From assembly GCA_017454905.1 (NCBI GenBank), contig JAFTCB010000062.1, forward strand, positions 186,001-250,000: 64,000 bases of DNA, written 5' to 3'. A program made the translations under genes and the position numbers. Source of the stretch: Bacteroidales bacterium. Its GTDB lineage: Bacteria > Bacteroidota > Bacteroidia > Bacteroidales > UBA932. Shown here one piece after another: positions 1-64,000 of the stretch; positions within the stretch are counted from its first letter, which is position 1, and each line of letters begins with the position of its first letter. The notes beneath the pieces were generated by a model. It made no database searches. It had not been told where the DNA came from and saw only the letters and a list, made by a program, of their open reading frames with translations.

Positions 1-1489
1 CGCTGTCCGTCACATGGATCAGGCCGTAGGTCTCGATCTCCTTGGCCAGCAGATGGGCGATCAGCCCCTGGTGGATGACGGTGCACCAGAACTTCTCGGA
101 GCGGGGCTTGCCCGCACCGAAGAACTCCAGCTGGTCGTGCTTGTAGGACTTGATCAGCGAATTGGATACGCCGGCCAGGATGTTGGCCAGGTGGTCCAGT
201 TTGAAATGCTCCGGCAGCGCCTCGATGAGACGGATCACCAGCTGCATCTCCTTCCGGCCGTCAAAGGTCTGCTTGGGATGGATGCAGTTGTCGCAGCACT
301 GGCAGTTGTCCTGGTGATAATCCTCGCCGAAATAGTTGAGCAGCAGTTTCCGGCGGCACTGGCTCGACTCCGCGTAGGCCAGCACCTCGGAGAGCAGCTG
401 GCGGCTGATCTCCTGCTCGGCCACCGGCTTCCCCTGCATGAATTTCTCCAGTTTCTGGATATCCTTGTAGCTGTAATACGCGATGCAGAGGCCTTCCTGC
501 CCGTCCCGTCCGGCGCGTCCGGTCTCCTGGTAGTAACTCTCGATGCTCTTGGGGATGTCATAGTGGATCACGAAGCGGATGTCCGGCTTGTCGATCCCCA
601 TGCCGAAGGCGATCGTAGCCACGATCACCTGCACCTCCTCCATCAGGAACTTGTCCTGGTTCTCCGCCCGCACCTTCGCCTCCAGGCCGGCATGATAAGG
701 CAGCGCCTTGATCCCGTTGATGCACAGGAGCTCCGCCATCTCCTCCACCTTCTTGCGGCTGAGGCAGTAGATGATGCCGGACTTGCCGGGATGCTGGCGG
801 ATGAACTTGATCAGGTCCTTCTCCGGATCCACCTTGTCCCGGATCTCGTAGTAGAGGTTGGGGCGGTTGAACGAAGACTTGAAGACCGCGGCATCGGGGA
901 TGCCCAGGTTCTTGAGGATGTCGCTCTGGACCTTGGGGGTGGCCGTCGCCGTCAGGGCGATGATGGGGGCCCGTCCGATCTGGTCCACCAGCGAGCGGAT
1001 GCGGCGGTATTCCGGGCGGAAATCATGGCCCCACTCGGAAATACAGTGCGCCTCGTCCACGGCATAGAACGAGATCTTGACCTCGCGCAGCAGCTGGACG
1101 TTCTCCTCCTTGGTCAGGGACTCGGGAGCGACGTACAGCAGGCGGGTCCGCCCCGAGAGCAGGTCCTCGCGGACTTCATCGATCTGCTGGCGGGTCAGCG
1201 AGGAGTTCAGGAAGTGCGCGATGCTCTCCTCCCCGGCCACGAAGCCGCGGAGCAGGTCGACCTGGTTCTTCATCAGGGCAATCAGCGGGGAGATGATGAT
1301 CGCCGTCCCTTCCATCACCAGGGCCGGCAGCTGATAGCACAAGGATTTCCCACCTCCGGTGGGCATCAGGACAAAGGCGTCACCCCCTCCGATCAGGTGC
1401 GAGATGATCTTTTCCTGGTCCGCCTTGAAGGCATCGTAGCCGAAGAACTCCTTGAGTGTCTTGTGTATCAGTGCCGAATCTGGTTTCAT
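1..1489 (-). CDS. recQ: ATP-dependent DNA helicase RecQ (C-terminus cut by window edge)
   Basis: Superfamily 2 helicase that unwinds DNA 3'-5' in recombination and repair. The reading frame starts at the ATG complementary to 1487-1489 (MKPDSALIHKTLKEFFGYDAF) and runs off the left end of the window after about 496 residues. Visible motifs are the Walker A TGGGKSLCYQLP, the DEAH box with its RecQ continuation (VDEAHCISEWGHDFRP), motif VI QETGRAGRDG, and the zinc-binding cysteines of the RQC region (SQCRRK followed by CQHCDNC). Any HRDC domain would lie outside the window. It starts 6 bases after the DUF1015 gene stops and so is probably the last gene of that transcript. Confidence 0.96.
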   Translation of the reverse strand, partial: MKPDSALIHKTLKEFFGYDAFKADQEKIISHLIGGGDAFVLMPTGGGKSLCYQLPALVMEGTAIIISPLIALMKNQVDLLRGFVAGEESIAHFLNSSLTRQQIDEVREDLLSGRTRLLYVAPESLTKEENVQLLREVKISFYAVDEAHCISEWGHDFRPEYRRIRSLVDQIGRAPIIALTATATPKVQSDILKNLGIPDAAVFKSSFNRPNLYYEIRDKVDPEKDLIKFIRQHPGKSGIIYCLSRKKVEEMAELLCINGIKALPYHAGLEAKVRAENQDKFLMEEVQVIVATIAFGMGIDKPDIRFVIHYDIPKSIESYYQETGRAGRDGQEGLCIAYYSYKDIQKLEKFMQGKPVAEQEISRQLLSEVLAYAESSQCRRKLLLNYFGEDYHQDNCQCCDNCIHPKQTFDGRKEMQLVIRLIEALPEHFKLDHLANILAGVSNSLIKSYKHDQLEFFGAGKPRSEKFWCTVIHQGLIAHLLAKEIETYGLIHVTDS

Positions 1490-1495
1490 AGGGTA

Positions 1496-2737
1496 TCAAT
1501 CTAAAGTGTGGATCGCAAGGCCGGAACGGAGCTTGGGCTCGAACCAGGTGGTCTTGGGCGGCATGATCCGGCCGCTGTCGGCGATATCGATCAGCTGCTT
1601 CATCGAGACCGGATACAGGGCGAAGGCCACGGCCATCTCACCGCTGTCCACGCGGCGGGAGAGCTCTCCCAGGCCGCGGATACCTCCAACGAAGTCGATC
1701 CGCTTGTCGGTACGCAGGTCCTTGATCCCGAGCAGTTTGTCCAGCACCAGGCCGGACAGGATGGTCACATCCAGCACCCCGATCGGGTCGGCGTCATCGT
1801 AACGGCCCGGTTTCGCCGTCAGCGAATACCATTTGCCGCCGAGGTACATCGAGAAGTTGTGCAGGGCGCAGGGATGATAGATCTCCGTGCCTTTCTCCTC
1901 CACGGTGAAATCTTCCGCCAGGCGGGCGAGCAGCGTCGCGGCGTCCATGCCGTTCAGGTCCTTGACCACCCGGTTGTAGTCGATGATCTTGAGCTGGCTC
2001 TCCGGGAAGCAGACCGCCATGAAGAAGTTGTATTCCTCGTCCCCGGTGTGGTGCGGGTTCTGCGCGCGCTTTTCCGCCCCCACGCGGGCGGCAGCCGCCG
2101 TACGGTGGTGGCCGTCAGCCACATAGAAGGCGTCCACCTCGCCGGTAAACAGCTCCGTGATGCGCGCGATGACGGCGTCGTCATCGATCACCCAGAGTTC
2201 ATGGCCGAAACCGTTCTCGTCCGTGAAACGGAACTCGGAAGGCTTCGCGGCCGCGGCGGCGACGATGGCATTGAGTTCGGCATTGTCCTTATAGGAGAAG
2301 AAGACCGGTTCGATGTTGGCATTCTGGATGCGGACGTGCACCATCCGGTCATCTTCCTTGTCCTTGCGGGTCAGTTCGTGTTTCTTGATGGTGCCCGAGG
2401 CATAGTCATCCGTATGGGCACAGAGCACGAGTCCGTACTGCGTACGCTCGCCCATCGTCTGGGCATAGACATAGTAGCACGGTTTGGCGTCACGGACAAG
2501 CCAGCCGCGCTGCTGCCAGGCCCGGAAGTTTTCCACGGCGCGGTCGTAGGTCCGCTGCTCGTGTTCTCCGGCGATGGGGTCGAAGTCGATTTCGGGTTTG
2601 GTGATGTGCAGCAGGGATTTCTCCCCGGCCATCCGTTTCGCTTCTTCAGAGTTCAAGACATCATAGGGCGGCGCCGCGACCTGCGTCACGATGCCTTTGG
2701 GCGGCCGCAGGGCCGCGAAAGGTTTGACTCGTACCAT
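1496..2737 (-). CDS. DUF1015 family protein
   Basis: A 413-residue cytoplasmic protein of the DUF1015 family, whose biochemical role is not established. It is recognised from the N-terminal MVRVKPFAALRPPKG, the VAAPPYDVL segment and the conserved VADGHHRTAAAA motif near residue 210. The length is normal for the family. In many Bacteroidales this gene follows serC and serA, as it does here. The start is supported by a TAnnTTTG box (2746-2753) only 8 bases upstream, so it appears to have its own promoter after the serA gene, and recQ probably follows on the same mRNA. The function may relate to serine or amino-acid metabolism, but that rests only on neighbourhood. Confidence 0.9.
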   Translation of the reverse strand: MVRVKPFAALRPPKGIVTQVAAPPYDVLNSEEAKRMAGEKSLLHITKPEIDFDPIAGEHEQRTYDRAVENFRAWQQRGWLVRDAKPCYYVYAQTMGERTQYGLVLCAHTDDYASGTIKKHELTRKDKEDDRMVHVRIQNANIEPVFFSYKDNAELNAIVAAAAAKPSEFRFTDENGFGHELWVIDDDAVIARITELFTGEVDAFYVADGHHRTAAAARVGAEKRAQNPHHTGDEEYNFFMAVCFPESQLKIIDYNRVVKDLNGMDAATLLARLAEDFTVEEKGTEIYHPCALHNFSMYLGGKWYSLTAKPGRYDDADPIGVLDVTILSGLVLDKLLGIKDLRTDKRIDFVGGIRGLGELSRRVDSGEMAVAFALYPVSMKQLIDIADSGRIMPPKTTWFEPKLRSGLAIHTLD

Positions 2738-2745
2738 ATTTCAAA

Positions 2746-2753
2746 CAAAACTA
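2746..2753 (-). promoter_or_regulatory. -7 promoter box for the DUF1015 gene
   Basis: The minus strand reads TAGTTTTG, a match to the Bacteroidetes -7 consensus TAnnTTTG. The start codon lies 8 bases downstream, so the leader would be only a few bases long. No clear -33 TTTG is seen at the ideal spacing. Confidence 0.5.
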
Positions 2754-2827
2754 TATCCGAAGATAATGATTTTTTATCAAACCTCCAAAAGGAAATGCAA
2801 TCCTAATTCCAAATAGAAGCAATCGGT

Positions 2828-2903
2828 CCGGAACGGAACTGTCCCCCGGAAGCTTTTCCCGATAGGGGGTTTTTCAGCTTCCGGGGGGCAGTTGCCGTTT
2901 CGG
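2828..2903. repeat. Long imperfect palindrome in the serA-DUF1015 spacer
   Basis: An 18-base arm at 2837-2854 (AACTGTCCCCCGGAAGCT) is repeated inverted at 2876-2893 with one G-T wobble. Pairing continues outward to 2828 and 2903 with one bulge and one mismatch. The loop is about 21 bases. It lies between the serA stop and the DUF1015 promoter. It has no run of T after either arm, so it is not a classical intrinsic terminator. It could be an mRNA 3'-end stabiliser, an attenuator, or a REP/MITE-like element. Confidence 0.7.
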
Positions 2904-2914
2904 CCGCAAAGGAT

Positions 2915-3835
2915 CTATTTGTTCAGCTGGAACCGGGTGCAGCCGTCCTTGAAATAGGCGACGATCTGCCGCGCGGCAGCCAGGCCCGCATTGACATTGG
3001 CCTCGGCCGTCTGCGCACCCATCTTCTTGGGCGTAGCGAACACACGCAGCCCGAACTGCTCCTGCAGGGCGGCGAGATTGTCCGGGGCGACATCGGCCAC
3101 ATACTTGAGGTCGGGACGTTCGGCAAGCGCCCGCGCCAGACCGGCCTCGTCAATCACCTCCTTGCGGGCGGTATTGACAAGCGTCGCGCCCTTGGGCATC
3201 TTCATCATCAGGTCATAACCGATGCTGCCGATGGTCTGCGGCGTAGCCGGGATATGCAGGGACAGATAATCGCTGCCGGCATAGAGCTCATCCAGCGTCT
3301 CGACCGGCTCGGCGCCGCCGGAGCGGATCTGGTCCGGCGTGAGGAACGGATCGAGGGCCTTCACCTTCATCCCGAGGGCCGCGGCCTTGGCGCCGACGAG
3401 GCGGCCCACATTGCCGAAAGCCTGGATGCCCAGGGTCTTGCCCCGGATCTCGGAACCGGTGGCCGGGGTGAACTGCGTACGGGCCATGAAGATCATCAGC
3501 GCGACGGCGAGTTCCGCCACGGCATTGGCATTCTGGCCGGGGGTATTCATCGCGACGACGCCATGGGCGGTGCAGGCGGCGAGATCCAGGTTGTCAAAAC
3601 CTGCGCCGGCACGCACGACGATCCTGAGCTTCGGGGCAGCGGCAACAACCTCGGCGGTGACCTTGTCCGAACGGACGATCAGCGCATCGGCGTCGGCGAC
3701 GGCAGCGACCAGGTCCGCCTGGTCCGCGTATTTCTCCAGCAGGGCGAGCTCATAGCCCGCTTCCTCGACGATCTGGCGGATGCCCGCGACCGCTGCGGCC
3801 GCAAAAGGCTTCTGGGTGGCGACAAGGACTTTCAT
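2915..3835 (-). CDS. serA: D-3-phosphoglycerate dehydrogenase-like 2-hydroxyacid dehydrogenase
   Basis: Predicted to oxidise 3-phosphoglycerate to 3-phosphohydroxypyruvate, the first step of serine synthesis. It follows serC, the gene for the second step. The 306-residue protein is the short form without ACT or ASB regulatory domains. It shows the substrate segment VRAGAGFDNLDL, the nucleotide fold AFGNVGRLVGAKA, and NTARKEVID with the catalytic Arg. Where most relatives carry TPHxGGxT with the catalytic His, it reads TPKKMGAQT, so that His is Lys. The start is placed at the ATG complementary to 3833-3835, just after the serC stop; an in-frame ATG 12 bases upstream overlaps serC and gives MPRPMK. 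Confidence 0.88.
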   Translation of the reverse strand: MKVLVATQKPFAAAAVAGIRQIVEEAGYELALLEKYADQADLVAAVADADALIVRSDKVTAEVVAAAPKLRIVVRAGAGFDNLDLAACTAHGVVAMNTPGQNANAVAELAVALMIFMARTQFTPATGSEIRGKTLGIQAFGNVGRLVGAKAAALGMKVKALDPFLTPDQIRSGGAEPVETLDELYAGSDYLSLHIPATPQTIGSIGYDLMMKMPKGATLVNTARKEVIDEAGLARALAERPDLKYVADVAPDNLAALQEQFGLRVFATPKKMGAQTAEANVNAGLAAARQIVAYFKDGCTRFQLNK

Positions 3836-3839
3836 AGGC

Positions 3840-4913
3840 CTAGGCATGGAGTTTCTCGAATTCCTGCATCACGGCGATGAGGGCGTTCACGTCCTCCAGG
3901 GTGCAGGCATTGTACAGGGAAGCGCGGAAGCCGCCCACGGAACGGTGACCCTTGATGCCGACGATGTCCCGTTCGACGGAGAATTTCAGGAACTCGTCCT
4001 GGAGATCCTCGCGGCCCGGGGCCATCACGAAGCAGACGTTCATGATGGAACGGTCCTCCCTGGCAGCAGTGCCGGTGAAGAGGGTGTTGCGGTCGATCTC
4101 GGCATAGAGCGCTTCGGCCTTCTTGACGTCGATGTCATGGATAGCGTCGATGCCGCCGATACCCTTGAGCCACTTGAGGGTCTCGTTCATCACGAAAATG
4201 GAGAAGACCGGCGGGGTGTTGTACATCGAGAGTTTGTCGATGTGGTTGCGGTAGTCGAGCATCGAAGGGAGGTAGCGGCTGACCTTGCCGAGACCGTCCT
4301 TCTTGATGATGGCGAATGCCACGCCGGCAGGGCCCGCGTTCTTCTGCGCACCGCCGTAGATCAGGGTGTACTTGCTGACGTCCACGCGGCGGGTCAGGAT
4401 GTCGGAGGACATGTCCGCGATGAGCGGGACGGGGCAGTCGATGTCCTCGCGGATCTCCGTACCGTAGATTGTATTGTTGGTCGTGATATGGAAATAATCC
4501 AGGTCACGGGGAATCTCGTATCCTTTCGGGATATACGAATAGTTCTTGTCGGCAGAGCTGGCCACGGCGAAGGCGTCGCCCAGGCCCTTGGCTTCCTTGA
4601 GCGCTTTCTTCGCCCAGACGCCCGTGTCAAGATAACCGGCCTTGTGCTCCAGGTAGTTCATCGCCACATAGAGGAACTCGAGGCTGGCGCCGCCGCCCAG
4701 GAAGACGACTTCGTAGCCCTCGGGGATGCCCAGGAGCTCTTTCCAGAGCGCCCGGCACTCGTCCATCACTTCGTCCCAGCCTTTGGTGCGGTGAGAAATG
4801 GAAATCAGGGAAACACCGGTGCCCTTGAAATCCTTGAGGGCCTCGATGGTGTTGTCGATGGCCTCCTGCGGCAGCAGGCACGGCCCGGCATTGAAAACAT
4901 GTTTTTTACCCAT
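3840..4913 (-). CDS. serC: Phosphoserine aminotransferase
   Basis: A PLP-dependent class V aminotransferase converting 3-phosphohydroxypyruvate and glutamate to phosphoserine and 2-oxoglutarate; the family also acts on the pyridoxine precursor. At 357 residues it has the normal length. Visible landmarks are the N-terminal FNAGPCLLP, the [11 protein letters not shown] segment, GGGASLEF in the PLP phosphate region, and [13 protein letters not shown], whose Lys should form the Schiff base. It begins 17 bases after the YigZ-like gene ends and its stop lies four bases before the serA start, so YigZ-serC-serA look cotranscribed. Confidence 0.97.
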
Positions 4914-4929
4914 AATGTGTATAAAGGTT

Positions 4930-5526
4930 TCAGTCTACTAAGATACCTATTTTTTCGATACGCTCCAAAAAGTCTTGCGTCAGCGAGAGACGCACCCGGA
5001 CTTCCATCGAGCACTCCTCCAGGAAGGACTGTCCGCGCTGGGGCAGCCCCAGGTCCTTGACCACTTTCATCACGGAAGGCAGGCTGTCATAAGGGAAATG
5101 CAGGCGGAACCAGCGCCCGGCGACTTTCTCGACGACCTGCGCCTGCGCAAGCGCATCGGCGGTGGAAGTCTTGTAGGCGCGGATCAGCCCCGGGATGCCG
5201 AGCTTGATGCCGCCGAAATAGCGGATGACCACCACGAGGATGTCGCTCAGGCCGGCGGAGTCGATCTGTCCCAGGATGGGACGGCCGGCCGAGCCGGAAG
5301 GTTCACCGTCGTCGCTGGCCCGCCAGACGGCACCGTCCAGACCGATACGGTAGGCATAGCAATGGTGCCGGGCATCGTGGTATTCCTTCCGGATGGAGGC
5401 GACAATCTCCCGGACTTCCTCTTCGCTTTCCACCGGGAACGCCTTGGCGATAAAACGGCTTCCATTGTCCTTGAACAGGCCTTCGGAAAGTGCGAGGATG
5501 CTTTTATATGTATCATTTGATGCCAT
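4930..5526 (-). CDS. YigZ/IMPACT family protein (UPF0029)
   Basis: A 198-residue protein of the YigZ/IMPACT family. In the bacterial members an N-terminal ribosomal-protein-S5-like fold is followed by a DUF1949 domain; the exact role is unsettled and ties to translation control are suggested for the eukaryotic homologue. The UPF0029 signature is seen as [19 protein letters not shown], preceded by [15 protein letters not shown]. The start at 5526 ([16 protein letters not shown]) is preferred because the upstream ATG at 5565 lies beyond the -7 box at 5535-5542. It is the first gene of the serC-serA run and is divergent from the gene at 5567. Confidence 0.9.
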
Positions 5527-5534
5527 CAGCGAAT

Positions 5535-5542
5535 CAAAATTA
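5535..5542 (-). promoter_or_regulatory. -7 promoter box for the YigZ-serC-serA run
   Basis: The minus strand reads TAATTTTG, a full match to TAnnTTTG, ending 8 bases before the ATG at 5526. It fixes the start choice and implies a very short leader. Confidence 0.5.
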
Positions 5543-5554
5543 GTGAATATTTCG

Positions 5555-5562
5555 TATCTTCG
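5555..5562 (+). promoter_or_regulatory. -7-like promoter box for the pRiA4b-like gene
   Basis: TATCTTCG, one base from TAnnTTTG, ends 4 bases before the ATG at 5567. It faces the box of the divergent YigZ operon 12 bases away, so the two promoters share one small regulatory region. Confidence 0.4.
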
Positions 5563-5566
5563 CAAT

Positions 5567-6130
5567 ATGAATTACAGATACAGAGTCACGCTGGCCGGCA
5601 TCAAAGGCTTCTTCCGGGTATACCTCGTCAACGGGGAGAATTCGCTGTACACCTTCCACAAGCAGTTGCGTGCGGATCTCGAGTTCCCGATGGATCAGCC
5701 CATCCTCTTCAAAGCCCTGGACGCAGAAGGCGGCGTACTCGCCCGCTATGCCCTGATGGACATCGGCTACGGCGCCGTGGACAATGTCTCCATCGCCGAC
5801 ACGATCAAGGCCGGGGTGGCCAGTTTCGTGTACTTCTACGACATCGCTTCCAAGAAGAGCGTGATCATCACCTTCGAGGGCGAGGCCACCGAGTACACGG
5901 CCCTGCCGCGGATCATCGAGACCAAGGGCCCCATCCCCCAGGAGTTCGAGAATGGCTACGTCGCCTTCGAGGATCTGCCGGACGAGCACCGGCACCTGCC
6001 GGGCGAATCGCGCAAGAACCGGGACGAGGATGACGAGGACGACTTCGACGAAGAAGACGAGGAGGATGACGAGGACGACGAGGATGAGGACAAGGACGAA
6101 GAAGAAATCCTCTACGACGAGAACGAATAA
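5567..6130 (+). CDS. Plasmid pRiA4b ORF-3-like family protein with acidic tail
   Basis: A 187-residue protein whose first about 145 residues (MNYRYRVTLAGIKGFFRVY, then LFKALDAEGGVLARYALMDIG) look like the pRiA4b ORF-3-like / 'IS1096 passenger TnpR-like' fold found in many chromosomal Bacteroidetes genes of unknown role. Despite the family name nothing else here suggests a mobile element. The last about 45 residues are almost all Asp and Glu, an extreme low-complexity acidic tail. The start at 5567 is chosen because upstream in-frame codons overlap the divergent YigZ gene. The gene is monocistronic and ends at the terminator at 6145-6181. Confidence 0.82.
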   Translation: MNYRYRVTLAGIKGFFRVYLVNGENSLYTFHKQLRADLEFPMDQPILFKALDAEGGVLARYALMDIGYGAVDNVSIADTIKAGVASFVYFYDIASKKSVIITFEGEATEYTALPRIIETKGPIPQEFENGYVAFEDLPDEHRHLPGESRKNRDEDDEDDFDEEDEEDDEDDEDEDKDEEEILYDENE

Positions 6131-6144
6131 ACTTCCAACATGAT

Positions 6145-6181
6145 AAAAAGGCCCCCGGAGGAATGCTCCGGGGGCCTTTTT
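6145..6181. terminator. Bidirectional intrinsic terminator
   Basis: A perfect 16-bp stem (AAAAAGGCCCCCGGAG at 6145-6160 and its complement at 6166-6181) with a 5-base loop. The arms end in A and T runs, so it can stop transcription both from the plus-strand gene ending at 6130 and from the FKBP operon ending at 6196. Confidence 0.95.
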
Positions 6182-6195
6182 GCTATTGCGGATAA

Positions 6196-6966
6196 TTATT
6201 TCTTCTTCTGCTCGACGGCCGGGGCGGGCTCGACATACTTGCCGACCTTGGTCAGTTCGACATTGAAGATGAGGGCGGAGTTGGGGCCGATGGCCTGGTT
6301 GCCTTCCTCACCGTAACCGAGCTCGGCCGGCAGGAAGAGGTCGATCTTGCCACCTTCGCCGACGAGCTGCAGACCCTCGGTCCAGCCCGGAACGACGCGG
6401 TTGAGCGTAAGGCGGATCGAATCGGCATCGGCAGGCACCTCGTCAAACACGGTGCCGTCGGTCAGCGTACCCTTGTAGCGCACCCACACGGTATCCTGCG
6501 GGCCCGGCTTCACATCGTTGCCCGGCTCGATGATCTTGTACTGGAGGCCGGATTCCGTGGTCTCGACGCCGCTCTTCTTGGCGTTGTCAGCGAGGAACTT
6601 CTCGGATGCAGCCTTGTTGGCCATGGCCAGGCCGCTGCGGCGCTTCTCCAGATAGCTGTTGAACAGGGTGTTCATCTCGTTGGGGTCGACCTTGAACTGC
6701 TTGACGAAAGCAGGATCCTGGGGGTTGCCCTCAGCAGCGACGAAATCCTTCATACCCTTGATGATCTCGGAATAGTTGAGACCGGTGCCGAAATCATAGC
6801 TCTTCAGGAAGGAGCCGAAGTTGATACCGAGCAGGTAGCTCACGGAGTCGATCTGGCTCTTGGAAGGCTGGAATTCTTTGGGGAGGTTGTCTCCGGCCGG
6901 CTTGCTGTTGCAAGCCGCCACTGCAAGTCCGATCAGCAGGACTGCAAAAATCTTGTTTGCTTTCAT
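6196..6966 (-). CDS. FKBP-type peptidyl-prolyl cis-trans isomerase lipoprotein
   Basis: A 256-residue cell-envelope protein that should catalyse prolyl isomerisation during folding of secreted proteins. It begins with a lipoprotein signal (MKANKIFAVLLIGLAVAAC, lipobox Cys at residue 19). An FKBP N-terminal helical region follows (roughly residues 35-135), then the catalytic FKBP domain (about 140-245) with GLQYKIIEPG, VRYKGTLTDGTVFD, VPGWTEGLQLVGEGGK and LGYGEEG. It is the last gene of a six-gene minus-strand run, 27 bases after the ROK kinase, and is followed by the terminator at 6145-6181. Confidence 0.94.
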   Translation of the reverse strand: MKANKIFAVLLIGLAVAACNSKPAGDNLPKEFQPSKSQIDSVSYLLGINFGSFLKSYDFGTGLNYSEIIKGMKDFVAAEGNPQDPAFVKQFKVDPNEMNTLFNSYLEKRRSGLAMANKAASEKFLADNAKKSGVETTESGLQYKIIEPGNDVKPGPQDTVWVRYKGTLTDGTVFDEVPADADSIRLTLNRVVPGWTEGLQLVGEGGKIDLFLPAELGYGEEGNQAIGPNSALIFNVELTKVGKYVEPAPAVEQKKK

Positions 6967-6993
6967 AATGTTATAATTGATAATTAACCTTTT

Positions 6994-7968
6994 CTATAAT
7001 TCCCATGCGAGGGCCGAGGCGCCGAGGATGGCGGCATCGGACTCCTTGAGCTGGGAGAACACGATCTGCACCTTGCCCTTCCAGATCTTGAGGAGGTTGT
7101 CCTCCATGGCCCGTTTCATCGGCTCAAAGAGGAACTCCTTGGCGCGTGCAAGGCCGCCGAAAAGCACGATGGCCTCCGGGGCGCTGAACGCCACGAAATC
7201 CGCAAAGCTCCGGCCGAGGATCGTCCCTGTGAACTCAAAAAGCCGCAGGGCCAGGGCGTCTCCCGCCTTGGCGGCGTCGAAGATGTCCTTGGAACTGATC
7301 TTGTCGAGATCGCGCAGGGCGGACGGCTCATCCGTGGCCTCCAGCCATTCGCGCGCCGTACGGGCGATGCCCATTGCGGAGCAGTAGGCCTCGAGGCAGC
7401 CGGTCTTGCCGCAGCCGCACGGACGGCCGTTCTTGCGCTCCACGCAGGTGTGGCCGAGTTCCCCGGCGAATCCGTCGCTGCCGTACACGACCTTGCCGTC
7501 GATCACGATGCCGCTGCCGACACCGGTGCCGAGGGTGATCATGATGAAATTCTTCATGCCGCGGGCGGCACCGTATGCCATCTCGCCGACGGCGGCCGCA
7601 TTGGCGTCGTTGGTCAGCGACACGGGCATGCCGTCCAGGGCCTTGGAGAGGAGTTTGGAGAAAGGCACGGAATGGTTCGCCGCCCACACGATGTTCGGGG
7701 CGAAGGCGATCTCACCGGTGTAGTAGTTGCCGTTCGGGGCACCGACGCCGACGCCGCGCACCTCGTCCGGGGTCTTGCCGCCCTGCTTGACGCACTCCTT
7801 GATCGCAGCGGCCAGGTCCTTGATGTATGCCTCGGCATCCTCGCCGTAGACATCCGTACGGATCACGTTCTGGAACAGGACCTCGCCGCGGGCGTCCACG
7901 AGGCCGATCTTGGAGGTCTGGCCGCCGATGTCGACGCCGACCACGTATTGCTTGTTGAATCCTTCCAT
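6994..7968 (-). CDS. ROK family sugar kinase (glucokinase-like)
   Basis: A 324-residue cytoplasmic kinase predicted to phosphorylate a hexose such as glucose with ATP. Seen are the phosphate-binding N-terminus VVGVDIGGQTSKIGLVD, the sugar-site NDANAAAVGEM, the second phosphate loop TLGTGVGSGIV, GELGHTCVE with the metal-ligand His, and the zinc cysteines CGCGKTGC. It lies 7 bases downstream of a sugar:cation MFS transporter, so transport and phosphorylation are probably coupled. The substrate cannot be fixed from sequence; N-acetylmannosamine or N-acetylglucosamine kinases share the fold. Confidence 0.92.
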   Translation of the reverse strand: MEGFNKQYVVGVDIGGQTSKIGLVDARGEVLFQNVIRTDVYGEDAEAYIKDLAAAIKECVKQGGKTPDEVRGVGVGAPNGNYYTGEIAFAPNIVWAANHSVPFSKLLSKALDGMPVSLTNDANAAAVGEMAYGAARGMKNFIMITLGTGVGSGIVIDGKVVYGSDGFAGELGHTCVERKNGRPCGCGKTGCLEAYCSAMGIARTAREWLEATDEPSALRDLDKISSKDIFDAAKAGDALALRLFEFTGTILGRSFADFVAFSAPEAIVLFGGLARAKEFLFEPMKRAMEDNLLKIWKGKVQIVFSQLKESDAAILGASALAWEL

Positions 7969-7975
7969 GACCGTA

Positions 7976-9214
7976 CTAGTCGACAGGGATGTCCTTGTTC
8001 ACGTTCTTGCAGCCGACGAGGGCATAGTAGAGGATGTAGGCAAGCATGGCGATTACGAGCCAGTAGCTGGGGATCGCGCCGGCACGCTGGGCGATGAAGT
8101 CCTGCAGGAGCGGCATCAGGCCGCCGCCGACCACCATCATCATGAAGATGCCGGAAGCCTGCTCGTTGTACTTGCCGAGGCCCTCGGTGCTGAGGTTGAA
8201 GATGGCGCCCCACATGATGGAGGTGCAGATACCGCAGGCGGCGATGAAGACGCACTTCATCGGGACGGCGGCGCCCTTGACGGTCATGCTCACGCTCTCA
8301 GGCAGGAAGATGGCGATGAGGAGCAGGAGGATGGCCAGGGAGGTCACGCAGATCATCTGCGTACGGGTAGAGACCTTGCCGCTGATGCTGCTGCTGACGA
8401 AACGTCCGATCATCATCAGGAACCAATAGGAAGCGGCGAGGAAGCCGGCCACAGCGGCCGAGCCCTCGAATCCGAGGTCGGAAATGTAGAAGTTGAGCTG
8501 GGCGGGGATGCCGATCTCGACACCCACATAGAAGAAGATGGCGATCACGCCGAGCACCATGTGGCGGAAGCTCCAGGCGCTGTGCTCATACTTGACATTC
8601 TTGCGCTCGAGTGCCGGCTCCGGGATCTTCACGAAGGAAATGATCACGAAGGAAATGGCGAACACGGCCATGGCGATGAAGAGCAGCGGAGCCACGTCGG
8701 ACATCGCGGTCTTGTCCGTGACCGTACCCACGAGCACGCCCACGAGCATCGGGGTCAGGGTGCCTGCCAGGGAGTTGCAGGTGCCGCCGATCTGGATGAA
8801 CTGGTTGCCGCGGTTGCCGCCGCCGCCCAGCAGGTTGAGCATCGGATTGACGACCGTGTTGAGCATGCACACGCAGAAGCCGCAGATGAAGGCGCCGAGC
8901 AGGTAGATCCCGATGGCGGCTCCGCCGAAAACGCTCAGGCTGGAAAGCCACTGGATCACGATACCCACGAAGCCGGTCGCGATGCCGATGAGCGTGGTCT
9001 TCTTGTAGCCCACGGTCTGGAGCATCTTGCCTGCGGGGATACCCATGAACAGGTAAGCGGCGAAATTCATCATGTTGCCCATCATGGCGGCCCAGCTGTA
9101 CTGGCCTTTCCAGATGTTGCCGAACGGAGCGGCCATGTTGGTGACGAAGGAGATCATCGCGAAGATGAAACACATCGTCACGACGGCCACCATGTTGACT
9201 TTTTTCTTTTCCAT
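7976..9214 (-). CDS. MFS sugar transporter (FucP/GlcP-like)
   Basis: A 412-residue inner-membrane protein with about 12 hydrophobic segments, resembling the FHS/FucP branch of the major facilitator superfamily in Bacteroidales (for example WKGQYSWAAMMGNMMNFAAYLFMGIPAGKML near residues 36-66, GNRGNQFIQIGGT in the middle, and GGGLMPLLQDFIAQ near residue 365). It likely imports glucose or a related sugar by proton or cation symport. The downstream ROK kinase gene supports a sugar substrate. It sits 24 bases after the acyl-CoA ligase gene. Confidence 0.9.
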   Translation of the reverse strand: MEKKKVNMVAVVTMCFIFAMISFVTNMAAPFGNIWKGQYSWAAMMGNMMNFAAYLFMGIPAGKMLQTVGYKKTTLIGIATGFVGIVIQWLSSLSVFGGAAIGIYLLGAFICGFCVCMLNTVVNPMLNLLGGGGNRGNQFIQIGGTCNSLAGTLTPMLVGVLVGTVTDKTAMSDVAPLLFIAMAVFAISFVIISFVKIPEPALERKNVKYEHSAWSFRHMVLGVIAIFFYVGVEIGIPAQLNFYISDLGFEGSAAVAGFLAASYWFLMMIGRFVSSSISGKVSTRTQMICVTSLAILLLLIAIFLPESVSMTVKGAAVPMKCVFIAACGICTSIMWGAIFNLSTEGLGKYNEQASGIFMMMVVGGGLMPLLQDFIAQRAGAIPSYWLVIAMLAYILYYALVGCKNVNKDIPVD

Positions 9215-9238
9215 TTGCGTATTTTGGTTTTAGTATCG

Positions 9239-11164
9239 TTACAGGGAAGCGATGTTCTTCTCGTTGAACAGCTGCTTGCCTTCCGGAGTATAGGCATACT
9301 CGATGCGGTCGGCATAGTGCTCCTCGACCTTGCGGCGCACGACCTTCATGGTGGAGTTCATCATCTGGTTGGCGATATTGAAAGCCTCATCACAGATGAT
9401 GACGGCGGACGGCAGCCAGCGGTCCGGGAACAGGTCGGCGTGCGGCCCGCCGGTCTTGTAGGAATCGATCTCGGCCTGGATCTTCTTCAGCATGGCCACC
9501 TTGCCCTCGCGGGAAGCGGGATCGAGGCCCTCCTTCTTCACAAAGTCGGCAAGCGCCTCTTTCTCCGGCACGATCATCACCACGGTGTAGGGATTCTGGT
9601 TGTTGTGCAGGACCACCTGGGACACGTACCTGGACACCTCGGGAAGGCTGTCCTCGAAGGCTTCGGGTGAGTATTTCTCGCCGTCGGAGCTGATCAGCAG
9701 GGACTTGAAGCGGCCGACGACATAGAGGAAGTCGTGGTCGAAGGGGCAGATATAACCCATGTCGCCGGTGTGCAGCCAGCCGTCGATCACGGTGTCGGCC
9801 GTGGCCTTGGGATTCTTCCAGTAGCCGGCCATCACGTTCTCGCCGCGGATGACGATCTCGCCCTTCTGGCCGATGGGGACTTCCTTGCCCTGGTCGTCGC
9901 AGATGATGCAGTCCATCGGACGCACGATGCGGCCGGAAGAGCCGAAGATGGCGTGTCCGGCGGAGTTGGCGCAGATGATCGGGGTGGCTTCGGTCAAGCC
10001 GTAACCCTGGAACATCGGCATTCCGACAGCGCAGAAGAAGCGCTGGAGCTCGATGTCAAGCAGGGCGCCGCCGCCCACGAAGAATTTCATCCGTCCGCCG
10101 AAACTCTCGCGGACATTCTTGAAGATCAGTTTGTCGAAAAGCGCCATCAGCGGTTTGCGCCAGAAGTCCTTGAAGCCGCCGCGGTTGTAGTATTCCTTGT
10201 TGTAGGCGATCGCGTTCTTGACGGCGAAGTTGAAGAGTTTCTCCACGGTCGGACCCTTGGCCTTGATGCCGCTTTCGATATTCTTCTTGAAATTGCGGGC
10301 GAGGGCCGGCACGGAGAGCATCACGTGCGGACGCGTCTCGCGGATGGCCACCGGCACGTTCTTGAGGGTCGCCAGGGCGTTCTTGCCGATGGGGACGAAA
10401 GCGATGGAGCCGCCATAGTACATCATCGTGTACATGCCGGCCACGTGGGCGAAGCAGTGGTCCAGCGGCAGGATGATGAGCATCACGTCATACTCGTCGA
10501 TGGAGATGACGCTGTTGCCCTGCGCCACGTTGGCCGTGTAGTTGCGGTGCGTAAGCAGGATGCCCTTCGGATCGGCGGTCGTACCGGAAGTGTAGCTGAT
10601 GTTGGCATAGTCGTCGGGGCCGACGGACCGGTAGCGGGCCTCGAATTCGTCCTTGTGCTCCTTCAGGAAGGCATCGCCCATCTTCTGGACCTCGGACATG
10701 CGGATTTCCTTCTCTTCGAGTTTGTCATAATCGAAGGCGGTATCGTCGAAGACGATCACTTTCCGGACGGCCGGGCACTCCGGGAGGATCTTGCGGATCT
10801 TCGGCAGGAGGTTGCCGGAGACATAGATCCACTTGGACTCGGAATGGGTGATGCGGAAGATCAGGTCCGCATCGGCACCCAGGTTCACGGACAGGGGCAC
10901 GTCGGTGGCGCCGGCATACAGGGCGCCGAGTTCGGCGAGAATCCACATGGAGCGGCTTTCGGAGAGCAGGGCGATCTTGTCGCCTTTCTCCATGCCGAGC
11001 GCCATCAGGCCGGCACCGATGCGGTAAGCCGTCTCACGGGTCTGCTCCTGGGTAATTTCAATCCACTTGCCGTCCACCTTCTCGCGGAGATACGGGTGGT
11101 CGGCGAACTGATGGGTGTACTTCTCAACGAAGTCGATGATGGTGGGTCTGGTGTTATTCTCCAT
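9239..11164 (-). CDS. Long-chain fatty acid-CoA ligase (AMP-binding)
   Basis: A 641-residue adenylate-forming enzyme that should activate long-chain fatty acids with ATP and CoA. Motifs seen are the ATP loop YTSGTTADPKGILLTHRNY (about residue 195), GYGLTEATPII, and the hinge region WLHTGDMGYICPFDHDFLYV. The length matches the FadD15-like family common in Bacteroidales. Its first 11 bases overlap the end of the upstream deoxynucleoside kinase gene, suggesting translational coupling. Its placement between nucleoside-kinase and sugar-uptake genes has no obvious metabolic logic; it may feed phospholipid or lipid A recycling. Confidence 0.93.
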   Translation of the reverse strand: MENNTRPTIIDFVEKYTHQFADHPYLREKVDGKWIEITQEQTRETAYRIGAGLMALGMEKGDKIALLSESRSMWILAELGALYAGATDVPLSVNLGADADLIFRITHSESKWIYVSGNLLPKIRKILPECPAVRKVIVFDDTAFDYDKLEEKEIRMSEVQKMGDAFLKEHKDEFEARYRSVGPDDYANISYTSGTTADPKGILLTHRNYTANVAQGNSVISIDEYDVMLIILPLDHCFAHVAGMYTMMYYGGSIAFVPIGKNALATLKNVPVAIRETRPHVMLSVPALARNFKKNIESGIKAKGPTVEKLFNFAVKNAIAYNKEYYNRGGFKDFWRKPLMALFDKLIFKNVRESFGGRMKFFVGGGALLDIELQRFFCAVGMPMFQGYGLTEATPIICANSAGHAIFGSSGRIVRPMDCIICDDQGKEVPIGQKGEIVIRGENVMAGYWKNPKATADTVIDGWLHTGDMGYICPFDHDFLYVVGRFKSLLISSDGEKYSPEAFEDSLPEVSRYVSQVVLHNNQNPYTVVMIVPEKEALADFVKKEGLDPASREGKVAMLKKIQAEIDSYKTGGPHADLFPDRWLPSAVIICDEAFNIANQMMNSTMKVVRRKVEEHYADRIEYAYTPEGKQLFNEKNIASL

Positions 11165-11792
11165 ATTGAGTGTCTTTGGGCGCGAACAGTCCGAAGAGCT
11201 GCGCGTCGATCATATCCGTTACTTTTTCGAAATCCTCGGGGTTGTTGCCGAACTTGATGTGGTCGGCATCGATGACAAGCAGGTTGCCGGGATAGTCCTT
11301 GATCCAGTTCTCATATTTCTCGTTCAGGCCGGTCAGGTAGTCGATGCGGATGCTCTTCTCGTATTCGCGGCCGCGCTTCTGGATCTGGGCGATCAGGTTG
11401 GGGATGCTGGAACGCAGGTAGATCAGCAGGTCCGGGTTGCCCACCAGCGACATCATCAGGTCGAAGAGATCGGAGTAGTTCTCGAAATCGCGGGTGCTCA
11501 TCAGGCCCATGTCGTGGAGGTTGGGAGCGAAGATCCGCGCGTCTTCGTAGATGGTACGGTCCTGGATGATGATATCGTCGGTCTTGGCGATCTCGACGAC
11601 ATCCTTGAAGCGCTTGTTGAGGAAATAGATCTGGAGGTTGAATGACCAGCGCTCCATATCTTCGTAGAAATCAGACAGATATGGATTGAAGTCCACGGAT
11701 TCGAACTTCGGAATCCAACCGTAATGGGCCGCCAGCATCTTGGTGAGCGTGGTCTTGCCGCTTCCGATATTTCCTGCTATCGCAATATGCAT
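11154..11792 (-). CDS. Deoxynucleoside kinase, copy 1
   Basis: A 212-residue kinase of the dNK/dGK/dCK family, which phosphorylates deoxynucleosides in salvage. It has Walker A GNIGSGKTTLTKM directly at the N-terminus, the DRTIYEDARIF segment matching the DR(S/T) motif, and the Arg-rich lid QKRGREYEKSI. It is paralogous to the next gene upstream (about half the residues look identical), a tandem duplication. In several bacteria such pairs form one heterodimeric enzyme of dAK/dGK type, which may apply here. A TAACTTTG box at 11813-11820 suggests an additional internal promoter. Confidence 0.92.
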   Translation of the reverse strand: MHIAIAGNIGSGKTTLTKMLAAHYGWIPKFESVDFNPYLSDFYEDMERWSFNLQIYFLNKRFKDVVEIAKTDDIIIQDRTIYEDARIFAPNLHDMGLMSTRDFENYSDLFDLMMSLVGNPDLLIYLRSSIPNLIAQIQKRGREYEKSIRIDYLTGLNEKYENWIKDYPGNLLVIDADHIKFGNNPEDFEKVTDMIDAQLFGLFAPKDTQYGE

Positions 11793-11812
11793 AACTGTTT
11801 AATTAGAACTTA

Positions 11813-11820
11813 CAAAGTTA
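11813..11820 (-). promoter_or_regulatory. -7 promoter box before deoxynucleoside kinase copy 1
   Basis: The minus strand reads TAACTTTG in the 34-base gap between the two kinase genes, ending 20 bases before the ATG at 11792. It could give separate expression of the downstream five genes. Confidence 0.45.
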
Positions 11821-11826
11821 AGAGAA

Positions 11827-12441
11827 TTATTTGAATAGTCCGAAGAGTTCGGCGTCAATCTTGTCCGTAATGAATGCAAAGTCCTCCGGACGGTTCTCAA
11901 AGTCCAGATGGTCGGCATCGATCACCAGCAGCCGGCCTTCGTAACGGGCGATCCACTGCTCATAGCGTTCATTCAGGCCGCTGAGGTACTCCAGGCTCAT
12001 CGTCTGCTCGTAGTCGCGGCCGCGTTTCTGGATCTGGTCCACCAGATGCGGGACGCTGCAGCGCAGGTAGATCAGCAGGTCGGGCGGGGCCACCATGGAC
12101 ATCATCAGGCGGAAAAGCTGCATGTAGGTCTCGTAATCCCGGTCGGAGAGATTGCCCATGTCGTGGTTGTTCGCCACGAAGATCTCCACGCCTTCGAAGA
12201 GCGTGCGGTCCTGGATGATCACCTCTTTGGACTTGGCGATGTCCAGTACGTCCTGGAAACGCTGGGCGAGGAAATAGGTCTCCAGGTTGTAGGACCAGCG
12301 CGGGATATCCTTGTAGTAGTCCTCCAGATAGGGATTGTAGGTGACCGCCTCATATTTGGGCGTCCAGCCGTAGTGTTCCGAAAGTTTGCGGGTGAGCGTG
12401 GTCTTGCCGCAGCCGATGTTGCCTGCTATTCCGATGTGCAT
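11827..12441 (-). CDS. Deoxynucleoside kinase, copy 2
   Basis: A 204-residue deoxynucleoside kinase, paralogue of the gene at 11154-11792. It shows Walker A GNIGCGKTTLTRKL, DRTLFEGVEIF, and the lid QKRGRDYEQTM. The start is set at MHIGIAGNIG (ATG complementary to 12439-12441), aligning exactly with copy 1 and lying 22 bases downstream of a good -7 box at 12464-12471; the longer frame with MLNLYDTPTAN would begin inside that promoter. It heads the six-gene minus-strand run that ends with the FKBP lipoprotein. Confidence 0.92.
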   Translation of the reverse strand: MHIGIAGNIGCGKTTLTRKLSEHYGWTPKYEAVTYNPYLEDYYKDIPRWSYNLETYFLAQRFQDVLDIAKSKEVIIQDRTLFEGVEIFVANNHDMGNLSDRDYETYMQLFRLMMSMVAPPDLLIYLRCSVPHLVDQIQKRGRDYEQTMSLEYLSGLNERYEQWIARYEGRLLVIDADHLDFENRPEDFAFITDKIDAELFGLFK

Positions 12442-12463
12442 ATTCGCTGTTGGTGTATCATAC

Positions 12464-12471
12464 AAATTTAG
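12464..12471 (-). promoter_or_regulatory. -7 promoter box of the deoxynucleoside kinase operon
   Basis: The minus strand reads TAAATTTG, a full TAnnTTTG match, ending 22 bases before the ATG at 12441. It is divergent from the plus-strand box at 12483-12490. Confidence 0.6.
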
Positions 12472-12482
12472 CACTTCTTTTG

Positions 12483-12490
12483 TAAATTTG
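12483..12490 (+). promoter_or_regulatory. -7 promoter box of the MBL-fold hydrolase gene
   Basis: TAAATTTG, the same octamer as the divergent box at 12464-12471, ends 21 bases before the ATG at 12512. The two promoters are only 11 bases apart. Confidence 0.6.
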
Positions 12491-12511
12491 CCAATCTTTT
12501 ATCGTATTGGC

Positions 12512-13252
12512 ATGCTCAACATCCGCGCACTCACTTGCAACCTCCTTCAGGAGCGCACCTACATTGCCTGGAACGGTTCCGCTCACTGCGTACTCATCGA
12601 TCCCGGCTGCTACGGCAGCGACGAGATCCGCACGCTCACGGACCTGCTCGCGCAAGAGAACCTCACCCCCGCAGCCATCCTCCTCACGCACGGGCATTTC
12701 GACCATATCTTCGGCGTCAAGCCGCTGCAGGACCGCTTCGGAGGCATCCCGGTCTACATGCATCCCGCCGACGAAGTCGTACTCGGGTACAGCGCCGACA
12801 TGGCCGGGCGCCTGGGCCTCGACGCCCCCGCGATCGATTTCGCCTGGACGCCCGTGCAGGACGGACAGGTGCTGGAAGTTGCCGGGATCCGTTTCGAGGT
12901 GATCACCACCCCGGGCCACACCCCCGGCGGCGTCTGCTGGCTCGTGCGGGATGCGGACGTGATGTTCACGGGCGACACCCTCTTCGCGGGCTCCATCGGC
13001 CGCACCGATTTCCTTTACAGCGAATACGACGACGAGATCCGCTCCATCATGGAGAAGCTCATCCTGCTCGACCCCGCCATCCGGATCCTGCCCGGCCACG
13101 GCCCTACCTCTACCATCGGGCACGAACGCACCGGCAACCCCTTCCTGGAGCCCTTCAACGAGCCCGAGGAAGCGTTGGATCCGAACGCGGAGCCGGTCGT
13201 GATCAAAGGGGAATCGCCGGAATCCGGATCAGCGCCGCTTCCTCCTTGTTGA
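12512..13252 (+). CDS. MBL-fold metallo-hydrolase (glyoxalase II-like)
   Basis: A 246-residue protein of the metallo-beta-lactamase fold, in the branch that includes hydroxyacylglutathione hydrolase-like proteins. The metal site is visible as THGHFDHI (HxHxDH), followed by the later His in TTPGHTPGGVCW, the Asp in FTGDTLFAGSIGRTDF, and the last His in LPGHGPTS. The exact thioester or other substrate is unknown. The start at 12512 (MLNIRALTCNLLQE) fits the promoter at 12483-12490. Its final 50 bases overlap the 3' end of the convergent sialidase-like gene. Confidence 0.92.
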   Translation: MLNIRALTCNLLQERTYIAWNGSAHCVLIDPGCYGSDEIRTLTDLLAQENLTPAAILLTHGHFDHIFGVKPLQDRFGGIPVYMHPADEVVLGYSADMAGRLGLDAPAIDFAWTPVQDGQVLEVAGIRFEVITTPGHTPGGVCWLVRDADVMFTGDTLFAGSIGRTDFLYSEYDDEIRSIMEKLILLDPAIRILPGHGPTSTIGHERTGNPFLEPFNEPEEALDPNAEPVVIKGESPESGSAPLPPC

Positions 13253-14339
13253 CGGAGAAAGAGATCCACAGCATGCCGTCAGCCACGACCGCTTTGGGAT
13301 AACTGTAGCCCAGAGTCTTGTAGCGGCCGGCGAAGCGCTGCGGAGGCAGGTCGTCCGCAGAGGCCAGCACCCAGGCTTTGTCGAAGAGATATCCGTCCCG
13401 GGAGACGGCCAGCACCAGGATGCGGCGGGATTTGCTGCCGGTGGGATTCCCCACCCAGAAGGTCCGGCCGTCCGGAAGGGTGCCCGCGCACTGCTTGGAG
13501 CGGGAATCGGGAATGTTCGTCAGGGCCGGGGCGCTCCAACTCCGGCCGCCGTCCTCCGAGACGGAGTACAATTTCCGGAAGGATGAACCCTGGTCCCGGA
13601 AAAGCATGACGAGGCCGCCCCTGCGCGTCCGGTACTGGCTGGGTTCCAGCGGTTTGCCTTCCCCTTCGGGGAATCCTCCCCGCTGCCACCCGCGCAGTCC
13701 GGAGGGATCGTCCGTCCATACGGGTCCGACCTGCGTGCCCGGCCGGAAATGGGCCGCACCGACCGTCCTGCCGTCCGGAAGCAGCATCGGATCCTGCTCC
13801 AGGATGCCGTCCATGGGCGCGCCGTCCGCCATCCGCAGGGGCTCCGGCCGGCTCCAGCCGCGCCCGTCCTTCGTAGCGATATACCACGCGGTGCCGCCCC
13901 GGGTGCGCTCCGGCGAGCAGATTTCATTGAGCACGGCGCACAGCGAATCGCCCCGCTGGATCCAGCCGCCGGGCGAAGCGAAGGTGCTGTCCGTGGGCAG
14001 GGCCAGCGGCTCCGGCACGCTCCACGCCTTTCCGTCCCGGCTGCGGGACAGGGCAACGAAAGAATCCGGCGTGTCCTCGTCCCGCGCCGACTCCTGCCAC
14101 ATGCAGAAATACGCTCCCCCGAAGGAACTCAGCACCACGTTGTTGATATAGCGCTCTCCTTCCGGCCGGAACACGCTGATGGTCTCGGCGCCCGGCAGCC
14201 GGGGCAGGCCGAGGGCGACGGTATCGCCCGGATCGAGCAGCCCCTCCGGAATCCGCGGGACGCGCAGCTCCGGCCCCCGGCAGGCCGACAGGCATACCAG
14301 CAGCAGGGCTGCGCAGGGCAGTTTGAAGGAGAAATGCAT
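13203..14339 (-). CDS. Sialidase/BNR-repeat-like lipoprotein
   Basis: A 378-residue exported protein with a lipoprotein signal (LLLVCLSAC, Cys near residue 19). It has beta-propeller signs: Asp-box-like repeats SRDGKAWSVPEPL, TKDGRGWSRPEPL and SEDGGRSWSAPAL, and a C-terminal YSYPKAVVADGMLWISFSVNKEEAALI typical of exo-alpha-sialidase-like BNR proteins. RVPRIPEG near residue 27 may be the FRIP-like Arg motif. True sialidase activity is uncertain. It starts 1 base after the duplicated phosphatase gene stops, so the two are an operon that could act on host or dietary glycans. Its 3' end overlaps the MBL gene by 50 bases. Confidence 0.8.
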   Translation of the reverse strand: MHFSFKLPCAALLLVCLSACRGPELRVPRIPEGLLDPGDTVALGLPRLPGAETISVFRPEGERYINNVVLSSFGGAYFCMWQESARDEDTPDSFVALSRSRDGKAWSVPEPLALPTDSTFASPGGWIQRGDSLCAVLNEICSPERTRGGTAWYIATKDGRGWSRPEPLRMADGAPMDGILEQDPMLLPDGRTVGAAHFRPGTQVGPVWTDDPSGLRGWQRGGFPEGEGKPLEPSQYRTRRGGLVMLFRDQGSSFRKLYSVSEDGGRSWSAPALTNIPDSRSKQCAGTLPDGRTFWVGNPTGSKSRRILVLAVSRDGYLFDKAWVLASADDLPPQRFAGRYKTLGYSYPKAVVADGMLWISFSVNKEEAALIRIPAIPL

Positions 14340-14340
14340 T

Positions 14341-15729
14341 TTAGTCCTCTTCGCCGGAGAGTTCTTCCTGCGCCGCTTCGAAATCTTCCCGGAACTCCTC
14401 GCAGTCCTGCAGGCGTGCGAAACACGCCGATGCGAGCATCCGGGAGGCGTCCACGTCGCTCTGCCAGTGGTAGCCGGCGATCACGCGGCTCTGCCCCCAC
14501 TCATAGCCAGCCTGCAGGATGGCATCCTGGCGCTCCGGATTGAGGGCCGACAGGACCAGGGCCATGCCCCAGCCGCGCACCGAGTGCCCGGAAGGATAGG
14601 ATCCCGTATTCCGCTCATACTCTTCGTCTTCCGGAATCAGCGTGGGATCGTGGTAGAACACGAACGGACGCAGGCGCATGTAGGTGGCTTTGGGTGCAGC
14701 GGCGGACAGGCGGAAGGTGCGGACGGCACGCTGCAGCAGGTGCAGCGTCTTGGGGGTGGTCTCCTTCGTCAGCGTGCGCCCGAAGGCCTTGCTGAACATC
14801 AGCGCCATCGTGTCCACGTCCGTGGTCGCTTCCCGGACGGCACGGCGTCCCCGTTCGCCTTCGCGCAGGTAGTTCCTGGCGTGGAAGTACATCAGGGTGT
14901 CGGACGCCAGCATGGGCGATCCCTCCTCCGGCGGGGCCGGGAGGAATACCGTCGCGTCCGGGAGGTCTTTGGCTTCCAGATAGGGCTGGACCTTGGCCTT
15001 GCCCGTTTCCTGCTTGGCCAGGAGGCGCTTCACCTCCGCCTGCGCCTTCTTGAACTGGGCCCGGTAGGCCTTGTTCTGCTTCAGGTATTCATACACGGAG
15101 GCAGCCACCATCCTGCCGGCCTTGACATCGCTGGCCCAGTGCACGCCCACGATCAGACGGGAAATCCCGCCCTCATCCGCCCGCGCAAGCAGGGCCTCGG
15201 CCCGCTCCGGACGGAGTTCGGCCAGGACGTACGCGATGCCGAAGAAGTTGGCCGTATGGCCGGACGGATAGGAGCCGTTCGTCCGCAGCCACTCCTCGTC
15301 ACCGGGGACGAGCGTCGGACAGGAGAAATAGACGAAGGGGCGCGTCCGGTTGTAGTAGCGCTTGGCTGCGCTGCAGCCCGCGGAGCCGAAACACTCCCGA
15401 GAGCGCATCACCAGGAGATAGGTCTCCGGCATCTTCTCCTCCGTAATCTCCAGGCCGAAGGCGTCCTTGAACTTGAGCCCGATGTCGCTCATCCGGGCAT
15501 CCTCGATGGCCTGCCGGGCCCGGGCAGGGTCTGCCGTCCGCTCCCGGAAATACGTCCAATGCGTAATCTTGTCGAGCAGGAACTCCACGCTCCCCTCCTG
15601 GGGAGGAGGCGGCAGCAGCTGCACGCTGTTCTTGACATCTGATTCGGAGAGATAGGGTTGGAAACCCTGCGCCGACAGCCCCGCCCAGAAGAGCAGCGCC
15701 GTCAGGAAAGTCACAAGCAGTCTTTTCAT
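14341..15729 (-). CDS. Tandem-duplicated PAP2/class A acid phosphatase, secreted
   Basis: A 462-residue exported protein with a Sec signal (MKRLLVTFLTALLFWAGLSAQ) and two complete PAP2-type phosphatase domains in one chain. Domain 1 (about residues 22-235) has KRYYNRTRP, PSGHTANFFG and SRLIVGVHWASD; domain 2 (about 240-460) has KATYMRLRP, PSGHSVRGWG and SRVIAGYHWQSD. Both carry every conserved catalytic residue of the KX6RP-PSGH-SRX5HX3D signature, so both should be active. Related class A nonspecific acid phosphatases are single-domain periplasmic enzymes of about 230-250 residues. Cotranscribed with the sialidase-like lipoprotein that follows. Confidence 0.9.
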   Translation of the reverse strand: MKRLLVTFLTALLFWAGLSAQGFQPYLSESDVKNSVQLLPPPPQEGSVEFLLDKITHWTYFRERTADPARARQAIEDARMSDIGLKFKDAFGLEITEEKMPETYLLVMRSRECFGSAGCSAAKRYYNRTRPFVYFSCPTLVPGDEEWLRTNGSYPSGHTANFFGIAYVLAELRPERAEALLARADEGGISRLIVGVHWASDVKAGRMVAASVYEYLKQNKAYRAQFKKAQAEVKRLLAKQETGKAKVQPYLEAKDLPDATVFLPAPPEEGSPMLASDTLMYFHARNYLREGERGRRAVREATTDVDTMALMFSKAFGRTLTKETTPKTLHLLQRAVRTFRLSAAAPKATYMRLRPFVFYHDPTLIPEDEEYERNTGSYPSGHSVRGWGMALVLSALNPERQDAILQAGYEWGQSRVIAGYHWQSDVDASRMLASACFARLQDCEEFREDFEAAQEELSGEED

Positions 15730-15754
15730 TTTGCAGAAGATGGATTGACGGATG

Positions 15755-15762
15755 CAAAGATA
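15755..15762 (-). promoter_or_regulatory. -7 promoter box of the phosphatase-sialidase operon
   Basis: The minus strand reads TATCTTTG, ending 25 bases before the ATG at 15729. The rest of the gap up to 15895 shows no gene or structure I recognise. Confidence 0.6.
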
Positions 15763-15895
15763 CGCAAACCACGGGATTTCGGAAAGGGCGGATTCTTCCG
15801 GGAGGATCTGTACAAGGGTTTCGTGGCCACCATCCTGTGGGGCGGAATCAACCGTTTCCAGGCTGAGGGAATTGCCCGGAACAACAGCCGCAAGC

Positions 15896-16264
15896 TTATT
15901 TCAGAAACACAAAGAACACTGCCAGCACCAGGCAGGCGAAGGCGGCCAGGTGGTTCCACTGGAGGCCCTGGCCCTGGAAGAGGAAGTGGACGATGATGGT
16001 GAAGACGGTCAGCGAGATGACTTCCTGGATGACCTTGAGCTGCATCAGGTTGAAGGGGCCGCCGTTGCCGGCGAAGCCGATGCGGTTGGCCGGGACGGTA
16101 AGGCAATACTCGAAGAAGGCGATGCCCCAGGAGAAGAGGATGATCAGGATCAGCGGCCAGCCGGTCGAGATCTTCATCTCCTGCAGTTTCAGATGCCCGT
16201 ACCAGGCGAATGTCATAAAGATGTTCGAGCAGACGAGCATCAGGATGGTCCAGATTCCTTGCAT
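15896..16264 (-). CDS. DUF486 / DMT-superfamily small membrane protein
   Basis: A 122-residue protein with about four hydrophobic helices (MQGIWTILMLVCSNIFMTFAW; WPLILIILFSWGIAFFEY; then LTVFTIIVHFLFQG and AAFACLVLAVFFVFL) and the conserved PANRIG motif of the DUF486 family. These half-size relatives of drug/metabolite transporters have no assigned substrate. The start at 16264 is chosen because a -7 box lies at 16287-16294; the alternative ATG at 16300 sits upstream of that box. It seems monocistronic. Confidence 0.88.
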   Translation of the reverse strand: MQGIWTILMLVCSNIFMTFAWYGHLKLQEMKISTGWPLILIILFSWGIAFFEYCLTVPANRIGFAGNGGPFNLMQLKVIQEVISLTVFTIIVHFLFQGQGLQWNHLAAFACLVLAVFFVFLK

Positions 16265-16286
16265 AGCGCTTCGCTGAAAAAGTTCG

Positions 16287-16294
16287 CAAAGATA
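16287..16294 (-). promoter_or_regulatory. -7 promoter box of the DUF486 gene
   Basis: The minus strand reads TATCTTTG followed by C, ending 22 bases before the ATG at 16264. Confidence 0.6.
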
Positions 16295-16323
16295 GGACAT
16301 TCCAGCGTGACAAGCAATAGTTT

Positions 16324-18639
16324 CTACTTGACGCTGAACAGCGTCACCCGCCGGGCGCCCTGCTCGTCGATCAGGGTGAGCCGGTGGTCGCCGGGACCCG
16401 GATCCACGCGCAGTTCATGATCCCCGTTCCGCGTCTCTCCGACGAACAGGTCATCGATGTGCCAGTAGAGCGTCGCGGACGGATCGGAATGGGCCGCACG
16501 GAAGACCACCCCGTTCTTCTTCCCGGACAGGCTGCGCGTGATCACGAGCGAGATGCCCGGCTGGGGATAGATGATCTCGATCGGATTGATCTCCGAAGAT
16601 GCGGCATCGAAGAGCGGATGCTTCGGCGGCAGCGGCTTGTAGTCCAGGTGTTTCTGCATGTAGTACCACTCCTGCGCCGGGGGCAGCACGAAGCGGACTT
16701 CATTGCGCATCTGCTCCGGCGGGCAGCAGCTGGAGTTGACCTGCCAGCGCCCCTCCGGATCGAGGTGCACCAGCCGGTGGTAGCGGCACATGTCGGGCTG
16801 CTCGTCCACGTCGGGCACCCAGATGGTGTCCCGCTGCGGGCAGAGGTCCCCGGCCGGGAAGCCGCTGTCGTGGCAAACCTCGACCTGCGTCATCCCGTCC
16901 GTCGGTCGGGAGAACCAGGCAGAGCCGGGCAAAGCCGAGAAGACATCGAACATCACCGGTGCGGCATAGGACACGCCGGTCACGCCGGAACGGCCTTCGC
17001 CGTCACTGTTGCCCACCCACACGGCCACGACCCAGTCGCGGTTCACGCCCACGCTCCAGGCATCCCGGTTACCCCAGCTGGTGCCGGTCTTCCAGGCGAC
17101 CTTGCGCCCCGTTGAAAAATCCATCCAGGAGGCCTCCTCTTCGGGCCGGTTGGCGTTGGACAACGCGTCGAAAGTCAGGTAAGCGGCAGCCTTGCTGACC
17201 GGGATCCGGCGGACCGGGAGGTGGTCCCGCTGTCCGTCCGACAGATAGGCGAGCGCCTCGCAGACGGTATCCCCGGCGAGCTTCGCCGCCATGTAGTAAT
17301 ACGCCCGCGCGAGCGTCTCGATGGAAATTTCCGCGCCGCCCAGGATCAGCGACAGGCCATAGTGGTCCGCATCCTTGTCGATGGTGGTGAAACCCATCCC
17401 CTGCAGCACCTCCAGGAAGCGTTCCGCGCCGAACTGCTCCAGCATACGCACCGACGGGACATTGAGCGAGCGCTCGATCACTTCGTGCGCGGGCACCGCC
17501 CCGTCGAAACTGCGGCCGTAGTTGTGGGGAGAAAAATTATTATAATTGTAGGGCGTGTCCTTCACGAGCTGGGTGGGCAGGAGTTCGCCCGCATCGAGCA
17601 TCGCGGCATACAGCAGCGGTTTGAGCGTGGATCCGCTGGAGCGCGCCGCCGGGACCATGTCCACGTCGGTGCCGCGCACCCGGGGTGCGCAATTGCGCGT
17701 ATTGCCATAATAGGCCCGGACCTCTCCGGAATGCACATCCACCACCAGGATGCCCATGTTGTCCACCACATTGGTGCGGTACACTTCGTAATGGCGTTTC
17801 GCAATCGCGTTCACGCGCGCCTGCAAGGCAGCGTCCAAGGTGGTCGTGAACGGTCCGTCCCCCTGCTCGCGGCGGCAGCGCTCGAGCAGGTGATACGCCT
17901 CATCGGGCATGGGAAGCGGCTTGTCCGGCAAGGGCTCGTCCTTGGCCAGCATGCATTCGGTCCCGTCGATGACGCCCTTCTGCTCCAGCTTGTCCAGCAG
18001 GGAGTTGCGCTTCGCCAGCAGGCGGTCGCGCGCCCGTCCGGGATGGATCAGGCCGGGGGCGTTGGGCAGTACCGCGAGCATGGCACATTCACCCCAGGAG
18101 AGATCGTCCGCACTGCGGCCGAAATAGCGCCAGGCCGCGGCTTCCAGCCCGACGACATTGCCGCCGAAAGGCGCGTTGGACGCATACAGGAGCAGGATCT
18201 TGCGCTTGGTGCAGCGCATCTCCAGGCGGGTGGCGAGCACCATCTCGTACAGCTTTTCCGGCAGGGTGCGCGGCGCGCCGGGCCGGCTCAGCCGGATCAC
18301 CTGCATCGTCAGGGTGCTGGCCCCGCTGACCACCTCCCCCCGCGTGAGGTTCTGCACCAGGGCGCGTCCCGCCGAAAGGTAATCGATGCCCAGGTGCCAC
18401 CAGAAGCGCTTGTCTTCGTAGGTCACGATGCACCGGGCGAATTTTTCAGGGACATGGTCCGCCGGGGGAAAATACCACTGACCGTCCGCGGAGATCCGCG
18501 CCCCGAGCAGGGAGCCGTCCGCCGCGACCGCCGTCGCACTGACAGGAGCCCGGAACAAATTGCGCGGCAGACAGAACAAATACCAAATAATCAGCGCTAA
18601 TGGTATAGAAATCAGAAGTATTTTCTTAACTTTGTCCAT
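16324..18639 (-). CDS. pbpC: Penicillin-binding protein 1C
   Basis: A bifunctional peptidoglycan synthase anchored by one N-terminal helix (about residues 5-22). The transglycosylase domain (residues about 45-225) has EDKRFWWHLGID and GASTLTMQ. The transpeptidase domain (about 270-560) has SGSTLKPLLYA with the acylated Ser, SLNVPSV, and KTGTSWGN. The C-terminal about 90 residues match the PBP1C-specific beta domain. It is 771 residues long, normal for PbpC. The start at 18639 (MDKVKK) lies 8 bases from a TACATTTG box; the ATG at 18660 would be upstream of that box. Divergent from the A2M gene, the classic partnership. Confidence 0.95.
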   Translation of the reverse strand: MDKVKKILLISIPLALIIWYLFCLPRNLFRAPVSATAVAADGSLLGARISADGQWYFPPADHVPEKFARCIVTYEDKRFWWHLGIDYLSAGRALVQNLTRGEVVSGASTLTMQVIRLSRPGAPRTLPEKLYEMVLATRLEMRCTKRKILLLYASNAPFGGNVVGLEAAAWRYFGRSADDLSWGECAMLAVLPNAPGLIHPGRARDRLLAKRNSLLDKLEQKGVIDGTECMLAKDEPLPDKPLPMPDEAYHLLERCRREQGDGPFTTTLDAALQARVNAIAKRHYEVYRTNVVDNMGILVVDVHSGEVRAYYGNTRNCAPRVRGTDVDMVPAARSSGSTLKPLLYAAMLDAGELLPTQLVKDTPYNYNNFSPHNYGRSFDGAVPAHEVIERSLNVPSVRMLEQFGAERFLEVLQGMGFTTIDKDADHYGLSLILGGAEISIETLARAYYYMAAKLAGDTVCEALAYLSDGQRDHLPVRRIPVSKAAAYLTFDALSNANRPEEEASWMDFSTGRKVAWKTGTSWGNRDAWSVGVNRDWVVAVWVGNSDGEGRSGVTGVSYAAPVMFDVFSALPGSAWFSRPTDGMTQVEVCHDSGFPAGDLCPQRDTIWVPDVDEQPDMCRYHRLVHLDPEGRWQVNSSCCPPEQMRNEVRFVLPPAQEWYYMQKHLDYKPLPPKHPLFDAASSEINPIEIIYPQPGISLVITRSLSGKKNGVVFRAAHSDPSATLYWHIDDLFVGETRNGDHELRVDPGPGDHRLTLIDEQGARRVTLFSVK
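18627..18634 (+). promoter_or_regulatory. -7 promoter box of the A2M gene
   Basis: TAACTTTG on the plus strand, ending 33 bases before the A2M ATG at 18668. It lies inside the first codons of the divergent pbpC gene, so the two promoters are interlocked. Confidence 0.5.
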
Positions 18640-18647
18640 AGACTGAA

Positions 18648-18655
18648 CAAATGTA
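18648..18655 (-). promoter_or_regulatory. -7 promoter box of pbpC
   Basis: The minus strand reads TACATTTG, ending 8 bases before the pbpC ATG at 18639. It sits within the expected untranslated leader of the divergent A2M mRNA. Confidence 0.5.
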
Positions 18656-18667
18656 ATCATTTTTCCT

Positions 18668-21600
18668 ATGAAAACAGCCCGTTACTTCTTATTGCTGGTT
18701 GCTTCAGCCGGCTTGTTGCTGACCGCCTGCCAGGGCGGCGGAGGCAAGAAAACCGTCGGGCCATCCGTTTCCGCCGTCGCCGGCGAGACCGCGATGACCT
18801 TGAACAATGAAGGGACAGCACCCACCGGGGACGACATCGACCCCGAAGTGCCGACCATCCGCTTCATCAGCAAGGGCTCCATCCTGCCTTCCGCAGGAGG
18901 ACTTGACCTGCTCTTCGGCTCCGTTTCCTACGCTCAGGCGCAGGTACGGGTCAAGAAAGTCTACAGCAACAACATCCTGCAGTTCCTCCAGCTCGACGAC
19001 TACGAGACCCGCTACGAACTCTACAAGGTGGCCGGGACCGTGGCCGACACGACCCTCGTGCTGGGCGACAAGGATGCGGACCACATCCGCGAATACCGCA
19101 CCTACGGGCTGAGCCTCGACGAACTCATCAAGCCGGAGCCCGGCGCCATCTACCACATCGAGATCCGCGGCCGCGAGCCGCTCGTGGAAGAGGACTTCTG
19201 GGACAGCGACACGTATTTCGGGGACTATGATACCTATGAGCAGCGCTGCGTCGACCTGCTCGCCAGCGACCTGGCGCTGATCGCCAAGCGCGGCGACGCG
19301 GGCACGGAAGTATTCGCATACAACATCCTCACCGGCAAGCCCGTTTCCGGCGCACGCATCAAACTCTATGACTTCGTGCAGCAGGAGCTCGCCAAAGGCC
19401 AGACCGACCGGGAAGGACACGTCTCCTTCCCCGCCTCCGGCGAAGGCCGCTTCGTCGTCGCCACGAACGGCAAGCAATACGCCTACCTCGACCTCAAGAA
19501 CGAGAAGGCGCTGTCCACCAGCAATTTCGACGTCAGCGGCACCACCCACGAAGCCGGCATCAAGGCCTACATCTTCGGGGAGCGCGGCGTCTGGCGTCCC
19601 GGCGACACCCTGCATGTCAGCGTGGTCACGCTCTTCGACGACACGCCCCTGCCGGAAGGCCATCCCATCACGGCGCAGCTGCGCAATCCCGACGGCCAGG
19701 TGACCCAGTCCCTGACGGAGCGCAGCACCGCTTCCAACATGTACCACTTCCCGTTCACGACTGCCGAGGACGCCCCGTCCGGCCGCTGGCGCGTTGATGT
19801 CAACGTGGGCGGGCAGACGTTCAGCAAGACCCTCCGCGTCGAGACCATCAAGCCCAACAAGCTCGACATCACCCTGCACTTCGACAAGGATTACGTCACG
19901 CCGTCCGGCGATGACCGCGGCGACATCGCCGTGGCCTGGCTCTACGGTGCCCCGGGCAGCAACCTCAAGATCAACGGTACGCTCGAACTGTCCTCCGCCT
20001 CCACTTCCTTCAAGGGCTGGGAGGACTACGACTTCCGCGACGACGCCCGCAGCTTCGAAAGCCAGACGCTCTACTACAATGATTTCAAGACCAATGAGGA
20101 AGGCCACGCCTACATCAACGCCAACTGCGACCTCAACAAAGCCTCCATCCCGGGCATGCTGACGGCCGGGTTCACCTTCCGCGCCTTCGAGCCAAGCGGC
20201 GAATTCAGCACCAGTTTCCAGAGTGTCCGGATGTCCCCGTTCAGCACCTATGTCGGCCTCAAGACCGAGCTGGACAAGAGCCGCTGGGGCGAGGAATTCA
20301 TCCAGGCCGGCAAGGCCCACAAGTTCGATGTGGCCACGGTCAATCCCGACGGCAAGGGCGTGAGCACGAGCTGGCTGCACGCCGAAGTGTACCATGTGGA
20401 CTGGGATTGGTGGTGGAACGCCTCCGGCGAGATCGCCAGCTACATGGCGGGCAAGAGCAAGGAACTCCTCTTCGAGAAGACCTTCTCCACAACCAACGGC
20501 AAGGGCAGCTTCAGCTATGACTGGGAAGACGCCCCGAACGGCCTGTACTACATCCGCGTCACCGACACCCGCGGCGGACACGCCGCTTCCATGCTCTGCG
20601 AGGTCAACGAGGGCGTGGCCACGGATGCTTCCGAGGGCTCCACGCAGCTCAACATGCTGATCGACAAGGAGAAATACGCCGTCGGCGAGACCGCCCGCAT
20701 CACGATCCCGTCCGCCGCAGGCACCAGCGCCCTCGTCTCCATCGAGAAGGGCGGCAAGGTCCTGAGCACCCGCCGCGTGGACTGCTTCGCCGGCAGCACG
20801 GAGATCCGCATCCCCATCACGAAGGAGATGATGCCGAACGCCTACGCGAACATCGCCCTCATCCAGCCGCACGGCAATGTCCACAACGACGCCCCGATCC
20901 GCCTGTACGGTGTCCAGAACATCAACGTGGAGGATGCCTCCTCCCGCCTGCACCCGGTCCTCGACATCCCGGCCGAGACCAAGCCCGAATCCACCCTCCA
21001 GTTCAAGGTCAAGGAAGAAGGCGGACACGCGATGAGCTACATCGTCGCCCTCGTGGACGAGGGCCTGCTCAACCTCACCGGCTTCAAGACCCCGGACGCC
21101 TGGTCTTCCTTCTATGCCAAGGAGGCCCTGCGCGTACGCACCTGGGATGAATATGATTCCATCATCGGCGCCTACGGCGGCCACATCGAGCAGCTGTTCG
21201 CCATCGGCGGTGACCAGGAAAGCAACGCGCCGCTGAAACGCCAGGGTGCCGACCGCTTCAAACCGGTGGTCGCCTACCTCGGTCCCTTCGACCTGAAGGC
21301 CGGCAAGACCGCGACCCACAGCGTCGAGGTGCCGCAGTACATCGGATCGCTGCGCGCCATGATCATCGCCACGGACGGCAAGGCCCAGGGCAGCGCCTCC
21401 AAGGACGTCGCCGTGACCCAGCCCGTGATGGTCCAGGCCACCCTGCCGCGTACCCTGAGCATCGGCGAGACCATCCGCATCCCGTCCACCGTCATCGCCC
21501 TCAAGGACGGTGTCGGCAATGTCAAGCTCGACATCCAGGCCGACAACCTGATGACGGTCAAGGGTCCTTCGACCCTCGAAGTCAATGTCCCGAAGGCCGG

Positions 21601-23230
21601 ACAGCAGGTGGAATACTTCGAAGTCCAGGTCGGCGAGCAGACCGGCATCGGCCATGTGACCGTGACCGCCAAGTCCGGCTCCGACAAGTCCGTCAGCCGC
21701 GTGGAGATCGACATCCTCAACCCCAACCCGCCTGTCACGCGCGCCCAGTCCTTCCTGCTGGACGGCGGCAAGAGCAAGGATGCCACGGCCGAACTCTTCG
21801 GCCTGCCCGGCACCAACAGCGTGACCGTGGAGCTCTCCTCCATCCCGGCCATCGACCTCGGCAGACGCCTCAAATACCTGACCGAGTACCCCTACGGCTG
21901 CGTCGAGCAGACCATCTCGGGCGCCTTCCCGCAGCTCTACCTCACCCAGGTCATGGATTGCGACGAGCACGTGACCAAGCGCACGTCCTACAATGTGACC
22001 GCCGCCATCAACCGGCTCCACAGCTACCGCCGTCCGGACGGTTCGCTGAGCTACTGGCCGGGCAGCTCGTCCTCCTCGTCGTTCGGCACCGCCTATGCCC
22101 TCCACTTCCTCCAGGAGGCGGAGAACCAGGGCTACGCCGTCCCCGCCGACCTCAAGGCCGGACTGGTACGCTACCTGTCAGGCAGCGTCGTGAACGACAA
22201 GAAAGAAGGTGAGTTCGTGCGGGCCTACGCCCTGTACGCCCTCGCCACCGCAGGCAAGCCGCAGCGCAGCGCGATGAACCTCCTGCGCGAGCAAGCCAAG
22301 AAGATGCCGCGCAGCGCCGTCTGGATGCTGGCGGGCGCTTTTGCCAGCGACGGCAAGAAGCAGGTGGCCACCTCGCTCATCAACGGCCTTCCCTACCTCG
22401 AGGCCAACGGCAGCGGCTACTACAACTACTACGGCAGCGAGGACCGCAACATGGCCATCGCCCTGCGCACCTCGATCCTGACCGGGCAGAAGGAGACCGC
22501 CTTCGAGCTGGCCGAGAAGATCGCGGCGCACCTCAACGATCCGCAGTACTACATGAGCACCCAGGCCACTGCCTGGTCGCTCTACGCGATCAGCGACTAC
22601 GCCCGCACCATCGCCGGCGGCGGTGTCAACGGCTCCGTCAAGGGACCTGACAAGACGTACAAACTGAGCACCGGCAAGGCCATCGCCAGCCAGGACATCG
22701 CCCTCGGGAACGAGGCGGCCAAGCTTCCGCTGACCCTGTCCAACAGCGGCAGCAACACCCTGCACGCCGTGGTGTCCGTGACGGGCATCCCCAAGGCCGG
22801 CACGGAGAAGGCGAAGTCATCCGGCCTGACGATGAAGATCAACTACATCGGCCCGGACGGCCAGCCCATCAAGGTGGATACCCTCTCCCGCGGCCGCAAC
22901 TTCAAGGCTGTCGTGACCGTGACCAACACCGGCTCCGCCGTGGCACGCGACCTCGCCCTTGCGCAGAAGTTCCCTTCCGGCTGGGAGATCCAGAACGACC
23001 GCCTGAACCGCGAGGACTTCAGCTATCCGGCCGGAGTCACTTACCAGGACATCCGCGACGACCGGGTCTACAGCTTCTTCGACCTGGGCGCCGGCCAGAG
23101 CGTGACCATCACCACCGGCCTCACGGCTACGTATCCGGGCAAGTTCTACCTGCCGGCCGTCAGCTGCGAAGCGATGTACGACGCCTCCATCTCCGCCCTT
23201 GTCCCGGGCAAGTGGACCGAGGTGAAGTAG
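18668..23230 (+). CDS. Bacterial alpha-2-macroglobulin lipoprotein
   Basis: A 1520-residue periplasmic lipoprotein (signal MKTARYFLLLVASAGLLLTAC). Bacterial A2Ms trap attacking proteases and are paired with PBP1C, whose gene is adjacent and divergent here. The thioester motif is present as YPYGCVEQTIS with Cys at about residue 1078, so covalent trapping should be possible. MG-type beta domains fill the N-terminal two thirds, with the Ala-rich alpha/alpha barrel after the thioester and a terminal receptor-like beta region. It is followed by a strong terminator. It is somewhat shorter than the 1800-1900-residue A2M proteins of many Bacteroides. Confidence 0.95.
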   Translation: MKTARYFLLLVASAGLLLTACQGGGGKKTVGPSVSAVAGETAMTLNNEGTAPTGDDIDPEVPTIRFISKGSILPSAGGLDLLFGSVSYAQAQVRVKKVYSNNILQFLQLDDYETRYELYKVAGTVADTTLVLGDKDADHIREYRTYGLSLDELIKPEPGAIYHIEIRGREPLVEEDFWDSDTYFGDYDTYEQRCVDLLASDLALIAKRGDAGTEVFAYNILTGKPVSGARIKLYDFVQQELAKGQTDREGHVSFPASGEGRFVVATNGKQYAYLDLKNEKALSTSNFDVSGTTHEAGIKAYIFGERGVWRPGDTLHVSVVTLFDDTPLPEGHPITAQLRNPDGQVTQSLTERSTASNMYHFPFTTAEDAPSGRWRVDVNVGGQTFSKTLRVETIKPNKLDITLHFDKDYVTPSGDDRGDIAVAWLYGAPGSNLKINGTLELSSASTSFKGWEDYDFRDDARSFESQTLYYNDFKTNEEGHAYINANCDLNKASIPGMLTAGFTFRAFEPSGEFSTSFQSVRMSPFSTYVGLKTELDKSRWGEEFIQAGKAHKFDVATVNPDGKGVSTSWLHAEVYHVDWDWWWNASGEIASYMAGKSKELLFEKTFSTTNGKGSFSYDWEDAPNGLYYIRVTDTRGGHAASMLCEVNEGVATDASEGSTQLNMLIDKEKYAVGETARITIPSAAGTSALVSIEKGGKVLSTRRVDCFAGSTEIRIPITKEMMPNAYANIALIQPHGNVHNDAPIRLYGVQNINVEDASSRLHPVLDIPAETKPESTLQFKVKEEGGHAMSYIVALVDEGLLNLTGFKTPDAWSSFYAKEALRVRTWDEYDSIIGAYGGHIEQLFAIGGDQESNAPLKRQGADRFKPVVAYLGPFDLKAGKTATHSVEVPQYIGSLRAMIIATDGKAQGSASKDVAVTQPVMVQATLPRTLSIGETIRIPSTVIALKDGVGNVKLDIQADNLMTVKGPSTLEVNVPKAGQQVEYFEVQVGEQTGIGHVTVTAKSGSDKSVSRVEIDILNPNPPVTRAQSFLLDGGKSKDATAELFGLPGTNSVTVELSSIPAIDLGRRLKYLTEYPYGCVEQTISGAFPQLYLTQVMDCDEHVTKRTSYNVTAAINRLHSYRRPDGSLSYWPGSSSSSSFGTAYALHFLQEAENQGYAVPADLKAGLVRYLSGSVVNDKKEGEFVRAYALYALATAGKPQRSAMNLLREQAKKMPRSAVWMLAGAFASDGKKQVATSLINGLPYLEANGSGYYNYYGSEDRNMAIALRTSILTGQKETAFELAEKIAAHLNDPQYYMSTQATAWSLYAISDYARTIAGGGVNGSVKGPDKTYKLSTGKAIASQDIALGNEAAKLPLTLSNSGSNTLHAVVSVTGIPKAGTEKAKSSGLTMKINYIGPDGQPIKVDTLSRGRNFKAVVTVTNTGSAVARDLALAQKFPSGWEIQNDRLNREDFSYPAGVTYQDIRDDRVYSFFDLGAGQSVTITTGLTATYPGKFYLPAVSCEAMYDASISALVPGKWTEVK

Positions 23231-23239
23231 TTGGACTGC

Positions 23240-23279
23240 AAACAAAGAAGCCCGGCCAGTCGGCCGGGCTTCTTTGTTT
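23240..23279. terminator. Bidirectional intrinsic terminator between A2M and the nucleoside kinase
   Basis: A perfect 18-bp stem (AAACAAAGAAGCCCGGCC at 23240-23257, complement at 23262-23279) with a 4-base loop. A- and T-rich ends on each side make it work for both convergent genes. Confidence 0.95.
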
Positions 23280-24271
23280 TATAACGTCTGTCCGCCGATG
23301 AACTCGCGCATGATCGAGGTCGGCGGGATCGCCGCGATCTCCATGGGCTTGAGGGCACGGACATGCTGGAGGAAGTCCAGCAGGGACGTCGCCTTCGCGT
23401 AGGCCGGAGAAGACTCGCTGACGCCGCAGAGCAGCGGCTCCGCATAATATTTCAGCAGCGGCAGGTCATATAGTGTGGAAGAATTGAAGACGACATCCGC
23501 ATTCTCCTCATAAGGGAAGATGTTGCGGACTTCGCCGCGGCGCACGGACGGCCAGCGGAGGATGTTGTCCTCCGGGGAGATGCCGCGGGTGCGGTTGTCA
23601 CGCACGATGCGGCGCAGCAGCCGTTTGTCCGTGGTGGAGCCGTGGTCCTTCTCGCCGCCCGGCAGGGCCGAAAGGGCGGAGATGTAGATGTTGAAAATGC
23701 GGTCGCGCGGGATGGCCGGAGTCAGCGCGGGATTGAGGGCGTGGATGCCTTCCATGAAAAGGATGTCCCCCTCTTCCATCCGGAGCCGGTTGCCGGTGAA
23801 GGTGCGGCAGCCCGCCTTGAAGTCGAATTTGGGGATCTCCACTTCCTTGCCGGCCAGCAGGTCGGTGAGCTGCTCGTTGAGGAAGGCCACGTCCATGGCG
23901 GCAAGCGCCTCGTAGTCGCGTTCGCCGTTCTCGTCGATGGGCGTGTCGTCCCGGTTCACGAAATAATTGTCCAGCTCGATGACCTTCGGCTTGAGGCCGA
24001 GCACGCGGGCTTGCTGCGCGATGCGCAGCGAAGAACTGGTCTTGCCGCTGGAGGAGGGCCCGGACATCATCACGATGCGGCAGCGGTTCCGTTTCCAGAA
24101 GATCTGGTCGGCGGCCTGGGCGTACAGGCGCTCCTGCCGGGCCTCGCAGAGGTTGATCAGTTCGATGGCCTTGCCGGCATCCAGGGTTTCGTTGACGATT
24201 TCCAGTGACGTGATGCCGATGGCCTGGCACCATTCTTTGTACTCCGCACGTGCGGCTTCAATCTTGGTCAT
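23279..24271 (-). CDS. Uridine kinase-like nucleoside kinase
   Basis: A 330-residue P-loop kinase of the uridine kinase/phosphoribulokinase family, likely acting in nucleoside salvage. Seen are Walker A SGPSSSGKTSSSLRIA, the ELDNYFVNRDDTP segment that follows beta 2, and DILFMEGIHALNP. Many Bacteroidales homologues carry about 200 extra N-terminal residues resembling the threonyl-tRNA synthetase TGS/second-additional domains; those are not present here, since the ATG at 24271 overlaps the uvrA stop as ATGA and the upstream frame is a uvrA shadow. Translational coupling to uvrA is therefore likely. Confidence 0.88.
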   Translation of the reverse strand: MTKIEAARAEYKEWCQAIGITSLEIVNETLDAGKAIELINLCEARQERLYAQAADQIFWKRNRCRIVMMSGPSSSGKTSSSLRIAQQARVLGLKPKVIELDNYFVNRDDTPIDENGERDYEALAAMDVAFLNEQLTDLLAGKEVEIPKFDFKAGCRTFTGNRLRMEEGDILFMEGIHALNPALTPAIPRDRIFNIYISALSALPGGEKDHGSTTDKRLLRRIVRDNRTRGISPEDNILRWPSVRRGEVRNIFPYEENADVVFNSSTLYDLPLLKYYAEPLLCGVSESSPAYAKATSLLDFLQHVRALKPMEIAAIPPTSIMREFIGGQTL

Positions 24272-26979
24272 AAGAGTTCTTTTAAGAAAGGTCCCGTGAC
24301 CGACGCCGGATCGGCGGCGATCTGTTCGGGGGTTCCGGTTGCTATAATCCTGCCGCCGGCGGCGCCTCCGCCGGGGCCCATGTCGATCAGATAATCCACG
24401 GACTTGAGCACGTCGAGGTTGTGCTCGATCACGACCACCGTATTGCCCTGGTCCACCAGACGCTGGAGCACCGACATCAGGACCTTGATGTCCTCGAAGT
24501 GCAGGCCGGTGGTGGGCTCGTCCAGCATGTAGAGGGTGTTGCCGGTGGCCTTGCGGGCAAGTTCGGCCGCCAGTTTCATCCGCTGGCTCTCCCCGCCGGA
24601 CAGGGTCACGGCGGACTGTCCGAGGTGGACGTATCCCAGGCCCACGTCCACGAGCGCCTTGAGTTTGGGCGCGATCTTGGGGTGGGACTTGAAGAATTCG
24701 TAGGCTTCGGAGATGGGCATCTCCAGGACATCCCCGATGCTCTTGCCCTTGTATTTGACGGCGAGGGTATCCTCCTTGTAGCGCTTGCCGCCGCAGGCGT
24801 CGCAGCAGACATTGACCGACGGGAGGAAATTCATCTCGATCACCTTGATGCCGGCGCCCTTGCACTCCTCGCAGCGTCCGCCCGGGACGTTGAACGAGAA
24901 GCGGCCGGCCTTGAAGCCGCGGACCTTGGCGTCGGGCGTATCCTCGAACAGGGCGCGGATATCGTTGAACACCCCGGTGAACGTGGCCGGGTTGGATCGC
25001 GGCGTGCGGCCGATCGGGCTCTGGTCGATCTCGATGACCTTGTCAATATTCTCCACTCCCTCAATCGTGCCGTAGGGAAGCGGTTTCTCCTTGAAATGAT
25101 AGAATTTGCCCTTGAGGATGGGCATCAGGGTCTCGTTGATGAGCGAGGACTTGCCGGAGCCGCTGACTCCGCTGATTCCGATCAGCACGCCCAGCGGGAA
25201 CTCCACGGTGACATCCTTGAGGTTGTTGCCGCGCGCACCGCGCAGGGTCAGGGAAAGGCCGTTCCCGCGACGGCGGGAAGACGGGATCCCGATGGGGTTG
25301 GTGACCGGCCGGGCGGGGCCGCTGTAGCAGATCTCGCCGCCGTGCTCGCCGGCGCCGGGGCCGACGTCCACGATCCAGTCCGCCGCCCGCATCGTCTCCT
25401 CGTCATGCTCCACGACGATTACGGTATTGCCCTCGTCGCGCAGTTTCTTCAGGGAGTCCAGGAGCTTGCGGTTGTCCCGCTGGTGGAGGCCGATGCTCGG
25501 CTCATCCAGGATATAGATCACGTTGACCAGCTTGGACCCGATCTGCGTGGCCAGGCGGATGCGCTGCCCTTCTCCGCCGGACAGCGATGCGGTCGGGCGG
25601 TCCAGGCTCAGGTAGTCCAGACCGACGTCCAGCAGGAAGCGGACGCGGTCGGAGAGTTCCTTGAGGATATCGCGGGCGATGGCGTTCTCCCGCTTGCCGA
25701 ATTTCCCGGGCAGCGTCTGCAGCCAGGCGGACAGGTCGCTGATCTCCATCGCGCTGACCTCGGCGATGTCCTTGCCGTCGATGCGGAAGCAGCGCGTATG
25801 CGGTCCCAGGCGGGTCCCGTGGCAGACGGGGCAGACGACCTTGTCCTCGATGTCCCCGACGACACCTTCCCAGTTGACCATTTCGCTTTGCGGGCCGTCC
25901 CCGACCCGGTAGAACTCGTCGGAGCCGTAGACCAGCAGCGTGACCATCTCGTCGGGAAGGGCGGCGATGGGCTCGTACAGGGAGAAATTGTGCTTGCGCG
26001 AAATGGCGCGGACAAGTTCGAACTTGCGCCCGTCGCGCAGGCGGCCCAGCGGGGCGATGCCTCCGTCGGCGATGGATTTACCGGGATCGGGGACGATGGT
26101 GTCCAGGCTCACGTCCGGCACGGTCCCCAGGCCCTTGCAGTGCGGGCAATAGCCTTCCGGCGAATTGAAGGAGAAGGTGTGCGGGGCCGGCTCCTGCAGG
26201 GAGATCCCGTTCTCGGGATCCACCAGGTGCTTGGAATAATGGTGCAGGCGGCCGCTCTCCATCTCCAGGACGGCGACCGAACCCTTGCCGATCCCCAGGG
26301 CCGAAGCCACGGAACTGCGCACGCGCGCCTCGTCTCCTTCGGCGGGTTTGAGCTTATCGACGACCAGCTCGATGAAATGCCCCTTGTAGCGGTCCACGGC
26401 CTCGACATCGTTGAGGTCCTGGATCTCGCCGTCGATGCGCACCTGCAGATAGCCTTTCTTGCGGAGCGACTCGAACAGCTCCCGGTAGTGGCCCTTGCGG
26501 CCGCGCACCAGCGGAGCGAGCAGCAGGCATTTCTGCCCGCGGAACTCCTGCAGGATCAGATCCACGATCTGCGCGTCGGTGTAGCGGACCATCTCCTTGC
26601 CGGAGACCGGGGAATAGGCGGTGGAGGCGCGGGCATACAGCAGGCGGAGGAAATCCGAGATCTCCGTGATCGTGCCGACCGTCGAGCGCGGGTTGCTGCC
26701 CGTCGTCTTCTGCTCGATGGCGATGATCGGGCTCAGGCCGGAAATGCTTTCCACCTGGGGCTTTTCCAGGATGCCCATGAAATGCTTGGCGTAGGGGGAA
26801 AGCGTGTTCATGTAGCGCCGCTGCCCTTCTGCATAGAGGGTATCGAAAGCCAGCGAGGACTTCCCGCTGCCGCTGATCCCGGTAATCACGATGAATTTAC
26901 GGCGCGGAAGGTCCACGTCGATGTTCTTCAGATTGTGCGCCCGGGCGCCGCGGATTTCGATCTTTCCGTCTTTGGACAT
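24268..26979 (-). CDS. uvrA: Excinuclease ABC subunit A
   Basis: The damage-recognition ATPase of nucleotide excision repair, working with UvrB and UvrC. Two ABC modules are seen: Walker [16 protein letters not shown] with [12 protein letters not shown], and [15 protein letters not shown] with [12 protein letters not shown]. Zinc-binding pairs include [26 protein letters not shown] and [10 protein letters not shown]. The 903-residue length is slightly below the usual 940. The start is placed at [11 protein letters not shown] (26979) because the alternative ATG at 26991 lies inside the -7 box at 26989-26996. The following gene overlaps by ATGA. Confidence 0.97.
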
Positions 26980-26988
26980 AAAGGATGA

Positions 26989-26996
26989 CAAAGTTA
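26989..26996 (-). promoter_or_regulatory. -7 promoter box of uvrA
   Basis: The minus strand reads TAACTTTG, ending 9 bases before the ATG at 26979. The same octamer on the plus strand at 27010-27017 serves the divergent EamA gene. Confidence 0.55.
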
Positions 26997-27009
26997 CTTA
27001 TAAATTTCG

Positions 27010-27017
27010 TAACTTTG
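27010..27017 (+). promoter_or_regulatory. -7 promoter box of the EamA-S41-RecO operon
   Basis: TAACTTTG, ending 17 bases before the ATG at 27035. It is 13 bases from the divergent uvrA box. Confidence 0.55.
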
Positions 27018-27034
27018 TCCAAATATTTATCGAT

Positions 27035-27883
27035 ATGTGGCTTTGGCTTTCCGTCCTTTCAGCGTTGCTCCTGGGCATCTATGATGTCTCCAAGAAGCAG
27101 GCCCTCAAACGCAACGGGGTGTATTGGATCCTGCTCAGTGCCACGGCGCTCACGGCCATCTACCTGTCGCCCTTCCTGTCCGCGGGCTCGCTGCAGGACC
27201 ACCTGAGCCTCGTGCTCAAGGCCGTGCTGGTCTCCACTTCCTGGGTGTCCGGGCTGATTGCGATGCAGCACCTGCCACTGACGACGGTGAGCACCATCAA
27301 GGCTTCCCGCCCGATGTTCGTGGTCATCTTCTCCATCATCCTCTTTGGTGAGCGCCTCAACCTGTTGCAGTGGCTGGGCGTCGCCATCGTGATGGTCGCC
27401 CTCTTCCTGAGTTCCCGCTCCAAGCGCCACGAGACGGACAAGGAGACCTCTGCCAAAGGGATGACCTGCATGATCATCTCCGTACTTTCCGGCGCGGCCA
27501 GCGCCCTCTACGACAAGTTCATCCTCCAGCACCTCGAGCCGCTGTTCGTCCAGAGCTGGACCAATATCTACATCACCATCCTGCTGGCCCTCGTGATGCT
27601 GGTACAGTATTTGACGGACAAAGAGCACTTCCAGCCCTTCGTGTGGGACTGGCGCATCCTGCTGATCTCCGTGCTGATCACCGTGTCCGACGCCATCTAT
27701 TTCTTCGCGGTGAAGGATCCGGACGCACTGCTCTCCGTGATCTCGATGATCCGCCGGAGCTCCGTGCTGATCACCTTTGTGGGCGGCGCGCTGATCTTCA
27801 AGGAGGGCCAGATCAAGGACAAGGCGCTGGACATGGTCCTGATGATGGTGGGCATCGCCCTGCTGCTGTTCGGGACCCATTAA
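27035..27883 (+). CDS. EamA-family (drug/metabolite) transporter
   Basis: A 282-residue inner-membrane protein with about ten predicted helices arranged as two five-helix EamA repeats (first around residues 2-128, second around 140-280). The conserved end of repeat 1 reads [33 protein letters not shown], and the matching site in repeat 2 is [22 protein letters not shown]. The substrate is unknown; relatives export amino acids or other metabolites. The start at 27035 fits the promoter 17 bases upstream. It is followed after 13 bases by the S41 protease gene. Confidence 0.88.
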
Positions 27884-27896
27884 TGTTGACAAGATT

Positions 27897-29513
27897 ATGA
27901 AACGTACCGTTCTTCTCATAAGTCTGCTCGGCGTCACGCTCGCCGCAGGCGCACAGTCTCCCCGCTTCAAACTCGGCAAATGGACCGAGATCCAGACCGC
28001 CATCCTGCAGGAGTTGAACCGCTCCTACGTGGATTCGCTGCCCGTCGACCGGATCGAGCGCCGCGGCATCGACGCGATGCTCGAGAACCTCGACCCGTAC
28101 ACGGTCTACATCCCCGAGGAGGAAAATGAGAACCTCCAGATGATGATCCACAAGACCTACGGCGGCATCGGCGCCGTGATCTACAAGCCCGACGTCCAGG
28201 GCAACGTCATTATCAACGAGCCCTACGCCAATTCCCCGGCCCAGAAATACGGGCTGGTCTGCGGCGACGAGATCATGGCCATCAACGGCGAGACCGTGGT
28301 CGGCCTGACCTCCCAGCAGTGCAGCGAGAAGATGCGCGGCGATCCCGGCACCCAGGTCGTCTTCCATGTAAAGAAACTCCGCAGCGGCGAAGAGGTGGAC
28401 ATCACCGTCACGCGCGAGCGCATCAAGATCGACGATATCGAGTATTCCGGCATGCTGGACGACAACGTGGGGTACATCTCCCAGAACGGTTTCTCCGACG
28501 GGGTCGGAGCGGACTTCCGCCGGAAAGTCGCCGAACTCAAGAAGCAGGGGATGAAGACCCTCGTGCTCGACCTGCGCGGCAACGGCGGCGGTCTGATGAA
28601 TGAAGCAGCCGAGATCGTGTCCGTGCTCGTGCCCAAAGGCTCTCTCGTCGTATCCGCCCAGGGCCGCGAGCCCGGCTCCACCTATGCCCTCAAGACCACC
28701 CGCGAACCGCTCGATACCCGCATGCCGGTCATCGTGCTGGTGGATTCAGGGTCTGCTTCGGCCTCCGAGATCGTGGCGGGCGCCCTGCAGGACATGGACC
28801 GCGCCACCATCATGGGCGAGCGCACCTTCGGCAAGGGCCTCGTCCAGAGCATCCGTTCGCTCCCTTACGGCGGCGAACTCAAGGTCACCACGGCCAAGTA
28901 CTACACCCCCTCCGGCCGCTGCGTGCAGGCCATCGACTATGCCCAGCGCCGCGAGGACGGCAGCGTGGTCTCGATCCCCGATTCGCTGACGCGCGAATTC
29001 AAGACCGCCCACGGGCGCACCGTGCGCGACGGCGGCGGCATCACCCCGGACGTCAAGCTGGACTTCCGCGAATACAGCCGCCTGACCTATTCCCTGGTCG
29101 CCTACGGCGTGATCGAGCAGTACGCACTGGAGTTCGTGCGCAAACACGAGAGCATCCCGTCCGTGGAGGAATTCTACCTGTCGGACGCCGACTACGAGGA
29201 TTTCATCGCGTTTGCCAAGGGCAAGGAGTTCGACTACCGCTCCTCGGCCAAGACCTATTTCGACCGCACCAAGGAGGAGCTCAAGCGCGACGGACTGGAC
29301 GCTGCGATGCAGTCTGAGCTCGACGCCCTCGAGAAGTCGCTCAACATGAGCAAGGAAGAATTCCTGCGCCTCAAGCGGGAGGAGATTGTCCCGCTCATCG
29401 AGGAAGAGATCGTCGTCCGTTACTACTTCCAGGAAGCCGGCGTCAAGGTGCGCATCCGCTATGACGATGCGCTCCGCCAAGCCCTCGCCAGCGAGCGGAT
29501 CAAGCAGTTCTGA
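27897..29513 (+). CDS. C-terminal processing peptidase (S41)
   Basis: A 538-residue exported protease of the Prc/CtpA family, cleaving C-terminal regions of envelope proteins. It has a signal peptide (MKRTVLLISLLGVTLAAGAQ), an N-terminal helical region with the YVDSLPVDRIERRGIDAML motif, a PDZ domain (about residues 85-175), and the catalytic core with VDSGSASASEIVAGAL (nucleophile Ser) and GERTFGKGLVQ (general-base Lys). The long C-terminal extension of about 150 residues with charged helices is common in Bacteroidetes homologues. Its stop overlaps the recO ATG by one base (TGATG). Confidence 0.95.
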   Translation: MKRTVLLISLLGVTLAAGAQSPRFKLGKWTEIQTAILQELNRSYVDSLPVDRIERRGIDAMLENLDPYTVYIPEEENENLQMMIHKTYGGIGAVIYKPDVQGNVIINEPYANSPAQKYGLVCGDEIMAINGETVVGLTSQQCSEKMRGDPGTQVVFHVKKLRSGEEVDITVTRERIKIDDIEYSGMLDDNVGYISQNGFSDGVGADFRRKVAELKKQGMKTLVLDLRGNGGGLMNEAAEIVSVLVPKGSLVVSAQGREPGSTYALKTTREPLDTRMPVIVLVDSGSASASEIVAGALQDMDRATIMGERTFGKGLVQSIRSLPYGGELKVTTAKYYTPSGRCVQAIDYAQRREDGSVVSIPDSLTREFKTAHGRTVRDGGGITPDVKLDFREYSRLTYSLVAYGVIEQYALEFVRKHESIPSVEEFYLSDADYEDFIAFAKGKEFDYRSSAKTYFDRTKEELKRDGLDAAMQSELDALEKSLNMSKEEFLRLKREEIVPLIEEEIVVRYYFQEAGVKVRIRYDDALRQALASERIKQF

Positions 29514-30163
29514 TGGTCCATCGCACCCGGCTGATCATCCTCAACACCACCAAGATCGGGGAGCGCTCCCTGGTCCTGCACGCCCTCAGTCCCGACTGGG
29601 GGCGCCGCAGTTTCATCACCTCCGTCCCCAAAGGCGGCCGGATGGCGCTGTTCCAGCCCCTGAATGTGCTGGACGCCGAAGTCGTCGAGAATCCCCGCTC
29701 CGACCTGTGGCGCGCGTACGGCCTCTCCGCGGTGCATCCCCTGGCGGGGATCCGGACCAGCGCCGCCAAGAATGCCATGACCCTGTTCATGAGCGAAGTG
29801 CTCTGGCGCATCATCCGCGACGGGGCACGGGAAGAAGGCCTCTTCGAATGGTGCGAGCGTTCCGTGCTGACCCTGGATGCCCTCGAAGGAGATTATGCCA
29901 ATTACCACCTCCGTTTCCTGCTGGAGCTGGCCGCCACCCTGGGATTCTCCCCGTCGTTGGAGGACCTGGCCCCCTTTGCGGAGACGCATCTGGACGATGT
30001 CCGCGCCCTGCTGCAGTCGGACTTCGGCGCCTGCATGCTCGTTCCCCTGAACGGCGAGGCGCGCAGCGAGATCGCGGAGATCCTCCTCCGCTACCTCAGT
30101 TATCACGCAGAAACCCGCATCGAGGTTCGCTCGCTGCGGGTCCTGCGGGAATTGTTCCGGTAA
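29513..30163 (+). CDS. recO: DNA repair protein RecO
   Basis: A 216-residue protein of the RecFOR pathway, which anneals single-stranded DNA and helps load RecA. It starts with the expected OB-fold segment (TRLIILNTTKIGERSLVLHALSPDWGRRSFI). The middle helical region has SEVLWRIIRDGAREEGLFEW and LRFLLELAATLGFSP. No zinc cysteines are present, as in other Bacteroidetes RecO. The start overlaps the S41 protease stop, implying coupling. It ends 2 bases from the convergent stop of the export protein gene, with no terminator between. Confidence 0.92.
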   Translation: MVHRTRLIILNTTKIGERSLVLHALSPDWGRRSFITSVPKGGRMALFQPLNVLDAEVVENPRSDLWRAYGLSAVHPLAGIRTSAAKNAMTLFMSEVLWRIIRDGAREEGLFEWCERSVLTLDALEGDYANYHLRFLLELAATLGFSPSLEDLAPFAETHLDDVRALLQSDFGACMLVPLNGEARSEIAEILLRYLSYHAETRIEVRSLRVLRELFR

Positions 30164-30165
30164 AA

Positions 30166-30639
30166 CTATTTCATCAGGTCGATGGCGCCGAACACACCCA
30201 GGCTCGCCAGGAGCATGATGGCGGCGGCGAGCAGGAGACCCAGGAAGATGTAGACCATGCTCTTCTTGAAGTCCATGTCGAGGATACTGGCGGCCAGGGT
30301 GCCCGTCCAGGCGCCCGTGCCGGGCAGCGGGATGCCGACGAAGAGCAGCAGGGCCACATAGAGGCCCGCGCCCGCCTTGGCTTCCAGCTTGCGGCCGCCC
30401 TTCTCGCCCTTCTCCAGGCACCAGGTGAAGAATCCCCCGATGTACTTCTTGTCCTTGCCCCACTCCAGGACCTTGCGGGCGAACAGGAAAATCAGCGGCA
30501 CGGGGACCATGTTGCCGATCAAGGCGACGATCAGCGAAGGGACGAGGGGCAGGTCAAAGCCCACGGCATAGGGGATGGCGCCGCGGAGTTCGATCAGCGG
30601 GACCATCGAAATCAGGAAAACGATCAGGTACTTTTTCAT
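30166..30639 (-). CDS. Small multi-drug export family protein
   Basis: A 157-residue integral membrane protein of the COG2426 'small multi-drug export' family. Features are the N-terminal LISMVPLIELRGAIPYAVG, GNMVPVPLIFLFARKVLEW, and PLPGTGAWTGTLAASILD, with about four helices. Transport activity of the family is poorly documented. Its first 4 bases overlap the end of the unknown gene upstream (ATGA), so the three minus-strand genes 30166-32119 form one tightly coupled operon. Confidence 0.88.
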   Translation of the reverse strand: MKKYLIVFLISMVPLIELRGAIPYAVGFDLPLVPSLIVALIGNMVPVPLIFLFARKVLEWGKDKKYIGGFFTWCLEKGEKGGRKLEAKAGAGLYVALLLFVGIPLPGTGAWTGTLAASILDMDFKKSMVYIFLGLLLAAAIMLLASLGVFGAIDLMK

Positions 30640-31124
30640 CGGATCTTTGCCAGATAATCTTTAATGGCGGCAAAAGCCGCCGCCTGGCCGGCTTCGGACG
30701 ATTCGGGCGTCTCCACGACCAGGTCAAACACACCGCCCGGCAGCGGGAAGCGGCCCACCTTGAAACGGGCCGTACTGCACCGGGCCTCATATTCTGCCGC
30801 GAAGTTCTCCGGAGAGCCTGCCAGCGAAATGAACAGATCCTCCTGGCGGGGATTCTCCTTGCTCCCACGCACCTGCGGCTTGAGGATGCCGATCAGGTTG
30901 ACATCTTCCTTGCGCGGACAGATGACCTGGACCGGGACCCCGTGATAATCGAAGAACTGCCTGGCTGCCCGGCTGATCCGGGCGGAGTCCTCCCCTTCCA
31001 CCGTCGTATCCACGAACACCGTCGCGCTGCGCACCTGGCGCAGCGGCAGGAGCTTTGTCGGGACCGTGCTCCGGTTCTTGCGGAGCGCATACCAGCGGCA
31101 GACGGCGAGGATGGGGTTTTTCAT
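30636..31124 (-). CDS. Bacteroidetes-specific protein of unknown function (DUF6913-like)
   Basis: A 162-residue protein with no signal peptide or membrane helix. It begins MKNPILAVCRWYALRKNRS and continues with an alpha/beta pattern (SATVFVDTTVEGED, VPVQVICPRKEDVNL, LFISLAGSPENFAAEYEA). It resembles the short proteins grouped as DUF6913 in Bacteroidetes, but I hold that assignment loosely. It overlaps by 4 bases with both the PfkB kinase upstream and the export protein downstream, so its expression is tied to both. I cannot infer a function. Confidence 0.75.
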   Translation of the reverse strand: MKNPILAVCRWYALRKNRSTVPTKLLPLRQVRSATVFVDTTVEGEDSARISRAARQFFDYHGVPVQVICPRKEDVNLIGILKPQVRGSKENPRQEDLFISLAGSPENFAAEYEARCSTARFKVGRFPLPGGVFDLVVETPESSEAGQAAAFAAIKDYLAKIR

Positions 31125-32119
31125 GCTTCGTATGCGGCGATCAGTTCACGGATCTCCTGCTTGGCGGCACGCCAGCGGGGAATGTCGATCTTGGTGCCGA
31201 TCACTTCGACGACCTTGGCCGCAATGATCGAGCCAATCTCGCCGCAGGCCTTGAGCGGCAGGCCCAGGGAGTCGGCATACAGGAACCCGGCTGCATAGGT
31301 ATCGCCTGCGCCGGTCGCATCGACCGGATCGGCCGGCCAGGGACGGATGCAATACACTTCGTCTCCGGACTTGACCCAGCTGCCGTCCTTGCCCACCTTG
31401 ACGATGGCGATGCGGCAGAGGGAGGCCAGTTCGTCCAGGGCCTCGCGCGGGTCCTTGCAGCCGGTGAAGGCCCGGGACTCGTTCTCGTTGGCGAAGACGA
31501 TGTCCACATACTTCCCGACGATGTCGTGCAGGAAGGCCAGGTTGGACTCCACGACGTTGTAGGATGCCAGGTCCAGGGAGATGGTGCAGCCGGCCGCCCG
31601 GGCCAGTTCGACCGCCCGGCGGACCAGGTCCTGGTTCTGGACCAGGTAGCCCTCGATATGGAAATAGTCATAGCCCTCGAACCAGGCCGGATCCAGGTCT
31701 TCCGGGACCAGATCCAGCGCCGCGCCGAGATAGACGGCGAAAGTACGCTCGGCGTTGCCGCCGCTCACGAAGACCATCGAACGGCCGCTCGCATGCCCGC
31801 TGGTCAGCAGGTGGGTCTGCACCCCATACTGCTCCTGGTCGCTCTTGAAGAGCAGTCCGAGTTCGTCGCTGCCGATCTTGCCGATGAAGCTCGACGGCAT
31901 CCCGAAGATGGCGGTGCAGGAGATCGTGTTGGCGGCGGAGCCGCCGGCCACGTATTTCACGCCGAGGGGCTTGAGGGCCGACCAGATGTTGTCGCCCGTC
32001 TCCGCGTCCACATGCTGCATGCTTCCCTTGGGGAGATGATACGTATTCAGCAGGGTGTCATCCGGCAGGACGGCCAGAATGTCCGTCAGGGCGTTGCCAA
32101 TTCCTATAATCGATTTCAT
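31121..32119 (-). CDS. PfkB-family kinase (adenosine kinase-like)
   Basis: A 332-residue ribokinase-fold sugar or nucleoside kinase. Markers are GNALTDILAVLPDD near the start, AGGSAANTISCTA for the substrate site, IGKIGSDELGLLF, and the catalytic/anion-hole motif DATGAGDTYAAGFLY. The sequence is of the branch usually labelled adenosine kinase in Bacteroidetes; the exact substrate is not proven by sequence. It is the first gene of a three-gene operon and overlaps the next gene by ATGA. It is divergent from the flippase-like gene. Confidence 0.92.
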   Translation of the reverse strand: MKSIIGIGNALTDILAVLPDDTLLNTYHLPKGSMQHVDAETGDNIWSALKPLGVKYVAGGSAANTISCTAIFGMPSSFIGKIGSDELGLLFKSDQEQYGVQTHLLTSGHASGRSMVFVSGGNAERTFAVYLGAALDLVPEDLDPAWFEGYDYFHIEGYLVQNQDLVRRAVELARAAGCTISLDLASYNVVESNLAFLHDIVGKYVDIVFANENESRAFTGCKDPREALDELASLCRIAIVKVGKDGSWVKSGDEVYCIRPWPADPVDATGAGDTYAAGFLYADSLGLPLKACGEIGSIIAAKVVEVIGTKIDIPRWRAAKQEIRELIAAYEA

Positions 32120-32147
32120 ATCTTACAAAAATAACATAAAATAATCG

Positions 32148-32155
32148 TAAATTTG
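32148..32155 (+). promoter_or_regulatory. -7 promoter box of the flippase-like gene
   Basis: TAAATTTG followed by C, ending 6 bases before the ATG at 32162. This excludes the upstream in-frame start at 32153, which falls inside the box. Confidence 0.5.
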
Positions 32156-32161
32156 CGGCCG

Positions 32162-33142
32162 ATGAACAAGAATACCAAAAATATCATCAAATACACCCTC
32201 TCCACCGTACTGGCCGTCGTCCTGGTCTGGTTCGCTTTCCGCGGGGTGGATTGGAAGGCCTTCTGGGCCGGTTTGCAGCAGACCCGCTGGATCTGGGTCG
32301 TCCTCTATTTCATCGTCGCCCTGCTGGCGCTCGTCTTCCGCGAGGAGCGCTGGTACGCCCTGATGAAGCCGCTGGATCCGGAGATCCGCCGCCTGCATGT
32401 CTGGGACTCGATCAACGTCGGCAACCTCATCAACATCGTCCTGCCCGGCGCCGGGGAGTTCGCGCGCTGCGGCTACGTGTCCTCCAAGCGGATGAGCTAC
32501 GACAAGGCATTCGGGACGATCGCCTGCGAGCGCCTGTGCGACGTGTTCGCCATCCTCATCGTCATCATCCTCGCCCTGGCCCTGAAGTGGGAAAGTTTCG
32601 GTCCGTTCTTCGCCGAGAACATCTGGCAGCCGATGGCGGGCCGGATGGGCGGCGCCCTGGGCTGGCTGATCGCCGCCGTGGTGCTGCTGATCGCCGGCTT
32701 CTTCGCGGCCGTTTACTTTCTGCGCAGGCGCGTACGCCTCTTCGGCCGGATCGCCGGCTGGCTCAAGGGGCTCTGGGCCGGATTCGCCAGCGTCGCGCAA
32801 TTGAAGAACAAATGGGGCTTCGTGCTCACCACCGTCGGCATCTGGACGATGTACGTCCTGATGCTCTGGTGCACCATCAAGGCCATCCCGGACCTCAGCG
32901 CCCTGGGGATGGTGGACGCGCTCTTCCTGTCCGCCGTCGGCAACCTCGCCTCCGTGATCCCCGTCCCGGGCGGGATCGGCGCCTACCACTACCTGGTGGC
33001 CCTGTCCATCCAGAGCCTCTACGGACTGCCCTGGGAGACCGGCATCCTGGCCGCCACCCTCGGGCACGAGGCGCACGCCATCCTGATCATCATCGTCGGC
33101 GTCATTTCTTACGCGCACCTGACCTTGCGGAAGAAGAAATAA
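32162..33142 (+). CDS. Lysylphosphatidylglycerol synthetase/flippase-like membrane protein (UPF0104)
   Basis: A 326-residue polytopic inner-membrane protein with seven to eight hydrophobic helices. It belongs to the UPF0104/AglD family (membrane part of MprF-type flippases). Typical segments are NVGNLINIVLPGAGEFARCGYVS near residue 85 and SAVGNLASVIPVPGGIGAYHYLVA near residue 260. It probably moves or modifies a lipid-linked substrate, which is unknown. The start at MNKNTKN follows the -7 box by 6 bases. asnA follows with its own promoter. Confidence 0.88.
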   Translation: MNKNTKNIIKYTLSTVLAVVLVWFAFRGVDWKAFWAGLQQTRWIWVVLYFIVALLALVFREERWYALMKPLDPEIRRLHVWDSINVGNLINIVLPGAGEFARCGYVSSKRMSYDKAFGTIACERLCDVFAILIVIILALALKWESFGPFFAENIWQPMAGRMGGALGWLIAAVVLLIAGFFAAVYFLRRRVRLFGRIAGWLKGLWAGFASVAQLKNKWGFVLTTVGIWTMYVLMLWCTIKAIPDLSALGMVDALFLSAVGNLASVIPVPGGIGAYHYLVALSIQSLYGLPWETGILAATLGHEAHAILIIIVGVISYAHLTLRKKK

Positions 33143-33154
33143 TCGCTATCTTTG
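33125..33154 (+). promoter_or_regulatory. Promoter of asnA
   Basis: A -7 box TATCTTTG (33147-33154) lies 19 bases after a TTG (33125-33127) that can serve as the -33 element. The ATG is 29 bases downstream. The leader holds a short inverted repeat, CAGGTA at 33155-33160 and TACCTG at 33176-33181. Confidence 0.6.
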
Positions 33155-33183
33155 CAGGTAGTTAGTAGCGTTATTTACCTGAT

Positions 33184-34221
33184 ATGCACCTGATCATCCC
33201 CGATCACTACGTGGACCTGCCCGGCGGGGCGGAGAACACGGAGAAGGCCATCAAGGCCGTCAAGGACATGTTCCAGAACAATCTGTCAGCCCAGCTGGCC
33301 CTGCTGCGCGTGACCGCTCCGATGGTCGTGCTCTCCGGGACCGGCCTCAACGACGAGCTTAACGGCGTGGAACGCCCCGTCCGTTTCCCCATCCGGGACA
33401 TGGACGAACGGCAAGCCGAAGTGGTCCACTCCCTCGCCAAATGGAAGCGCGTCAAGCTCGCCCAGATGGGCATCCAGCCGGGCCGGGGCATCTACACGGA
33501 CATGAACGCCCTGCGTCCCGACGAGGACCTGGACAACCTCCACTCCATCTACGTGGACCAGTGGGACTGGGAAAAGGTCATCCGGCGGGAGGACCGGCAC
33601 CTGGGCTTCCTCAAGCAGACCGTCCGCCGCATCTACGAGGCGATCAAGGTCACGGAGAACAAACTCTTCGTCGAGTTCCCGCAGATCACGCCGGAGCTCC
33701 CGGAGGAGATCCATTTCGTGCATGCCGAGGAGCTGGTGCAGCTCTATCCCGGGCTCACACCCAAAGAACGCGAGAACGAGATCGTGCGCCGCTACGGAGC
33801 CGTGTTCATCATCGGCATCGGCGGGGTGCTGTCCGACGGTGCGCCGCATGACGGCCGCGCCGCGGACTACGACGACTGGAGCAGCCCCAACGAAGAGGGC
33901 TTCAAGGGCCTCAACGGCGACATCCTCGTCTGGAACAACATCCTCCAGCGCCCCTTCGAGCTGTCCAGCATGGGCATCCGCGTGGACGAAGCCGCCCTGC
34001 GCCGCCAGCTGGAGATCAAGGGCGAGAGCTGGAAGGAAAGCCTCCCCTTCCACAAGAGCCTGCTCGCCGGAGAGCTCCCCTGCACCATCGGCGGCGGCAT
34101 CGGCCAGTCCCGCCTCTGCATGTACTTGCTGCGCAAAGCCCACATCGGCGAGATCCAGAGCAGCATCTGGCCCGAAGAAATGGTCCGCCGCTGCCGCGAA
34201 GCGGGAATCAATCTGGTATAA
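33184..34221 (+). CDS. asnA: Aspartate-ammonia ligase (asparagine synthetase A)
   Basis: Makes asparagine from aspartate and ammonia with ATP; it has the class II aminoacyl-tRNA synthetase fold. The 345-residue length and the conserved segments are right: LNGVERPVRFPI near residue 60, GIYTDMNALRPDED, SIYVDQWDWEKVI, and the ATP-binding end GGGIGQSRLCMYLLRK. It has its own promoter. Its stop is 2 bases from the stop of the convergent AraC gene, with no visible terminator. Confidence 0.97.
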   Translation: MHLIIPDHYVDLPGGAENTEKAIKAVKDMFQNNLSAQLALLRVTAPMVVLSGTGLNDELNGVERPVRFPIRDMDERQAEVVHSLAKWKRVKLAQMGIQPGRGIYTDMNALRPDEDLDNLHSIYVDQWDWEKVIRREDRHLGFLKQTVRRIYEAIKVTENKLFVEFPQITPELPEEIHFVHAEELVQLYPGLTPKERENEIVRRYGAVFIIGIGGVLSDGAPHDGRAADYDDWSSPNEEGFKGLNGDILVWNNILQRPFELSSMGIRVDEAALRRQLEIKGESWKESLPFHKSLLAGELPCTIGGGIGQSRLCMYLLRKAHIGEIQSSIWPEEMVRRCREAGINLV

Positions 34222-34223
34222 GC

Positions 34224-35048
34224 TCAATCCCCCGGGGTCTCCCGCGGGGAGTAACCGAATTCGCGCTTGTAGGCGCGGCTGAAGAAGGCAGGGTCTTTGA
34301 ACCCCGCTTCGAGCATGGCGTCGGCCACGCGGCCGCCGCCCGCGGCGAGCAGCCGGTGCGCCTCCTGGAGCCGGCGGCGCAGGATCCATTTCTCCGGCGT
34401 GAGGTCGCTGACCTTCTTGAAGTCCCGCTTGAACGCCGAGAGGCTGCGCCCCGTGTAGCGGGCAAGCTCCGGCACGGAGAGGTCATACATATAATTCTCC
34501 TCCATGTAGCCCAGCAGGTCCACCTTCCACGGCTGCGCGAAATCAAAGAGCGATGCGTAGAAGTTGCGGTCCGCCGCCAGCACACAGCGCAGGCCTTCCA
34601 GGCGCTTGAGCCAGGCCACCTCTTCGGGAAGGGACTCCGCCGAGTCCAGGTAGGGCGTGAGCGAGAGGAAAAGGCTCTCGAGTTCCGGCCCGGACGGGAT
34701 CTTGAGCACGGGCTCCTCGTTGCGCCGGGCGTCCAGGGGCAGTTCCCGACGGGACAGACTCCGGTAGTAACTGTGCAGGAAATGCCGGCAGAAGAACAGG
34801 GCGACCGACTGGAAGGGCTGCCCGTCCTCCGGCGCCCAGGCATCCACCACGAGGCGGTGGTCCTTGCGCAGGAAGACGCAGTCTCCCGCCAGGAGCGGAG
34901 TGCGGCGCCCGTCGCAGACGACTTCCGCCCGGCCGGAGCGGATGTACAGGAGGGTGTGTTCTTTGAGATGCTGCGGTCCGCGGACATCCTCCCGGTCCAC
35001 CCGGGAGAAGACCACGCCGGAGTAGTTGATGCGGCTGAATCCTTCCAT
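34224..35048 (-). CDS. AraC-family transcriptional regulator
   Basis: A 274-residue regulator with an N-terminal cupin-like sensor region (LLYIRSGRAEVVCDGRRTPLLAGDCVFLRKDHR) and a C-terminal double helix-turn-helix (about residues 170-270). The second helix-turn-helix ends in DPAFFSRAYKREFGYSPRE, the AraC signature. It is divergent from a TonB-dependent receptor gene, and between them lies a perfect tandem repeat (35070-35108) placed like an AraC-type operator. It most likely controls that receptor and itself in response to a ligand of the receptor. Its -7 box ends only 4 bases before the ATG. Confidence 0.92.
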   Translation of the reverse strand: MEGFSRINYSGVVFSRVDREDVRGPQHLKEHTLLYIRSGRAEVVCDGRRTPLLAGDCVFLRKDHRLVVDAWAPEDGQPFQSVALFFCRHFLHSYYRSLSRRELPLDARRNEEPVLKIPSGPELESLFLSLTPYLDSAESLPEEVAWLKRLEGLRCVLAADRNFYASLFDFAQPWKVDLLGYMEENYMYDLSVPELARYTGRSLSAFKRDFKKVSDLTPEKWILRRRLQEAHRLLAAGGGRVADAMLEAGFKDPAFFSRAYKREFGYSPRETPGD

Positions 35049-35052
35049 GGCG

Positions 35053-35086
35053 CAAAGATAAGGAGATTTTGGACTTTTCAGTCAAA
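35053..35086 (-). promoter_or_regulatory. Promoter of the AraC regulator gene
   Basis: The minus strand reads TATCTTTG at 35053-35060 with a TTTG (35083-35086) 22 bases upstream as the -33 element. That TTTG is the end of operator repeat 1, so operator binding should block this promoter (autorepression, inferred). Confidence 0.55.
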
Positions 35087-35108
35087 CAAACTGGACTTTT
35101 CAGTCAAA
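35070..35108 (+). promoter_or_regulatory. Tandem 17-bp operator for the AraC regulator
   Basis: TGGACTTTTCAGTCAAA occurs twice, at 35070-35086 and 35092-35108, without mismatch. The repeats are in the same direction and 22 bases apart start to start, close to two helical turns, the arrangement expected for an AraC-type dimer on one DNA face. They end about 20 bases before the -7 box of the receptor gene, covering the -33 position, which itself has no TTTG: a typical activator-dependent layout. Confidence 0.8.
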
Positions 35109-35128
35109 TCCTTCTCCCGCTGATGTCG

Positions 35129-35136
35129 TTACTTTG
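35129..35136 (+). promoter_or_regulatory. -7-like box of the TonB-dependent receptor gene
   Basis: TTACTTTG followed by C, one base from TAnnTTTG, ending 21 bases before the ATG at 35158. No -33 TTTG is present at the right spacing, in keeping with activation from the repeats at 35070-35108. Confidence 0.45.
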
Positions 35137-35157
35137 CACCTGCATTATTATTGCCTG

Positions 35158-37020
35158 ATGAAAAGAATTCTCCTCACCCTGGCGGCCCTGTCCGCCGCCG
35201 TGCTTGCGCAGGCCTTCCCCGTGCAGCCGGAATCCGAGCAGCATGATACCCTGACCAGCGCCGTCGTCACGGGCACCCGCGTGGCGATGGACCGCGACCG
35301 CCTCCCCACCCCGGTCTCCGTGGTCGGCCGCCAGACCATCGAGCAGAGCGACGAGAGCGCCCTGATGCCCTCCCTGATGGAGCAGGTGCCCGGTCTCTTC
35401 GTGACCTCGCGGGGCGTGACCGGTTACGGCGTCTCGGCCGGCGCCGCCGGCGGCATTTCCCTGCGCGGCTTCAGCGCAGGCAGCGGACGCACCCTGATCC
35501 TGATCGACGGGCACCCGCAGTACCAGTCCATCTACGGACATGCCGTGGCCGACGAATACCTCGCCGACCTGGCCGAGCGCGTGGAGGTCACCCGCGGGGC
35601 GGCTTCCGTCCTATACGGCTCCAATGCGATGGGCGGCGCCATCAACATCATCACCCGGAACCCGGACTTCCTCGGCAACCGAGTGAATGTCAAGTTGATG
35701 GGTGGCTCCTACGGCACCTGGCGCGCCTCCGCCACGGATCAGTATTCCAACGGCCGCTTCTCCCTGACCGCCAACATCGGTCACGACCGCACGGCCGGCC
35801 ACCGGGCCAATTCCGCTTTCCGCTCCACGAGCGCCATGCTCAAGGCCTCCTATGACCTCTCCGCCGCCTGGCGCCTGAGCGGCGACGTCAACGTGGTCAA
35901 GGCCTATTCGCAGAATCCGGGCACCGTGAGCAGCCCGATGTTCGAAGGCACCGCCGACATCACCCGCATGATGTCCTGGCTCTCCCTGGAGAACCATTAT
36001 GACCGCACCGACGGCGGCATCAATTTCTACTACAATGCCGGCAAGCATGTCATCAACGACGGATATGCAGCAGGCGGCAAGCCGCAGCCCTATCTCTTCA
36101 ACAGCACGGACTGGCAGGGCGGCTTCAACCTCTTCCAGGCCGTCCGTCCCTGGCAGGGTGGCACCCTGACCGCAGGGATTGACCTCAAACTCTATGGGGG
36201 CAATGCTTACCGCAACCCGACCACCGAAATCTACGCCGACCACAAGAAACTCCACGAAGAAGCCGGATACCTGCTCGCGCAGCAGATCCTCGGTCCCTTC
36301 ACGCTGGACGCCGGCATCCGCCTGGAGCACCACAGCCTCTACGGTGTGGAATGGATCCCGCAGGCGGGAATCAGCGTCCTGCCCTGGAAAGGCGCCAGCC
36401 TCAAACTCTCCGCATCCAAGGGTTTCCGCACGCCGAACCTCCGCGAACTCTACATGTATGCCGTGGCCAATGCCGAGCTCAAGCCGGAGCGCGCCTGGAG
36501 CTATGATTTCACCTACGCCCAGCACTTCCTGGAGGGCCGCCTCAACACCGAGCTCAGCCTCTTCTGGACCAAGGGCAGTAACATCATCGAAGTCACGGTC
36601 GTGGACGGCAAGCGCGCCAACCGCAACGTCGGTGCCTTCGAGAACAAGGGCGTGGAGTTCAGCGCCGACTTCCGGGCCACGGACGAACTCAAGTTCAACG
36701 CCAACTACAGCTATCTGCACATGGGCACCGTCTATACCGGCGCGCCGGTCCACAAGGTGTACGTTTCCGGGACCTGGACTCCGGGACGCTTCAGTGCCAA
36801 CATCGGCCTGATGGGGATCAGGGACCTGTATCTTTCTACGGGCGAGAATGCCGTCAGGAGCAGCTATGCCGACCTCAAGGCCCGCCTGTCCTTCCGTGCC
36901 ACGGACTGGCTCTCGGTCTTCGTGCGCGGCGAGAACCTGCTGAACGCGAAATATGAGACGATGCTCGGCTTCCCGGAGCCCGGGATCACGGTCCTCGGCG
37001 GCGTGGCGATCAGCCTCTAG
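35158..37020 (+). CDS. TonB-dependent outer-membrane receptor
   Basis: A 620-residue ligand-gated porin. It has a signal peptide (MKRILLTLAALSAAVLAQAF), a plug domain (about residues 35-150: PTPVSVVGRQTIEQ, GISLRGFSAGSGRTLILIDG, VEVTRGAASVLYGSNAMGGAINI), and a beta-barrel ending in VLGGVAISL. It has no carboxypeptidase-like N-terminal extension and no SusD partner, so it resembles siderophore, haem or cobalamin receptors rather than glycan receptors. Control by the divergent AraC gene supports metallophore uptake, but the ligand is not shown. The start is placed at MKRILL; the earlier MHLHYY overlaps the promoter region. Confidence 0.93.
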   Translation: MKRILLTLAALSAAVLAQAFPVQPESEQHDTLTSAVVTGTRVAMDRDRLPTPVSVVGRQTIEQSDESALMPSLMEQVPGLFVTSRGVTGYGVSAGAAGGISLRGFSAGSGRTLILIDGHPQYQSIYGHAVADEYLADLAERVEVTRGAASVLYGSNAMGGAINIITRNPDFLGNRVNVKLMGGSYGTWRASATDQYSNGRFSLTANIGHDRTAGHRANSAFRSTSAMLKASYDLSAAWRLSGDVNVVKAYSQNPGTVSSPMFEGTADITRMMSWLSLENHYDRTDGGINFYYNAGKHVINDGYAAGGKPQPYLFNSTDWQGGFNLFQAVRPWQGGTLTAGIDLKLYGGNAYRNPTTEIYADHKKLHEEAGYLLAQQILGPFTLDAGIRLEHHSLYGVEWIPQAGISVLPWKGASLKLSASKGFRTPNLRELYMYAVANAELKPERAWSYDFTYAQHFLEGRLNTELSLFWTKGSNIIEVTVVDGKRANRNVGAFENKGVEFSADFRATDELKFNANYSYLHMGTVYTGAPVHKVYVSGTWTPGRFSANIGLMGIRDLYLSTGENAVRSSYADLKARLSFRATDWLSVFVRGENLLNAKYETMLGFPEPGITVLGGVAISL

Positions 37021-37030
37021 TCAGCAGTTT

Positions 37031-37063
37031 TTTGCAGAATTTATCAAATAATCATTATCTTTG
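37031..37063 (+). promoter_or_regulatory. Promoter of tRNA-Arg
   Basis: TTTG (37031-37034), 21 bases, then TATCTTTG (37056-37063): the best -33/-7 pair in the window. The tRNA starts about 40 bases downstream. Confidence 0.75.
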
Positions 37064-37106
37064 CACTCCGCTTCCGGGATTCCGGAGCGGAGTGCAGGTA
37101 TGTGTC

Positions 37107-37183
37107 GGTCCCGTAGCTCAGTTGGATAGAGCAACAGCCTTCTAAGCTGTGGGTCGCGCGTTCGAGTCGCGCCGGGATCACCA
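37107..37183 (+). tRNA. tRNA-Arg (anticodon TCT)
   Basis: A complete cloverleaf can be drawn: acceptor GGTCCCG pairs with CGGGATC, the D arm is GCTC/GAGC, the anticodon stem ACAGC/GCTGT encloses loop CTTCTAA with anticodon TCT at 37141-37143, and the T arm GCGCG/CGCGC encloses TTCGAGT. The CCA end is encoded (37181-37183). It reads AGA (and AGG by wobble), rare codons in this GC-rich genome. Confidence 0.97.
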
Positions 37184-37193
37184 TCAATCAATA

Positions 37194-38117
37194 CTACCTG
37201 CGGTGCCGTTTGTGGTCTGACCAGAGGCCGTAGACCTCGGAGACGTTGCCGGCGGTGATGAAGGCCTGGATCTTCTGCTCGCGGATGAAATTCATCAGGT
37301 CCGCAAACTCATCCTTGGTCAGCAGGCTCTGGATCTCCATCCGCTTCTCGCCGTGGTAGCCGCCCGTCACTTCATACAGCGAACAGCCGCGCACGATCTT
37401 GTTGACGATGTAGTCCCGGATGACTTCGTGGTCATCCGAGATGATACACACGCGCTTGCGCCGGCTCAGGCTCGCCATGAAATAATCTACGATCAGGCCG
37501 TTGATCCAGGTGCCGATCAGGCCGATGATCACCAGGCGGAACGGGTTCACGAAGAAGGCCGTGCAGCAGATGATCACGCCGGCAACCGTCACGGACAGGC
37601 CGATGTCGAAGTGCAGGTACTTGTTGACGATCTTGGCGAGGATGTCCAGTCCTCCTGTGGAGGCATTGATGCTGAACATGATCGCCTGCGACATGCTCAG
37701 GATGAGCACGAAACAGACCAGGTCGAACCAGAGGTCGCCCATCACGGACGTGGCCCCCGGCTCCAGCAGCTGCTCATACGGGCAGATCTTCTCCCAGAGG
37801 TCCATCATCGGACCCAGGATCAGGGCGGTGTAGCAGGTCTTCACGCCGAATTCCTTGCCGATGAGGAAATACGCCAGCACCAGCAGGATGGCATTGATCA
37901 CAAGCACGACGGTGGAGACCTTGATGGCGATTCCGGCCTGCTCGAACAGGGCGGAGATCACGATGGACAGACCGGAAATGCTACCCACGACAATCTTGCT
38001 CGGGACAAGGAAGTAGTACACGGCAGCCGCGGCGATAAACATGCCGACGGTCATGATCAGAAGCTCCTTCCAGAACTTCCAGGTCCCGAGAGGAGCTATC
38101 AGGGTTTGCAGTTTCAT
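37194..38117 (-). CDS. YitT family membrane protein
   Basis: A 307-residue protein with five to six hydrophobic helices (ELLIMTVGMFIAAAAVYYFLVPS and following) and the GSISGLSIVI and SINASTGGLDILAKIVNKY motifs of the YitT/DUF161 family. The C-terminal about 90 residues form the soluble DUF2179 domain (RGCSLYEVTGGYHGEKRMEI). The function is unknown. It ends 10 bases from the 3' end of tRNA-Arg on the other strand. It follows the NfnB-like gene after 45 bases and may belong to that transcript. Confidence 0.9.
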   Translation of the reverse strand: MKLQTLIAPLGTWKFWKELLIMTVGMFIAAAAVYYFLVPSKIVVGSISGLSIVISALFEQAGIAIKVSTVVLVINAILLVLAYFLIGKEFGVKTCYTALILGPMMDLWEKICPYEQLLEPGATSVMGDLWFDLVCFVLILSMSQAIMFSINASTGGLDILAKIVNKYLHFDIGLSVTVAGVIICCTAFFVNPFRLVIIGLIGTWINGLIVDYFMASLSRRKRVCIISDDHEVIRDYIVNKIVRGCSLYEVTGGYHGEKRMEIQSLLTKDEFADLMNFIREQKIQAFITAGNVSEVYGLWSDHKRHRR

Positions 38118-38162
38118 GTGGTTCAGATAGGTTATCTAGTATAGTTTCAGTGTGTAGTCAGC

Positions 38163-39551
38163 TCAGCGCTCCTTCAGGTAGGCGTCGATCGCCTTGGCGG
38201 CCGTGCGCCCGGCCCCCATGGCCAGGATCACCGTGGCAGCGCCCGTGACGGCATCGCCGCCCGCGAAGACACCCGGACGGGTGGTAGCGCCTTCCTCGTT
38301 GGCGACGAGGCAGCCGCGCCGCGTCGTTTCCAGCCCCTGCGTCGTCTTGGAGATGAGCGGGTTGGGCGAGGTACCCAGGGCCATGATCACGGTCTCCGTG
38401 GGGATCTCGAACTCGGAACCGGGGATCGGGACAGGACTGCGGCGGCCGCTCTCATCGGGCTCGCCCAGTTCCATCCGGATGCACTTCAGGGCCTTGACCC
38501 AGCCCTTCTCGTCGCCGATGACCTCCACCGGATTGGTCAGCATGTCGAAGATGATGCCTTCCTCCATCGCATGGTGCACCTCCTCGCGGCGGGCCGGGAG
38601 TTCGGCCTCCGTGCGGCGGTAGACGATATGGACCTCCGCCCCGAGGCGCAGGGCCGTGCGGGCTGCATCCATGGCGACATTGCCGCCGCCCACGACACAG
38701 ACCTTCTTGCCGGCATGGATCGGGGTCAGGTAATCCTCACGCCAGGCCTTCATCAGGTTGTTGCGGGTGAGGAATTCATTGGCGGAGAAGACGCCGCAAA
38801 GGTTCTCTCCGGGGATGTTCATGAATTTGGGCAGGCCGGCGCCGGTGCCGATGAAGACAGCCTCGAAGCCCTCTTTGTCCATCAGGGAATCGATCGTGAT
38901 CGTGCGTCCGACGATGACGTTGGTCTCGATCTTGACGCCGAGCGCACGGACATCGTCGATTTCGTGGCGCAGGACCTTGTCCTTGGGGAGACGGAACTCC
39001 GGGATGCCGTATTCAAGCACGCCGCCCGCCTTGTGGAGTGCTTCGAAGATGGTGACATCGTAGCCCCATTTCGCGAGGTCGCTGGCACAGGCGAGACCGG
39101 CAGGGCCGGAGCCAATAACCGCTACTTTCTTTCCTTTCTTTTCCACCTTTTCAGCAACGGCCGGTTTTTCCAGTTCGCGGCTGTAGTCCGCGACGAAGCG
39201 CTCGAGCTTGCCGATCGCGACCGGCTCGCCCTTGACGCCGAGGACGCAACTGCCCTCGCACTGCGTCTCCTGCGGGCACACGCGTCCGCAAACGGCAGGC
39301 AGCGAAGAGTCTTCGGCGATCACCGCGGCGGCACCGGCGATATTGTCCGCCACGATTTCCGCGATGAAACGCGGGATCTGCAGGCCGACCGGACAGGCCG
39401 TCATGCAGCGGGGATTGCGGCAATTCAGGCAACGGGACGCTTCCAGGAGCGCCTCCTCCTTGTTGTAGCCGTAGCACACTTCTTCGAAATTGGTCGCGCG
39501 GACCTTGGGGTCCTGTTCGCGGACCGGCACACGGGGAATTCGGTTTGCCAT
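38163..39551 (-). CDS. NfnB-like / GltA-type NADPH:ferredoxin oxidoreductase large subunit
   Basis: A 462-residue FAD and iron-sulfur protein of the family labelled 'NADPH-dependent glutamate synthase' (GltA) or NfnB. The N-terminal cluster region has CLNCRNPRCMTACPVGL and CGRVCPQETQCEGSC; the first FAD fold is GSGPAGLACASDLAKWGYDV; the NADPH fold is VVGGGNVAMDAARTALRLGA; the end has GVFAGGDAVTGAATVILAMGAGR. There is no glutamate-synthase large subunit here; instead it is one base apart from the NfnA-like gene. Together they match NfnAB, the electron-bifurcating NADH-dependent reduced ferredoxin:NADP+ oxidoreductase, beside an Rnf operon. Confidence 0.9.
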   Translation of the reverse strand: MANRIPRVPVREQDPKVRATNFEEVCYGYNKEEALLEASRCLNCRNPRCMTACPVGLQIPRFIAEIVADNIAGAAAVIAEDSSLPAVCGRVCPQETQCEGSCVLGVKGEPVAIGKLERFVADYSRELEKPAVAEKVEKKGKKVAVIGSGPAGLACASDLAKWGYDVTIFEALHKAGGVLEYGIPEFRLPKDKVLRHEIDDVRALGVKIETNVIVGRTITIDSLMDKEGFEAVFIGTGAGLPKFMNIPGENLCGVFSANEFLTRNNLMKAWREDYLTPIHAGKKVCVVGGGNVAMDAARTALRLGAEVHIVYRRTEAELPARREEVHHAMEEGIIFDMLTNPVEVIGDEKGWVKALKCIRMELGEPDESGRRSPVPIPGSEFEIPTETVIMALGTSPNPLISKTTQGLETTRRGCLVANEEGATTRPGVFAGGDAVTGAATVILAMGAGRTAAKAIDAYLKER

Positions 39552-39552
39552 A

Positions 39553-40413
39553 CTATTTGCCCCTCCCTATTTTACAAACATGTTTCTCATTTGCTTCGGC
39601 CTCTTCGGCCTTGTACTGGCCCTGGCGGCGCATGGCCTCGTCGAAATCGACCTCGTAGCCGTCGAACTCAGGACCCTCGACGCAGGCGAAACGCGTCTTG
39701 CCGCCCACGCTCACGCGGCAGGCACCGCACATCCCGGTACCGTCCACCATCAGCGTGTTCAGGCTCACGGTGGCGGGGATGCCCAACTTCTTGCAGGTCA
39801 GTGTCGTGAACTTCATCATGATCATCGGGCCGATGATCACGGCCTGCGTGTACTGATGGCCGTCGGCGACGACCTTCTCCAGCATATTCGTACCCATTCC
39901 CTTGAATCCGAAAGAGCCGTCGTCCGTGCAGACGAAGAGATTGTCGCACACTTCGCGCATCTCGTCCACATAGATCAGCAGGTCCTTGGTCTTGGCGCCG
40001 ATGATCACATCCACAGGCACCCCGTGCGCCTTGAGCCACTTGGCCTGGGGATAGACGGGGGCCGTGCCCACGCCGCCGGCAATCAAGATGTAGCGCTGCT
40101 GCGCAAGCTTCCCGGGAGCCATCGTCATGAACTCGGAAGGCAGGCCCAGCGGGCCGACCACATCGTTGAAAGCCTCGCCCGGCTCGTAAGCGATAATGTC
40201 AGCGCTCGATGCACCGATCTTCTGCGTGACGATGGTCACCGTCCCGCGCTCCGCATCGAAGTCACTGATAGTCAGGGGGATTCTTTCGCCTTTCTCGTCC
40301 GCACGGACGATCAGGAACTGGCCGGGCTGCGCCGCTGCGGCGAGTCTCGGGGCCGCTACTTCCATCCGGCAGATCGCCGGTGTAAGCATCTCTTTCTTTA
40401 GGATTTGGTACAT
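39553..40413 (-). CDS. NfnA-like FAD/NAD-binding and [2Fe-2S] subunit
   Basis: A 286-residue protein of the SudB/NfnA/PyrK family. The FAD part (residues about 1-95) has PGQFLIVRADEKGERIPLTI; the NAD part has ILIAGGVGTAPVYPQAKWL; the C-terminal [2Fe-2S] site has GTGMCGACRVSV and FACVEGPEFDG. It should accept NADH electrons in the NfnAB complex. The start is at MYQILKKEM (40413): a -7 box at 40420-40427 lies 6 bases upstream, and the in-frame ATG at 40452 is upstream of it. It ends one base before the NfnB-like gene starts. Confidence 0.9.
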   Translation of the reverse strand: MYQILKKEMLTPAICRMEVAAPRLAAAAQPGQFLIVRADEKGERIPLTISDFDAERGTVTIVTQKIGASSADIIAYEPGEAFNDVVGPLGLPSEFMTMAPGKLAQQRYILIAGGVGTAPVYPQAKWLKAHGVPVDVIIGAKTKDLLIYVDEMREVCDNLFVCTDDGSFGFKGMGTNMLEKVVADGHQYTQAVIIGPMIMMKFTTLTCKKLGIPATVSLNTLMVDGTGMCGACRVSVGGKTRFACVEGPEFDGYEVDFDEAMRRQGQYKAEEAEANEKHVCKIGRGK

Positions 40414-40419
40414 AACACT

Positions 40420-40427
40420 CAAAGATA
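40420..40427 (-). promoter_or_regulatory. -7 promoter box of the nfnA-nfnB operon
   Basis: The minus strand reads TATCTTTG, ending 6 bases before the ATG at 40413, directly after the terminator of the Rnf operon. It gives Nfn its own, nearly leaderless transcript. Confidence 0.55.
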
Positions 40428-40431
40428 CAAT

Positions 40432-40467
40432 AAAAATCCCCGACTTGTTCAACTGCCGGGGATTTTT
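40432..40467 (-). terminator. Intrinsic terminator after the Rnf/barrel-protein run
   Basis: An 11-bp stem (AAAAATCCCCG at 40432-40442 and its complement at 40457-40467) with a 14-base loop. On the minus strand the T run follows the stem, so it stops transcription coming from the barrel protein and Rnf genes. Confidence 0.88.
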
Positions 40468-40501
40468 TGAGTTTCCGGGTCATCCCGGGAACGAATGGCT
40501 C

Positions 40502-40939
40502 CTAGAAGCGATAGCGCAGACCGAGGGCGAAGCCGCTCCAGCCGAAACCACCGTACTGGAAGTAGTACACCGGCCTCCAGTCAAGGGAGATGTTGAGCGG
40601 AACGGAAGGAATCTCGAATTCCACACCGAGCTGGCCGGCGATACCGGCGTTGAAGCCGTTCTTCTGATCGTAGTTGTAGAAACCCAGCTGGACACCGGGG
40701 CCGACATAGAAGTTGGCGATACCGGCAGAGCCGAGGATGAAATCATAGATACCGGTCACATAGAATCCGTGGCCGCTGCCCAGGAAACCGAGGTCTGCTT
40801 CGAGGAAACCTGCTCCGCCGCCATGCTGATAGGAAAGCTCAGCGCCATAACCGGCACGGATACCGAGAGCACGAGGCTGTGCAGTTGCGACGGCTGCGAA
40901 AGCGAGCACGCCGACAAGGATAGCGATAAATTTCTTCAT
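40502..40939 (-). CDS. Small outer-membrane beta-barrel protein
   Basis: A 145-residue exported protein with a signal peptide (MKKFIAILVGVLAFAAVATAQ) and alternating beta strands rich in Gly, Tyr and Phe, ending ALGLRYRF with the terminal Phe used by the BAM machinery. This size fits an eight-stranded barrel. The function is unknown. It is 23 bases downstream of rnfA and ahead of the terminator, so it appears to be the last gene of the Rnf transcript, although nothing links it biochemically to Rnf. Confidence 0.86.
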   Translation of the reverse strand: MKKFIAILVGVLAFAAVATAQPRALGIRAGYGAELSYQHGGGAGFLEADLGFLGSGHGFYVTGIYDFILGSAGIANFYVGPGVQLGFYNYDQKNGFNAGIAGQLGVEFEIPSVPLNISLDWRPVYYFQYGGFGWSGFALGLRYRF

Positions 40940-40962
40940 GATAGATTAAATTGATTAAAAGG

Positions 40963-41565
40963 TTAAACGATTCCGGAGAATCCGAGGAACGCCATGGCCA
41001 TGATACCCACGGTGATGAGCGCGATCGGAAGGCCCTTGAACGCCTTGGGGACGTCATTGCCCGCCAGGTGCTCGCGCAGGCCGGCGAACAGGCACATCGC
41101 AAGGCCGTAGCCGAGCGAAGTGGCGAGGGCGTAGACCGTAGCCTGGCCGAGGTTGAGCATGTGCGGAGCGTTACCGCCCAGGGCGAAATCCTTGGTCACC
41201 ACGGTGATGGCCACGCCGAGCACGGCGCAGTTGGTGGTGATCAGCGGGAGGAAGATGCCGAGCGCCTGGTATAGCGAGGGACTGATCTTCTTCAGGACGA
41301 TTTCCACCATCTGCACGAGGGCGGCAATGACCAGGATGAAGGAGATGGTCTGCAGGAATTCCAGGCCGAAAGGCACCAGGAGATACTGGTTCAGCAGGTA
41401 GGTCACGACGGTGGCCAGCGTAATCACGAAGCAGACGGCCCCGGACATGCCGGTCGCCGTGGAGAGCTTGTTCGACACGCCCAGGAACGGGCAGATGCCG
41501 AGGAACTGGGCCAGCAGGATGTTATTGACGAAGATCGCCGATACGATGATGAGGAAATACTCCAT
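40963..41565 (-). CDS. rnfA: Rnf electron transport complex subunit A
   Basis: A 200-residue membrane subunit with six helices, homologous to NqrE/RsxA. It has the N-terminal VSAIFVNNILLAQFLGICPFLGVS, in which the Cys of FLGICPFLG is the conserved membrane iron-sulfur ligand, and the second-half ITTNCAVLGVAI with the matching Cys. Last of the six Rnf genes (B, C, D, G, E, A), which together couple ferredoxin:NAD+ electron transfer to Na+ or H+ export. Confidence 0.96.
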   Translation of the reverse strand: MEYFLIIVSAIFVNNILLAQFLGICPFLGVSNKLSTATGMSGAVCFVITLATVVTYLLNQYLLVPFGLEFLQTISFILVIAALVQMVEIVLKKISPSLYQALGIFLPLITTNCAVLGVAITVVTKDFALGGNAPHMLNLGQATVYALATSLGYGLAMCLFAGLREHLAGNDVPKAFKGLPIALITVGIMAMAFLGFSGIV

Positions 41566-41573
41566 AGCGCGTC

Positions 41574-42158
41574 CTACTTTTTAGCGAGATACTTGTTGAA
41601 CAGAACCATCAGGAAGCCGAGCACGAGGAAGGCGCCCGGGGCCATCACGAAGGCCAGGATACCGTCGCCGGCGATGAACTTCCAGCCGAAGAGGGAGCCG
41701 CTGCCGAGGATCTCGCGCACGATGCCGATGACCGTCAGGGAAGCGGTGAAGCCCAGGCCGACACCCAGTCCGTCAAGGGCGGACTCGCCTACGCCATGCT
41801 TGTTGGCGAAGCCTTCCGCACGGCCCAGGACGATACAGTTGACGACGATGAGCGGGATGAACAAGCCCAGCGTCTCATAGACGGAAGGCGTGAAGGCCTG
41901 CATCAGGAGCTGGAGCACGGTCACGAAGGTCGCAATCACGGTGATGTACACCGGGATGCGCACCTTGTCCGGCACCATCGGGGCGATCAGCGAAATCACG
42001 ATGTTGCTGAGGATCAGCACGAACATCGTCGCGAGGCCCATCTCCAGACCGTTCATCGCGGAAGTGGTGGTCGCCAGCGTCGGGCACATGCCGAGCACCA
42101 GCACGAAGGTCGGGTTGTTCTTGACGAACCCGTCAGTCACGAAATGCCACTTACTCAT
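41574..42158 (-). CDS. rnfE: Rnf electron transport complex subunit E
   Basis: A 194-residue membrane subunit homologous to NqrD/RsxE. It shows NPTFVLVLGMCPTLATTTSA and IPLIVVNCIVLGRAEGFA, each with the conserved Cys that ligates the membrane iron-sulfur centre shared with RnfA. The start is at MSKWHFVTDG, overlapping the rnfG stop by 8 bases; an ATG 15 bases upstream (MEDRAM) is possible but lies deeper in rnfG. It is followed after 8 bases by rnfA. Confidence 0.95.
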   Translation of the reverse strand: MSKWHFVTDGFVKNNPTFVLVLGMCPTLATTTSAMNGLEMGLATMFVLILSNIVISLIAPMVPDKVRIPVYITVIATFVTVLQLLMQAFTPSVYETLGLFIPLIVVNCIVLGRAEGFANKHGVGESALDGLGVGLGFTASLTVIGIVREILGSGSLFGWKFIAGDGILAFVMAPGAFLVLGFLMVLFNKYLAKK

Positions 42159-42717
42159 TGCCCTGTCCTCCATCCGTTAATTTGTGATACACCGCCACGG
42201 CGTTGGAAACGGCCAGCGCATAGGCGCGGGAAGTGATCGTGGAGGCCGTGATGGCATCCAGGTCACCGCCGTCCTTCTTGACGGTCAATGACTTCACAGC
42301 CGGGTCGAAACCCCGGAACTGCGAGATGAAATGCTCATCGGTCGTACACTTCGCACCGAGGCCCGGGGTCTCGCTGTGCGAAAGGACCGTCGTATTGTGC
42401 ACGACGCCCTTGTCGTCGATACCCACCATCAGGGTGAGGGCACCGCCGAAACCGGAAGTGGAACTGATGATGGCGTAGAGGCCGTCGTCCACCTTGTAGT
42501 ATTTGTACTCCACGCCGTCCATCCCGACGCTCCCCTGCTCGGGGACGCCGGAGAATTCCGGCAGGACGGCGGCGATGGAAGCGGTCGTCTTGGCCTGCGC
42601 GGCCGCGTCGATCGGTTCCTTGGTCACCGCATAAGCGACGCCCACCACGGCCGAGCAGATCAGACAGACGGCCGTCAGGCAGAGCGCCATGTTCTTGAGA
42701 GTAGATTCAGCTGCCAT
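42151..42717 (-). CDS. rnfG: Rnf electron transport complex subunit G (FMN-binding)
   Basis: A 188-residue protein with one N-terminal helix (MALCLTAVCLICSAVVGVAYAV) and a periplasmic FMN-binding domain. The flavinylation site reads DAITASTITSRA; the usual pattern is Dxx(S/T)GA(T/S), so Gly-Ala is Ala-Ser here, a variant I believe is also seen in related RnfG. The Thr should carry FMN through a phosphoester bond. The start at MAAESTLKNM comes one base after the rnfD stop. It overlaps rnfE by 8 bases. Confidence 0.93.
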   Translation of the reverse strand: MAAESTLKNMALCLTAVCLICSAVVGVAYAVTKEPIDAAAQAKTTASIAAVLPEFSGVPEQGSVGMDGVEYKYYKVDDGLYAIISSTSGFGGALTLMVGIDDKGVVHNTTVLSHSETPGLGAKCTTDEHFISQFRGFDPAVKSLTVKKDGGDLDAITASTITSRAYALAVSNAVAVYHKLTDGGQGNE

Positions 42718-42718
42718 A

Positions 42719-43705
42719 TTATGCCCTCCCGTATTTTTTCTGGTGGAACCACATGTTGAGAAGCGGCACGGCACAGTTCATCAGCAGGATGGCGAACGAC
42801 ATGCCTTCCGGATACGAGCCGAAGTAACGGATCATCATGGCGATCAAGCCGATGCCGACGCCGTAGATGATGCCGCCCAGGGTGCTCATCGGAGAGGTCA
42901 CGTAATCCGTCGCCATGAACAGGGCGCCGAGCATCGCACCGCCGGTCAGCAGGTTGAACTGCACGCCGGTATAGATGTCGGGATTGATCCCGTGGAACAG
43001 GGCGGAGATAAGCGCCATGGTGCCGAGGACGCAGATCGGAATCCAGGGCTTGACGACGCGGCGGATCAGCAGATACACGAAGCCGATCAGCAGCGCACCG
43101 GCGGAAATCTCACCGGCGGAAGCACCCGCATCCCACAGGAACGAAGCCATGTCGTAATGGTTCGCCTGCATGAACTGGGGAATGGTGGAACCGGACTTCA
43201 GCGCTTCCTTGAGCGCGCCCAGCGGCGTCGCGCCGGACACGGCATCCGGCAGCGGAATGAAGCCGGGCGTCGGCGTCCAGTTGGTCATCTGGGCCGGGAA
43301 GGAAACCAGCAGGAATACGCGGCCCGTGATGGCCGGATTGAAGACGTTCTGGCCGATGCCGCCGAAGGGCAGCTTGGCCACGCAGATAGCGACGACCGCG
43401 CCGATGAATACGATCCACAGGGGAATCGAGGAAGGCAGGTTCATCGCCAGCAGCAGGCCGGTGACGACGGCCGACAGGTCCCCGATGGTGGAAGGCTTCT
43501 TCAGCATCCACCGGGTGACCGCCCACTCCAGCAGGACGCAGGAGGCCACGCTGACGGCCAGGACGAGCAGTTCGGCCCAGCCGTAGGCAAGGACGGAAAT
43601 CACGATCGCAGGGCACAGCGCAATGATGACATCCCGCATGATCGAGGTCGTGGAGACGTCCGCATGGATGTGCGGAGAAGGAGATACGATATACTTCTTG
43701 TCCAT
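42719..43705 (-). CDS. rnfD: Rnf electron transport complex subunit D
   Basis: A 328-residue polytopic membrane subunit homologous to NqrB. It has about nine to ten helices and the covalent FMN motif DAVSGATPLGALK (about residue 178), as well as GGIGQNVFNPAITGRVFLL. It lies 6 bases after rnfC and 1 base before rnfG. No ApbE flavin transferase gene is in this window, so that enzyme must be encoded elsewhere. Confidence 0.96.
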   Translation of the reverse strand: MDKKYIVSPSPHIHADVSTTSIMRDVIIALCPAIVISVLAYGWAELLVLAVSVASCVLLEWAVTRWMLKKPSTIGDLSAVVTGLLLAMNLPSSIPLWIVFIGAVVAICVAKLPFGGIGQNVFNPAITGRVFLLVSFPAQMTNWTPTPGFIPLPDAVSGATPLGALKEALKSGSTIPQFMQANHYDMASFLWDAGASAGEISAGALLIGFVYLLIRRVVKPWIPICVLGTMALISALFHGINPDIYTGVQFNLLTGGAMLGALFMATDYVTSPMSTLGGIIYGVGIGLIAMMIRYFGSYPEGMSFAILLMNCAVPLLNMWFHQKKYGRA

Positions 43706-43711
43706 AGTCGA

Positions 43712-45091
43712 TTACTTTTTGGCGGCCTCGGCGGCAGCCTTGGCGGCTGCGGCGCGGGCACGGATGACACCCATCACCTGGCCCTTCGCCTGGCGGATAT
43801 TGTCCAGCAGGGGGAGGTGGGCCGGGCAGCTGTACAGACAGCAGCCGCATTCGATACAATCCTGGGCCGCATTCTTCTCGAGCGCTTCCAGGTCGGCGGC
43901 CTTGTAGAGACGGTTGAGCAGGAAAGGCTCCAGACCCATCGGGCAGGCGTCGGCACACTTGCCGCAGCGGATGCAGTTCGTCTCGGGATGACGGCGGGTC
44001 GCCGCCTCGCTGAGATAGAGCACGGAGGACGAGCCCTTGACCGTCGCGGCATCGAGGTTACTGATCGCCTTGCCCATCATCGGGCCGCCGCTGATCAGTT
44101 TCGCAGCGTCGTCGGGAATGCCGCCGGCATGCTCCACGATGAAGGAAAGGGGCACGCCGATGCGGAACAGGTAGTTGTGCTGCCGCTCCACGGGCATCTT
44201 GTCTCCCGTAATCGTGAGTACGTTGGTGATGAGGGGCTTGTTCTTCTGCACGGCCTCATAGACGGCCAGGGAGGTGGCCACGTTCTGGACCACGGCGCCG
44301 ACATCGATCGGAAGGCCGCCGGACTTGACCTGGCGCTTCATCACCGCGTCGATGAGCTGCTTCTCGCCGCCCTGCGGATAACGCTTCTTGAGGGGCTGCA
44401 CCGTGATGCCGGGATATCCGAGTTCCGCGACCGCGGCGCCCATCGAGGCGATCGCCTCGGGCTTGTTCTCTTCGATGCCGATCACGCACTTGCAGCCACC
44501 CAGGACCTTCTGCATGATGGCGGCGCCGATGACGATCTCCTTCGGACGCTCGACCATGATGCGGTAGTCGCTGGTCAGGAAAGGCTCGCACTCGGCACCG
44601 TTGATGATCAGGCACTCGGCCACCTTACCGGGAGCCGGATTGAGCTTGACATGGGCCGGGAAGGTCGCACCGCCCAGACCGACGACGCCGCAGGCCTTGA
44701 TCCGGTCGAGGATCGCGGCTTTGTCCTCCGGAATCGCGGTCACCAGATCGGTGCTCCGGTCGATCGCAGGATCCCATTCGTCTCCTTCGACGGCGATCTC
44801 CACGTGCATCACGGGATTGCCGGCGAGGTCCTTGCGGGGTGCGATGGACTTGACGGTCCCGGATGCCGGGGAATGGATGAAGGCGGAGATGAAGCCGCCC
44901 GGTTCCGCGAGGACCTGGCCGACTTTCACCTTGTCACCCACGGCGACCACCGGCTTGGCCGGTGCGCCGAGGTGCTGGGCCATTGACACATAGACGGTCT
45001 GCGGGAGCGGGAGCTCCTCGATGGCGCGTTCGCGCGCGAATTTGCTGTCATGGGGGTGGACACCGCCCATGGAGAATGTCAGTTTACCCAT
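43712..45091 (-). CDS. rnfC: Rnf electron transport complex subunit C
   Basis: A 459-residue peripheral subunit carrying NADH and FMN sites homologous to NqrF/Nuo51 folds, plus two [4Fe-4S] clusters (CIRCGKCADACPMGL and CIECGCCLYSCPAHL near the C-terminus). The N-terminus MGKLTFSMGGVHPHDSKFA and GLGGATFPAHVKL are typical. The end is Ala/Lys-rich. Its start overlaps the end of rnfB by 8 bases. Confidence 0.96.
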   Translation of the reverse strand: MGKLTFSMGGVHPHDSKFARERAIEELPLPQTVYVSMAQHLGAPAKPVVAVGDKVKVGQVLAEPGGFISAFIHSPASGTVKSIAPRKDLAGNPVMHVEIAVEGDEWDPAIDRSTDLVTAIPEDKAAILDRIKACGVVGLGGATFPAHVKLNPAPGKVAECLIINGAECEPFLTSDYRIMVERPKEIVIGAAIMQKVLGGCKCVIGIEENKPEAIASMGAAVAELGYPGITVQPLKKRYPQGGEKQLIDAVMKRQVKSGGLPIDVGAVVQNVATSLAVYEAVQKNKPLITNVLTITGDKMPVERQHNYLFRIGVPLSFIVEHAGGIPDDAAKLISGGPMMGKAISNLDAATVKGSSSVLYLSEAATRRHPETNCIRCGKCADACPMGLEPFLLNRLYKAADLEALEKNAAQDCIECGCCLYSCPAHLPLLDNIRQAKGQVMGVIRARAAAAKAAAEAAKK

Positions 45092-46037
45092 TTGCGACCT
45101 CCTTTTTTTCTGCAGGTTTCGCGGCCGCGGCAGTGGCCTCGGCAGCAGCCTTGGCGGCTTCGGCGGCTTTCGCCTTGCGGTCGGCGATGCGCTTCTTGAC
45201 GGCTTCCTTGTCCAGCTCCTTCGGGAAATTCACCCCGTGGATGGCGCCGGTCGGGCAGACCGCCTCGCACTCGCGGCAAAGCTTGCACTTCGTGAAATCG
45301 ATGTAGGCCACGTTGTCCGTCACCGTGATGGCGCCGTGCTGGCAGGTCTTGGCACAGAGGCCGCATCCGATGCAGGCCGCCGCGCAGGCCTTCTTGGCCA
45401 CAGGTCCCTTGTCCTTGTTGACGCAGGACACGAATTCACGCATGCCGCGGGGTCCCTTGGCCCGCAGTTCAATGATGTGCTTGGGGCAGGCCTTGGTACA
45501 GGCACCGCAAGCAGTACACTTCTCCTCGTCGACGACAGGAAGGCCCGTCTCCGGGTTCATCGACAAGGCACCGAACTGGCAGGCTGCGACGCAATCGCCG
45601 CATCCGAGACAGCCGTAGGAGCATCCGGTGTCGCCGCTGTAGAGGGCGGCCTTGACCCGGCAGGACTGCACGCCGTCATACTCGTTGGTACGGGGACGGT
45701 TGGCGCATGTTCCGTTGCAGCGCACGACGGCGACCTGCGGGGCCTTCTTCGCCACGGTGAACCCGAGGATCGAAGCGACCTTCTGCATCACGTCGTCGCC
45801 ACCGACGGGACAATACTGGTTGTCCAGATTGGTAGCTTTGACTGCCGCATCGGCAAAGGCCCGGCATCCGGCGAAACCACAGCCGCCGCAGTTGGCGCCC
45901 GGCATCACCTTCTCCACCTCGTCGATCCGCGGATCTTCCTCGACCTTGAACTTCCGCGCCACCCAGAACAGGATGAGCGCAAGCAGCAGGCCCAGGACGG
46001 TCAGGATCGCGACAGTCCAGATAATTGTTTGTGTCAT
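45084..46037 (-). CDS. rnfB: Rnf electron transport complex subunit B (ferredoxin)
   Basis: A 317-residue polyferredoxin that takes electrons from reduced ferredoxin. It has one N-terminal helix (IIWTVAILTVLGLLLALILFWVA), the four-Cys motif CGGCGFAGCRAFAD, and several [4Fe-4S] motifs (CLGCGDCVAACQ, CTACGACTKACPKH, CIGCGLCAKTCQH, CKLCRECEAVCP). The last about 40 residues are an Ala/Lys-rich tail. The ATG overlaps the rseC stop by one base (TAATG), and the 3' end overlaps rnfC. Confidence 0.96.
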   Translation of the reverse strand: MTQTIIWTVAILTVLGLLLALILFWVARKFKVEEDPRIDEVEKVMPGANCGGCGFAGCRAFADAAVKATNLDNQYCPVGGDDVMQKVASILGFTVAKKAPQVAVVRCNGTCANRPRTNEYDGVQSCRVKAALYSGDTGCSYGCLGCGDCVAACQFGALSMNPETGLPVVDEEKCTACGACTKACPKHIIELRAKGPRGMREFVSCVNKDKGPVAKKACAAACIGCGLCAKTCQHGAITVTDNVAYIDFTKCKLCRECEAVCPTGAIHGVNFPKELDKEAVKKRIADRKAKAAEAAKAAAEATAAAAKPAEKKEVANG

Positions 46038-46456
46038 TATGCTTTAATGTTAAATATGTATTCGTTTCTGAGCCGGTCGCGCAGCAGCCAGATCACCCCG
46101 TAGTACAGGGCAATGGCGGCGATGGCGACCAGGCCGGCCAGCAGTTCGCTGCCGCCCGCGGCCAGGGTGCCGAGCAAAGCAGCCACCATCAGCACCAGGG
46201 GGATGACATAGGCCAGCCAGACGGCCTTGTGCCCCATGGAAGCACGCAGCACCACGGACACCTCGTCCCCGACCTTCCAGTTGTCCCAGCCCCGGGTCGG
46301 AAGTTCGACTTCCTTGGCCTTGCTGTCACCCAGGCTGCAGAGCCCCTTGGCATGGCAGGCAGCGCAGCCGGACTCGGACACGATCTGTACGGTCGTGACT
46401 TCCGGCGTGATCGAGATGATCCGCCCGCGATGGGAGATTTCACTAGAGGAACTCAT
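46037..46456 (-). CDS. RseC/MucC-like protein (SoxR-reducing system)
   Basis: A 139-residue membrane protein of the RseC/MucC family, commonly the first gene of Rnf operons in Bacteroidales. The N-terminal part has a four-Cys motif (SGCAACHAKGLCSL, with three Cys in it), and two helices follow (VWLAYVIPLVLMVAALLGTL and LLAGLVAIAAIALYYGVIW). It is thought to help Rnf assembly or redox signalling; the exact role is open. Its first 14 bases overlap the end of dnaB. Confidence 0.9.
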   Translation of the reverse strand: MSSSSEISHRGRIISITPEVTTVQIVSESGCAACHAKGLCSLGDSKAKEVELPTRGWDNWKVGDEVSVVLRASMGHKAVWLAYVIPLVLMVAALLGTLAAGGSELLAGLVAIAAIALYYGVIWLLRDRLRNEYIFNIKA

Positions 46457-47915
46457 TGTTCGTCATAGTATTCATGGCAGAATCGATCTCCATCGAACCT
46501 GCCCGCATGTCCAGGCTGTCATCCAGTTCGACGAATTTGATCTGCTCGCTCTTGAAGAGCATATCGATTTCGCAGGTCTCGCCGTTGCGGTGCTTGGCGA
46601 TGATGATCTGCGTCTTCTCTTTATCCTCGGGATTCTCGCTCAGGCCGACGAAGTCCGGCCGGTGGATGAAGAGCACCATATCGGCATCCTGCTCGATGGA
46701 GCCGGATTCGCGGAGGTCGGAAAGCTGCGGTTTGCCGCCGCCGCCCTGCCGCTGCACGGCCTGGCGGGACAGCTGCGAGAGGGCGATGATGGGGACATCC
46801 AGTTCCTTCGCCGTCGCCTTGAGCGTCCGGGAGATGGCCGCCACCTCCTGCTCGCGCATACCCTTGAGTTCGCTCGGGCCCTGCATCAGCTGGAGATAGT
46901 CCACGAAAATCAGGCGCACCCCCTTGTTCTTGACCAGGTTCTTGGCCTTGGTACGAAACTCCATCAGGGGCAGGCCCGGCGTGTCATCAATATAGAGCGG
47001 CGCTTTGGAAAGCGCCTTCAGTTTGTATTCGAGCTGCTCCCATTCGTAATCCTCGAGGCGTGCCCCGCCCTTGATCTTGTCGGCCGGCAGGCCGGATTCG
47101 GAGGTGATCAGACGCTTGACAAGCTGGATCGCGGACATTTCCAGGGAGAAGAAAGCGACCGCCATGTGGTGGTCCACCGCGGCATTGCGCGCCAGGTTGA
47201 GCGAGAATGCTGTCTTACCCACGGACGGACGGGCCGCCAGGATGATCAGGTCGGATTTCTGCCAGCCCATCGTGATGCGGTCGATGCTCAGGAAACCGGA
47301 AGGCACACCGTTGAGCCCGGTGCTGCCCTGCATCTCCTGGATGTCCGCCATCGCGATGTTGATCAGGCTGCCGATGTCCTGGACTTCGCGCCGGACGTTG
47401 CTCTGGATGGCATCGTAGACCTTGCTCTGCGCCTTGTCGATCAGGTCGTCCACCTTGATCGAGTCGTCGAACGAATCACGCAGGATATCGTAAGAGGCGG
47501 AGATCAGGTCCCGCTGGATCGTCTTCTGCTTGAGGATCTTGATGTAGTACTCCATGTGCGCCGCCGAACCGACCTTTTCGGACAGGTTTGCGAGCACGAC
47601 GGTACCGCCCACGGCTTCCAGGTTGCCCTGGGCCTTGAGTTCGGTACTGACCGTGATGATATCAACGGAGGTGTGGTCCGTCACCAGACGGGACATCGCC
47701 TCGAAGACCATCCGGTGTTTGGGATCATAGAAACAGGAGGGCGTCAGCTCCTCCATGGCGAGGTCCACGCAGGACGGCTCCAGCAACATGGCACCCAGAA
47801 CGGCCTCCTCGACATCGGTAGCCTGGGGCGGCTTGTTGCCGATCTCCAGTCCGAGGGTCTCGAGGTTGACCGCCTGTTCCTTCTTGCGGGGATTGCCTGA
47901 CCTCTGCGCCGGCAT
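46443..47915 (-). CDS. dnaB: Replicative DNA helicase DnaB
   Basis: A 490-residue hexameric helicase that opens the replication fork. The N-terminal domain begins at about residue 30 (PPQATDVEEAVLGAMLLEPS), then comes the RecA-like core with Walker A ARPSVGKTAFSLNLA, Walker B LIFVDYLQLMQG and the C-terminal RESGSIEQDADMVLFIHR. No intein is present. Its 3' end overlaps the first Rnf-associated gene by 14 bases, which would put replication and Rnf genes on a common transcript. It follows the zinc-ribbon gene after 4 bases. Confidence 0.97.
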   Translation of the reverse strand: MPAQRSGNPRKKEQAVNLETLGLEIGNKPPQATDVEEAVLGAMLLEPSCVDLAMEELTPSCFYDPKHRMVFEAMSRLVTDHTSVDIITVSTELKAQGNLEAVGGTVVLANLSEKVGSAAHMEYYIKILKQKTIQRDLISASYDILRDSFDDSIKVDDLIDKAQSKVYDAIQSNVRREVQDIGSLINIAMADIQEMQGSTGLNGVPSGFLSIDRITMGWQKSDLIILAARPSVGKTAFSLNLARNAAVDHHMAVAFFSLEMSAIQLVKRLITSESGLPADKIKGGARLEDYEWEQLEYKLKALSKAPLYIDDTPGLPLMEFRTKAKNLVKNKGVRLIFVDYLQLMQGPSELKGMREQEVAAISRTLKATAKELDVPIIALSQLSRQAVQRQGGGGKPQLSDLRESGSIEQDADMVLFIHRPDFVGLSENPEDKEKTQIIIAKHRNGETCEIDMLFKSEQIKFVELDDSLDMRAGSMEIDSAMNTMTNNEFL

Positions 47916-47919
47916 CCCG

Positions 47920-48774
47920 CTAGATGTCAGGATTGACGATGATGCGTCCGCAATGCTCGCAGATGACGAGCTTCTTGCCCGACTCGATGTCGATCATCCG
48001 CTGCGGGGTGATGGTGTGGAAGCAACCGCCGCAGGCGGCATCCAGTTTCACCCGGTCACCTTCCTTCTCGGTGTCCTTGTAGCGATAGCGGAGGGTGACC
48101 ACGGCCAGGTGGTTGTGGGCATTGCCGCGGATGCGCTCATAGGCGCTCAGCGTACGCTCGTCGATCTTGGCGGCGCAGGCGTCGCGCTTGGCCTGGAGGG
48201 TCTTCTCCTCCTTGGCGGTGGACTCCACGATCGTGGCAAGTTCTTCCTGCTTGGCCTTGAGGTCTTCCTCGCGGATGAGGATGCGGTCGGCGAGACGCTC
48301 GCGCTCCATCTTGCGGTCCTCGATCGCCTCGCGGGCCTCCCGGATGTTCTTCTCCGCGATGGCGCGCAGCAGGCCCTGGTTCTCCAGTTCCTTGTTGATG
48401 GAGTCGAACTCGCGGCTGTTGGAAATATTCTCCAGCTGGCTGCGGTACTTCTCGATCTCGGCGTCCAGTTCGACAATCTGCTTGTTGGCGGCGTCGATGG
48501 TCTGGTTGTAACCTTCGATCAGCTGGCCGATCCGGTCGGACTTGGCGCGCAGGCCGCTGAGTTCTTCCTCGAGGAAAGCGACCTCGGCGGGAAGTTCACC
48601 GCGCTGATGGACCAGGTCGTCGATGGCGACATCGGCGGCTTGGAGTTCATAAAGGACTTTGAGTTTCTCCTGGGTGCTCTGCTCGGACTCGGCGAAATTT
48701 TTCTGCAGGGAGACAAAAGTTTCGCGCTCGTCCACGGGAGCAGCCACTTTCGTAGTTTTCTTGGTGGTAGCCAT
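47920..48774 (-). CDS. Coiled-coil zinc-ribbon protein (DUF164 / C4-type)
   Basis: A 284-residue protein made mostly of a long coiled coil (about residues 30-200) followed by a C4 zinc ribbon (CGGCFHTI and CEHCGRIIV). The family is widespread, with proposed nucleic-acid or chaperone-like roles, but unproven. A TAACTTTG box at 48824-48831 may start transcription here and run into dnaB and the Rnf genes. Confidence 0.9.
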   Translation of the reverse strand: MATTKKTTKVAAPVDERETFVSLQKNFAESEQSTQEKLKVLYELQAADVAIDDLVHQRGELPAEVAFLEEELSGLRAKSDRIGQLIEGYNQTIDAANKQIVELDAEIEKYRSQLENISNSREFDSINKELENQGLLRAIAEKNIREAREAIEDRKMERERLADRILIREEDLKAKQEELATIVESTAKEEKTLQAKRDACAAKIDERTLSAYERIRGNAHNHLAVVTLRYRYKDTEKEGDRVKLDAACGGCFHTITPQRMIDIESGKKLVICEHCGRIIVNPDI

Positions 48775-48823
48775 ATATATATGTTTCTCGATTTATTCTG
48801 CGCTCCGCATCGGATACGAATTG

Positions 48824-48831
48824 CAAAGTTA
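48824..48831 (-). promoter_or_regulatory. -7 promoter box before the zinc-ribbon-dnaB-rnf run
   Basis: The minus strand reads TAACTTTG, overlapping the stop codon of the MerR gene and ending 49 bases before the ATG at 48774. Confidence 0.5.
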
Positions 48832-49149
48832 GGAAATATTTTTCTTAATCTCCATAAGTTGGGCCCGGATTTCCTTGAGGGACTCGATGGCCTTGACATT
48901 CTTGTCTACGGACTTCCGGTCCGCTGCCAGCTGCTGGGCCGCCCCGTCCAGGGTCAGCCCCTTGTCCTTGACCAGGTGGTGGATCTGCTTGAAGGTTTGG
49001 ACATCCGCCGCCGTGAACTGCCGGTTGCCCTTGGCGTTCCGCTGCGGCTTGATGAATTTCGGGAAAGAGTTGGACCAGAAACGGACCAGGGATACCGACT
49101 CTCCCAGGATCCCGGCCACTTCGCCGATCGAATAGAACAGTTTCTCCAT
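48829..49149 (-). CDS. MerR-family transcriptional regulator
   Basis: A 106-residue regulator with the MerR winged-helix domain (FYSIGEVAGILGESVSLVRFWSNSFPKFI, then GNRQFTAADVQTFKQIHHLVKDKGLTLDGA) and a short coiled-coil tail. It has no effector-binding domain, like the small MerR proteins found near dnaB-type housekeeping genes in Bacteroidales. It follows the first M23 peptidase gene after 10 bases. Targets are unknown. Confidence 0.9.
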   Translation of the reverse strand: MEKLFYSIGEVAGILGESVSLVRFWSNSFPKFIKPQRNAKGNRQFTAADVQTFKQIHHLVKDKGLTLDGAAQQLAADRKSVDKNVKAIESLKEIRAQLMEIKKNIS

Positions 49150-49159
49150 ATTTCGTGTG

Positions 49160-50116
49160 TTAATCCATTGATTGCAAGGTATTCACGGACATATACAGCA
49201 TATTCGCATACTCCGCCGGAGTCACGGAGGCGAAGAAGCTGTTGACCGGATCCATCAGGATCCCGTCCTTGCGCACCTCATAGTGCAGATGCGGGGCGAA
49301 GGCCTGTCCGGACATGCCGACGGTCCCGATCTTCTGGCCGGTCCGCACCCGCTGCCCGGCATGTACGCTCATGCTCTCCAGATGGGCATAGACCGTCTCA
49401 TAGCCGCCCGCGTGCTGGATCCGCACCGTGTTGCCCGTGGTGCGGGAAGACGAGGCCGATACCACGGTACCGTCGGCGGTGGCGACCACTTCCGTGCCGC
49501 GCGCCACGATCAGGTCCTGTCCTTCGTGGAAGATATAGGCTTTGTAGAACGGGTTGATCTTGCGTCCCACGGACGCGCCGATCTGCGGGTAGGTGATGTT
49601 CCCGACGGGCAGGATCATCGGCGGCAGGACCCGGGCGGAATCGGACAGCGCCCGGAAGATCCGGCCGAAGGCGGCCTCCACGGCCCGGCTCCGGGCCAGC
49701 AGGCTGTCCGCCTTTTCCTGTGTATAGGCCACCAGTCGGGAATCCGGAAGCGAATCGGCGATGGACAGCGGCGAGCGGTCCGTCATCGGATCCAGTCCCG
49801 GCGCGCCGGAATGGAACACCAGGCCGTAGATCTCGTTGTCCTTGTGCTGCAGGTTCGCAATGGCGTCGCCCAGCAGCTGCTCCCGCTCTTCCAGATCCGG
49901 ATAGAGCCGCTCGTACATGCGGATCTCCCGGCGGAGCCGGCGCTCCGTATCCGTGCGGTAGAAAAGGGCGAAGGCCAGGTAGGTCAGCACGGCCAGCGTA
50001 AAGGTCAGCAGCATGTACAGGAGGATCATCAACAGCGTCTTCCCGACCTTGCGGGGGACTTCCCCGAAATGGAAGTTCTCCGCATCGAATACGAATATTT
50101 TCCTGTGCTTAGCCAT
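49160..50116 (-). CDS. M23 family metallopeptidase (LytM-type), membrane anchored
   Basis: A 318-residue envelope protein with one helix near residues 28-53, a coiled-coil linker, and a C-terminal LytM/M23 peptidase domain (about residues 185-290). The zinc site is complete: FHEGQDLI (HxxxD) and APHLHYEV (HxH). It should cut peptidoglycan cross-links during growth or division. It is paralogous to the next upstream gene and overlaps it by 8 bases. Confidence 0.93.
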   Translation of the reverse strand: MAKHRKIFVFDAENFHFGEVPRKVGKTLLMILLYMLLTFTLAVLTYLAFALFYRTDTERRLRREIRMYERLYPDLEEREQLLGDAIANLQHKDNEIYGLVFHSGAPGLDPMTDRSPLSIADSLPDSRLVAYTQEKADSLLARSRAVEAAFGRIFRALSDSARVLPPMILPVGNITYPQIGASVGRKINPFYKAYIFHEGQDLIVARGTEVVATADGTVVSASSSRTTGNTVRIQHAGGYETVYAHLESMSVHAGQRVRTGQKIGTVGMSGQAFAPHLHYEVRKDGILMDPVNSFFASVTPAEYANMLYMSVNTLQSMD

Positions 50117-51131
50117 TCTTCCTGTTTCTGCGGCGGAGCAGCTCCGTCGTGCTGGATTTCTTGCCGACCGGCGAATCCTCGCGGCGCGTCTCGATCATCG
50201 CCCGGTACTCGTCGAGCGGCATGTTGAAGTCCATGTAATTCATCGGGTTCACCCGGTTGTCCCGGTAGAGCACCTCATAGTGGAGGTGGGGGCCGGTGGA
50301 CTTGCCGGTGGAGCCCACATTGCCGATCTGCTCCCCGCGCTTGACCCGCATGCCCGCGACCACGGTGATCACGCTCAGGTGGGCATACCGGGTCTGGTAG
50401 CCAAAGCCGTGGTCGATGACGATCTGGTTGCCGTAGCCGTTGGATTTGAACTCGGCCTGGACAACCACGCCGTCGCCGGTGCAGTACACCGGAGTGCCGG
50501 TCGGGGCGGCCATGTCCTGTCCGCCATGCCGTTCTCCGCCGCCGTAGACGGGATCCGTCCGGTAGCCGAAACCGCTGGAGAGGTGGACCTTCTTGTGGTC
50601 CGGCAGCAGCGGCGGCACGCTCGGCACGCAGGACAGCATGTCACCCGCTTCGCGGGAAAGCTGCCCCACCTCGTCGAGGGCCTTGCCCTGGATGTACGCG
50701 CGCTTGGTCAGGTTGTCCAGGCGCCGCACGGTCCATCCCAGCGAGGAATTCGTCCCCAGCCGGTCCAGTTCCGCATAGCGGTTGATACCGCCCAGGCCGG
50801 AATTCTTGACCTCGTCCGGGATCTTTCCCAATCCGTAGATCGACCGATACACCTCGTCGTCCCGCTGCTCGATGCCCGTCAGCGTCTGGTCATAGAGATC
50901 GAGCCGGCTTCCGAGCACCTCCATCCGGGCCTCCCAGGCAGCCGCCTGGCGCTTGAGCATCGCCGTGCGCGGAAGGTCCCAGTGGAAGACGGAAGTATAA
51001 AGCCAGAAATACAGCAATACGCACCCGGCAGCGAGCAGGACGGCCACCGCTATCCGGATGTGATTGAGGTACTTGGGTTCTTCCTTCACCTCATACAACA
51101 GGGTCTCTGGATTGAGGACGTATTTCGGCAT
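50109..51131 (-). CDS. M23 family metallopeptidase, membrane anchored, paralogue
   Basis: A 340-residue protein with the same plan: one helix (IRIAVAVLLAAGCVLLYFWLY, about residues 26-46), a helical linker, and an M23 domain with RHGGQDMA and GPHLHYEV, so the zinc ligands are intact. It starts 7 bases after a TATATTTG box (51139-51146) and is divergent from alaS. It is the first gene of the long minus-strand run toward dnaB and Rnf. Confidence 0.93.
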   Translation of the reverse strand: MPKYVLNPETLLYEVKEEPKYLNHIRIAVAVLLAAGCVLLYFWLYTSVFHWDLPRTAMLKRQAAAWEARMEVLGSRLDLYDQTLTGIEQRDDEVYRSIYGLGKIPDEVKNSGLGGINRYAELDRLGTNSSLGWTVRRLDNLTKRAYIQGKALDEVGQLSREAGDMLSCVPSVPPLLPDHKKVHLSSGFGYRTDPVYGGGERHGGQDMAAPTGTPVYCTGDGVVVQAEFKSNGYGNQIVIDHGFGYQTRYAHLSVITVVAGMRVKRGEQIGNVGSTGKSTGPHLHYEVLYRDNRVNPMNYMDFNMPLDEYRAMIETRREDSPVGKKSSTTELLRRRNRKNG

Positions 51132-51138
51132 AGGGCTG

Positions 51139-51146
51139 CAAATATA
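51139..51146 (-). promoter_or_regulatory. -7 promoter box of the M23 peptidase operon
   Basis: The minus strand reads TATATTTG followed by C, ending 7 bases before the ATG at 51131, again a nearly leaderless arrangement. Confidence 0.55.
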
Positions 51147-51223
51147 CTCATTTTTTGATAATTACACGCGCTTATCTCAAGCAGCCGCGCGCCCGCGCGT
51201 TTTATTATTTGCGATTAATTTGC

Positions 51224-51231
51224 TATTTTTG
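51224..51231 (+). promoter_or_regulatory. -7 promoter box of alaS
   Basis: TATTTTTG followed by C, ending 25 bases before the ATG at 51257. Confidence 0.55.
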
Positions 51232-51256
51232 CGGTTCTATTATAATTTGCAGAAAT

Positions 51257-53890
51257 ATGACCTCCAAGGAAATCAGACAGAAATTCCTCGAATTCTTCGC
51301 ATCCAAGGGCCACACCATCGTGCCTTCCGCGCCGATGGTCGTCAAGAACGATCCGACCCTGATGTTCACCAACGCCGGCATGAACCAGTTCAAGGACATC
51401 TTCCTGGGCAATGCCAAAGCCCCCTACCCGCGGGCTACCGATTCCCAGAAATGCCTGCGCGTCAGCGGCAAACACAACGACCTGGAAGAGGTGGGACATG
51501 ACACCTACCACCACACCATGTTCGAGATGCTGGGCAACTGGAGTTTCGGCGACTACTTCAAGACCGAAGCGATCGACTGGGCCTGGGAACTCCTGACCGA
51601 CGTATACAAGATCGACAAGAACCTCCTCTACGCCACCGTGTTCGAGGGTTCCGCCGACGACGGCACCACCCTGGACACCGAAGCGCAGCAGGCATGGCGC
51701 AAATACCTGCCCGAGGACCATATCCTCCTCGGCAACAAGCATGACAATTTCTGGGAGATGGGCGAAACCGGCCCCTGCGGCCCCTGTTCCGAGATCCACA
51801 TCGACATCCGCACCGCTGAGGAGAAGGCCGCTTCCGGCATCCCCGGCCGCGACCTGGTCAACCAGTCCGACCCGCACGTCATCGAGATCTGGAACCTCGT
51901 GTTCATGCAGTACCAGCGCATGGCCGACGGACACCTCGAGCCCCTTCCCGCCCGCAACATCGACACCGGCATGGGCTTCGAGCGCCTCTGCGCCGTCCTC
52001 CAGGGCAAGAACAGCAACTACGACTCCGACGTCTTTACCGGCATGCTCACCCGCATCGGCGAGCTTTCCGGCCACAAATACGGCGAGGACGAAAAGACAG
52101 ATGTCGCGATGCGCGTCATCGCGGACCACATCCGGGCCATCAGTTTCAGCATCGCCGACGGCCAGCTTCCTTCCAACGTGAAGGCCGGCTACGTCATCCG
52201 CCGCATCCTGCGCCGCGCCGTCCGCTACGGCTACACCTTCCTCGGCCTGAACGAGCCCTTCCTCTGCCGGCTGGTCCAGCAGCTCGTGGACGACATGGGT
52301 GAAGCCTATCCCGAGATCGCCAAGCAGCAGAAATTCATCGAGAGCGTCATCCGCGAAGAGGAGATGGCGTTCCTGCGCACCCTGGACCGCGGCATCCGCC
52401 TGATGGACGAATGCATGGAGCGCAGCAAGGACAGCAAAGTCATCGCCGGCTCCGACGCCTTCAAACTGTATGACACCTACGGATTCCCGATCGACCTGAC
52501 GGAGCTGATTGCCGCCGAGAACGGCTACACCGTGGACCAGGAGGGCTTCCGTACCGAACTCGAGCAGCAGAAAAACCGCGCCCGCAACGCCACCGCCAAC
52601 ACCTTCGGCGACTGGACCGTCTACCACGAAGGCGAAGATGTGGAATTCGTCGGCTTCGACACCACCGAGGTCCAGGGCGCCCTGCTCCTGAAGCAGCGCA
52701 CCGTCGTCCAGAAGAACAAGGAAATGCTCCAGCTCGTCTTCGACCGCACCCCGTTCTACGGGGAGATGGGTGGCGAGATCGGTGACACCGGCACCCTCAC
52801 CGCCGCGGACGGCGAGCAGATCCGCATCCTCAACACCGTCAAGGAGAACAACCTCACGATCCACATCGCAGAACGGCTGCCGCAGGATTGCTCCGGCGCC
52901 TTCTGCCTCAGCGTAGATGCCGCCCGCCGGCAGCGCATCGCCAACAACCACAGCTGCACGCACCTGTTGCACCGTGCCCTGCGCGAGATCCTCGGCACCC
53001 ATGTCGAGCAGAAAGGCTCCTTCGTGGGCGACCAGGGTTTCCGCTTCGACTTCTCGCATTTCGAGAAACTCTCCGACGAGCAGATCGCCCAAGTGGAGAA
53101 GCGCGTCAACGAACTGATCCGCAGCAATTTCCCGCTCTCCGAGAAGCGTGACGCCACCATGGAGGAGGCCCGCGGGATGGGTGCCATGGCCCTCTTCGGC
53201 GAGAAATACGGCGACCGCGTCCGCGTGGTCCGTTTCGGCCCCAGCGTCGAACTCTGCGGCGGCTGCCATACTTCCGCCACGGGCAACATCGGCCTGTTCA
53301 AGATCACCGGAGAGTCCGCCATCGCGGCCGGTATCCGCCGCATCGAGGCGGTCACCGGCGCACAGGCGGAGGATCTCGTGCTCACCCTGCAGGGCCTGGT
53401 CAAGACCGCCCGCTCCTTCTTCAACAACGTCCCGGACCTCACCGGCGCCATCCAGAAACTGATCGAGGACAACGCCACCTTCAAGAAACAGGCGGAGGAA
53501 TTCGCCCGCCAGAAAGCTGCCGAATTCGCCCGCATGCTCACCGAGAAAGCGGAAGTGATCAACGGCAATCGCATCATCGTCGGCGGACGCCCCGGCCAGG
53601 ACCTCGATCCCGCCCTTGTCCGCAACGCGGCCCTCACCCTGCAGAAAGAGCTGAAAGATACCGCACTCGTGGGCGCCTACCAGCATGACGGCAAGCCGCA
53701 GCTGGTCCTGATGTACTCCGACGACCTGGTGGCCAGGGGCCGCAATGCCGGCAAGGACATCCGCGAGGCCGCGAAGTTCATCCAGGGCGGCGGTGGCGGC
53801 CAGCCCGGCCTCGCCACGGCCGGCGGCAAGAACCCTGACGGGCTCAAGCAGGCGCTCGACGCCCTCATCGACACCGTCACCCGCCAGTAA
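51257..53890 (+). CDS. alaS: Alanyl-tRNA synthetase
   Basis: An 877-residue class II synthetase charging tRNA-Ala. The catalytic core begins at [19 protein letters not shown] with motif 1 around [17 protein letters not shown]. The editing domain has [13 protein letters not shown] (HxxxH) and [10 protein letters not shown] (CxxxH), and the C-Ala domain follows with [14 protein letters not shown] and [17 protein letters not shown]. The start at 51257 fits the usual N-terminus; the upstream in-frame ATG lies near the divergent promoter region. The LptG-Fmt ORF follows after 17 bases. Confidence 0.97.
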
Positions 53891-53907
53891 TCTCCTCCTT
53901 CATCAGG

Positions 53908-56322
53908 ATGAAAAAACTCGACCGCTTCATACTGAAAGCATTTATCGGACCGTTCGTCGCGATCCTCTTCGTCGTGGTTTTCATCCTGATGATGCAGACC
54001 CTCTGGCTCTATATCGACGAGCTCGTGGGAAAGGGCCTCGGCATCCGCACCATCCTGGAATTCCTGTTCTGGGGCGTGTGCAGCCTGGCCCTTCCCCTCG
54101 CGCTGCCGCTCGCCACGCTGCTGGCCGCCACGATGACCATCGGCCAGCTCTCCGAGAACAGCGAGCTGATGGCGATCAAGGCTTCCGGCATTTCGTTCGG
54201 CCGGCTCATCGCCCCGCTGGCGGTGGCGGCCGCCCTGATCGCGGCCGGCACCTACATCGTCTGCTCCAACCTGGTCCCCTACGCCTACAACCAGATCTAC
54301 ACCCTGCGCGACGACATCGCCAAGACCAAGGACGAGATCAAGATCCCGCCGGGGACCTTCTACGACGGCATCGACGGCTACATCCTGCGGGTGGACGACC
54401 AGAACAAGGAGACGAAGATGCTCTACGGCGTGCAGGTCTACGACCACACCGCCCATAAAGGCAATATCTCCGTGACGATCGCGGATTCCGCCGTCCTCAA
54501 GATGTCCAAGGGCAAGGACTACCTGACCTTCTCGCTCTACAACGGGTCCACCTACCGGGAGGACAACACCCTGCGCTACAACGACACGAGCCTGGTCCTG
54601 CAGCACATCGATTTCGCCCGGCAGGAACTGCTCATCCCGCTGAAGAACTACAGCTTCGAGAAATCGGACTCCGCCCGCTTCGACGACCAGGTCAAGACCA
54701 AGCAGTCCCGGGAACTCCGGCATCTGAGCGATTCCCTGCGCCACGAACTGGACTCCCTGCACAAGATGCACTATGAGCAGATCCGGCGCTCGCCTACCCT
54801 CCAGCAGGCCAAGCAGTTGGACACCGCCCTGCGCAATCCGGACAGGCAGTATTTCTCCCACCCGGACTTTCTCATCTGGAAAGGACGACAGGAAGAAGTC
54901 CAGGCGTGGTCCAAGGCGGCCGACAACGCGATGAAGCTTTCCGGCGAGATCAACAACATCCGTTTCGAATCCTACGACCGGAGCTATATCCTGCGGCAGT
55001 CCGACCTGTCCTTCCTGGAGAAATTCGCCCAGGGACTCGCCTGTTTCCTGCTCTTCTTCATCGGCGCTCCGATGGGCGCGCTCGTCAAGAGCAAGCGCGG
55101 GGGGCTCGGCGTCGGACTGATCATCTCCGTGCTGTTCTTCGTCCTTTATTATGTCGTCAACATCTCCGGCACGAAACTGGCCCGCGACGGAGCCGTGGAG
55201 ACACCCATCGGCGTCTTCATTTCCGCCGCTGTCATCGCACCGCTCGGCGCTTTCTTCACCTGGAAGGCGCTCAAAGACTCCGACCTCTTCAACATGGACC
55301 AATTCAAGATCTGGCGGCGCAAGATCCTCAGCAAGATCCAGCGCCTCTTCCGCCCCGTGCGCATCGTCTACATGGGCACGCCCGAATTTGCAGTCAAACC
55401 GCTTGACACCCTCATCCAGGCCGGATTCAAGGTCGTGGGCGTCGTGACCGTGGCGGACAAGCCCAGCGGACGCGGCCTCAAGGTCAACGAGAGCGCCGTC
55501 AAGCAATATGCCGTCGCCCACGGCATCCCGGTCCTGCAGCCGGTCAAGCTCAAGGATCCGGAGTTCCTGGAAGCCCTGAAGGCCTGGAAGGCCGACCTCT
55601 TCGTCGTGGTGGCCTTCCGCATGCTGCCCGAGGAAGTCTGGGCCATGCCGAAGCTCGGCACCTTCAACCTCCACGCCGCCCTGCTCCCGCAGTACCGCGG
55701 CGCCGCCCCGATCAACTGGGCCGTCATCAACGGCGAGAAGATGACCGGCGTGACCACCTTCATGATCGACAAGGACATCGACACCGGCGGCATCATCCTC
55801 CGCCAGGAGTGCCGCATCCGCCCGGACGAGACGGCCGGCGAACTGCACGACGAACTGATGCAGATCGGATCAGACCTCGTCCTGCAGACGGTCGAAGGCA
55901 TCATCCAGCACAATGTCGAGCTGCGTGTCCAGCGCTCCTTCATCCAGGGCTCCGAGGAGCTCAAGCCGGCCCCCAAGCTCACCAAGGAGCTCTGCCACAT
56001 CGACTGGACCCAGCCTACGGACAAGGTCTACAACCTCATCCGCGGCCTCAGCCCGTATCCCGCGGCCTACGCTACGCTCCGGCCTTCAGACGGGGGCAGT
56101 TCCCCCGAAACTTTATCTCTGAAGATCTACCGTACCGAGAAGCGTCCGGACCTGCACGCCGCGCCGGGTACGGTCCTGAGCGACGGCAAGACCTGGCTCG
56201 CCATCGCCACCGCCGACGGCGCCCTCGAGATCACCGACCTGCAGCTCGCCGGCAAGAAGCGCATGGGCGCCGCGGACTTCCTCCGGGGCTTCCGCGAACC
56301 GGAGAAATGGCAGGCGGCCTGA
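53908..56322 (+). CDS. LptF/LptG-family permease fused to methionyl-tRNA formyltransferase
   Basis: One uninterrupted 804-codon frame. Residues 1 to about 480 are a complete LptF/LptG (YjgP/YjgQ) permease of the LPS export ABC transporter: three N-terminal helices, a periplasmic jellyroll-like region (about 125-365), and three C-terminal helices ending in TWKALKDSDLFNMD, with a basic cytoplasmic end. Residues 484-804 are a complete Fmt, which formylates initiator Met-tRNA: VRIVYMGTPEFAV, FNLHAALLPQYRGAAPINW with N587 and H589, D625 in DKDIDTGG. No stop separates them. A GTG at 55357 could also initiate Fmt alone. GSSPETLS near residue 730 is an insertion. Confidence 0.85.
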   Translation: MKKLDRFILKAFIGPFVAILFVVVFILMMQTLWLYIDELVGKGLGIRTILEFLFWGVCSLALPLALPLATLLAATMTIGQLSENSELMAIKASGISFGRLIAPLAVAAALIAAGTYIVCSNLVPYAYNQIYTLRDDIAKTKDEIKIPPGTFYDGIDGYILRVDDQNKETKMLYGVQVYDHTAHKGNISVTIADSAVLKMSKGKDYLTFSLYNGSTYREDNTLRYNDTSLVLQHIDFARQELLIPLKNYSFEKSDSARFDDQVKTKQSRELRHLSDSLRHELDSLHKMHYEQIRRSPTLQQAKQLDTALRNPDRQYFSHPDFLIWKGRQEEVQAWSKAADNAMKLSGEINNIRFESYDRSYILRQSDLSFLEKFAQGLACFLLFFIGAPMGALVKSKRGGLGVGLIISVLFFVLYYVVNISGTKLARDGAVETPIGVFISAAVIAPLGAFFTWKALKDSDLFNMDQFKIWRRKILSKIQRLFRPVRIVYMGTPEFAVKPLDTLIQAGFKVVGVVTVADKPSGRGLKVNESAVKQYAVAHGIPVLQPVKLKDPEFLEALKAWKADLFVVVAFRMLPEEVWAMPKLGTFNLHAALLPQYRGAAPINWAVINGEKMTGVTTFMIDKDIDTGGIILRQECRIRPDETAGELHDELMQIGSDLVLQTVEGIIQHNVELRVQRSFIQGSEELKPAPKLTKELCHIDWTQPTDKVYNLIRGLSPYPAAYATLRPSDGGSSPETLSLKIYRTEKRPDLHAAPGTVLSDGKTWLAIATADGALEITDLQLAGKKRMGAADFLRGFREPEKWQAA
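56085..56122 (+). repeat. Possible remnant of the in-frame palindromic element inside fmt
   Basis: The stretch around GGCAGTTCCCCCGAAACTTT (from 56095) adds about a dozen residues (SDGGSSPETLS) to the C-terminal domain of Fmt at a surface position. It resembles, in both DNA and reading frame, the GGCAGCTCGCCTCAGAAAAC end (GSSPQKTS) of the elements in trmB. Only one end is present, so kinship is uncertain. Confidence 0.35.
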
Positions 56323-56374
56323 GCTGCGCAGTTGCCAGACCGATAATTCTGTTATTTTGGTAAAGATTTCCGTA

Positions 56375-56402
56375 AAATATGCAATAGTATTTTTGCATAT
56401 TT
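56375..56402. promoter_or_regulatory. Inverted repeat, probable operator before the polyferredoxin gene
   Basis: AAATATGCAA (56375-56384) and TTGCATATTT (56393-56402) form a perfect 10-bp inverted repeat with an 8-base spacer. It ends 4 bases before the -7 box, covering the -33 position, where a dimeric repressor or redox regulator could bind. The second arm also overlaps a possible alternative -7 box, TATTTTTG at 56388-56395. Confidence 0.55.
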
Positions 56403-56406
56403 CTTT

Positions 56407-56414
56407 TATCTTTG
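56407..56414 (+). promoter_or_regulatory. -7 promoter box of the polyferredoxin-reductase pair
   Basis: TATCTTTG followed by C, ending 27 bases before the ATG at 56442. A TTG that would extend the frame upstream (56412) lies inside the box and is rejected as a start. Confidence 0.6.
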
Positions 56415-56441
56415 CCAAACACACTGCTTTGTTTTTATCCT

Positions 56442-57932
56442 ATGCTACGTAAAATCCGCATTGCCCTGGCAGCGGTCTTCTTCGTGGGGATTACGCTGCT
56501 CTTCGTGGGCATCGGCCAGCACTGGTGGGGCTGGATGGCCAAACTCCAGTTCCTGCCCTCGGCGCTGGCCCTGAATCTTGTCGTCGTGGCCATCATCCTG
56601 TTGGCCTGCTTCCTGTTCGGCCGCATCTACTGCTCGGTCATCTGCCCGATGGGCGTTTTCCAGGACCTCGTCCTGTGGATCCGCCGTACCGGCGGCAAAT
56701 GGCTGCAGGACGCCCAGACCCGCAAACTCAAGAAACTCAAGGAGAGCGGTTCGACAGAAAAGCCGAAGGTGAAGCAATACCTCAAGCGCTTCAACTACGT
56801 ACCCGAACACAAATGGGTGCGCTACTGTGTACTGGTGCTCTCGATCGTCTCCATTTTCGTGAGCGGCCAGATGCTGATCGCGCTGATTGCCCCGTACAGC
56901 GCCTACGGACGCGTGGTGCGCAGCCTCGTGGGGGCGGCTTCCGGCTCCGTCGTGCCGGCGCTGCTGATCACCGGCCTGGTGACGCTCGTGGTCATCTTCT
57001 GCTGCGCCTGGCTGTGGGGACGCGAATACTGCAACACCATCTGCCCGGTCGGCACGACCCTGAGCCTGGTGAGCCGTTTCTCGCTTTTCCGCCCGACCAT
57101 CGACCTGTCCAAGTGTACCAACTGCGGGCGCTGCGGCAAGGGCTGCCGGGCTTCCTGCATCGACACCAAGAACCACAAGATCGACTATTCCCGCTGCGTG
57201 ACCTGCTTCGACTGTCTGGACAACTGCAGCGAGGGCGCGCTGAAATACCGCTTCGTGGGGCTCAAGGGCGCTCGGATCGAAGCGGCCCCTGCTTCCAAAG
57301 ACGCTACGCCGGACAGTGGAAAGCGCGCATTCCTCGCCACGACAGCGATCATCGGCACGGCCCTCGCCGCCAAGGCGCAGGACCACATGCAGGGCGGACT
57401 CGCCCCCGTCATCGACAAGCAGAATCCCGAGCGTGGCACGCGCCTCGTCCCCTTCGGCGCCGGCAGCGTCAAGTCGTTCTATGACCATTGCACCGCCTGC
57501 CAGCTGTGCGTGAGCGCCTGCCCCAACGGCGTGCTCCGCCCGTCCACGGATTTCGAGCATTTCCTCCAGCCCCAGATGGGCTATGAGAAAGGCTACTGCC
57601 GCCCGGAGTGCACCGCCTGCAGCCAGGTCTGCCCGGCCGGGGCCATCCGGCCCGTGAAGCCCGAGCAGAAGCAGACCATCCAGATCGGCGTCGCGCATGT
57701 CAATCTCGAACTCTGCTTCGCCGCCAAAGGCGAAGCCAGCTGCGGCAACTGCGCCTACCACTGCCCGTCCGGCGCCATCCGCATGGTCGAGCAGGAGGGG
57801 CTTCAGTACAAGATTCCGACCGTTTCCGAGGTGCACTGCATCGGCTGCGGCGCCTGCGAAAACCTGTGCCCGTCCCGCCCGGTCAGCGCCATTACCGTGC
57901 GCGGCATTTCCGTTCACCACACCAACGCATAA
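56442..57932 (+). CDS. Membrane-bound polyferredoxin (NapH/NosR/RdxA-like 4Fe-4S protein)
   Basis: A 496-residue protein with four to five helices in the first 210 residues, including the NapH-like repeats CSVICPMGVFQDLVLW and CNTICPVGTTLSLVSR. A soluble part carries many cluster motifs: CTNCGRCGKGCRASC, CVTCFDCLDNCSEG, CTACQLCVSACPNG, CTACSQVCPAGA and CIGCGACENLCPSRP. A stretch near residues 290-310 (KRAFLATTAIIGTALAAKA) resembles an internal Tat-like or membrane segment. It probably passes electrons between the quinone pool or a cytoplasmic donor and the reductase encoded 5 bases downstream. Exact partners are not known. Confidence 0.88.
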   Translation: MLRKIRIALAAVFFVGITLLFVGIGQHWWGWMAKLQFLPSALALNLVVVAIILLACFLFGRIYCSVICPMGVFQDLVLWIRRTGGKWLQDAQTRKLKKLKESGSTEKPKVKQYLKRFNYVPEHKWVRYCVLVLSIVSIFVSGQMLIALIAPYSAYGRVVRSLVGAASGSVVPALLITGLVTLVVIFCCAWLWGREYCNTICPVGTTLSLVSRFSLFRPTIDLSKCTNCGRCGKGCRASCIDTKNHKIDYSRCVTCFDCLDNCSEGALKYRFVGLKGARIEAAPASKDATPDSGKRAFLATTAIIGTALAAKAQDHMQGGLAPVIDKQNPERGTRLVPFGAGSVKSFYDHCTACQLCVSACPNGVLRPSTDFEHFLQPQMGYEKGYCRPECTACSQVCPAGAIRPVKPEQKQTIQIGVAHVNLELCFAAKGEASCGNCAYHCPSGAIRMVEQEGLQYKIPTVSEVHCIGCGACENLCPSRPVSAITVRGISVHHTNA

Positions 57933-57937
57933 GCCCT

Positions 57938-59281
57938 ATGGACAGAAGAGACTTCATCAAATCAGCAGGTATGGGCGCCGCTGCGCTCGGTGTTGCCGCC
58001 TGCGCCCCCGGAGCCGCCGAGAAAGCCGTCAGCGCCTCCACCTTCGATGGTAACCAGGAACTCAAAGGTACGATGCTGCAGAACTACCCGGGCATCGGCA
58101 CGCTCGGCTACGGCTGCATGCGCTGGCCGATGGTCAAGGGAGAAGACGGCAAGAACCATATCGACCAGGAGGAGGTCAACCGCCTGGTGGACTTCGCCCT
58201 GGCCCACGGCGTGAATTATTTCGACACCTCCCCCGTCTATCTGGGCGGTGACAGCGAGCGCGCCTCCGCGGAGGCCCTCAACCGCCATCCGCGCGAAAGC
58301 TGGAAGATCGCCACGAAGCTGTCCATTTTCGGTCCGACCTCTTTCGAGGCCTGCCAGAAGATGTATCGCCGCTCGCTGGAGATTTTCAAGACGGATTATA
58401 TCGACTACTATCTGCTGCATTCCATCAGCAGCGGGGATGATTTCAAGACCCGGTTCGAGGATTCCGGCATCGTGGATTTCCTGCTCAAGGAGCGGGAGGC
58501 GGGACGGATCCGCCACTTCGGCTTCTCCTTCCACGGCCACCAGGAAGGCTTCGACCAGATGATGGCCCTGCACGACAAGTACCATTGGGACTTCGTGCAG
58601 ATCCAGATGAACTACATCGACTGGGAGCATCCCTCCGGGCGCAACACCCGCGCCGATTATCTCTATGCTGAGCTGGACAAGCGCGAGATTCCCATCGTGA
58701 TCATGGAGCCGCTGCGCGGCGGTTCGCTCGCCAACATCCCGGCCGATCTCGTGGACCGGCTCAAGGCCCGCGAGCCCCAGCGTTCGGTTGCCTCCTGGGC
58801 GTTCCGCTATGTGGGCAGTTTCCCGCGCGTGATGTGTGCGCTCAGCGGCATGACCTACATGGAGCACCTGCAGGACAACCTGGAGAATTTCCTGGATTTC
58901 CAGCCGCTCAATGACGAGGAGAAGCAGCTGCTCTGGGACATTGCCGACCGGATGGAGAACTATCCGCTGGTGCCGTGCACAGGCTGCCAGTACTGCATGC
59001 CCTGCCCCTACGGCATCAACATTCCGGGCATCTTCAAGTTCTACAATGACAATGTCACCGCCGGCACGTATGTGGAGAGCAAGGAGCAGGAAGGCTATGC
59101 GAAGGCCCGCCGGAAGTACCTGCTGGCCTACAACGAGGCCATCCCGACGGTTCGCCAGGCGGATCACTGCATCGCCTGCCGCCGTTGCGAGAAGGATTGT
59201 CCGCAGAACATCCGCATCCCCGACCAGCTGCGCCGCATCGACCGCTACATTGAATCGCTCAAACAGGAGACGCTCGAATAA
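57938..59281 (+). CDS. Tat-targeted aldo/keto reductase with two iron-sulfur motifs
   Basis: A 447-residue protein beginning with a twin-arginine signal (MDRRDFIKSAGMGAAALGVAAC) whose LGVAAC could be a lipobox. Residues about 45-340 are an aldo/keto reductase barrel: GYGCMRWPMV, GVNYFDTSPVYLGGDSE, IATKLSIFG, YYLLHSI, RIRHFGFSFHG. The C-terminal part has CTGCQYCMPCPYGI and CIACRRCEKDCPQNI, two [4Fe-4S]-type motifs. It lies 5 bases after the polyferredoxin gene, so an electron supply from that protein to this exported reductase is likely. The substrate is unknown. Confidence 0.88.
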   Translation: MDRRDFIKSAGMGAAALGVAACAPGAAEKAVSASTFDGNQELKGTMLQNYPGIGTLGYGCMRWPMVKGEDGKNHIDQEEVNRLVDFALAHGVNYFDTSPVYLGGDSERASAEALNRHPRESWKIATKLSIFGPTSFEACQKMYRRSLEIFKTDYIDYYLLHSISSGDDFKTRFEDSGIVDFLLKEREAGRIRHFGFSFHGHQEGFDQMMALHDKYHWDFVQIQMNYIDWEHPSGRNTRADYLYAELDKREIPIVIMEPLRGGSLANIPADLVDRLKAREPQRSVASWAFRYVGSFPRVMCALSGMTYMEHLQDNLENFLDFQPLNDEEKQLLWDIADRMENYPLVPCTGCQYCMPCPYGINIPGIFKFYNDNVTAGTYVESKEQEGYAKARRKYLLAYNEAIPTVRQADHCIACRRCEKDCPQNIRIPDQLRRIDRYIESLKQETLE

Positions 59282-59341
59282 TCTTTCCGCAGCATCCTCG
59301 CTTGCGTGACCAGCAAGTCATTGGCTGACTTTATTTTAAAG

Positions 59342-59374
59342 AATTACGGGTGGCCTAAAAAGCCACCCGTAATT
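59342..59374. terminator. Bidirectional intrinsic terminator between the reductase and trmB
   Basis: A perfect 13-bp stem (AATTACGGGTGGC at 59342-59354, complement at 59362-59374) with a 7-base loop. T-rich bases follow on the minus strand; the plus side has only a weak T/A-rich end. It sits between convergent genes. Confidence 0.85.
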
Positions 59375-59406
59375 CCATATTAAACAGTATTTCAACATTT
59401 TACAGG

Positions 59407-60516
59407 TCACGCTCCCTTCAACTTCTGTCGACGCGTCTCGGCGGAGTCGTGGCCGAAGAGCAGGCGCGGCCCTTCGGCGGCACGCCATGCCTTGCTGTCG
59501 AATTCTTCCGGATCCCGGGGACTTACATACGGTCCATCGTGGTCGATCACGAATGACAGGTACGTAATCGGGTAGCCCTGCTCCAGGAACAGCTTTTCGT
59601 AGAATGTCTGCACCTCCCGCGTCACCGGCGGAATCTCCGGAGTAGAATCAGCCGGAGCGGCAGTCGCCCCGGAAAACCGTGCCACCCTCGGCATCGTAAG
59701 AGGGGGGACCGCAAGCGAAGCGCAGCGGTGGGGTCCGACGGAGGAGGACGTTTTCATGGGTGAGCTGCCGGACGGCGCTACTTCGGAGATTCCGTACAGA
59801 TCCGTGGTGTGGGCCAGGATGCGCAGGTTGTTGGCGCGGCAGACAGCCAGGGTGTATTCGTGCAGGAAGCGCGAGTCGGTCTTGAGGTGGACGATGCCGC
59901 CCGGCCGCAGGAAACTGCGGTAACGCTCCAGGAAGAGCGGAGACGACAGGCGGGAATTCTCGCTGCGGAACTGCGGGTCGGAGAAGGTCAGCCAGACCTC
60001 GGAGACTTCGCCCGGCGCAAAAAAGGCCGTGATGAATTCCACGCGGGTCCGCAGGAAGGCCACGTTCGGCAGGCGGTGCTCCGACGCATACTTCGCTCCC
60101 TTCCACAACCGCGCCCCCTTGATATCCACGCCGATATAATTCTGCTCCAGATTCCGCTCCGCAAGGGCGATCGTATACTCCCCCTTCCCGCATCCCAGCT
60201 CCAGGACGATATTGCATTTGCCGGGTGCTGCGGAATCGGCAGTCGCCTCAGAAAACCGTAGCCGCCCTCGGCTCGTAAGAGGGAGGGGCCCGCCGCTTTG
60301 CGGTGGGAAGGGTCCGGCATCGCCGGACGTTTTCTGAGGCGAGCTGCCGTGAAGCGAAGCATCCGGCAAACCCGCAAAAAATTGGTTCCAGTGGCCTTTG
60401 ACGGCGTGGTCGCGCAGGTGGAAGTAGCCGTCGGCGAGGAGTTCCTGCGCCGAGGGCTGCAGGAGGCAGGAGAACGTCTCGTTCTCCGCGAATTTACGCA
60501 ATTTATCGTGTCCCAT
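59407..60516 (-). CDS. trmB: tRNA (guanine-N7)-methyltransferase with two in-frame insertions
   Basis: Methylates G46 of tRNAs using S-adenosylmethionine. It is recognised from VLELGCGKGEYTIALAE (SAM site), NYIGVDIKGARLWKGAKYA, VWLTFSDPQ, HLKTDSRFLHEYTL, and the Bacteroidetes C-terminus (TFYEKLFLEQGYPITYLSFVI). At 369 residues it is about 100 longer than usual. The excess is largely two 37-residue inserts encoded by palindromic elements, at residues 57-93 (before the SAM site) and 250-286 (before the C-terminal helix). Both leave the frame intact. The start at MGHDKLRKFAEN overlaps the gldH end by 14 bases. Confidence 0.92.
   Translation of the reverse strand: MGHDKLRKFAENETFSCLLQPSAQELLADGYFHLRDHAVKGHWNQFFAGLPDASLHGSSPQKTSGDAGPFPPQSGGPLPLTSRGRLRFSEATADSAAPGKCNIVLELGCGKGEYTIALAERNLEQNYIGVDIKGARLWKGAKYASEHRLPNVAFLRTRVEFITAFFAPGEVSEVWLTFSDPQFRSENSRLSSPLFLERYRSFLRPGGIVHLKTDSRFLHEYTLAVCRANNLRILAHTTDLYGISEVAPSGSSPMKTSSSVGPHRCASLAVPPLTMPRVARFSGATAAPADSTPEIPPVTREVQTFYEKLFLEQGYPITYLSFVIDHDGPYVSPRDPEEFDSKAWRAAEGPRLLFGHDSAETRRQKLKGA
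59659..59769 (-). repeat. In-frame palindromic element, copy A (111 bp)
   Basis: Bounded by GGCAGTCGCCCCGGAAAAC on the plus strand and GGCAGCTCACCCATGAAAAC on the minus strand, which are imperfect terminal inverted repeats. Length is 111 bases, exactly 37 codons of trmB, read as GSSPMKTSSSVGPHRCASLA followed by 17 more residues ending RFSGATA. It aligns end to end with copy B at 60238-60348. Confidence 0.85.
60238..60348 (-). repeat. In-frame palindromic element, copy B (111 bp)
   Basis: Ends are GGCAGTCGCCTCAGAAAAC (plus) and GGCAGCTCGCCTCAGAAAAC (minus), a near-perfect terminal inverted repeat. Inside are further hairpins: GTCCGGC-ATC-GCCGGAC (60312-60328) and CCCGCCGC-TTT-GCGGTGGG. Length is again 111 bases, 37 codons of trmB, read as GSSPQKTSGDAGPFPPQSGG followed by 17 residues ending RFSEATA. 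Confidence 0.88.
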
Positions 60517-60931
60517 CTTGCTTCTTGTAAATAACGCCGAGCCCCAGGAAATCCTCCCCCACATCCACCGGACGCACGCTCAACTGCCACTGCCCGGCTT
60601 CCGCCGGCAGCATCCCGCTGCGGTACCGCTCCTTCGTTCCCCGGGTATCCACCGACCGCATATACACCGTCTCCGAGAAACCGTTCCCGGACGGAGCCAG
60701 CCACTGGACATTCAGCCGCACATTATGGACCGGCGTCATCCCGACCCGGCTGTAAAACCAGAAATCATAGGCCGCAGTCGTATCCGTCAGCGGCAAAGAA
60801 AAGACATACACCCCGTCCCGTGCATCTTCCCGGCGGATGAACGTCTCCATCCCGTCCGGCTCCGAACAGGCAGGCAGCATCCCGGCCAGGATGCAAAGCG
60901 CCAGACAGGCACCTATCCCCCGGGACTTCAT
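60503..60931 (-). CDS. gldH: GldH-family lipoprotein
   Basis: A 142-residue lipoprotein (signal ending LAGMLPAC, Cys near residue 22) of the GldH family, named from flavobacterial gliding but kept in many non-gliding Bacteroidales. Typical text is DTTAAYDFWFYSRVGMTPVHNVRLNVQW and a C-terminal QLSVRPVDVGEDFLGLGVIYKK. It starts directly after the ricT-like stop codon, the usual neighbour in this phylum. Its role outside gliding is not known. Confidence 0.86.
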   Translation of the reverse strand: MKSRGIGACLALCILAGMLPACSEPDGMETFIRREDARDGVYVFSLPLTDTTAAYDFWFYSRVGMTPVHNVRLNVQWLAPSGNGFSETVYMRSVDTRGTKERYRSGMLPAEAGQWQLSVRPVDVGEDFLGLGVIYKKQDGTR

Positions 60932-62251
60932 CTATTCTCCGGAATTCTGCGGCGGCTTCGGCCCGCGGTCACGACCGCCCTGCCGGCGTCCGCGGCCCCG
61001 GTTGCCACCGCCATGGCCACCCCGCTCGGGACGCTCGTCCCGCGGCTCGGCGGGCTTCGGCGCAGCTGCGTTCTCATTTCCGCCCTTGGCGGCCGGAGCG
61101 GCAGCCTTGGCCCCCCGGTTCTTCGAACGGTTCTTCCCGCCCCGGGATTTCTTGCGCTTGGGCGCATCGAAACGGCTGATGCTGTCGTCGCCCACCGCCG
61201 TCACGAACTCCGGCACATACGGCTCCGGTTCGGAACGGAGGGACTCGGGCTTCTCTCCGTTGCGGTTCATCTCGATGATGTCCCACACCTCGGCGGCATC
61301 CAGCGGGAACAGTTCCGCGTCTGAAGAGCGGTCATAAGAGAAATACATGACCTCGCGGAGGATGTCCGTCTTGCGCAGCCAGGCCTGGCCGTCCTCGAAC
61401 TCGAGCGGCTCGCTGACCTTGGGGATCCGGGACTGGGCATCCAGGTACGTGGCGACCTCGTAATTGAGGCAGCATTTGAGCTTGCCGCACTGCCCGGCCA
61501 GTTTCTGCGGATTGAGCGAGAGGTCCTGGCAGCGCGCCGCAGCCGTGGAGATGCTCTGGAAAGAAGAAATATAATTGGCGCAGCACAGTTCGCGGCCGCA
61601 GATGCCCAGGCCCCCGATGAGGCCAGCCTCCTGCCGCGCACCGATCTGCTTCATCTCGATGCGGATGCGGAACTCCTCGGCAAACACCTTGATCAGCTGG
61701 CGGAAGTCCACGCGGCCGTCCGCGATATAATAGAAGATGGCCTTGCTGCCGTCTCCCTGGAATTCCACGTCGCCGATTTTCATCTCCAGGCCCATTTCTG
61801 CAGCGATCCGGCGGGCCTTGATCATCGTGTCCTGCTCCCGGGCGATGGCTTCCTGCCACTTCTCGATGTCGCTCTGGCGGGCTTTGCGGTAGATCTTCTT
61901 GAACTGGGTCGTCTCCGGGTCGATCCCGCGGCTGCGCATCTGGCGCCCTACGATCGGGCCCTCGAGGGTCACGATGCCCAGATCCTGCCCCGTCACGGCC
62001 TCCACCACCACCAGGTCGCCCAGGCGGATGCTCTGCGCAGAGTCGTTGACATAAAAGCCCTTGCGGGTATTCTTGAACCGCACTTCGTAGATATTGCGGA
62101 AAGTGCCGTCAGCGGCGTATTTGAGCCAGTTGTAATCCCCCAGCTTGCAGCAGCCGGCGCGATAGGAGCAGCGGGCCTCGCCCGTCTGCTCGTCATGCGT
62201 CACCACGCAGCCGCGGGAACAATCGTATTGGATGGATTCGTTGATCGTCAT
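60932..62251 (-). CDS. PSP1-domain protein (RicT/YaaT-like)
   Basis: A 439-residue protein with a central PSP1 domain (about residues 110-230: YEVRFKNTRKGFYVN through GIVTLEGPIVGR and onward). Cysteines typical of RicT/YaaT are present: CCKLG, CGRELCCANYI and CGKLKCCLNYE. In Bacillus, RicT with partners affects RNA processing and biofilm; in Bacteroidetes the role is unstudied. The C-terminal 70 residues are a low-complexity Lys/Arg/Gly/Ala tail that may bind nucleic acid. The start at MTINESIQYD overlaps the holB-like stop as ATGA. Confidence 0.9.
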   Translation of the reverse strand: MTINESIQYDCSRGCVVTHDEQTGEARCSYRAGCCKLGDYNWLKYAADGTFRNIYEVRFKNTRKGFYVNDSAQSIRLGDLVVVEAVTGQDLGIVTLEGPIVGRQMRSRGIDPETTQFKKIYRKARQSDIEKWQEAIAREQDTMIKARRIAAEMGLEMKIGDVEFQGDGSKAIFYYIADGRVDFRQLIKVFAEEFRIRIEMKQIGARQEAGLIGGLGICGRELCCANYISSFQSISTAAARCQDLSLNPQKLAGQCGKLKCCLNYEVATYLDAQSRIPKVSEPLEFEDGQAWLRKTDILREVMYFSYDRSSDAELFPLDAAEVWDIIEMNRNGEKPESLRSEPEPYVPEFVTAVGDDSISRFDAPKRKKSRGGKNRSKNRGAKAAAPAAKGGNENAAAPKPAEPRDERPERGGHGGGNRGRGRRQGGRDRGPKPPQNSGE

Positions 62252-63231
62252 ATCAGTAAATACAAGCGGTCGGCCATGTCGGCGAAGAGGATCTTCAGGT
62301 TGACATTGCGGCCGATCAGGGTCATCGCCCGGTCCAGCACCTCCAGGGCCTGGCGCGGGAAGGTCTTGCGGCATCGGCCGGCCCAGCGCCGGACCTCCGG
62401 AGGACAATCCCCGAGGCCCTGGACGCCCTGCTGGCAGAGGAACATCTGCCGCAGCCGGTCCGCTGCAAAGATACAAAAAGCTTTGGCACTTTCGCGCGAA
62501 GGGAGGGCTGCAATCCGTTCGGACACCTCAAGGGCGCCCAGCAGGTCCTTCCCCAGCAAAGCCGTCATCAATTCGTCCAGCAGGCCCGCATCCGCGAAAG
62601 CCGTTTCCGCAGCCGCCCCGGAGGGCCGGATACGGATCCGCTGGCAACGGGACGAAATCGTCGTCAGCACTTTCTCCACCTGGTGGCTGATCAGCAGGAA
62701 CTGCGTCTGCTGCGGCGGTTCCTCGATCATCTTGAGCAGGCGGTTGGCAGCCTCGGCATTCATCCGCTCCGGCAGATAGATCACCACCGCCCGATAGCCG
62801 CCTTCCAGCGCACTCAGGGAGAGTTTCTCCAAAAGACGGCGGGACTCCGCGACCGCGATCATCGGGATCTTGCCTTCCAGCCCGAGGGCCTCCAGCAGTT
62901 CCGCTTCGGTGAAAGCGGGATGTTCCGCCACGAGCCGCCTCAGCGGCTCCATATACTGCTCCGACAGCACGCCGGCCGCCGTCGGGAACACGAAATGCAC
63001 ATCCGGATGGATGAGCTTCGCGATTTTGCCGCAGGAAGGGCACTGCCCGCAGGAGTCCCCGCCGCTGCGATGCCTGCAATACAGGTATTGCAGGAATGCG
63101 AGGGCCAGGGGGAACGCGCCCCCTCCGTCATCTTCATGGAAGAGGATGGCGTGGGGCACCCGCCCGACGTCCACCATGCCGATGAGCGCCTGCTTGACTT
63201 CCTGATTGCCCGGCACCTGCGCAAAAGTCAT
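62248..63231 (-). CDS. holB: DNA polymerase III delta-prime-like subunit
   Basis: A 327-residue clamp-loader-type protein. It has the zinc cysteines of the gamma/delta-prime family (CGQCPSCGKI), the segment VIYLPERMNAEAANRLLKMIEEPP, and the sensor-like SSRCQRIRI (SRC motif). There is no GKT P-loop (HEDDGGGAFPLALAFL at that position), so it should not bind ATP, as in delta-prime. The start at MTFAQVPGNQ (63231) overlaps the polyprenyl synthase stop as ATGA, so it is chosen over the ATG 12 bases upstream. It is followed by the RicT-like gene, also by ATGA. Confidence 0.9.
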   Translation of the reverse strand: MTFAQVPGNQEVKQALIGMVDVGRVPHAILFHEDDGGGAFPLALAFLQYLYCRHRSGGDSCGQCPSCGKIAKLIHPDVHFVFPTAAGVLSEQYMEPLRRLVAEHPAFTEAELLEALGLEGKIPMIAVAESRRLLEKLSLSALEGGYRAVVIYLPERMNAEAANRLLKMIEEPPQQTQFLLISHQVEKVLTTISSRCQRIRIRPSGAAAETAFADAGLLDELMTALLGKDLLGALEVSERIAALPSRESAKAFCIFAADRLRQMFLCQQGVQGLGDCPPEVRRWAGRCRKTFPRQALEVLDRAMTLIGRNVNLKILFADMADRLYLLI

Positions 63232-64000
63232 ACTTCCCTCCACATATTGTAGCGGGCGATCTCCGTCAGGAAACCCTTCGCCGGGCCGTCAGAGAATGCC
63301 GCCAGGGCCTCTTCCGCCCGGAGCACCCAGGTCTCCAGCCGCTTGATGGCGAATCCGATGCCGTCGCGCTCGCGTACGAACGCCCGGATCTCGTCGCAGT
63401 ACTCCGGATGGGCCGGGATCTCCCGGACCTTGGCGCGGATCTCCTCTTCGTGCCGGGAGCCCTCCAGGGCACCCAGCAGCGGGAGCGTGATCTTCTGCTC
63501 GCGCAAGTCCACGCCGACCGGCTTGCCCAGGGCATCCGTACCGACATAGTCGAGGATGTCATCCTTGATCTGGAAAGCCTTGCCGAAAGCATCCGCAAAG
63601 GCGCGGGCGGCCGCATATTGCCCAGCCGAAGCTTCGACGGAAAGCGCCGCGGTCTCGGCTGCCGCGCAGAACAGCGACCCGGTCTTGCAATGGATGATCC
63701 GCAGGTAGTCCGCCACTGTCGTATCTCCGGAGGAAGCCTTTTCCATCTGCAGCATCTCTCCTTCCGCCAGGTCTGTCAGCGTCCGGGAGAACAGGGGGAT
63801 GGCCTCGCGGTAGTGGGAAGAACTGACGACCAGGTCCACGGCACGCGCCAGCCAGTAATCCCCGATCAGCACGGCGGCGGAAGGGCCCAGCAGGGCGGCG
63901 ATGGTCGGACGTCCGCGCCGCTCCGTGCTCTTGTCCGCCACGTCGTCATGCATCAGGGTGGCATTGTGGAAAAGCTCCGTGGCAGCGGCATAATGGGCAC
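63228..64000 (-). CDS. Polyprenyl synthetase (N-terminus cut by window edge)
   Basis: Trans-isoprenyl diphosphate synthase making chains for quinones or carrier lipids. The frame enters from the right edge (AHYAAATELFHNATLMHDDVAD), so about 60-80 N-terminal residues are missing. The first aspartate-rich motif reads HDDVAD followed by RRGRPT, and the second reads KDDILDYVG, both complete. Other marks are GDYWLARA and KTGSLFCAAAE. It is coupled by ATGA to the delta-prime gene. Chain length cannot be told from this fragment. Confidence 0.93.
   Translation of the reverse strand, partial: AHYAAATELFHNATLMHDDVADKSTERRGRPTIAALLGPSAAVLIGDYWLARAVDLVVSSSHYREAIPLFSRTLTDLAEGEMLQMEKASSGDTTVADYLRIIHCKTGSLFCAAAETAALSVEASAGQYAAARAFADAFGKAFQIKDDILDYVGTDALGKPVGVDLREQKITLPLLGALEGSRHEEEIRAKVREIPAHPEYCDEIRAFVRERDGIGFAIKRLETWVLRAEEALAAFSDGPAKGFLTEIARYNMWREV

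What the first reader, a model, noticed from the sequence alone, without database searches (positions are those of the whole stretch)
59659..60348. Two 111-bp palindromic elements inserted in frame in trmB
trmB carries two copies of a 111-base element (59659-59769 and 60238-60348). Both have terminal inverted repeats of about 20 bases (GGCAGCTCGCCTCAGAAAAC type), internal hairpins and exactly 37 codons, and both read GSSPxKTS...GP...PLT..R..RFSxATA without breaking the enzyme. This parallels the Rickettsia palindromic elements that insert in genes in frame, but I know of no described equivalent in Bacteroidales. The low shared identity in the middle with conserved ends suggests two independent, old insertions of a family, presumably mobilised in trans.
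Basis: partly seen in the sequence, partly recalled or inferred. Interest (0 to 1): 0.72.

Follow-up and report, generated by a model that had tools for sequence, protein, structure and literature searches.

The report
Gene-inserting hairpin elements in gut Bacteroidales
A tRNA-modifying enzyme gene in a gut bacterium carries two copies of a short hairpin-forming DNA element that is scattered through its genome and its relatives, often inside conserved genes without breaking the reading frame, and whose outer stem is different at nearly every site.

Summary
In detail: trmB carries two in-frame, ~111-bp hairpin elements. They are not native TrmB structure but members of a dispersed family: 12 blastn hits in the own genome and model hits in 107 of 121 same-genus genomes. 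By a mechanical test 92 of 147 sampled copies lie in long open frames; 19 of 20 tested host ORFs match known families (RNase R, TruA, TruB, DapF, MurB, YgiQ...).

(2) The ~28-bp outer arms are locus-specific. Within one genome, copies with ≥90% identical cores have arms barely more alike than chance, yet nearly every arm is matched by its inverted partner. Orthologous copies show matched changes on both arms, core swaps, flips and decay. In two clear cases an arm runs into conserved host codons and the other is its inverted copy.

Best reading: a mobile hairpin, like Rickettsia palindromic elements, whose arms are made and kept by template switching. The mobiliser is unknown; Y1/RAYT-like genes are candidates, without linkage.

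The parts
59407..60564 (-). trmB ORF (tRNA guanine-N7 methyltransferase) with two in-frame inserts; family start MGHDK at 60516
59658..59770 (+). element copy 1 (in the DLY...EVQTFYE loop), core strand +, antisense to trmB
59676..59734 (+). conserved core of copy 1, model R1 hit 52.5 bits, E 8.9e-11
59658..59677 (+). inner left arm of copy 1
59750..59770 (+). inner right arm of copy 1
59629..59645 (.). outer left arm of copy 1 (lies in trmB codons), 94% complementary to 59778-59794
   Evidence: pair I1
59778..59794 (.). outer right arm of copy 1 (lies in trmB codons)
   Evidence: pair I1
60237..60349 (+). element copy 2 (N-terminal loop before VLELGCGKG), core strand +, antisense to trmB
60255..60313 (+). 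conserved core of copy 2, model R1 hit 72.6 bits, E 1.2e-15
60237..60256 (+). inner left arm of copy 2
60329..60349 (+). inner right arm of copy 2
60217..60229 (.). outer left arm of copy 2 (lies in trmB codons), 12 of 13 complementary to 60358-60370
60358..60370 (.). outer right arm of copy 2 (lies in trmB codons)

Best explanation
The two inserts are copies of a mobile palindromic element with three layers. (a) A conserved 60-120-nt core, which on one strand can fold as an RNA (or single-stranded DNA) with two mutually crossing helices followed by one or two hairpins. (b) A short semi-conserved inner stem (RAAAC/GTTTY). (c) A ~20-30-bp outer stem that is different at almost every locus. Copies spread to new sites, and those that persist in genes are the in-frame, stop-free ones in tolerant loops. 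The outer stem is produced and continually repaired by DNA-polymerase template switching at the hairpin: the nascent strand folds back and copies one arm, sometimes on into host sequence. The flanks thus become inverted copies of each other, arms change in step, and the core can flip. Shown: dispersed family, in-frame placement, conserved core with covariation, locus-specific paired arms, matched arm changes between orthologs. Inferred: transposition (from near-identical cores at unrelated loci and from sites without inserts), template switching (from its published signatures), an RNA form (from G.U bias). Unknown: the mobilising enzyme, and whether the inverted copying happens at insertion or afterwards.
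For: Family: 12 blastn hits in the own genome; blastn hits in 25 of 61 genomes, the 25 being among the 37 of the own genus, 0 of 24 from other families; R1 hits in 107 of 121 same-genus genomes, 1367 hits in all, up to 42 per genome with 45 candidates scored per genome. Sites without insert: many TrmB orthologs; the FAD-protein site in G088, G200, G103, G173; 9 of the 30 best-matching secG-mutL junctions, where stop and start nearly abut. Core: on 100 CM hits (94 distinct; 2 identical to a seed core) 98.7% of cells pair, 184 two-sided changes against 44.2 in shuffles, 0 of 500 reach it; slid controls 28-58%. The two outer pairs of helix 1 were not used to select the first set and pair in 37 of 37 distinct rows, with 8 and 7 double changes. 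Arms: 149 of 157 copies score >= 14 against 0.4% of 1865 mismatched arm pairs; median 28 bp. Fifty-one same-genome pairs with >= 90% identical cores have arm identity 0.55 median, random mean 0.495 (20 nt of the left arm outside the inner stem). Concerted change: secG-mutL arms in eight species, RlmI arms in G000/G088. Different, flipped or truncated cores at one place in relatives 79-95% identical in the main blocks. Strand sense: arm mismatches G.T 102 against A.C 46 (p 4.8e-6), also where the gene runs opposite to the core, 51:15.
Against: No two strains of one species could be compared, so no insertion was caught as young. Some apparent empty sites read as deletion remnants (G005 at site A; G032 trmB). 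At the FAD-protein site only G000 and G131 (score 10 each) have an inverted copy of the conserved host codons better than every cross-match (their cross maxima 8 and 9); G307 scores 8 with a cross maximum of 9, five other occupied alleles 3-6, nine empties 3-6.5. Some subfamilies carry constant arms (10% of the 51 pairs have arm identity >= 0.8; G083/G015 unit), so arms can also travel with the element. In the pair counts one measure goes the other way: further pair types 20 against 25.0 in shuffles, 500 of 500 shuffles as high (17 against 18.8). The G.T excess is not significant alone for sense copies (26:14) or copies outside ORFs (24:16). No mobiliser was identified. A 7-bp helix 1 with a 3-nt crossing loop is sterically tight (my judgement), so the helices may alternate rather than coexist.
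Confidence: 0.6

Rival explanations
1. REP/BIME-like repeat mobilised by RAYT (Y1, TnpA-REP-like) transposases: single-stranded hairpins are cut and pasted by an HUH enzyme; the GTAG/GTGG before the core would be the tag.
For: Y1_Tnp-like ORFs at E <= 1e-5, open frames mostly ~290-370 aa, in 58 of 121 genus genomes; one in the own genome, G000:C5, 310 aa. Y1 first-look candidates correlate weakly with copy number (rho 0.36, p 0.001, 78 of 121 genomes). Many cores begin GTAG.
Against: Only 1 R1 hit in 30 Y1 loci (92.8 kb), about what the copy density predicts (density, my estimate). GTAG is not constant (GTGG, ATGG, GTGC). REPs are 20-40 bp (PMC3733652, abstract) and I know of no locus-specific outer stem in them (recalled). 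The correlation is confounded by completeness and by using only the genomes listed.
Confidence: 0.25
2. A fixed structured RNA (riboswitch-like or small RNA gene) rather than a mobile element.
For: Strong covariation and a strand-specific G.U preference.
Against: Copies sit in frame inside unrelated genes in both orientations (40 sense, 52 antisense, 55 outside long ORFs, of 147), with near-identical cores at unrelated loci of one genome; no Rfam match above chance level.
Confidence: 0.05
3. Insertion into pre-existing host hairpins: the outer stem was there before and the core landed in its loop.
For: Some occupied sites and remnants have short inverted repeats.
Against: Unoccupied FAD-protein alleles lack the inverted copy; stems are as long in ORFs (median 28 bp, n 92) as outside (27 bp, n 55), and stems of that length are not expected beforehand in coding sequence.
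Confidence: 0.1
4. The segments are native TrmB structure.
For: They lie in frame without stops.
Against: Many orthologs lack them; the same DNA lies in other genes and spacers.
Confidence: 0.01

Closest known systems
Rickettsia palindromic elements (RPE; Ogata et al. 2000, 2002, as told in PMC10969869, passages read)
   Same: Short (~150 bp) palindromic repeats, ten families, nearly half inserted in ORFs in frame.
   Different: Other phylum; no sequence comparison with RPE was made; here the outer stem is locus-specific and the conserved part is a core with crossing helices. I do not know of this being reported for RPE (recalled).
REP/BIME with RAYT (PMC3733652, passages read)
   Same: Dispersed hairpins, GTAG-like tag in many copies, Y1-like genes in many of the same genomes; REPs inside genes are reported there too.
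   Different: Several times longer, outer stem locus-specific, not clustered beside the Y1 genes sampled.
Template-switch homogenised inverted repeats (PMC8604942, PMC8794818; outlines with abstracts read)
   Same: Arm homogenisation, spacer inversion, matched multi-base changes, reverse-complement copies of neighbouring DNA.
   Different: There the repeats are local; here they surround a dispersed conserved core in many genes.
Coding palindromes of Nematomorpha mitochondria (PMC6649704, abstract read)
   Same: Perfect inverted repeats inside functional protein genes, both arms coding.
   Different: No conserved dispersed core is mentioned in the abstract.

Membership tests
Rickettsia palindromic elements | ~100-150-nt palindromic repeat, several dispersed copies | tested here: met
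Rickettsia palindromic elements | inserted in frame in protein genes | tested here: met
Rickettsia palindromic elements | sequence homology with RPE families / Rickettsia host | not tested
   no RPE sequence was compared; records with the core pattern are Bacteroidales or Bacteroidia (80 rows listed of at least 120 stretches)
REP/BIME (RAYT-associated) | 20-40-bp hairpin with constant GTAG tag | tested here: not met
   core alone ~60 nt; tag varies
REP/BIME (RAYT-associated) | copies flank a RAYT gene | tested here: not met
   1 hit in 30 Y1 loci, about background
MITE of a DDE transposon | constant terminal inverted repeats at the outer ends | tested here: not met
   outer arms near random between copies with >= 90% identical cores; exception: subfamilies with constant arms
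MITE of a DDE transposon | direct target-site duplication | tested here: inconclusive
   none reported beside the trmB copies (minimum 12 nt); flanks are inverted, not direct, repeats
Known structured RNA (Rfam 15) | match to a family | tested here: not met
   Searches (window 59500-60500; 8 loci): only matches below gathering scores, none on the element in the window
Retroelement (RT-mobilised) | reverse transcriptase in the genomes that carry copies | tested here: not met
   RVT_1 in 37 of 121; 13 genomes with >= 20 copies have none detected; MAG incompleteness limits this

The most novel reading that the evidence does not exclude
Insertion itself makes an inverted copy of the target flank: a core (as RNA or single-stranded DNA) is joined to a nicked host end, its RAAAC/GTTTY inner stem snaps back and primes synthesis on the host strand, leaving B-core-B' where ordinary transposons leave a direct target duplication. 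This would be a new insertion chemistry for a bacterial mobile element.
Probability: 0.2. Interest if true: 0.9.

Novelty: new variant of a known kind. Interest (0 to 1): 0.7.

Why it matters
In-frame palindromic 'selfish' inserts in protein genes are best known from Rickettsia, and how they insert is, as far as I recall, unexplained. Here is a second, apparently independent case with over a thousand model hits in 107 genomes, including orthologous occupied, unoccupied, flipped and decayed alleles. That makes the questions of how such elements insert, why genes tolerate them, and how template switching shapes proteins directly testable. The locus-specific but nearly always paired outer stem is a feature I know from no described repeat family (recalled, not proven).

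Tried and rejected
Native TrmB segment: rejected. Rfam RNA: no match. Reverse transcriptase as mobiliser: presence does not track copies. RAYT linkage: no clustering in 30 loci. Phage or plasmid carriage: 0 exact pattern hits in viral contigs, no blastn hit in phages; plasmids gave only 34-36-nt partial matches in 5 Azospirillum records. Intra-arm mini-hairpins: weak (mean z -0.55 against -0.11 for flanks), dropped. Fixed polarity (native arm always on one side of the core): early cases agreed, later ones (G014 trmB, by eye) did not, and core flips make it uninterpretable. I first read G005 site A and G032 trmB as empty alleles; closer reading suggests remnants. I first noted matched host-codon arms in several FAD-protein alleles by eye; the scored test clearly supports two (G000, G131), with G307 borderline. 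In one search the fixed 'right block' overlaps the left block in short empty alleles, so their scores are only a rough baseline; I used 17 of the 24 alleles printed (left out: G008, G305, G229, G109, G087, G261, G063). ORF contexts (92 of 147) are mechanical and some antisense ORFs will be spurious. Rows dropped before counts: 13 duplicate CM hits and 5 with short flanks (175 to 162 to 157), 2 of 149 with a wide gap between arm and core (147). From the first set: L026, L048, L002 and copies with a spacer above 100 nt, then L032, one L051 copy and L062 (42 to 39). One search parsed 34 of 51 TrmB loci and its output was cut; one search located the TrmB loop in 50 of 51. (G015 against G083/G012) gave few usable empty sites.

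Full report
Observation. In the trmB ORF 59407-60564 (-) (Methyltransf_4 E 1.2e-24) two palindromes lie at 59658-59770 and 60237-60349, 76% identical over 113 nt. On the + strand copy 2 folds with z -7.5 (0 of 200 shuffles as good), copy 1 with z -2.5 (4 of 200).

A family. Blastn with copy 2 gives 12 hits at E <= 2.4e-4 in the own genome, the two trmB copies included. In 61 genomes it hits 25, the 25 lying among the 37 of the own genus; 0 of 24 genomes of other families of the order have a hit. A covariance model of the core (R1; 39 copies, 60 positions) finds two hits in the window, the trmB copies. It hits 107 of 121 same-genus genomes, 47 of 53 high-quality ones, with 1367 hits in all and up to 42 per genome (45 candidates scored per genome).

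Not native. TrmB was found in 58 of 61 genus genomes, and many orthologs run without either segment. The loop DLY...EVQTFYE is a hotspot: copies of the family sit there also in G014, G080, G016, G036, G061, G018, G081 and G065, and other repeats in further species. G081 has both inserts; G014 lacks the N-terminal one.

Host genes. Of 147 copies with good arms, 92 lie in long open frames, 40 with the gene in the core's sense and 52 opposite (mechanical, some spurious). Twenty ORFs were compared with family libraries, ten per library: 19 match known families, among them RNase R, TruB, TruA, DapF, YgiQ, RsmF, MurB, DsbD and 3-dehydroquinate synthase over the curated cut-offs, and RlmI-, RlmB/TrmH- and PcrA-like proteins with strong E-values below the cut-offs. 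In RNase R, TruB, DapF and the RlmI-like protein the match is in more than one stretch. The FAD protein at L009 had no NCBIfam match at 1e-10.

Core. Two helices cross each other: NNNRGCC pairs with GGCYNNN, and the CCCNN between them pairs with the downstream NNGGG; then AGGGG and a hairpin CCC...GGG. The first set of cores was found with a filter that demanded the inner four pairs of helix 1 and helix 2. The two outer pairs of helix 1 were not demanded, yet pair in 37 of 37 distinct rows with 8 and 7 double changes. On 100 hits aligned by the model, whose structure leaves helix 1 out, 98.7% of cells pair and there are 184 two-sided changes against 44.2 in shuffles. One measure goes the other way: 20 further pair types against 25.0. 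Two of the 100 rows are identical to a seed core, and the alignment leans to helix 2 and the hairpin, which are in the model. One hairpin pair is G-U in 60, A-U in 30 and G-C in 3 of 94 rows, which points to a functional single strand of this sense. Whether the crossing helices coexist or alternate is open. Rfam has no match to the element.

Arms. Outside a short inner stem (RAAAC/GTTTY) the arms pair over a median 28 bp: 149 of 157 copies reach a score that 0.4% of 1865 mismatched pairs reach. Left arms aligned to the core show only weak consensus beyond the inner stem (145 arms). In one genome, 51 pairs with at least 90% identical cores have a median arm identity of 0.55 over 20 nt, random mean 0.495; 73% are at or below 0.6 and 10% at or above 0.8. 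So cores move and arms mostly do not, with exceptions such as the ~170-nt unit of G015/G083 that keeps its arms at three loci. Mismatches in arms are G.T 102, A.C 46. By context the ratio is 51:15 where the gene is antisense to the core, 26:14 where it is sense and 24:16 outside long ORFs; only the first is significant alone. The bias thus does not follow the host transcript.

Evolution at single loci. secG-mutL (the 30 best-matching loci of 279 genomes with a match): 9 have stop and start within a few bases, eight species share an intact element, others have decayed halves or other repeats. The middle of the arms differs between species but stays paired, e.g. AAGGTTCTATACCC/GGGTATAGAACCT against AAGGGCCTATACCC/GGGTATAGGCCCT. 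In G036, G005 and G061 (main matching blocks 79-95% identical) the same places hold different, flipped or partly deleted cores, including a second family of the same architecture (by reading the alignments). RlmI-like gene: G000 and G088 share an insert whose arms differ by matched multi-base changes; G103, G200, G120 and others have none. FAD protein: G088, G200, G103 and G173 have no insert. In G000 and G131 the conserved codons before the insert (TGCCATTTCC, CAGCATCGCC) are followed after it by their exact inverted copies, each in the lineage's own codons and better than any cross-match between alleles. G307, which has lost the core, is borderline (8 against a cross maximum of 9); five other occupied alleles show no such copy.

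Mechanism. Arm homogenisation, spacer inversion and reverse-complement copying are the published signatures of template switching at inverted repeats (PMC8604942 and PMC8794818, abstracts). I infer that this process makes and maintains the locus-specific stems. Whether it acts at insertion or afterwards is not decided. The mobiliser is unknown: reverse transcriptases do not track copy number; Y1/RAYT-like genes are common and weakly correlated with copy number (rho 0.36, 78 of 121 genomes) but not adjacent in 30 loci.

Known relatives. Rickettsia palindromic elements are the closest kind: ~150 bp, ten families, nearly half in ORFs in frame (PMC10969869, passages). No homology test with them was made. 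My paper searches listed no Bacteroidales counterpart.

Noticed in passing
L147:4124-4183 (-); L168 684-767 and 18370-18432: A second, weakly matching family with the same crossing-helix layout (CATGTCC-A-CCCCC-GGACATG-...-GGGGG-AGGGG) replaces the first family at the same insertion points in close relatives.
   Followed up: partly
trmB loop of L074, L085, L089, L092, L097; secG-mutL of L125, L131, L135, L143, L146: Unrelated short repeats of the type GTCATTTCGAGCGAAGCCGAGAAATCTC or TTCTTCGCTGCGCTCAGAATGACA accumulate in the same loops and spacers.
   Followed up: no
G000:C5:6014-6196 (L409) and 57 other genus genomes: Divergent Y1 (IS200-like, RAYT-like) ORFs, open frames mostly ~290-370 aa, one to six per genome at E <= 1e-5, without copies of this family beside those sampled, one of 30 loci excepted.
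   Followed up: partly
window 23240-23279: Perfect 18-bp inverted repeat with 4-nt loop (AAACAAAGAAGCCCGGCC), terminator-like.
   Followed up: no
5 Azospirillum plasmid records (H1-H5): 34-36-nt partial matches (~90%) to the G-rich part of the core; probably chance or an unrelated GC-rich repeat.
   Followed up: no
trmB loop of L084 (G066) and L087 (G030): Long glycine/alanine/valine-rich low-complexity expansions at the same TrmB loop, without an element there.
   Followed up: no
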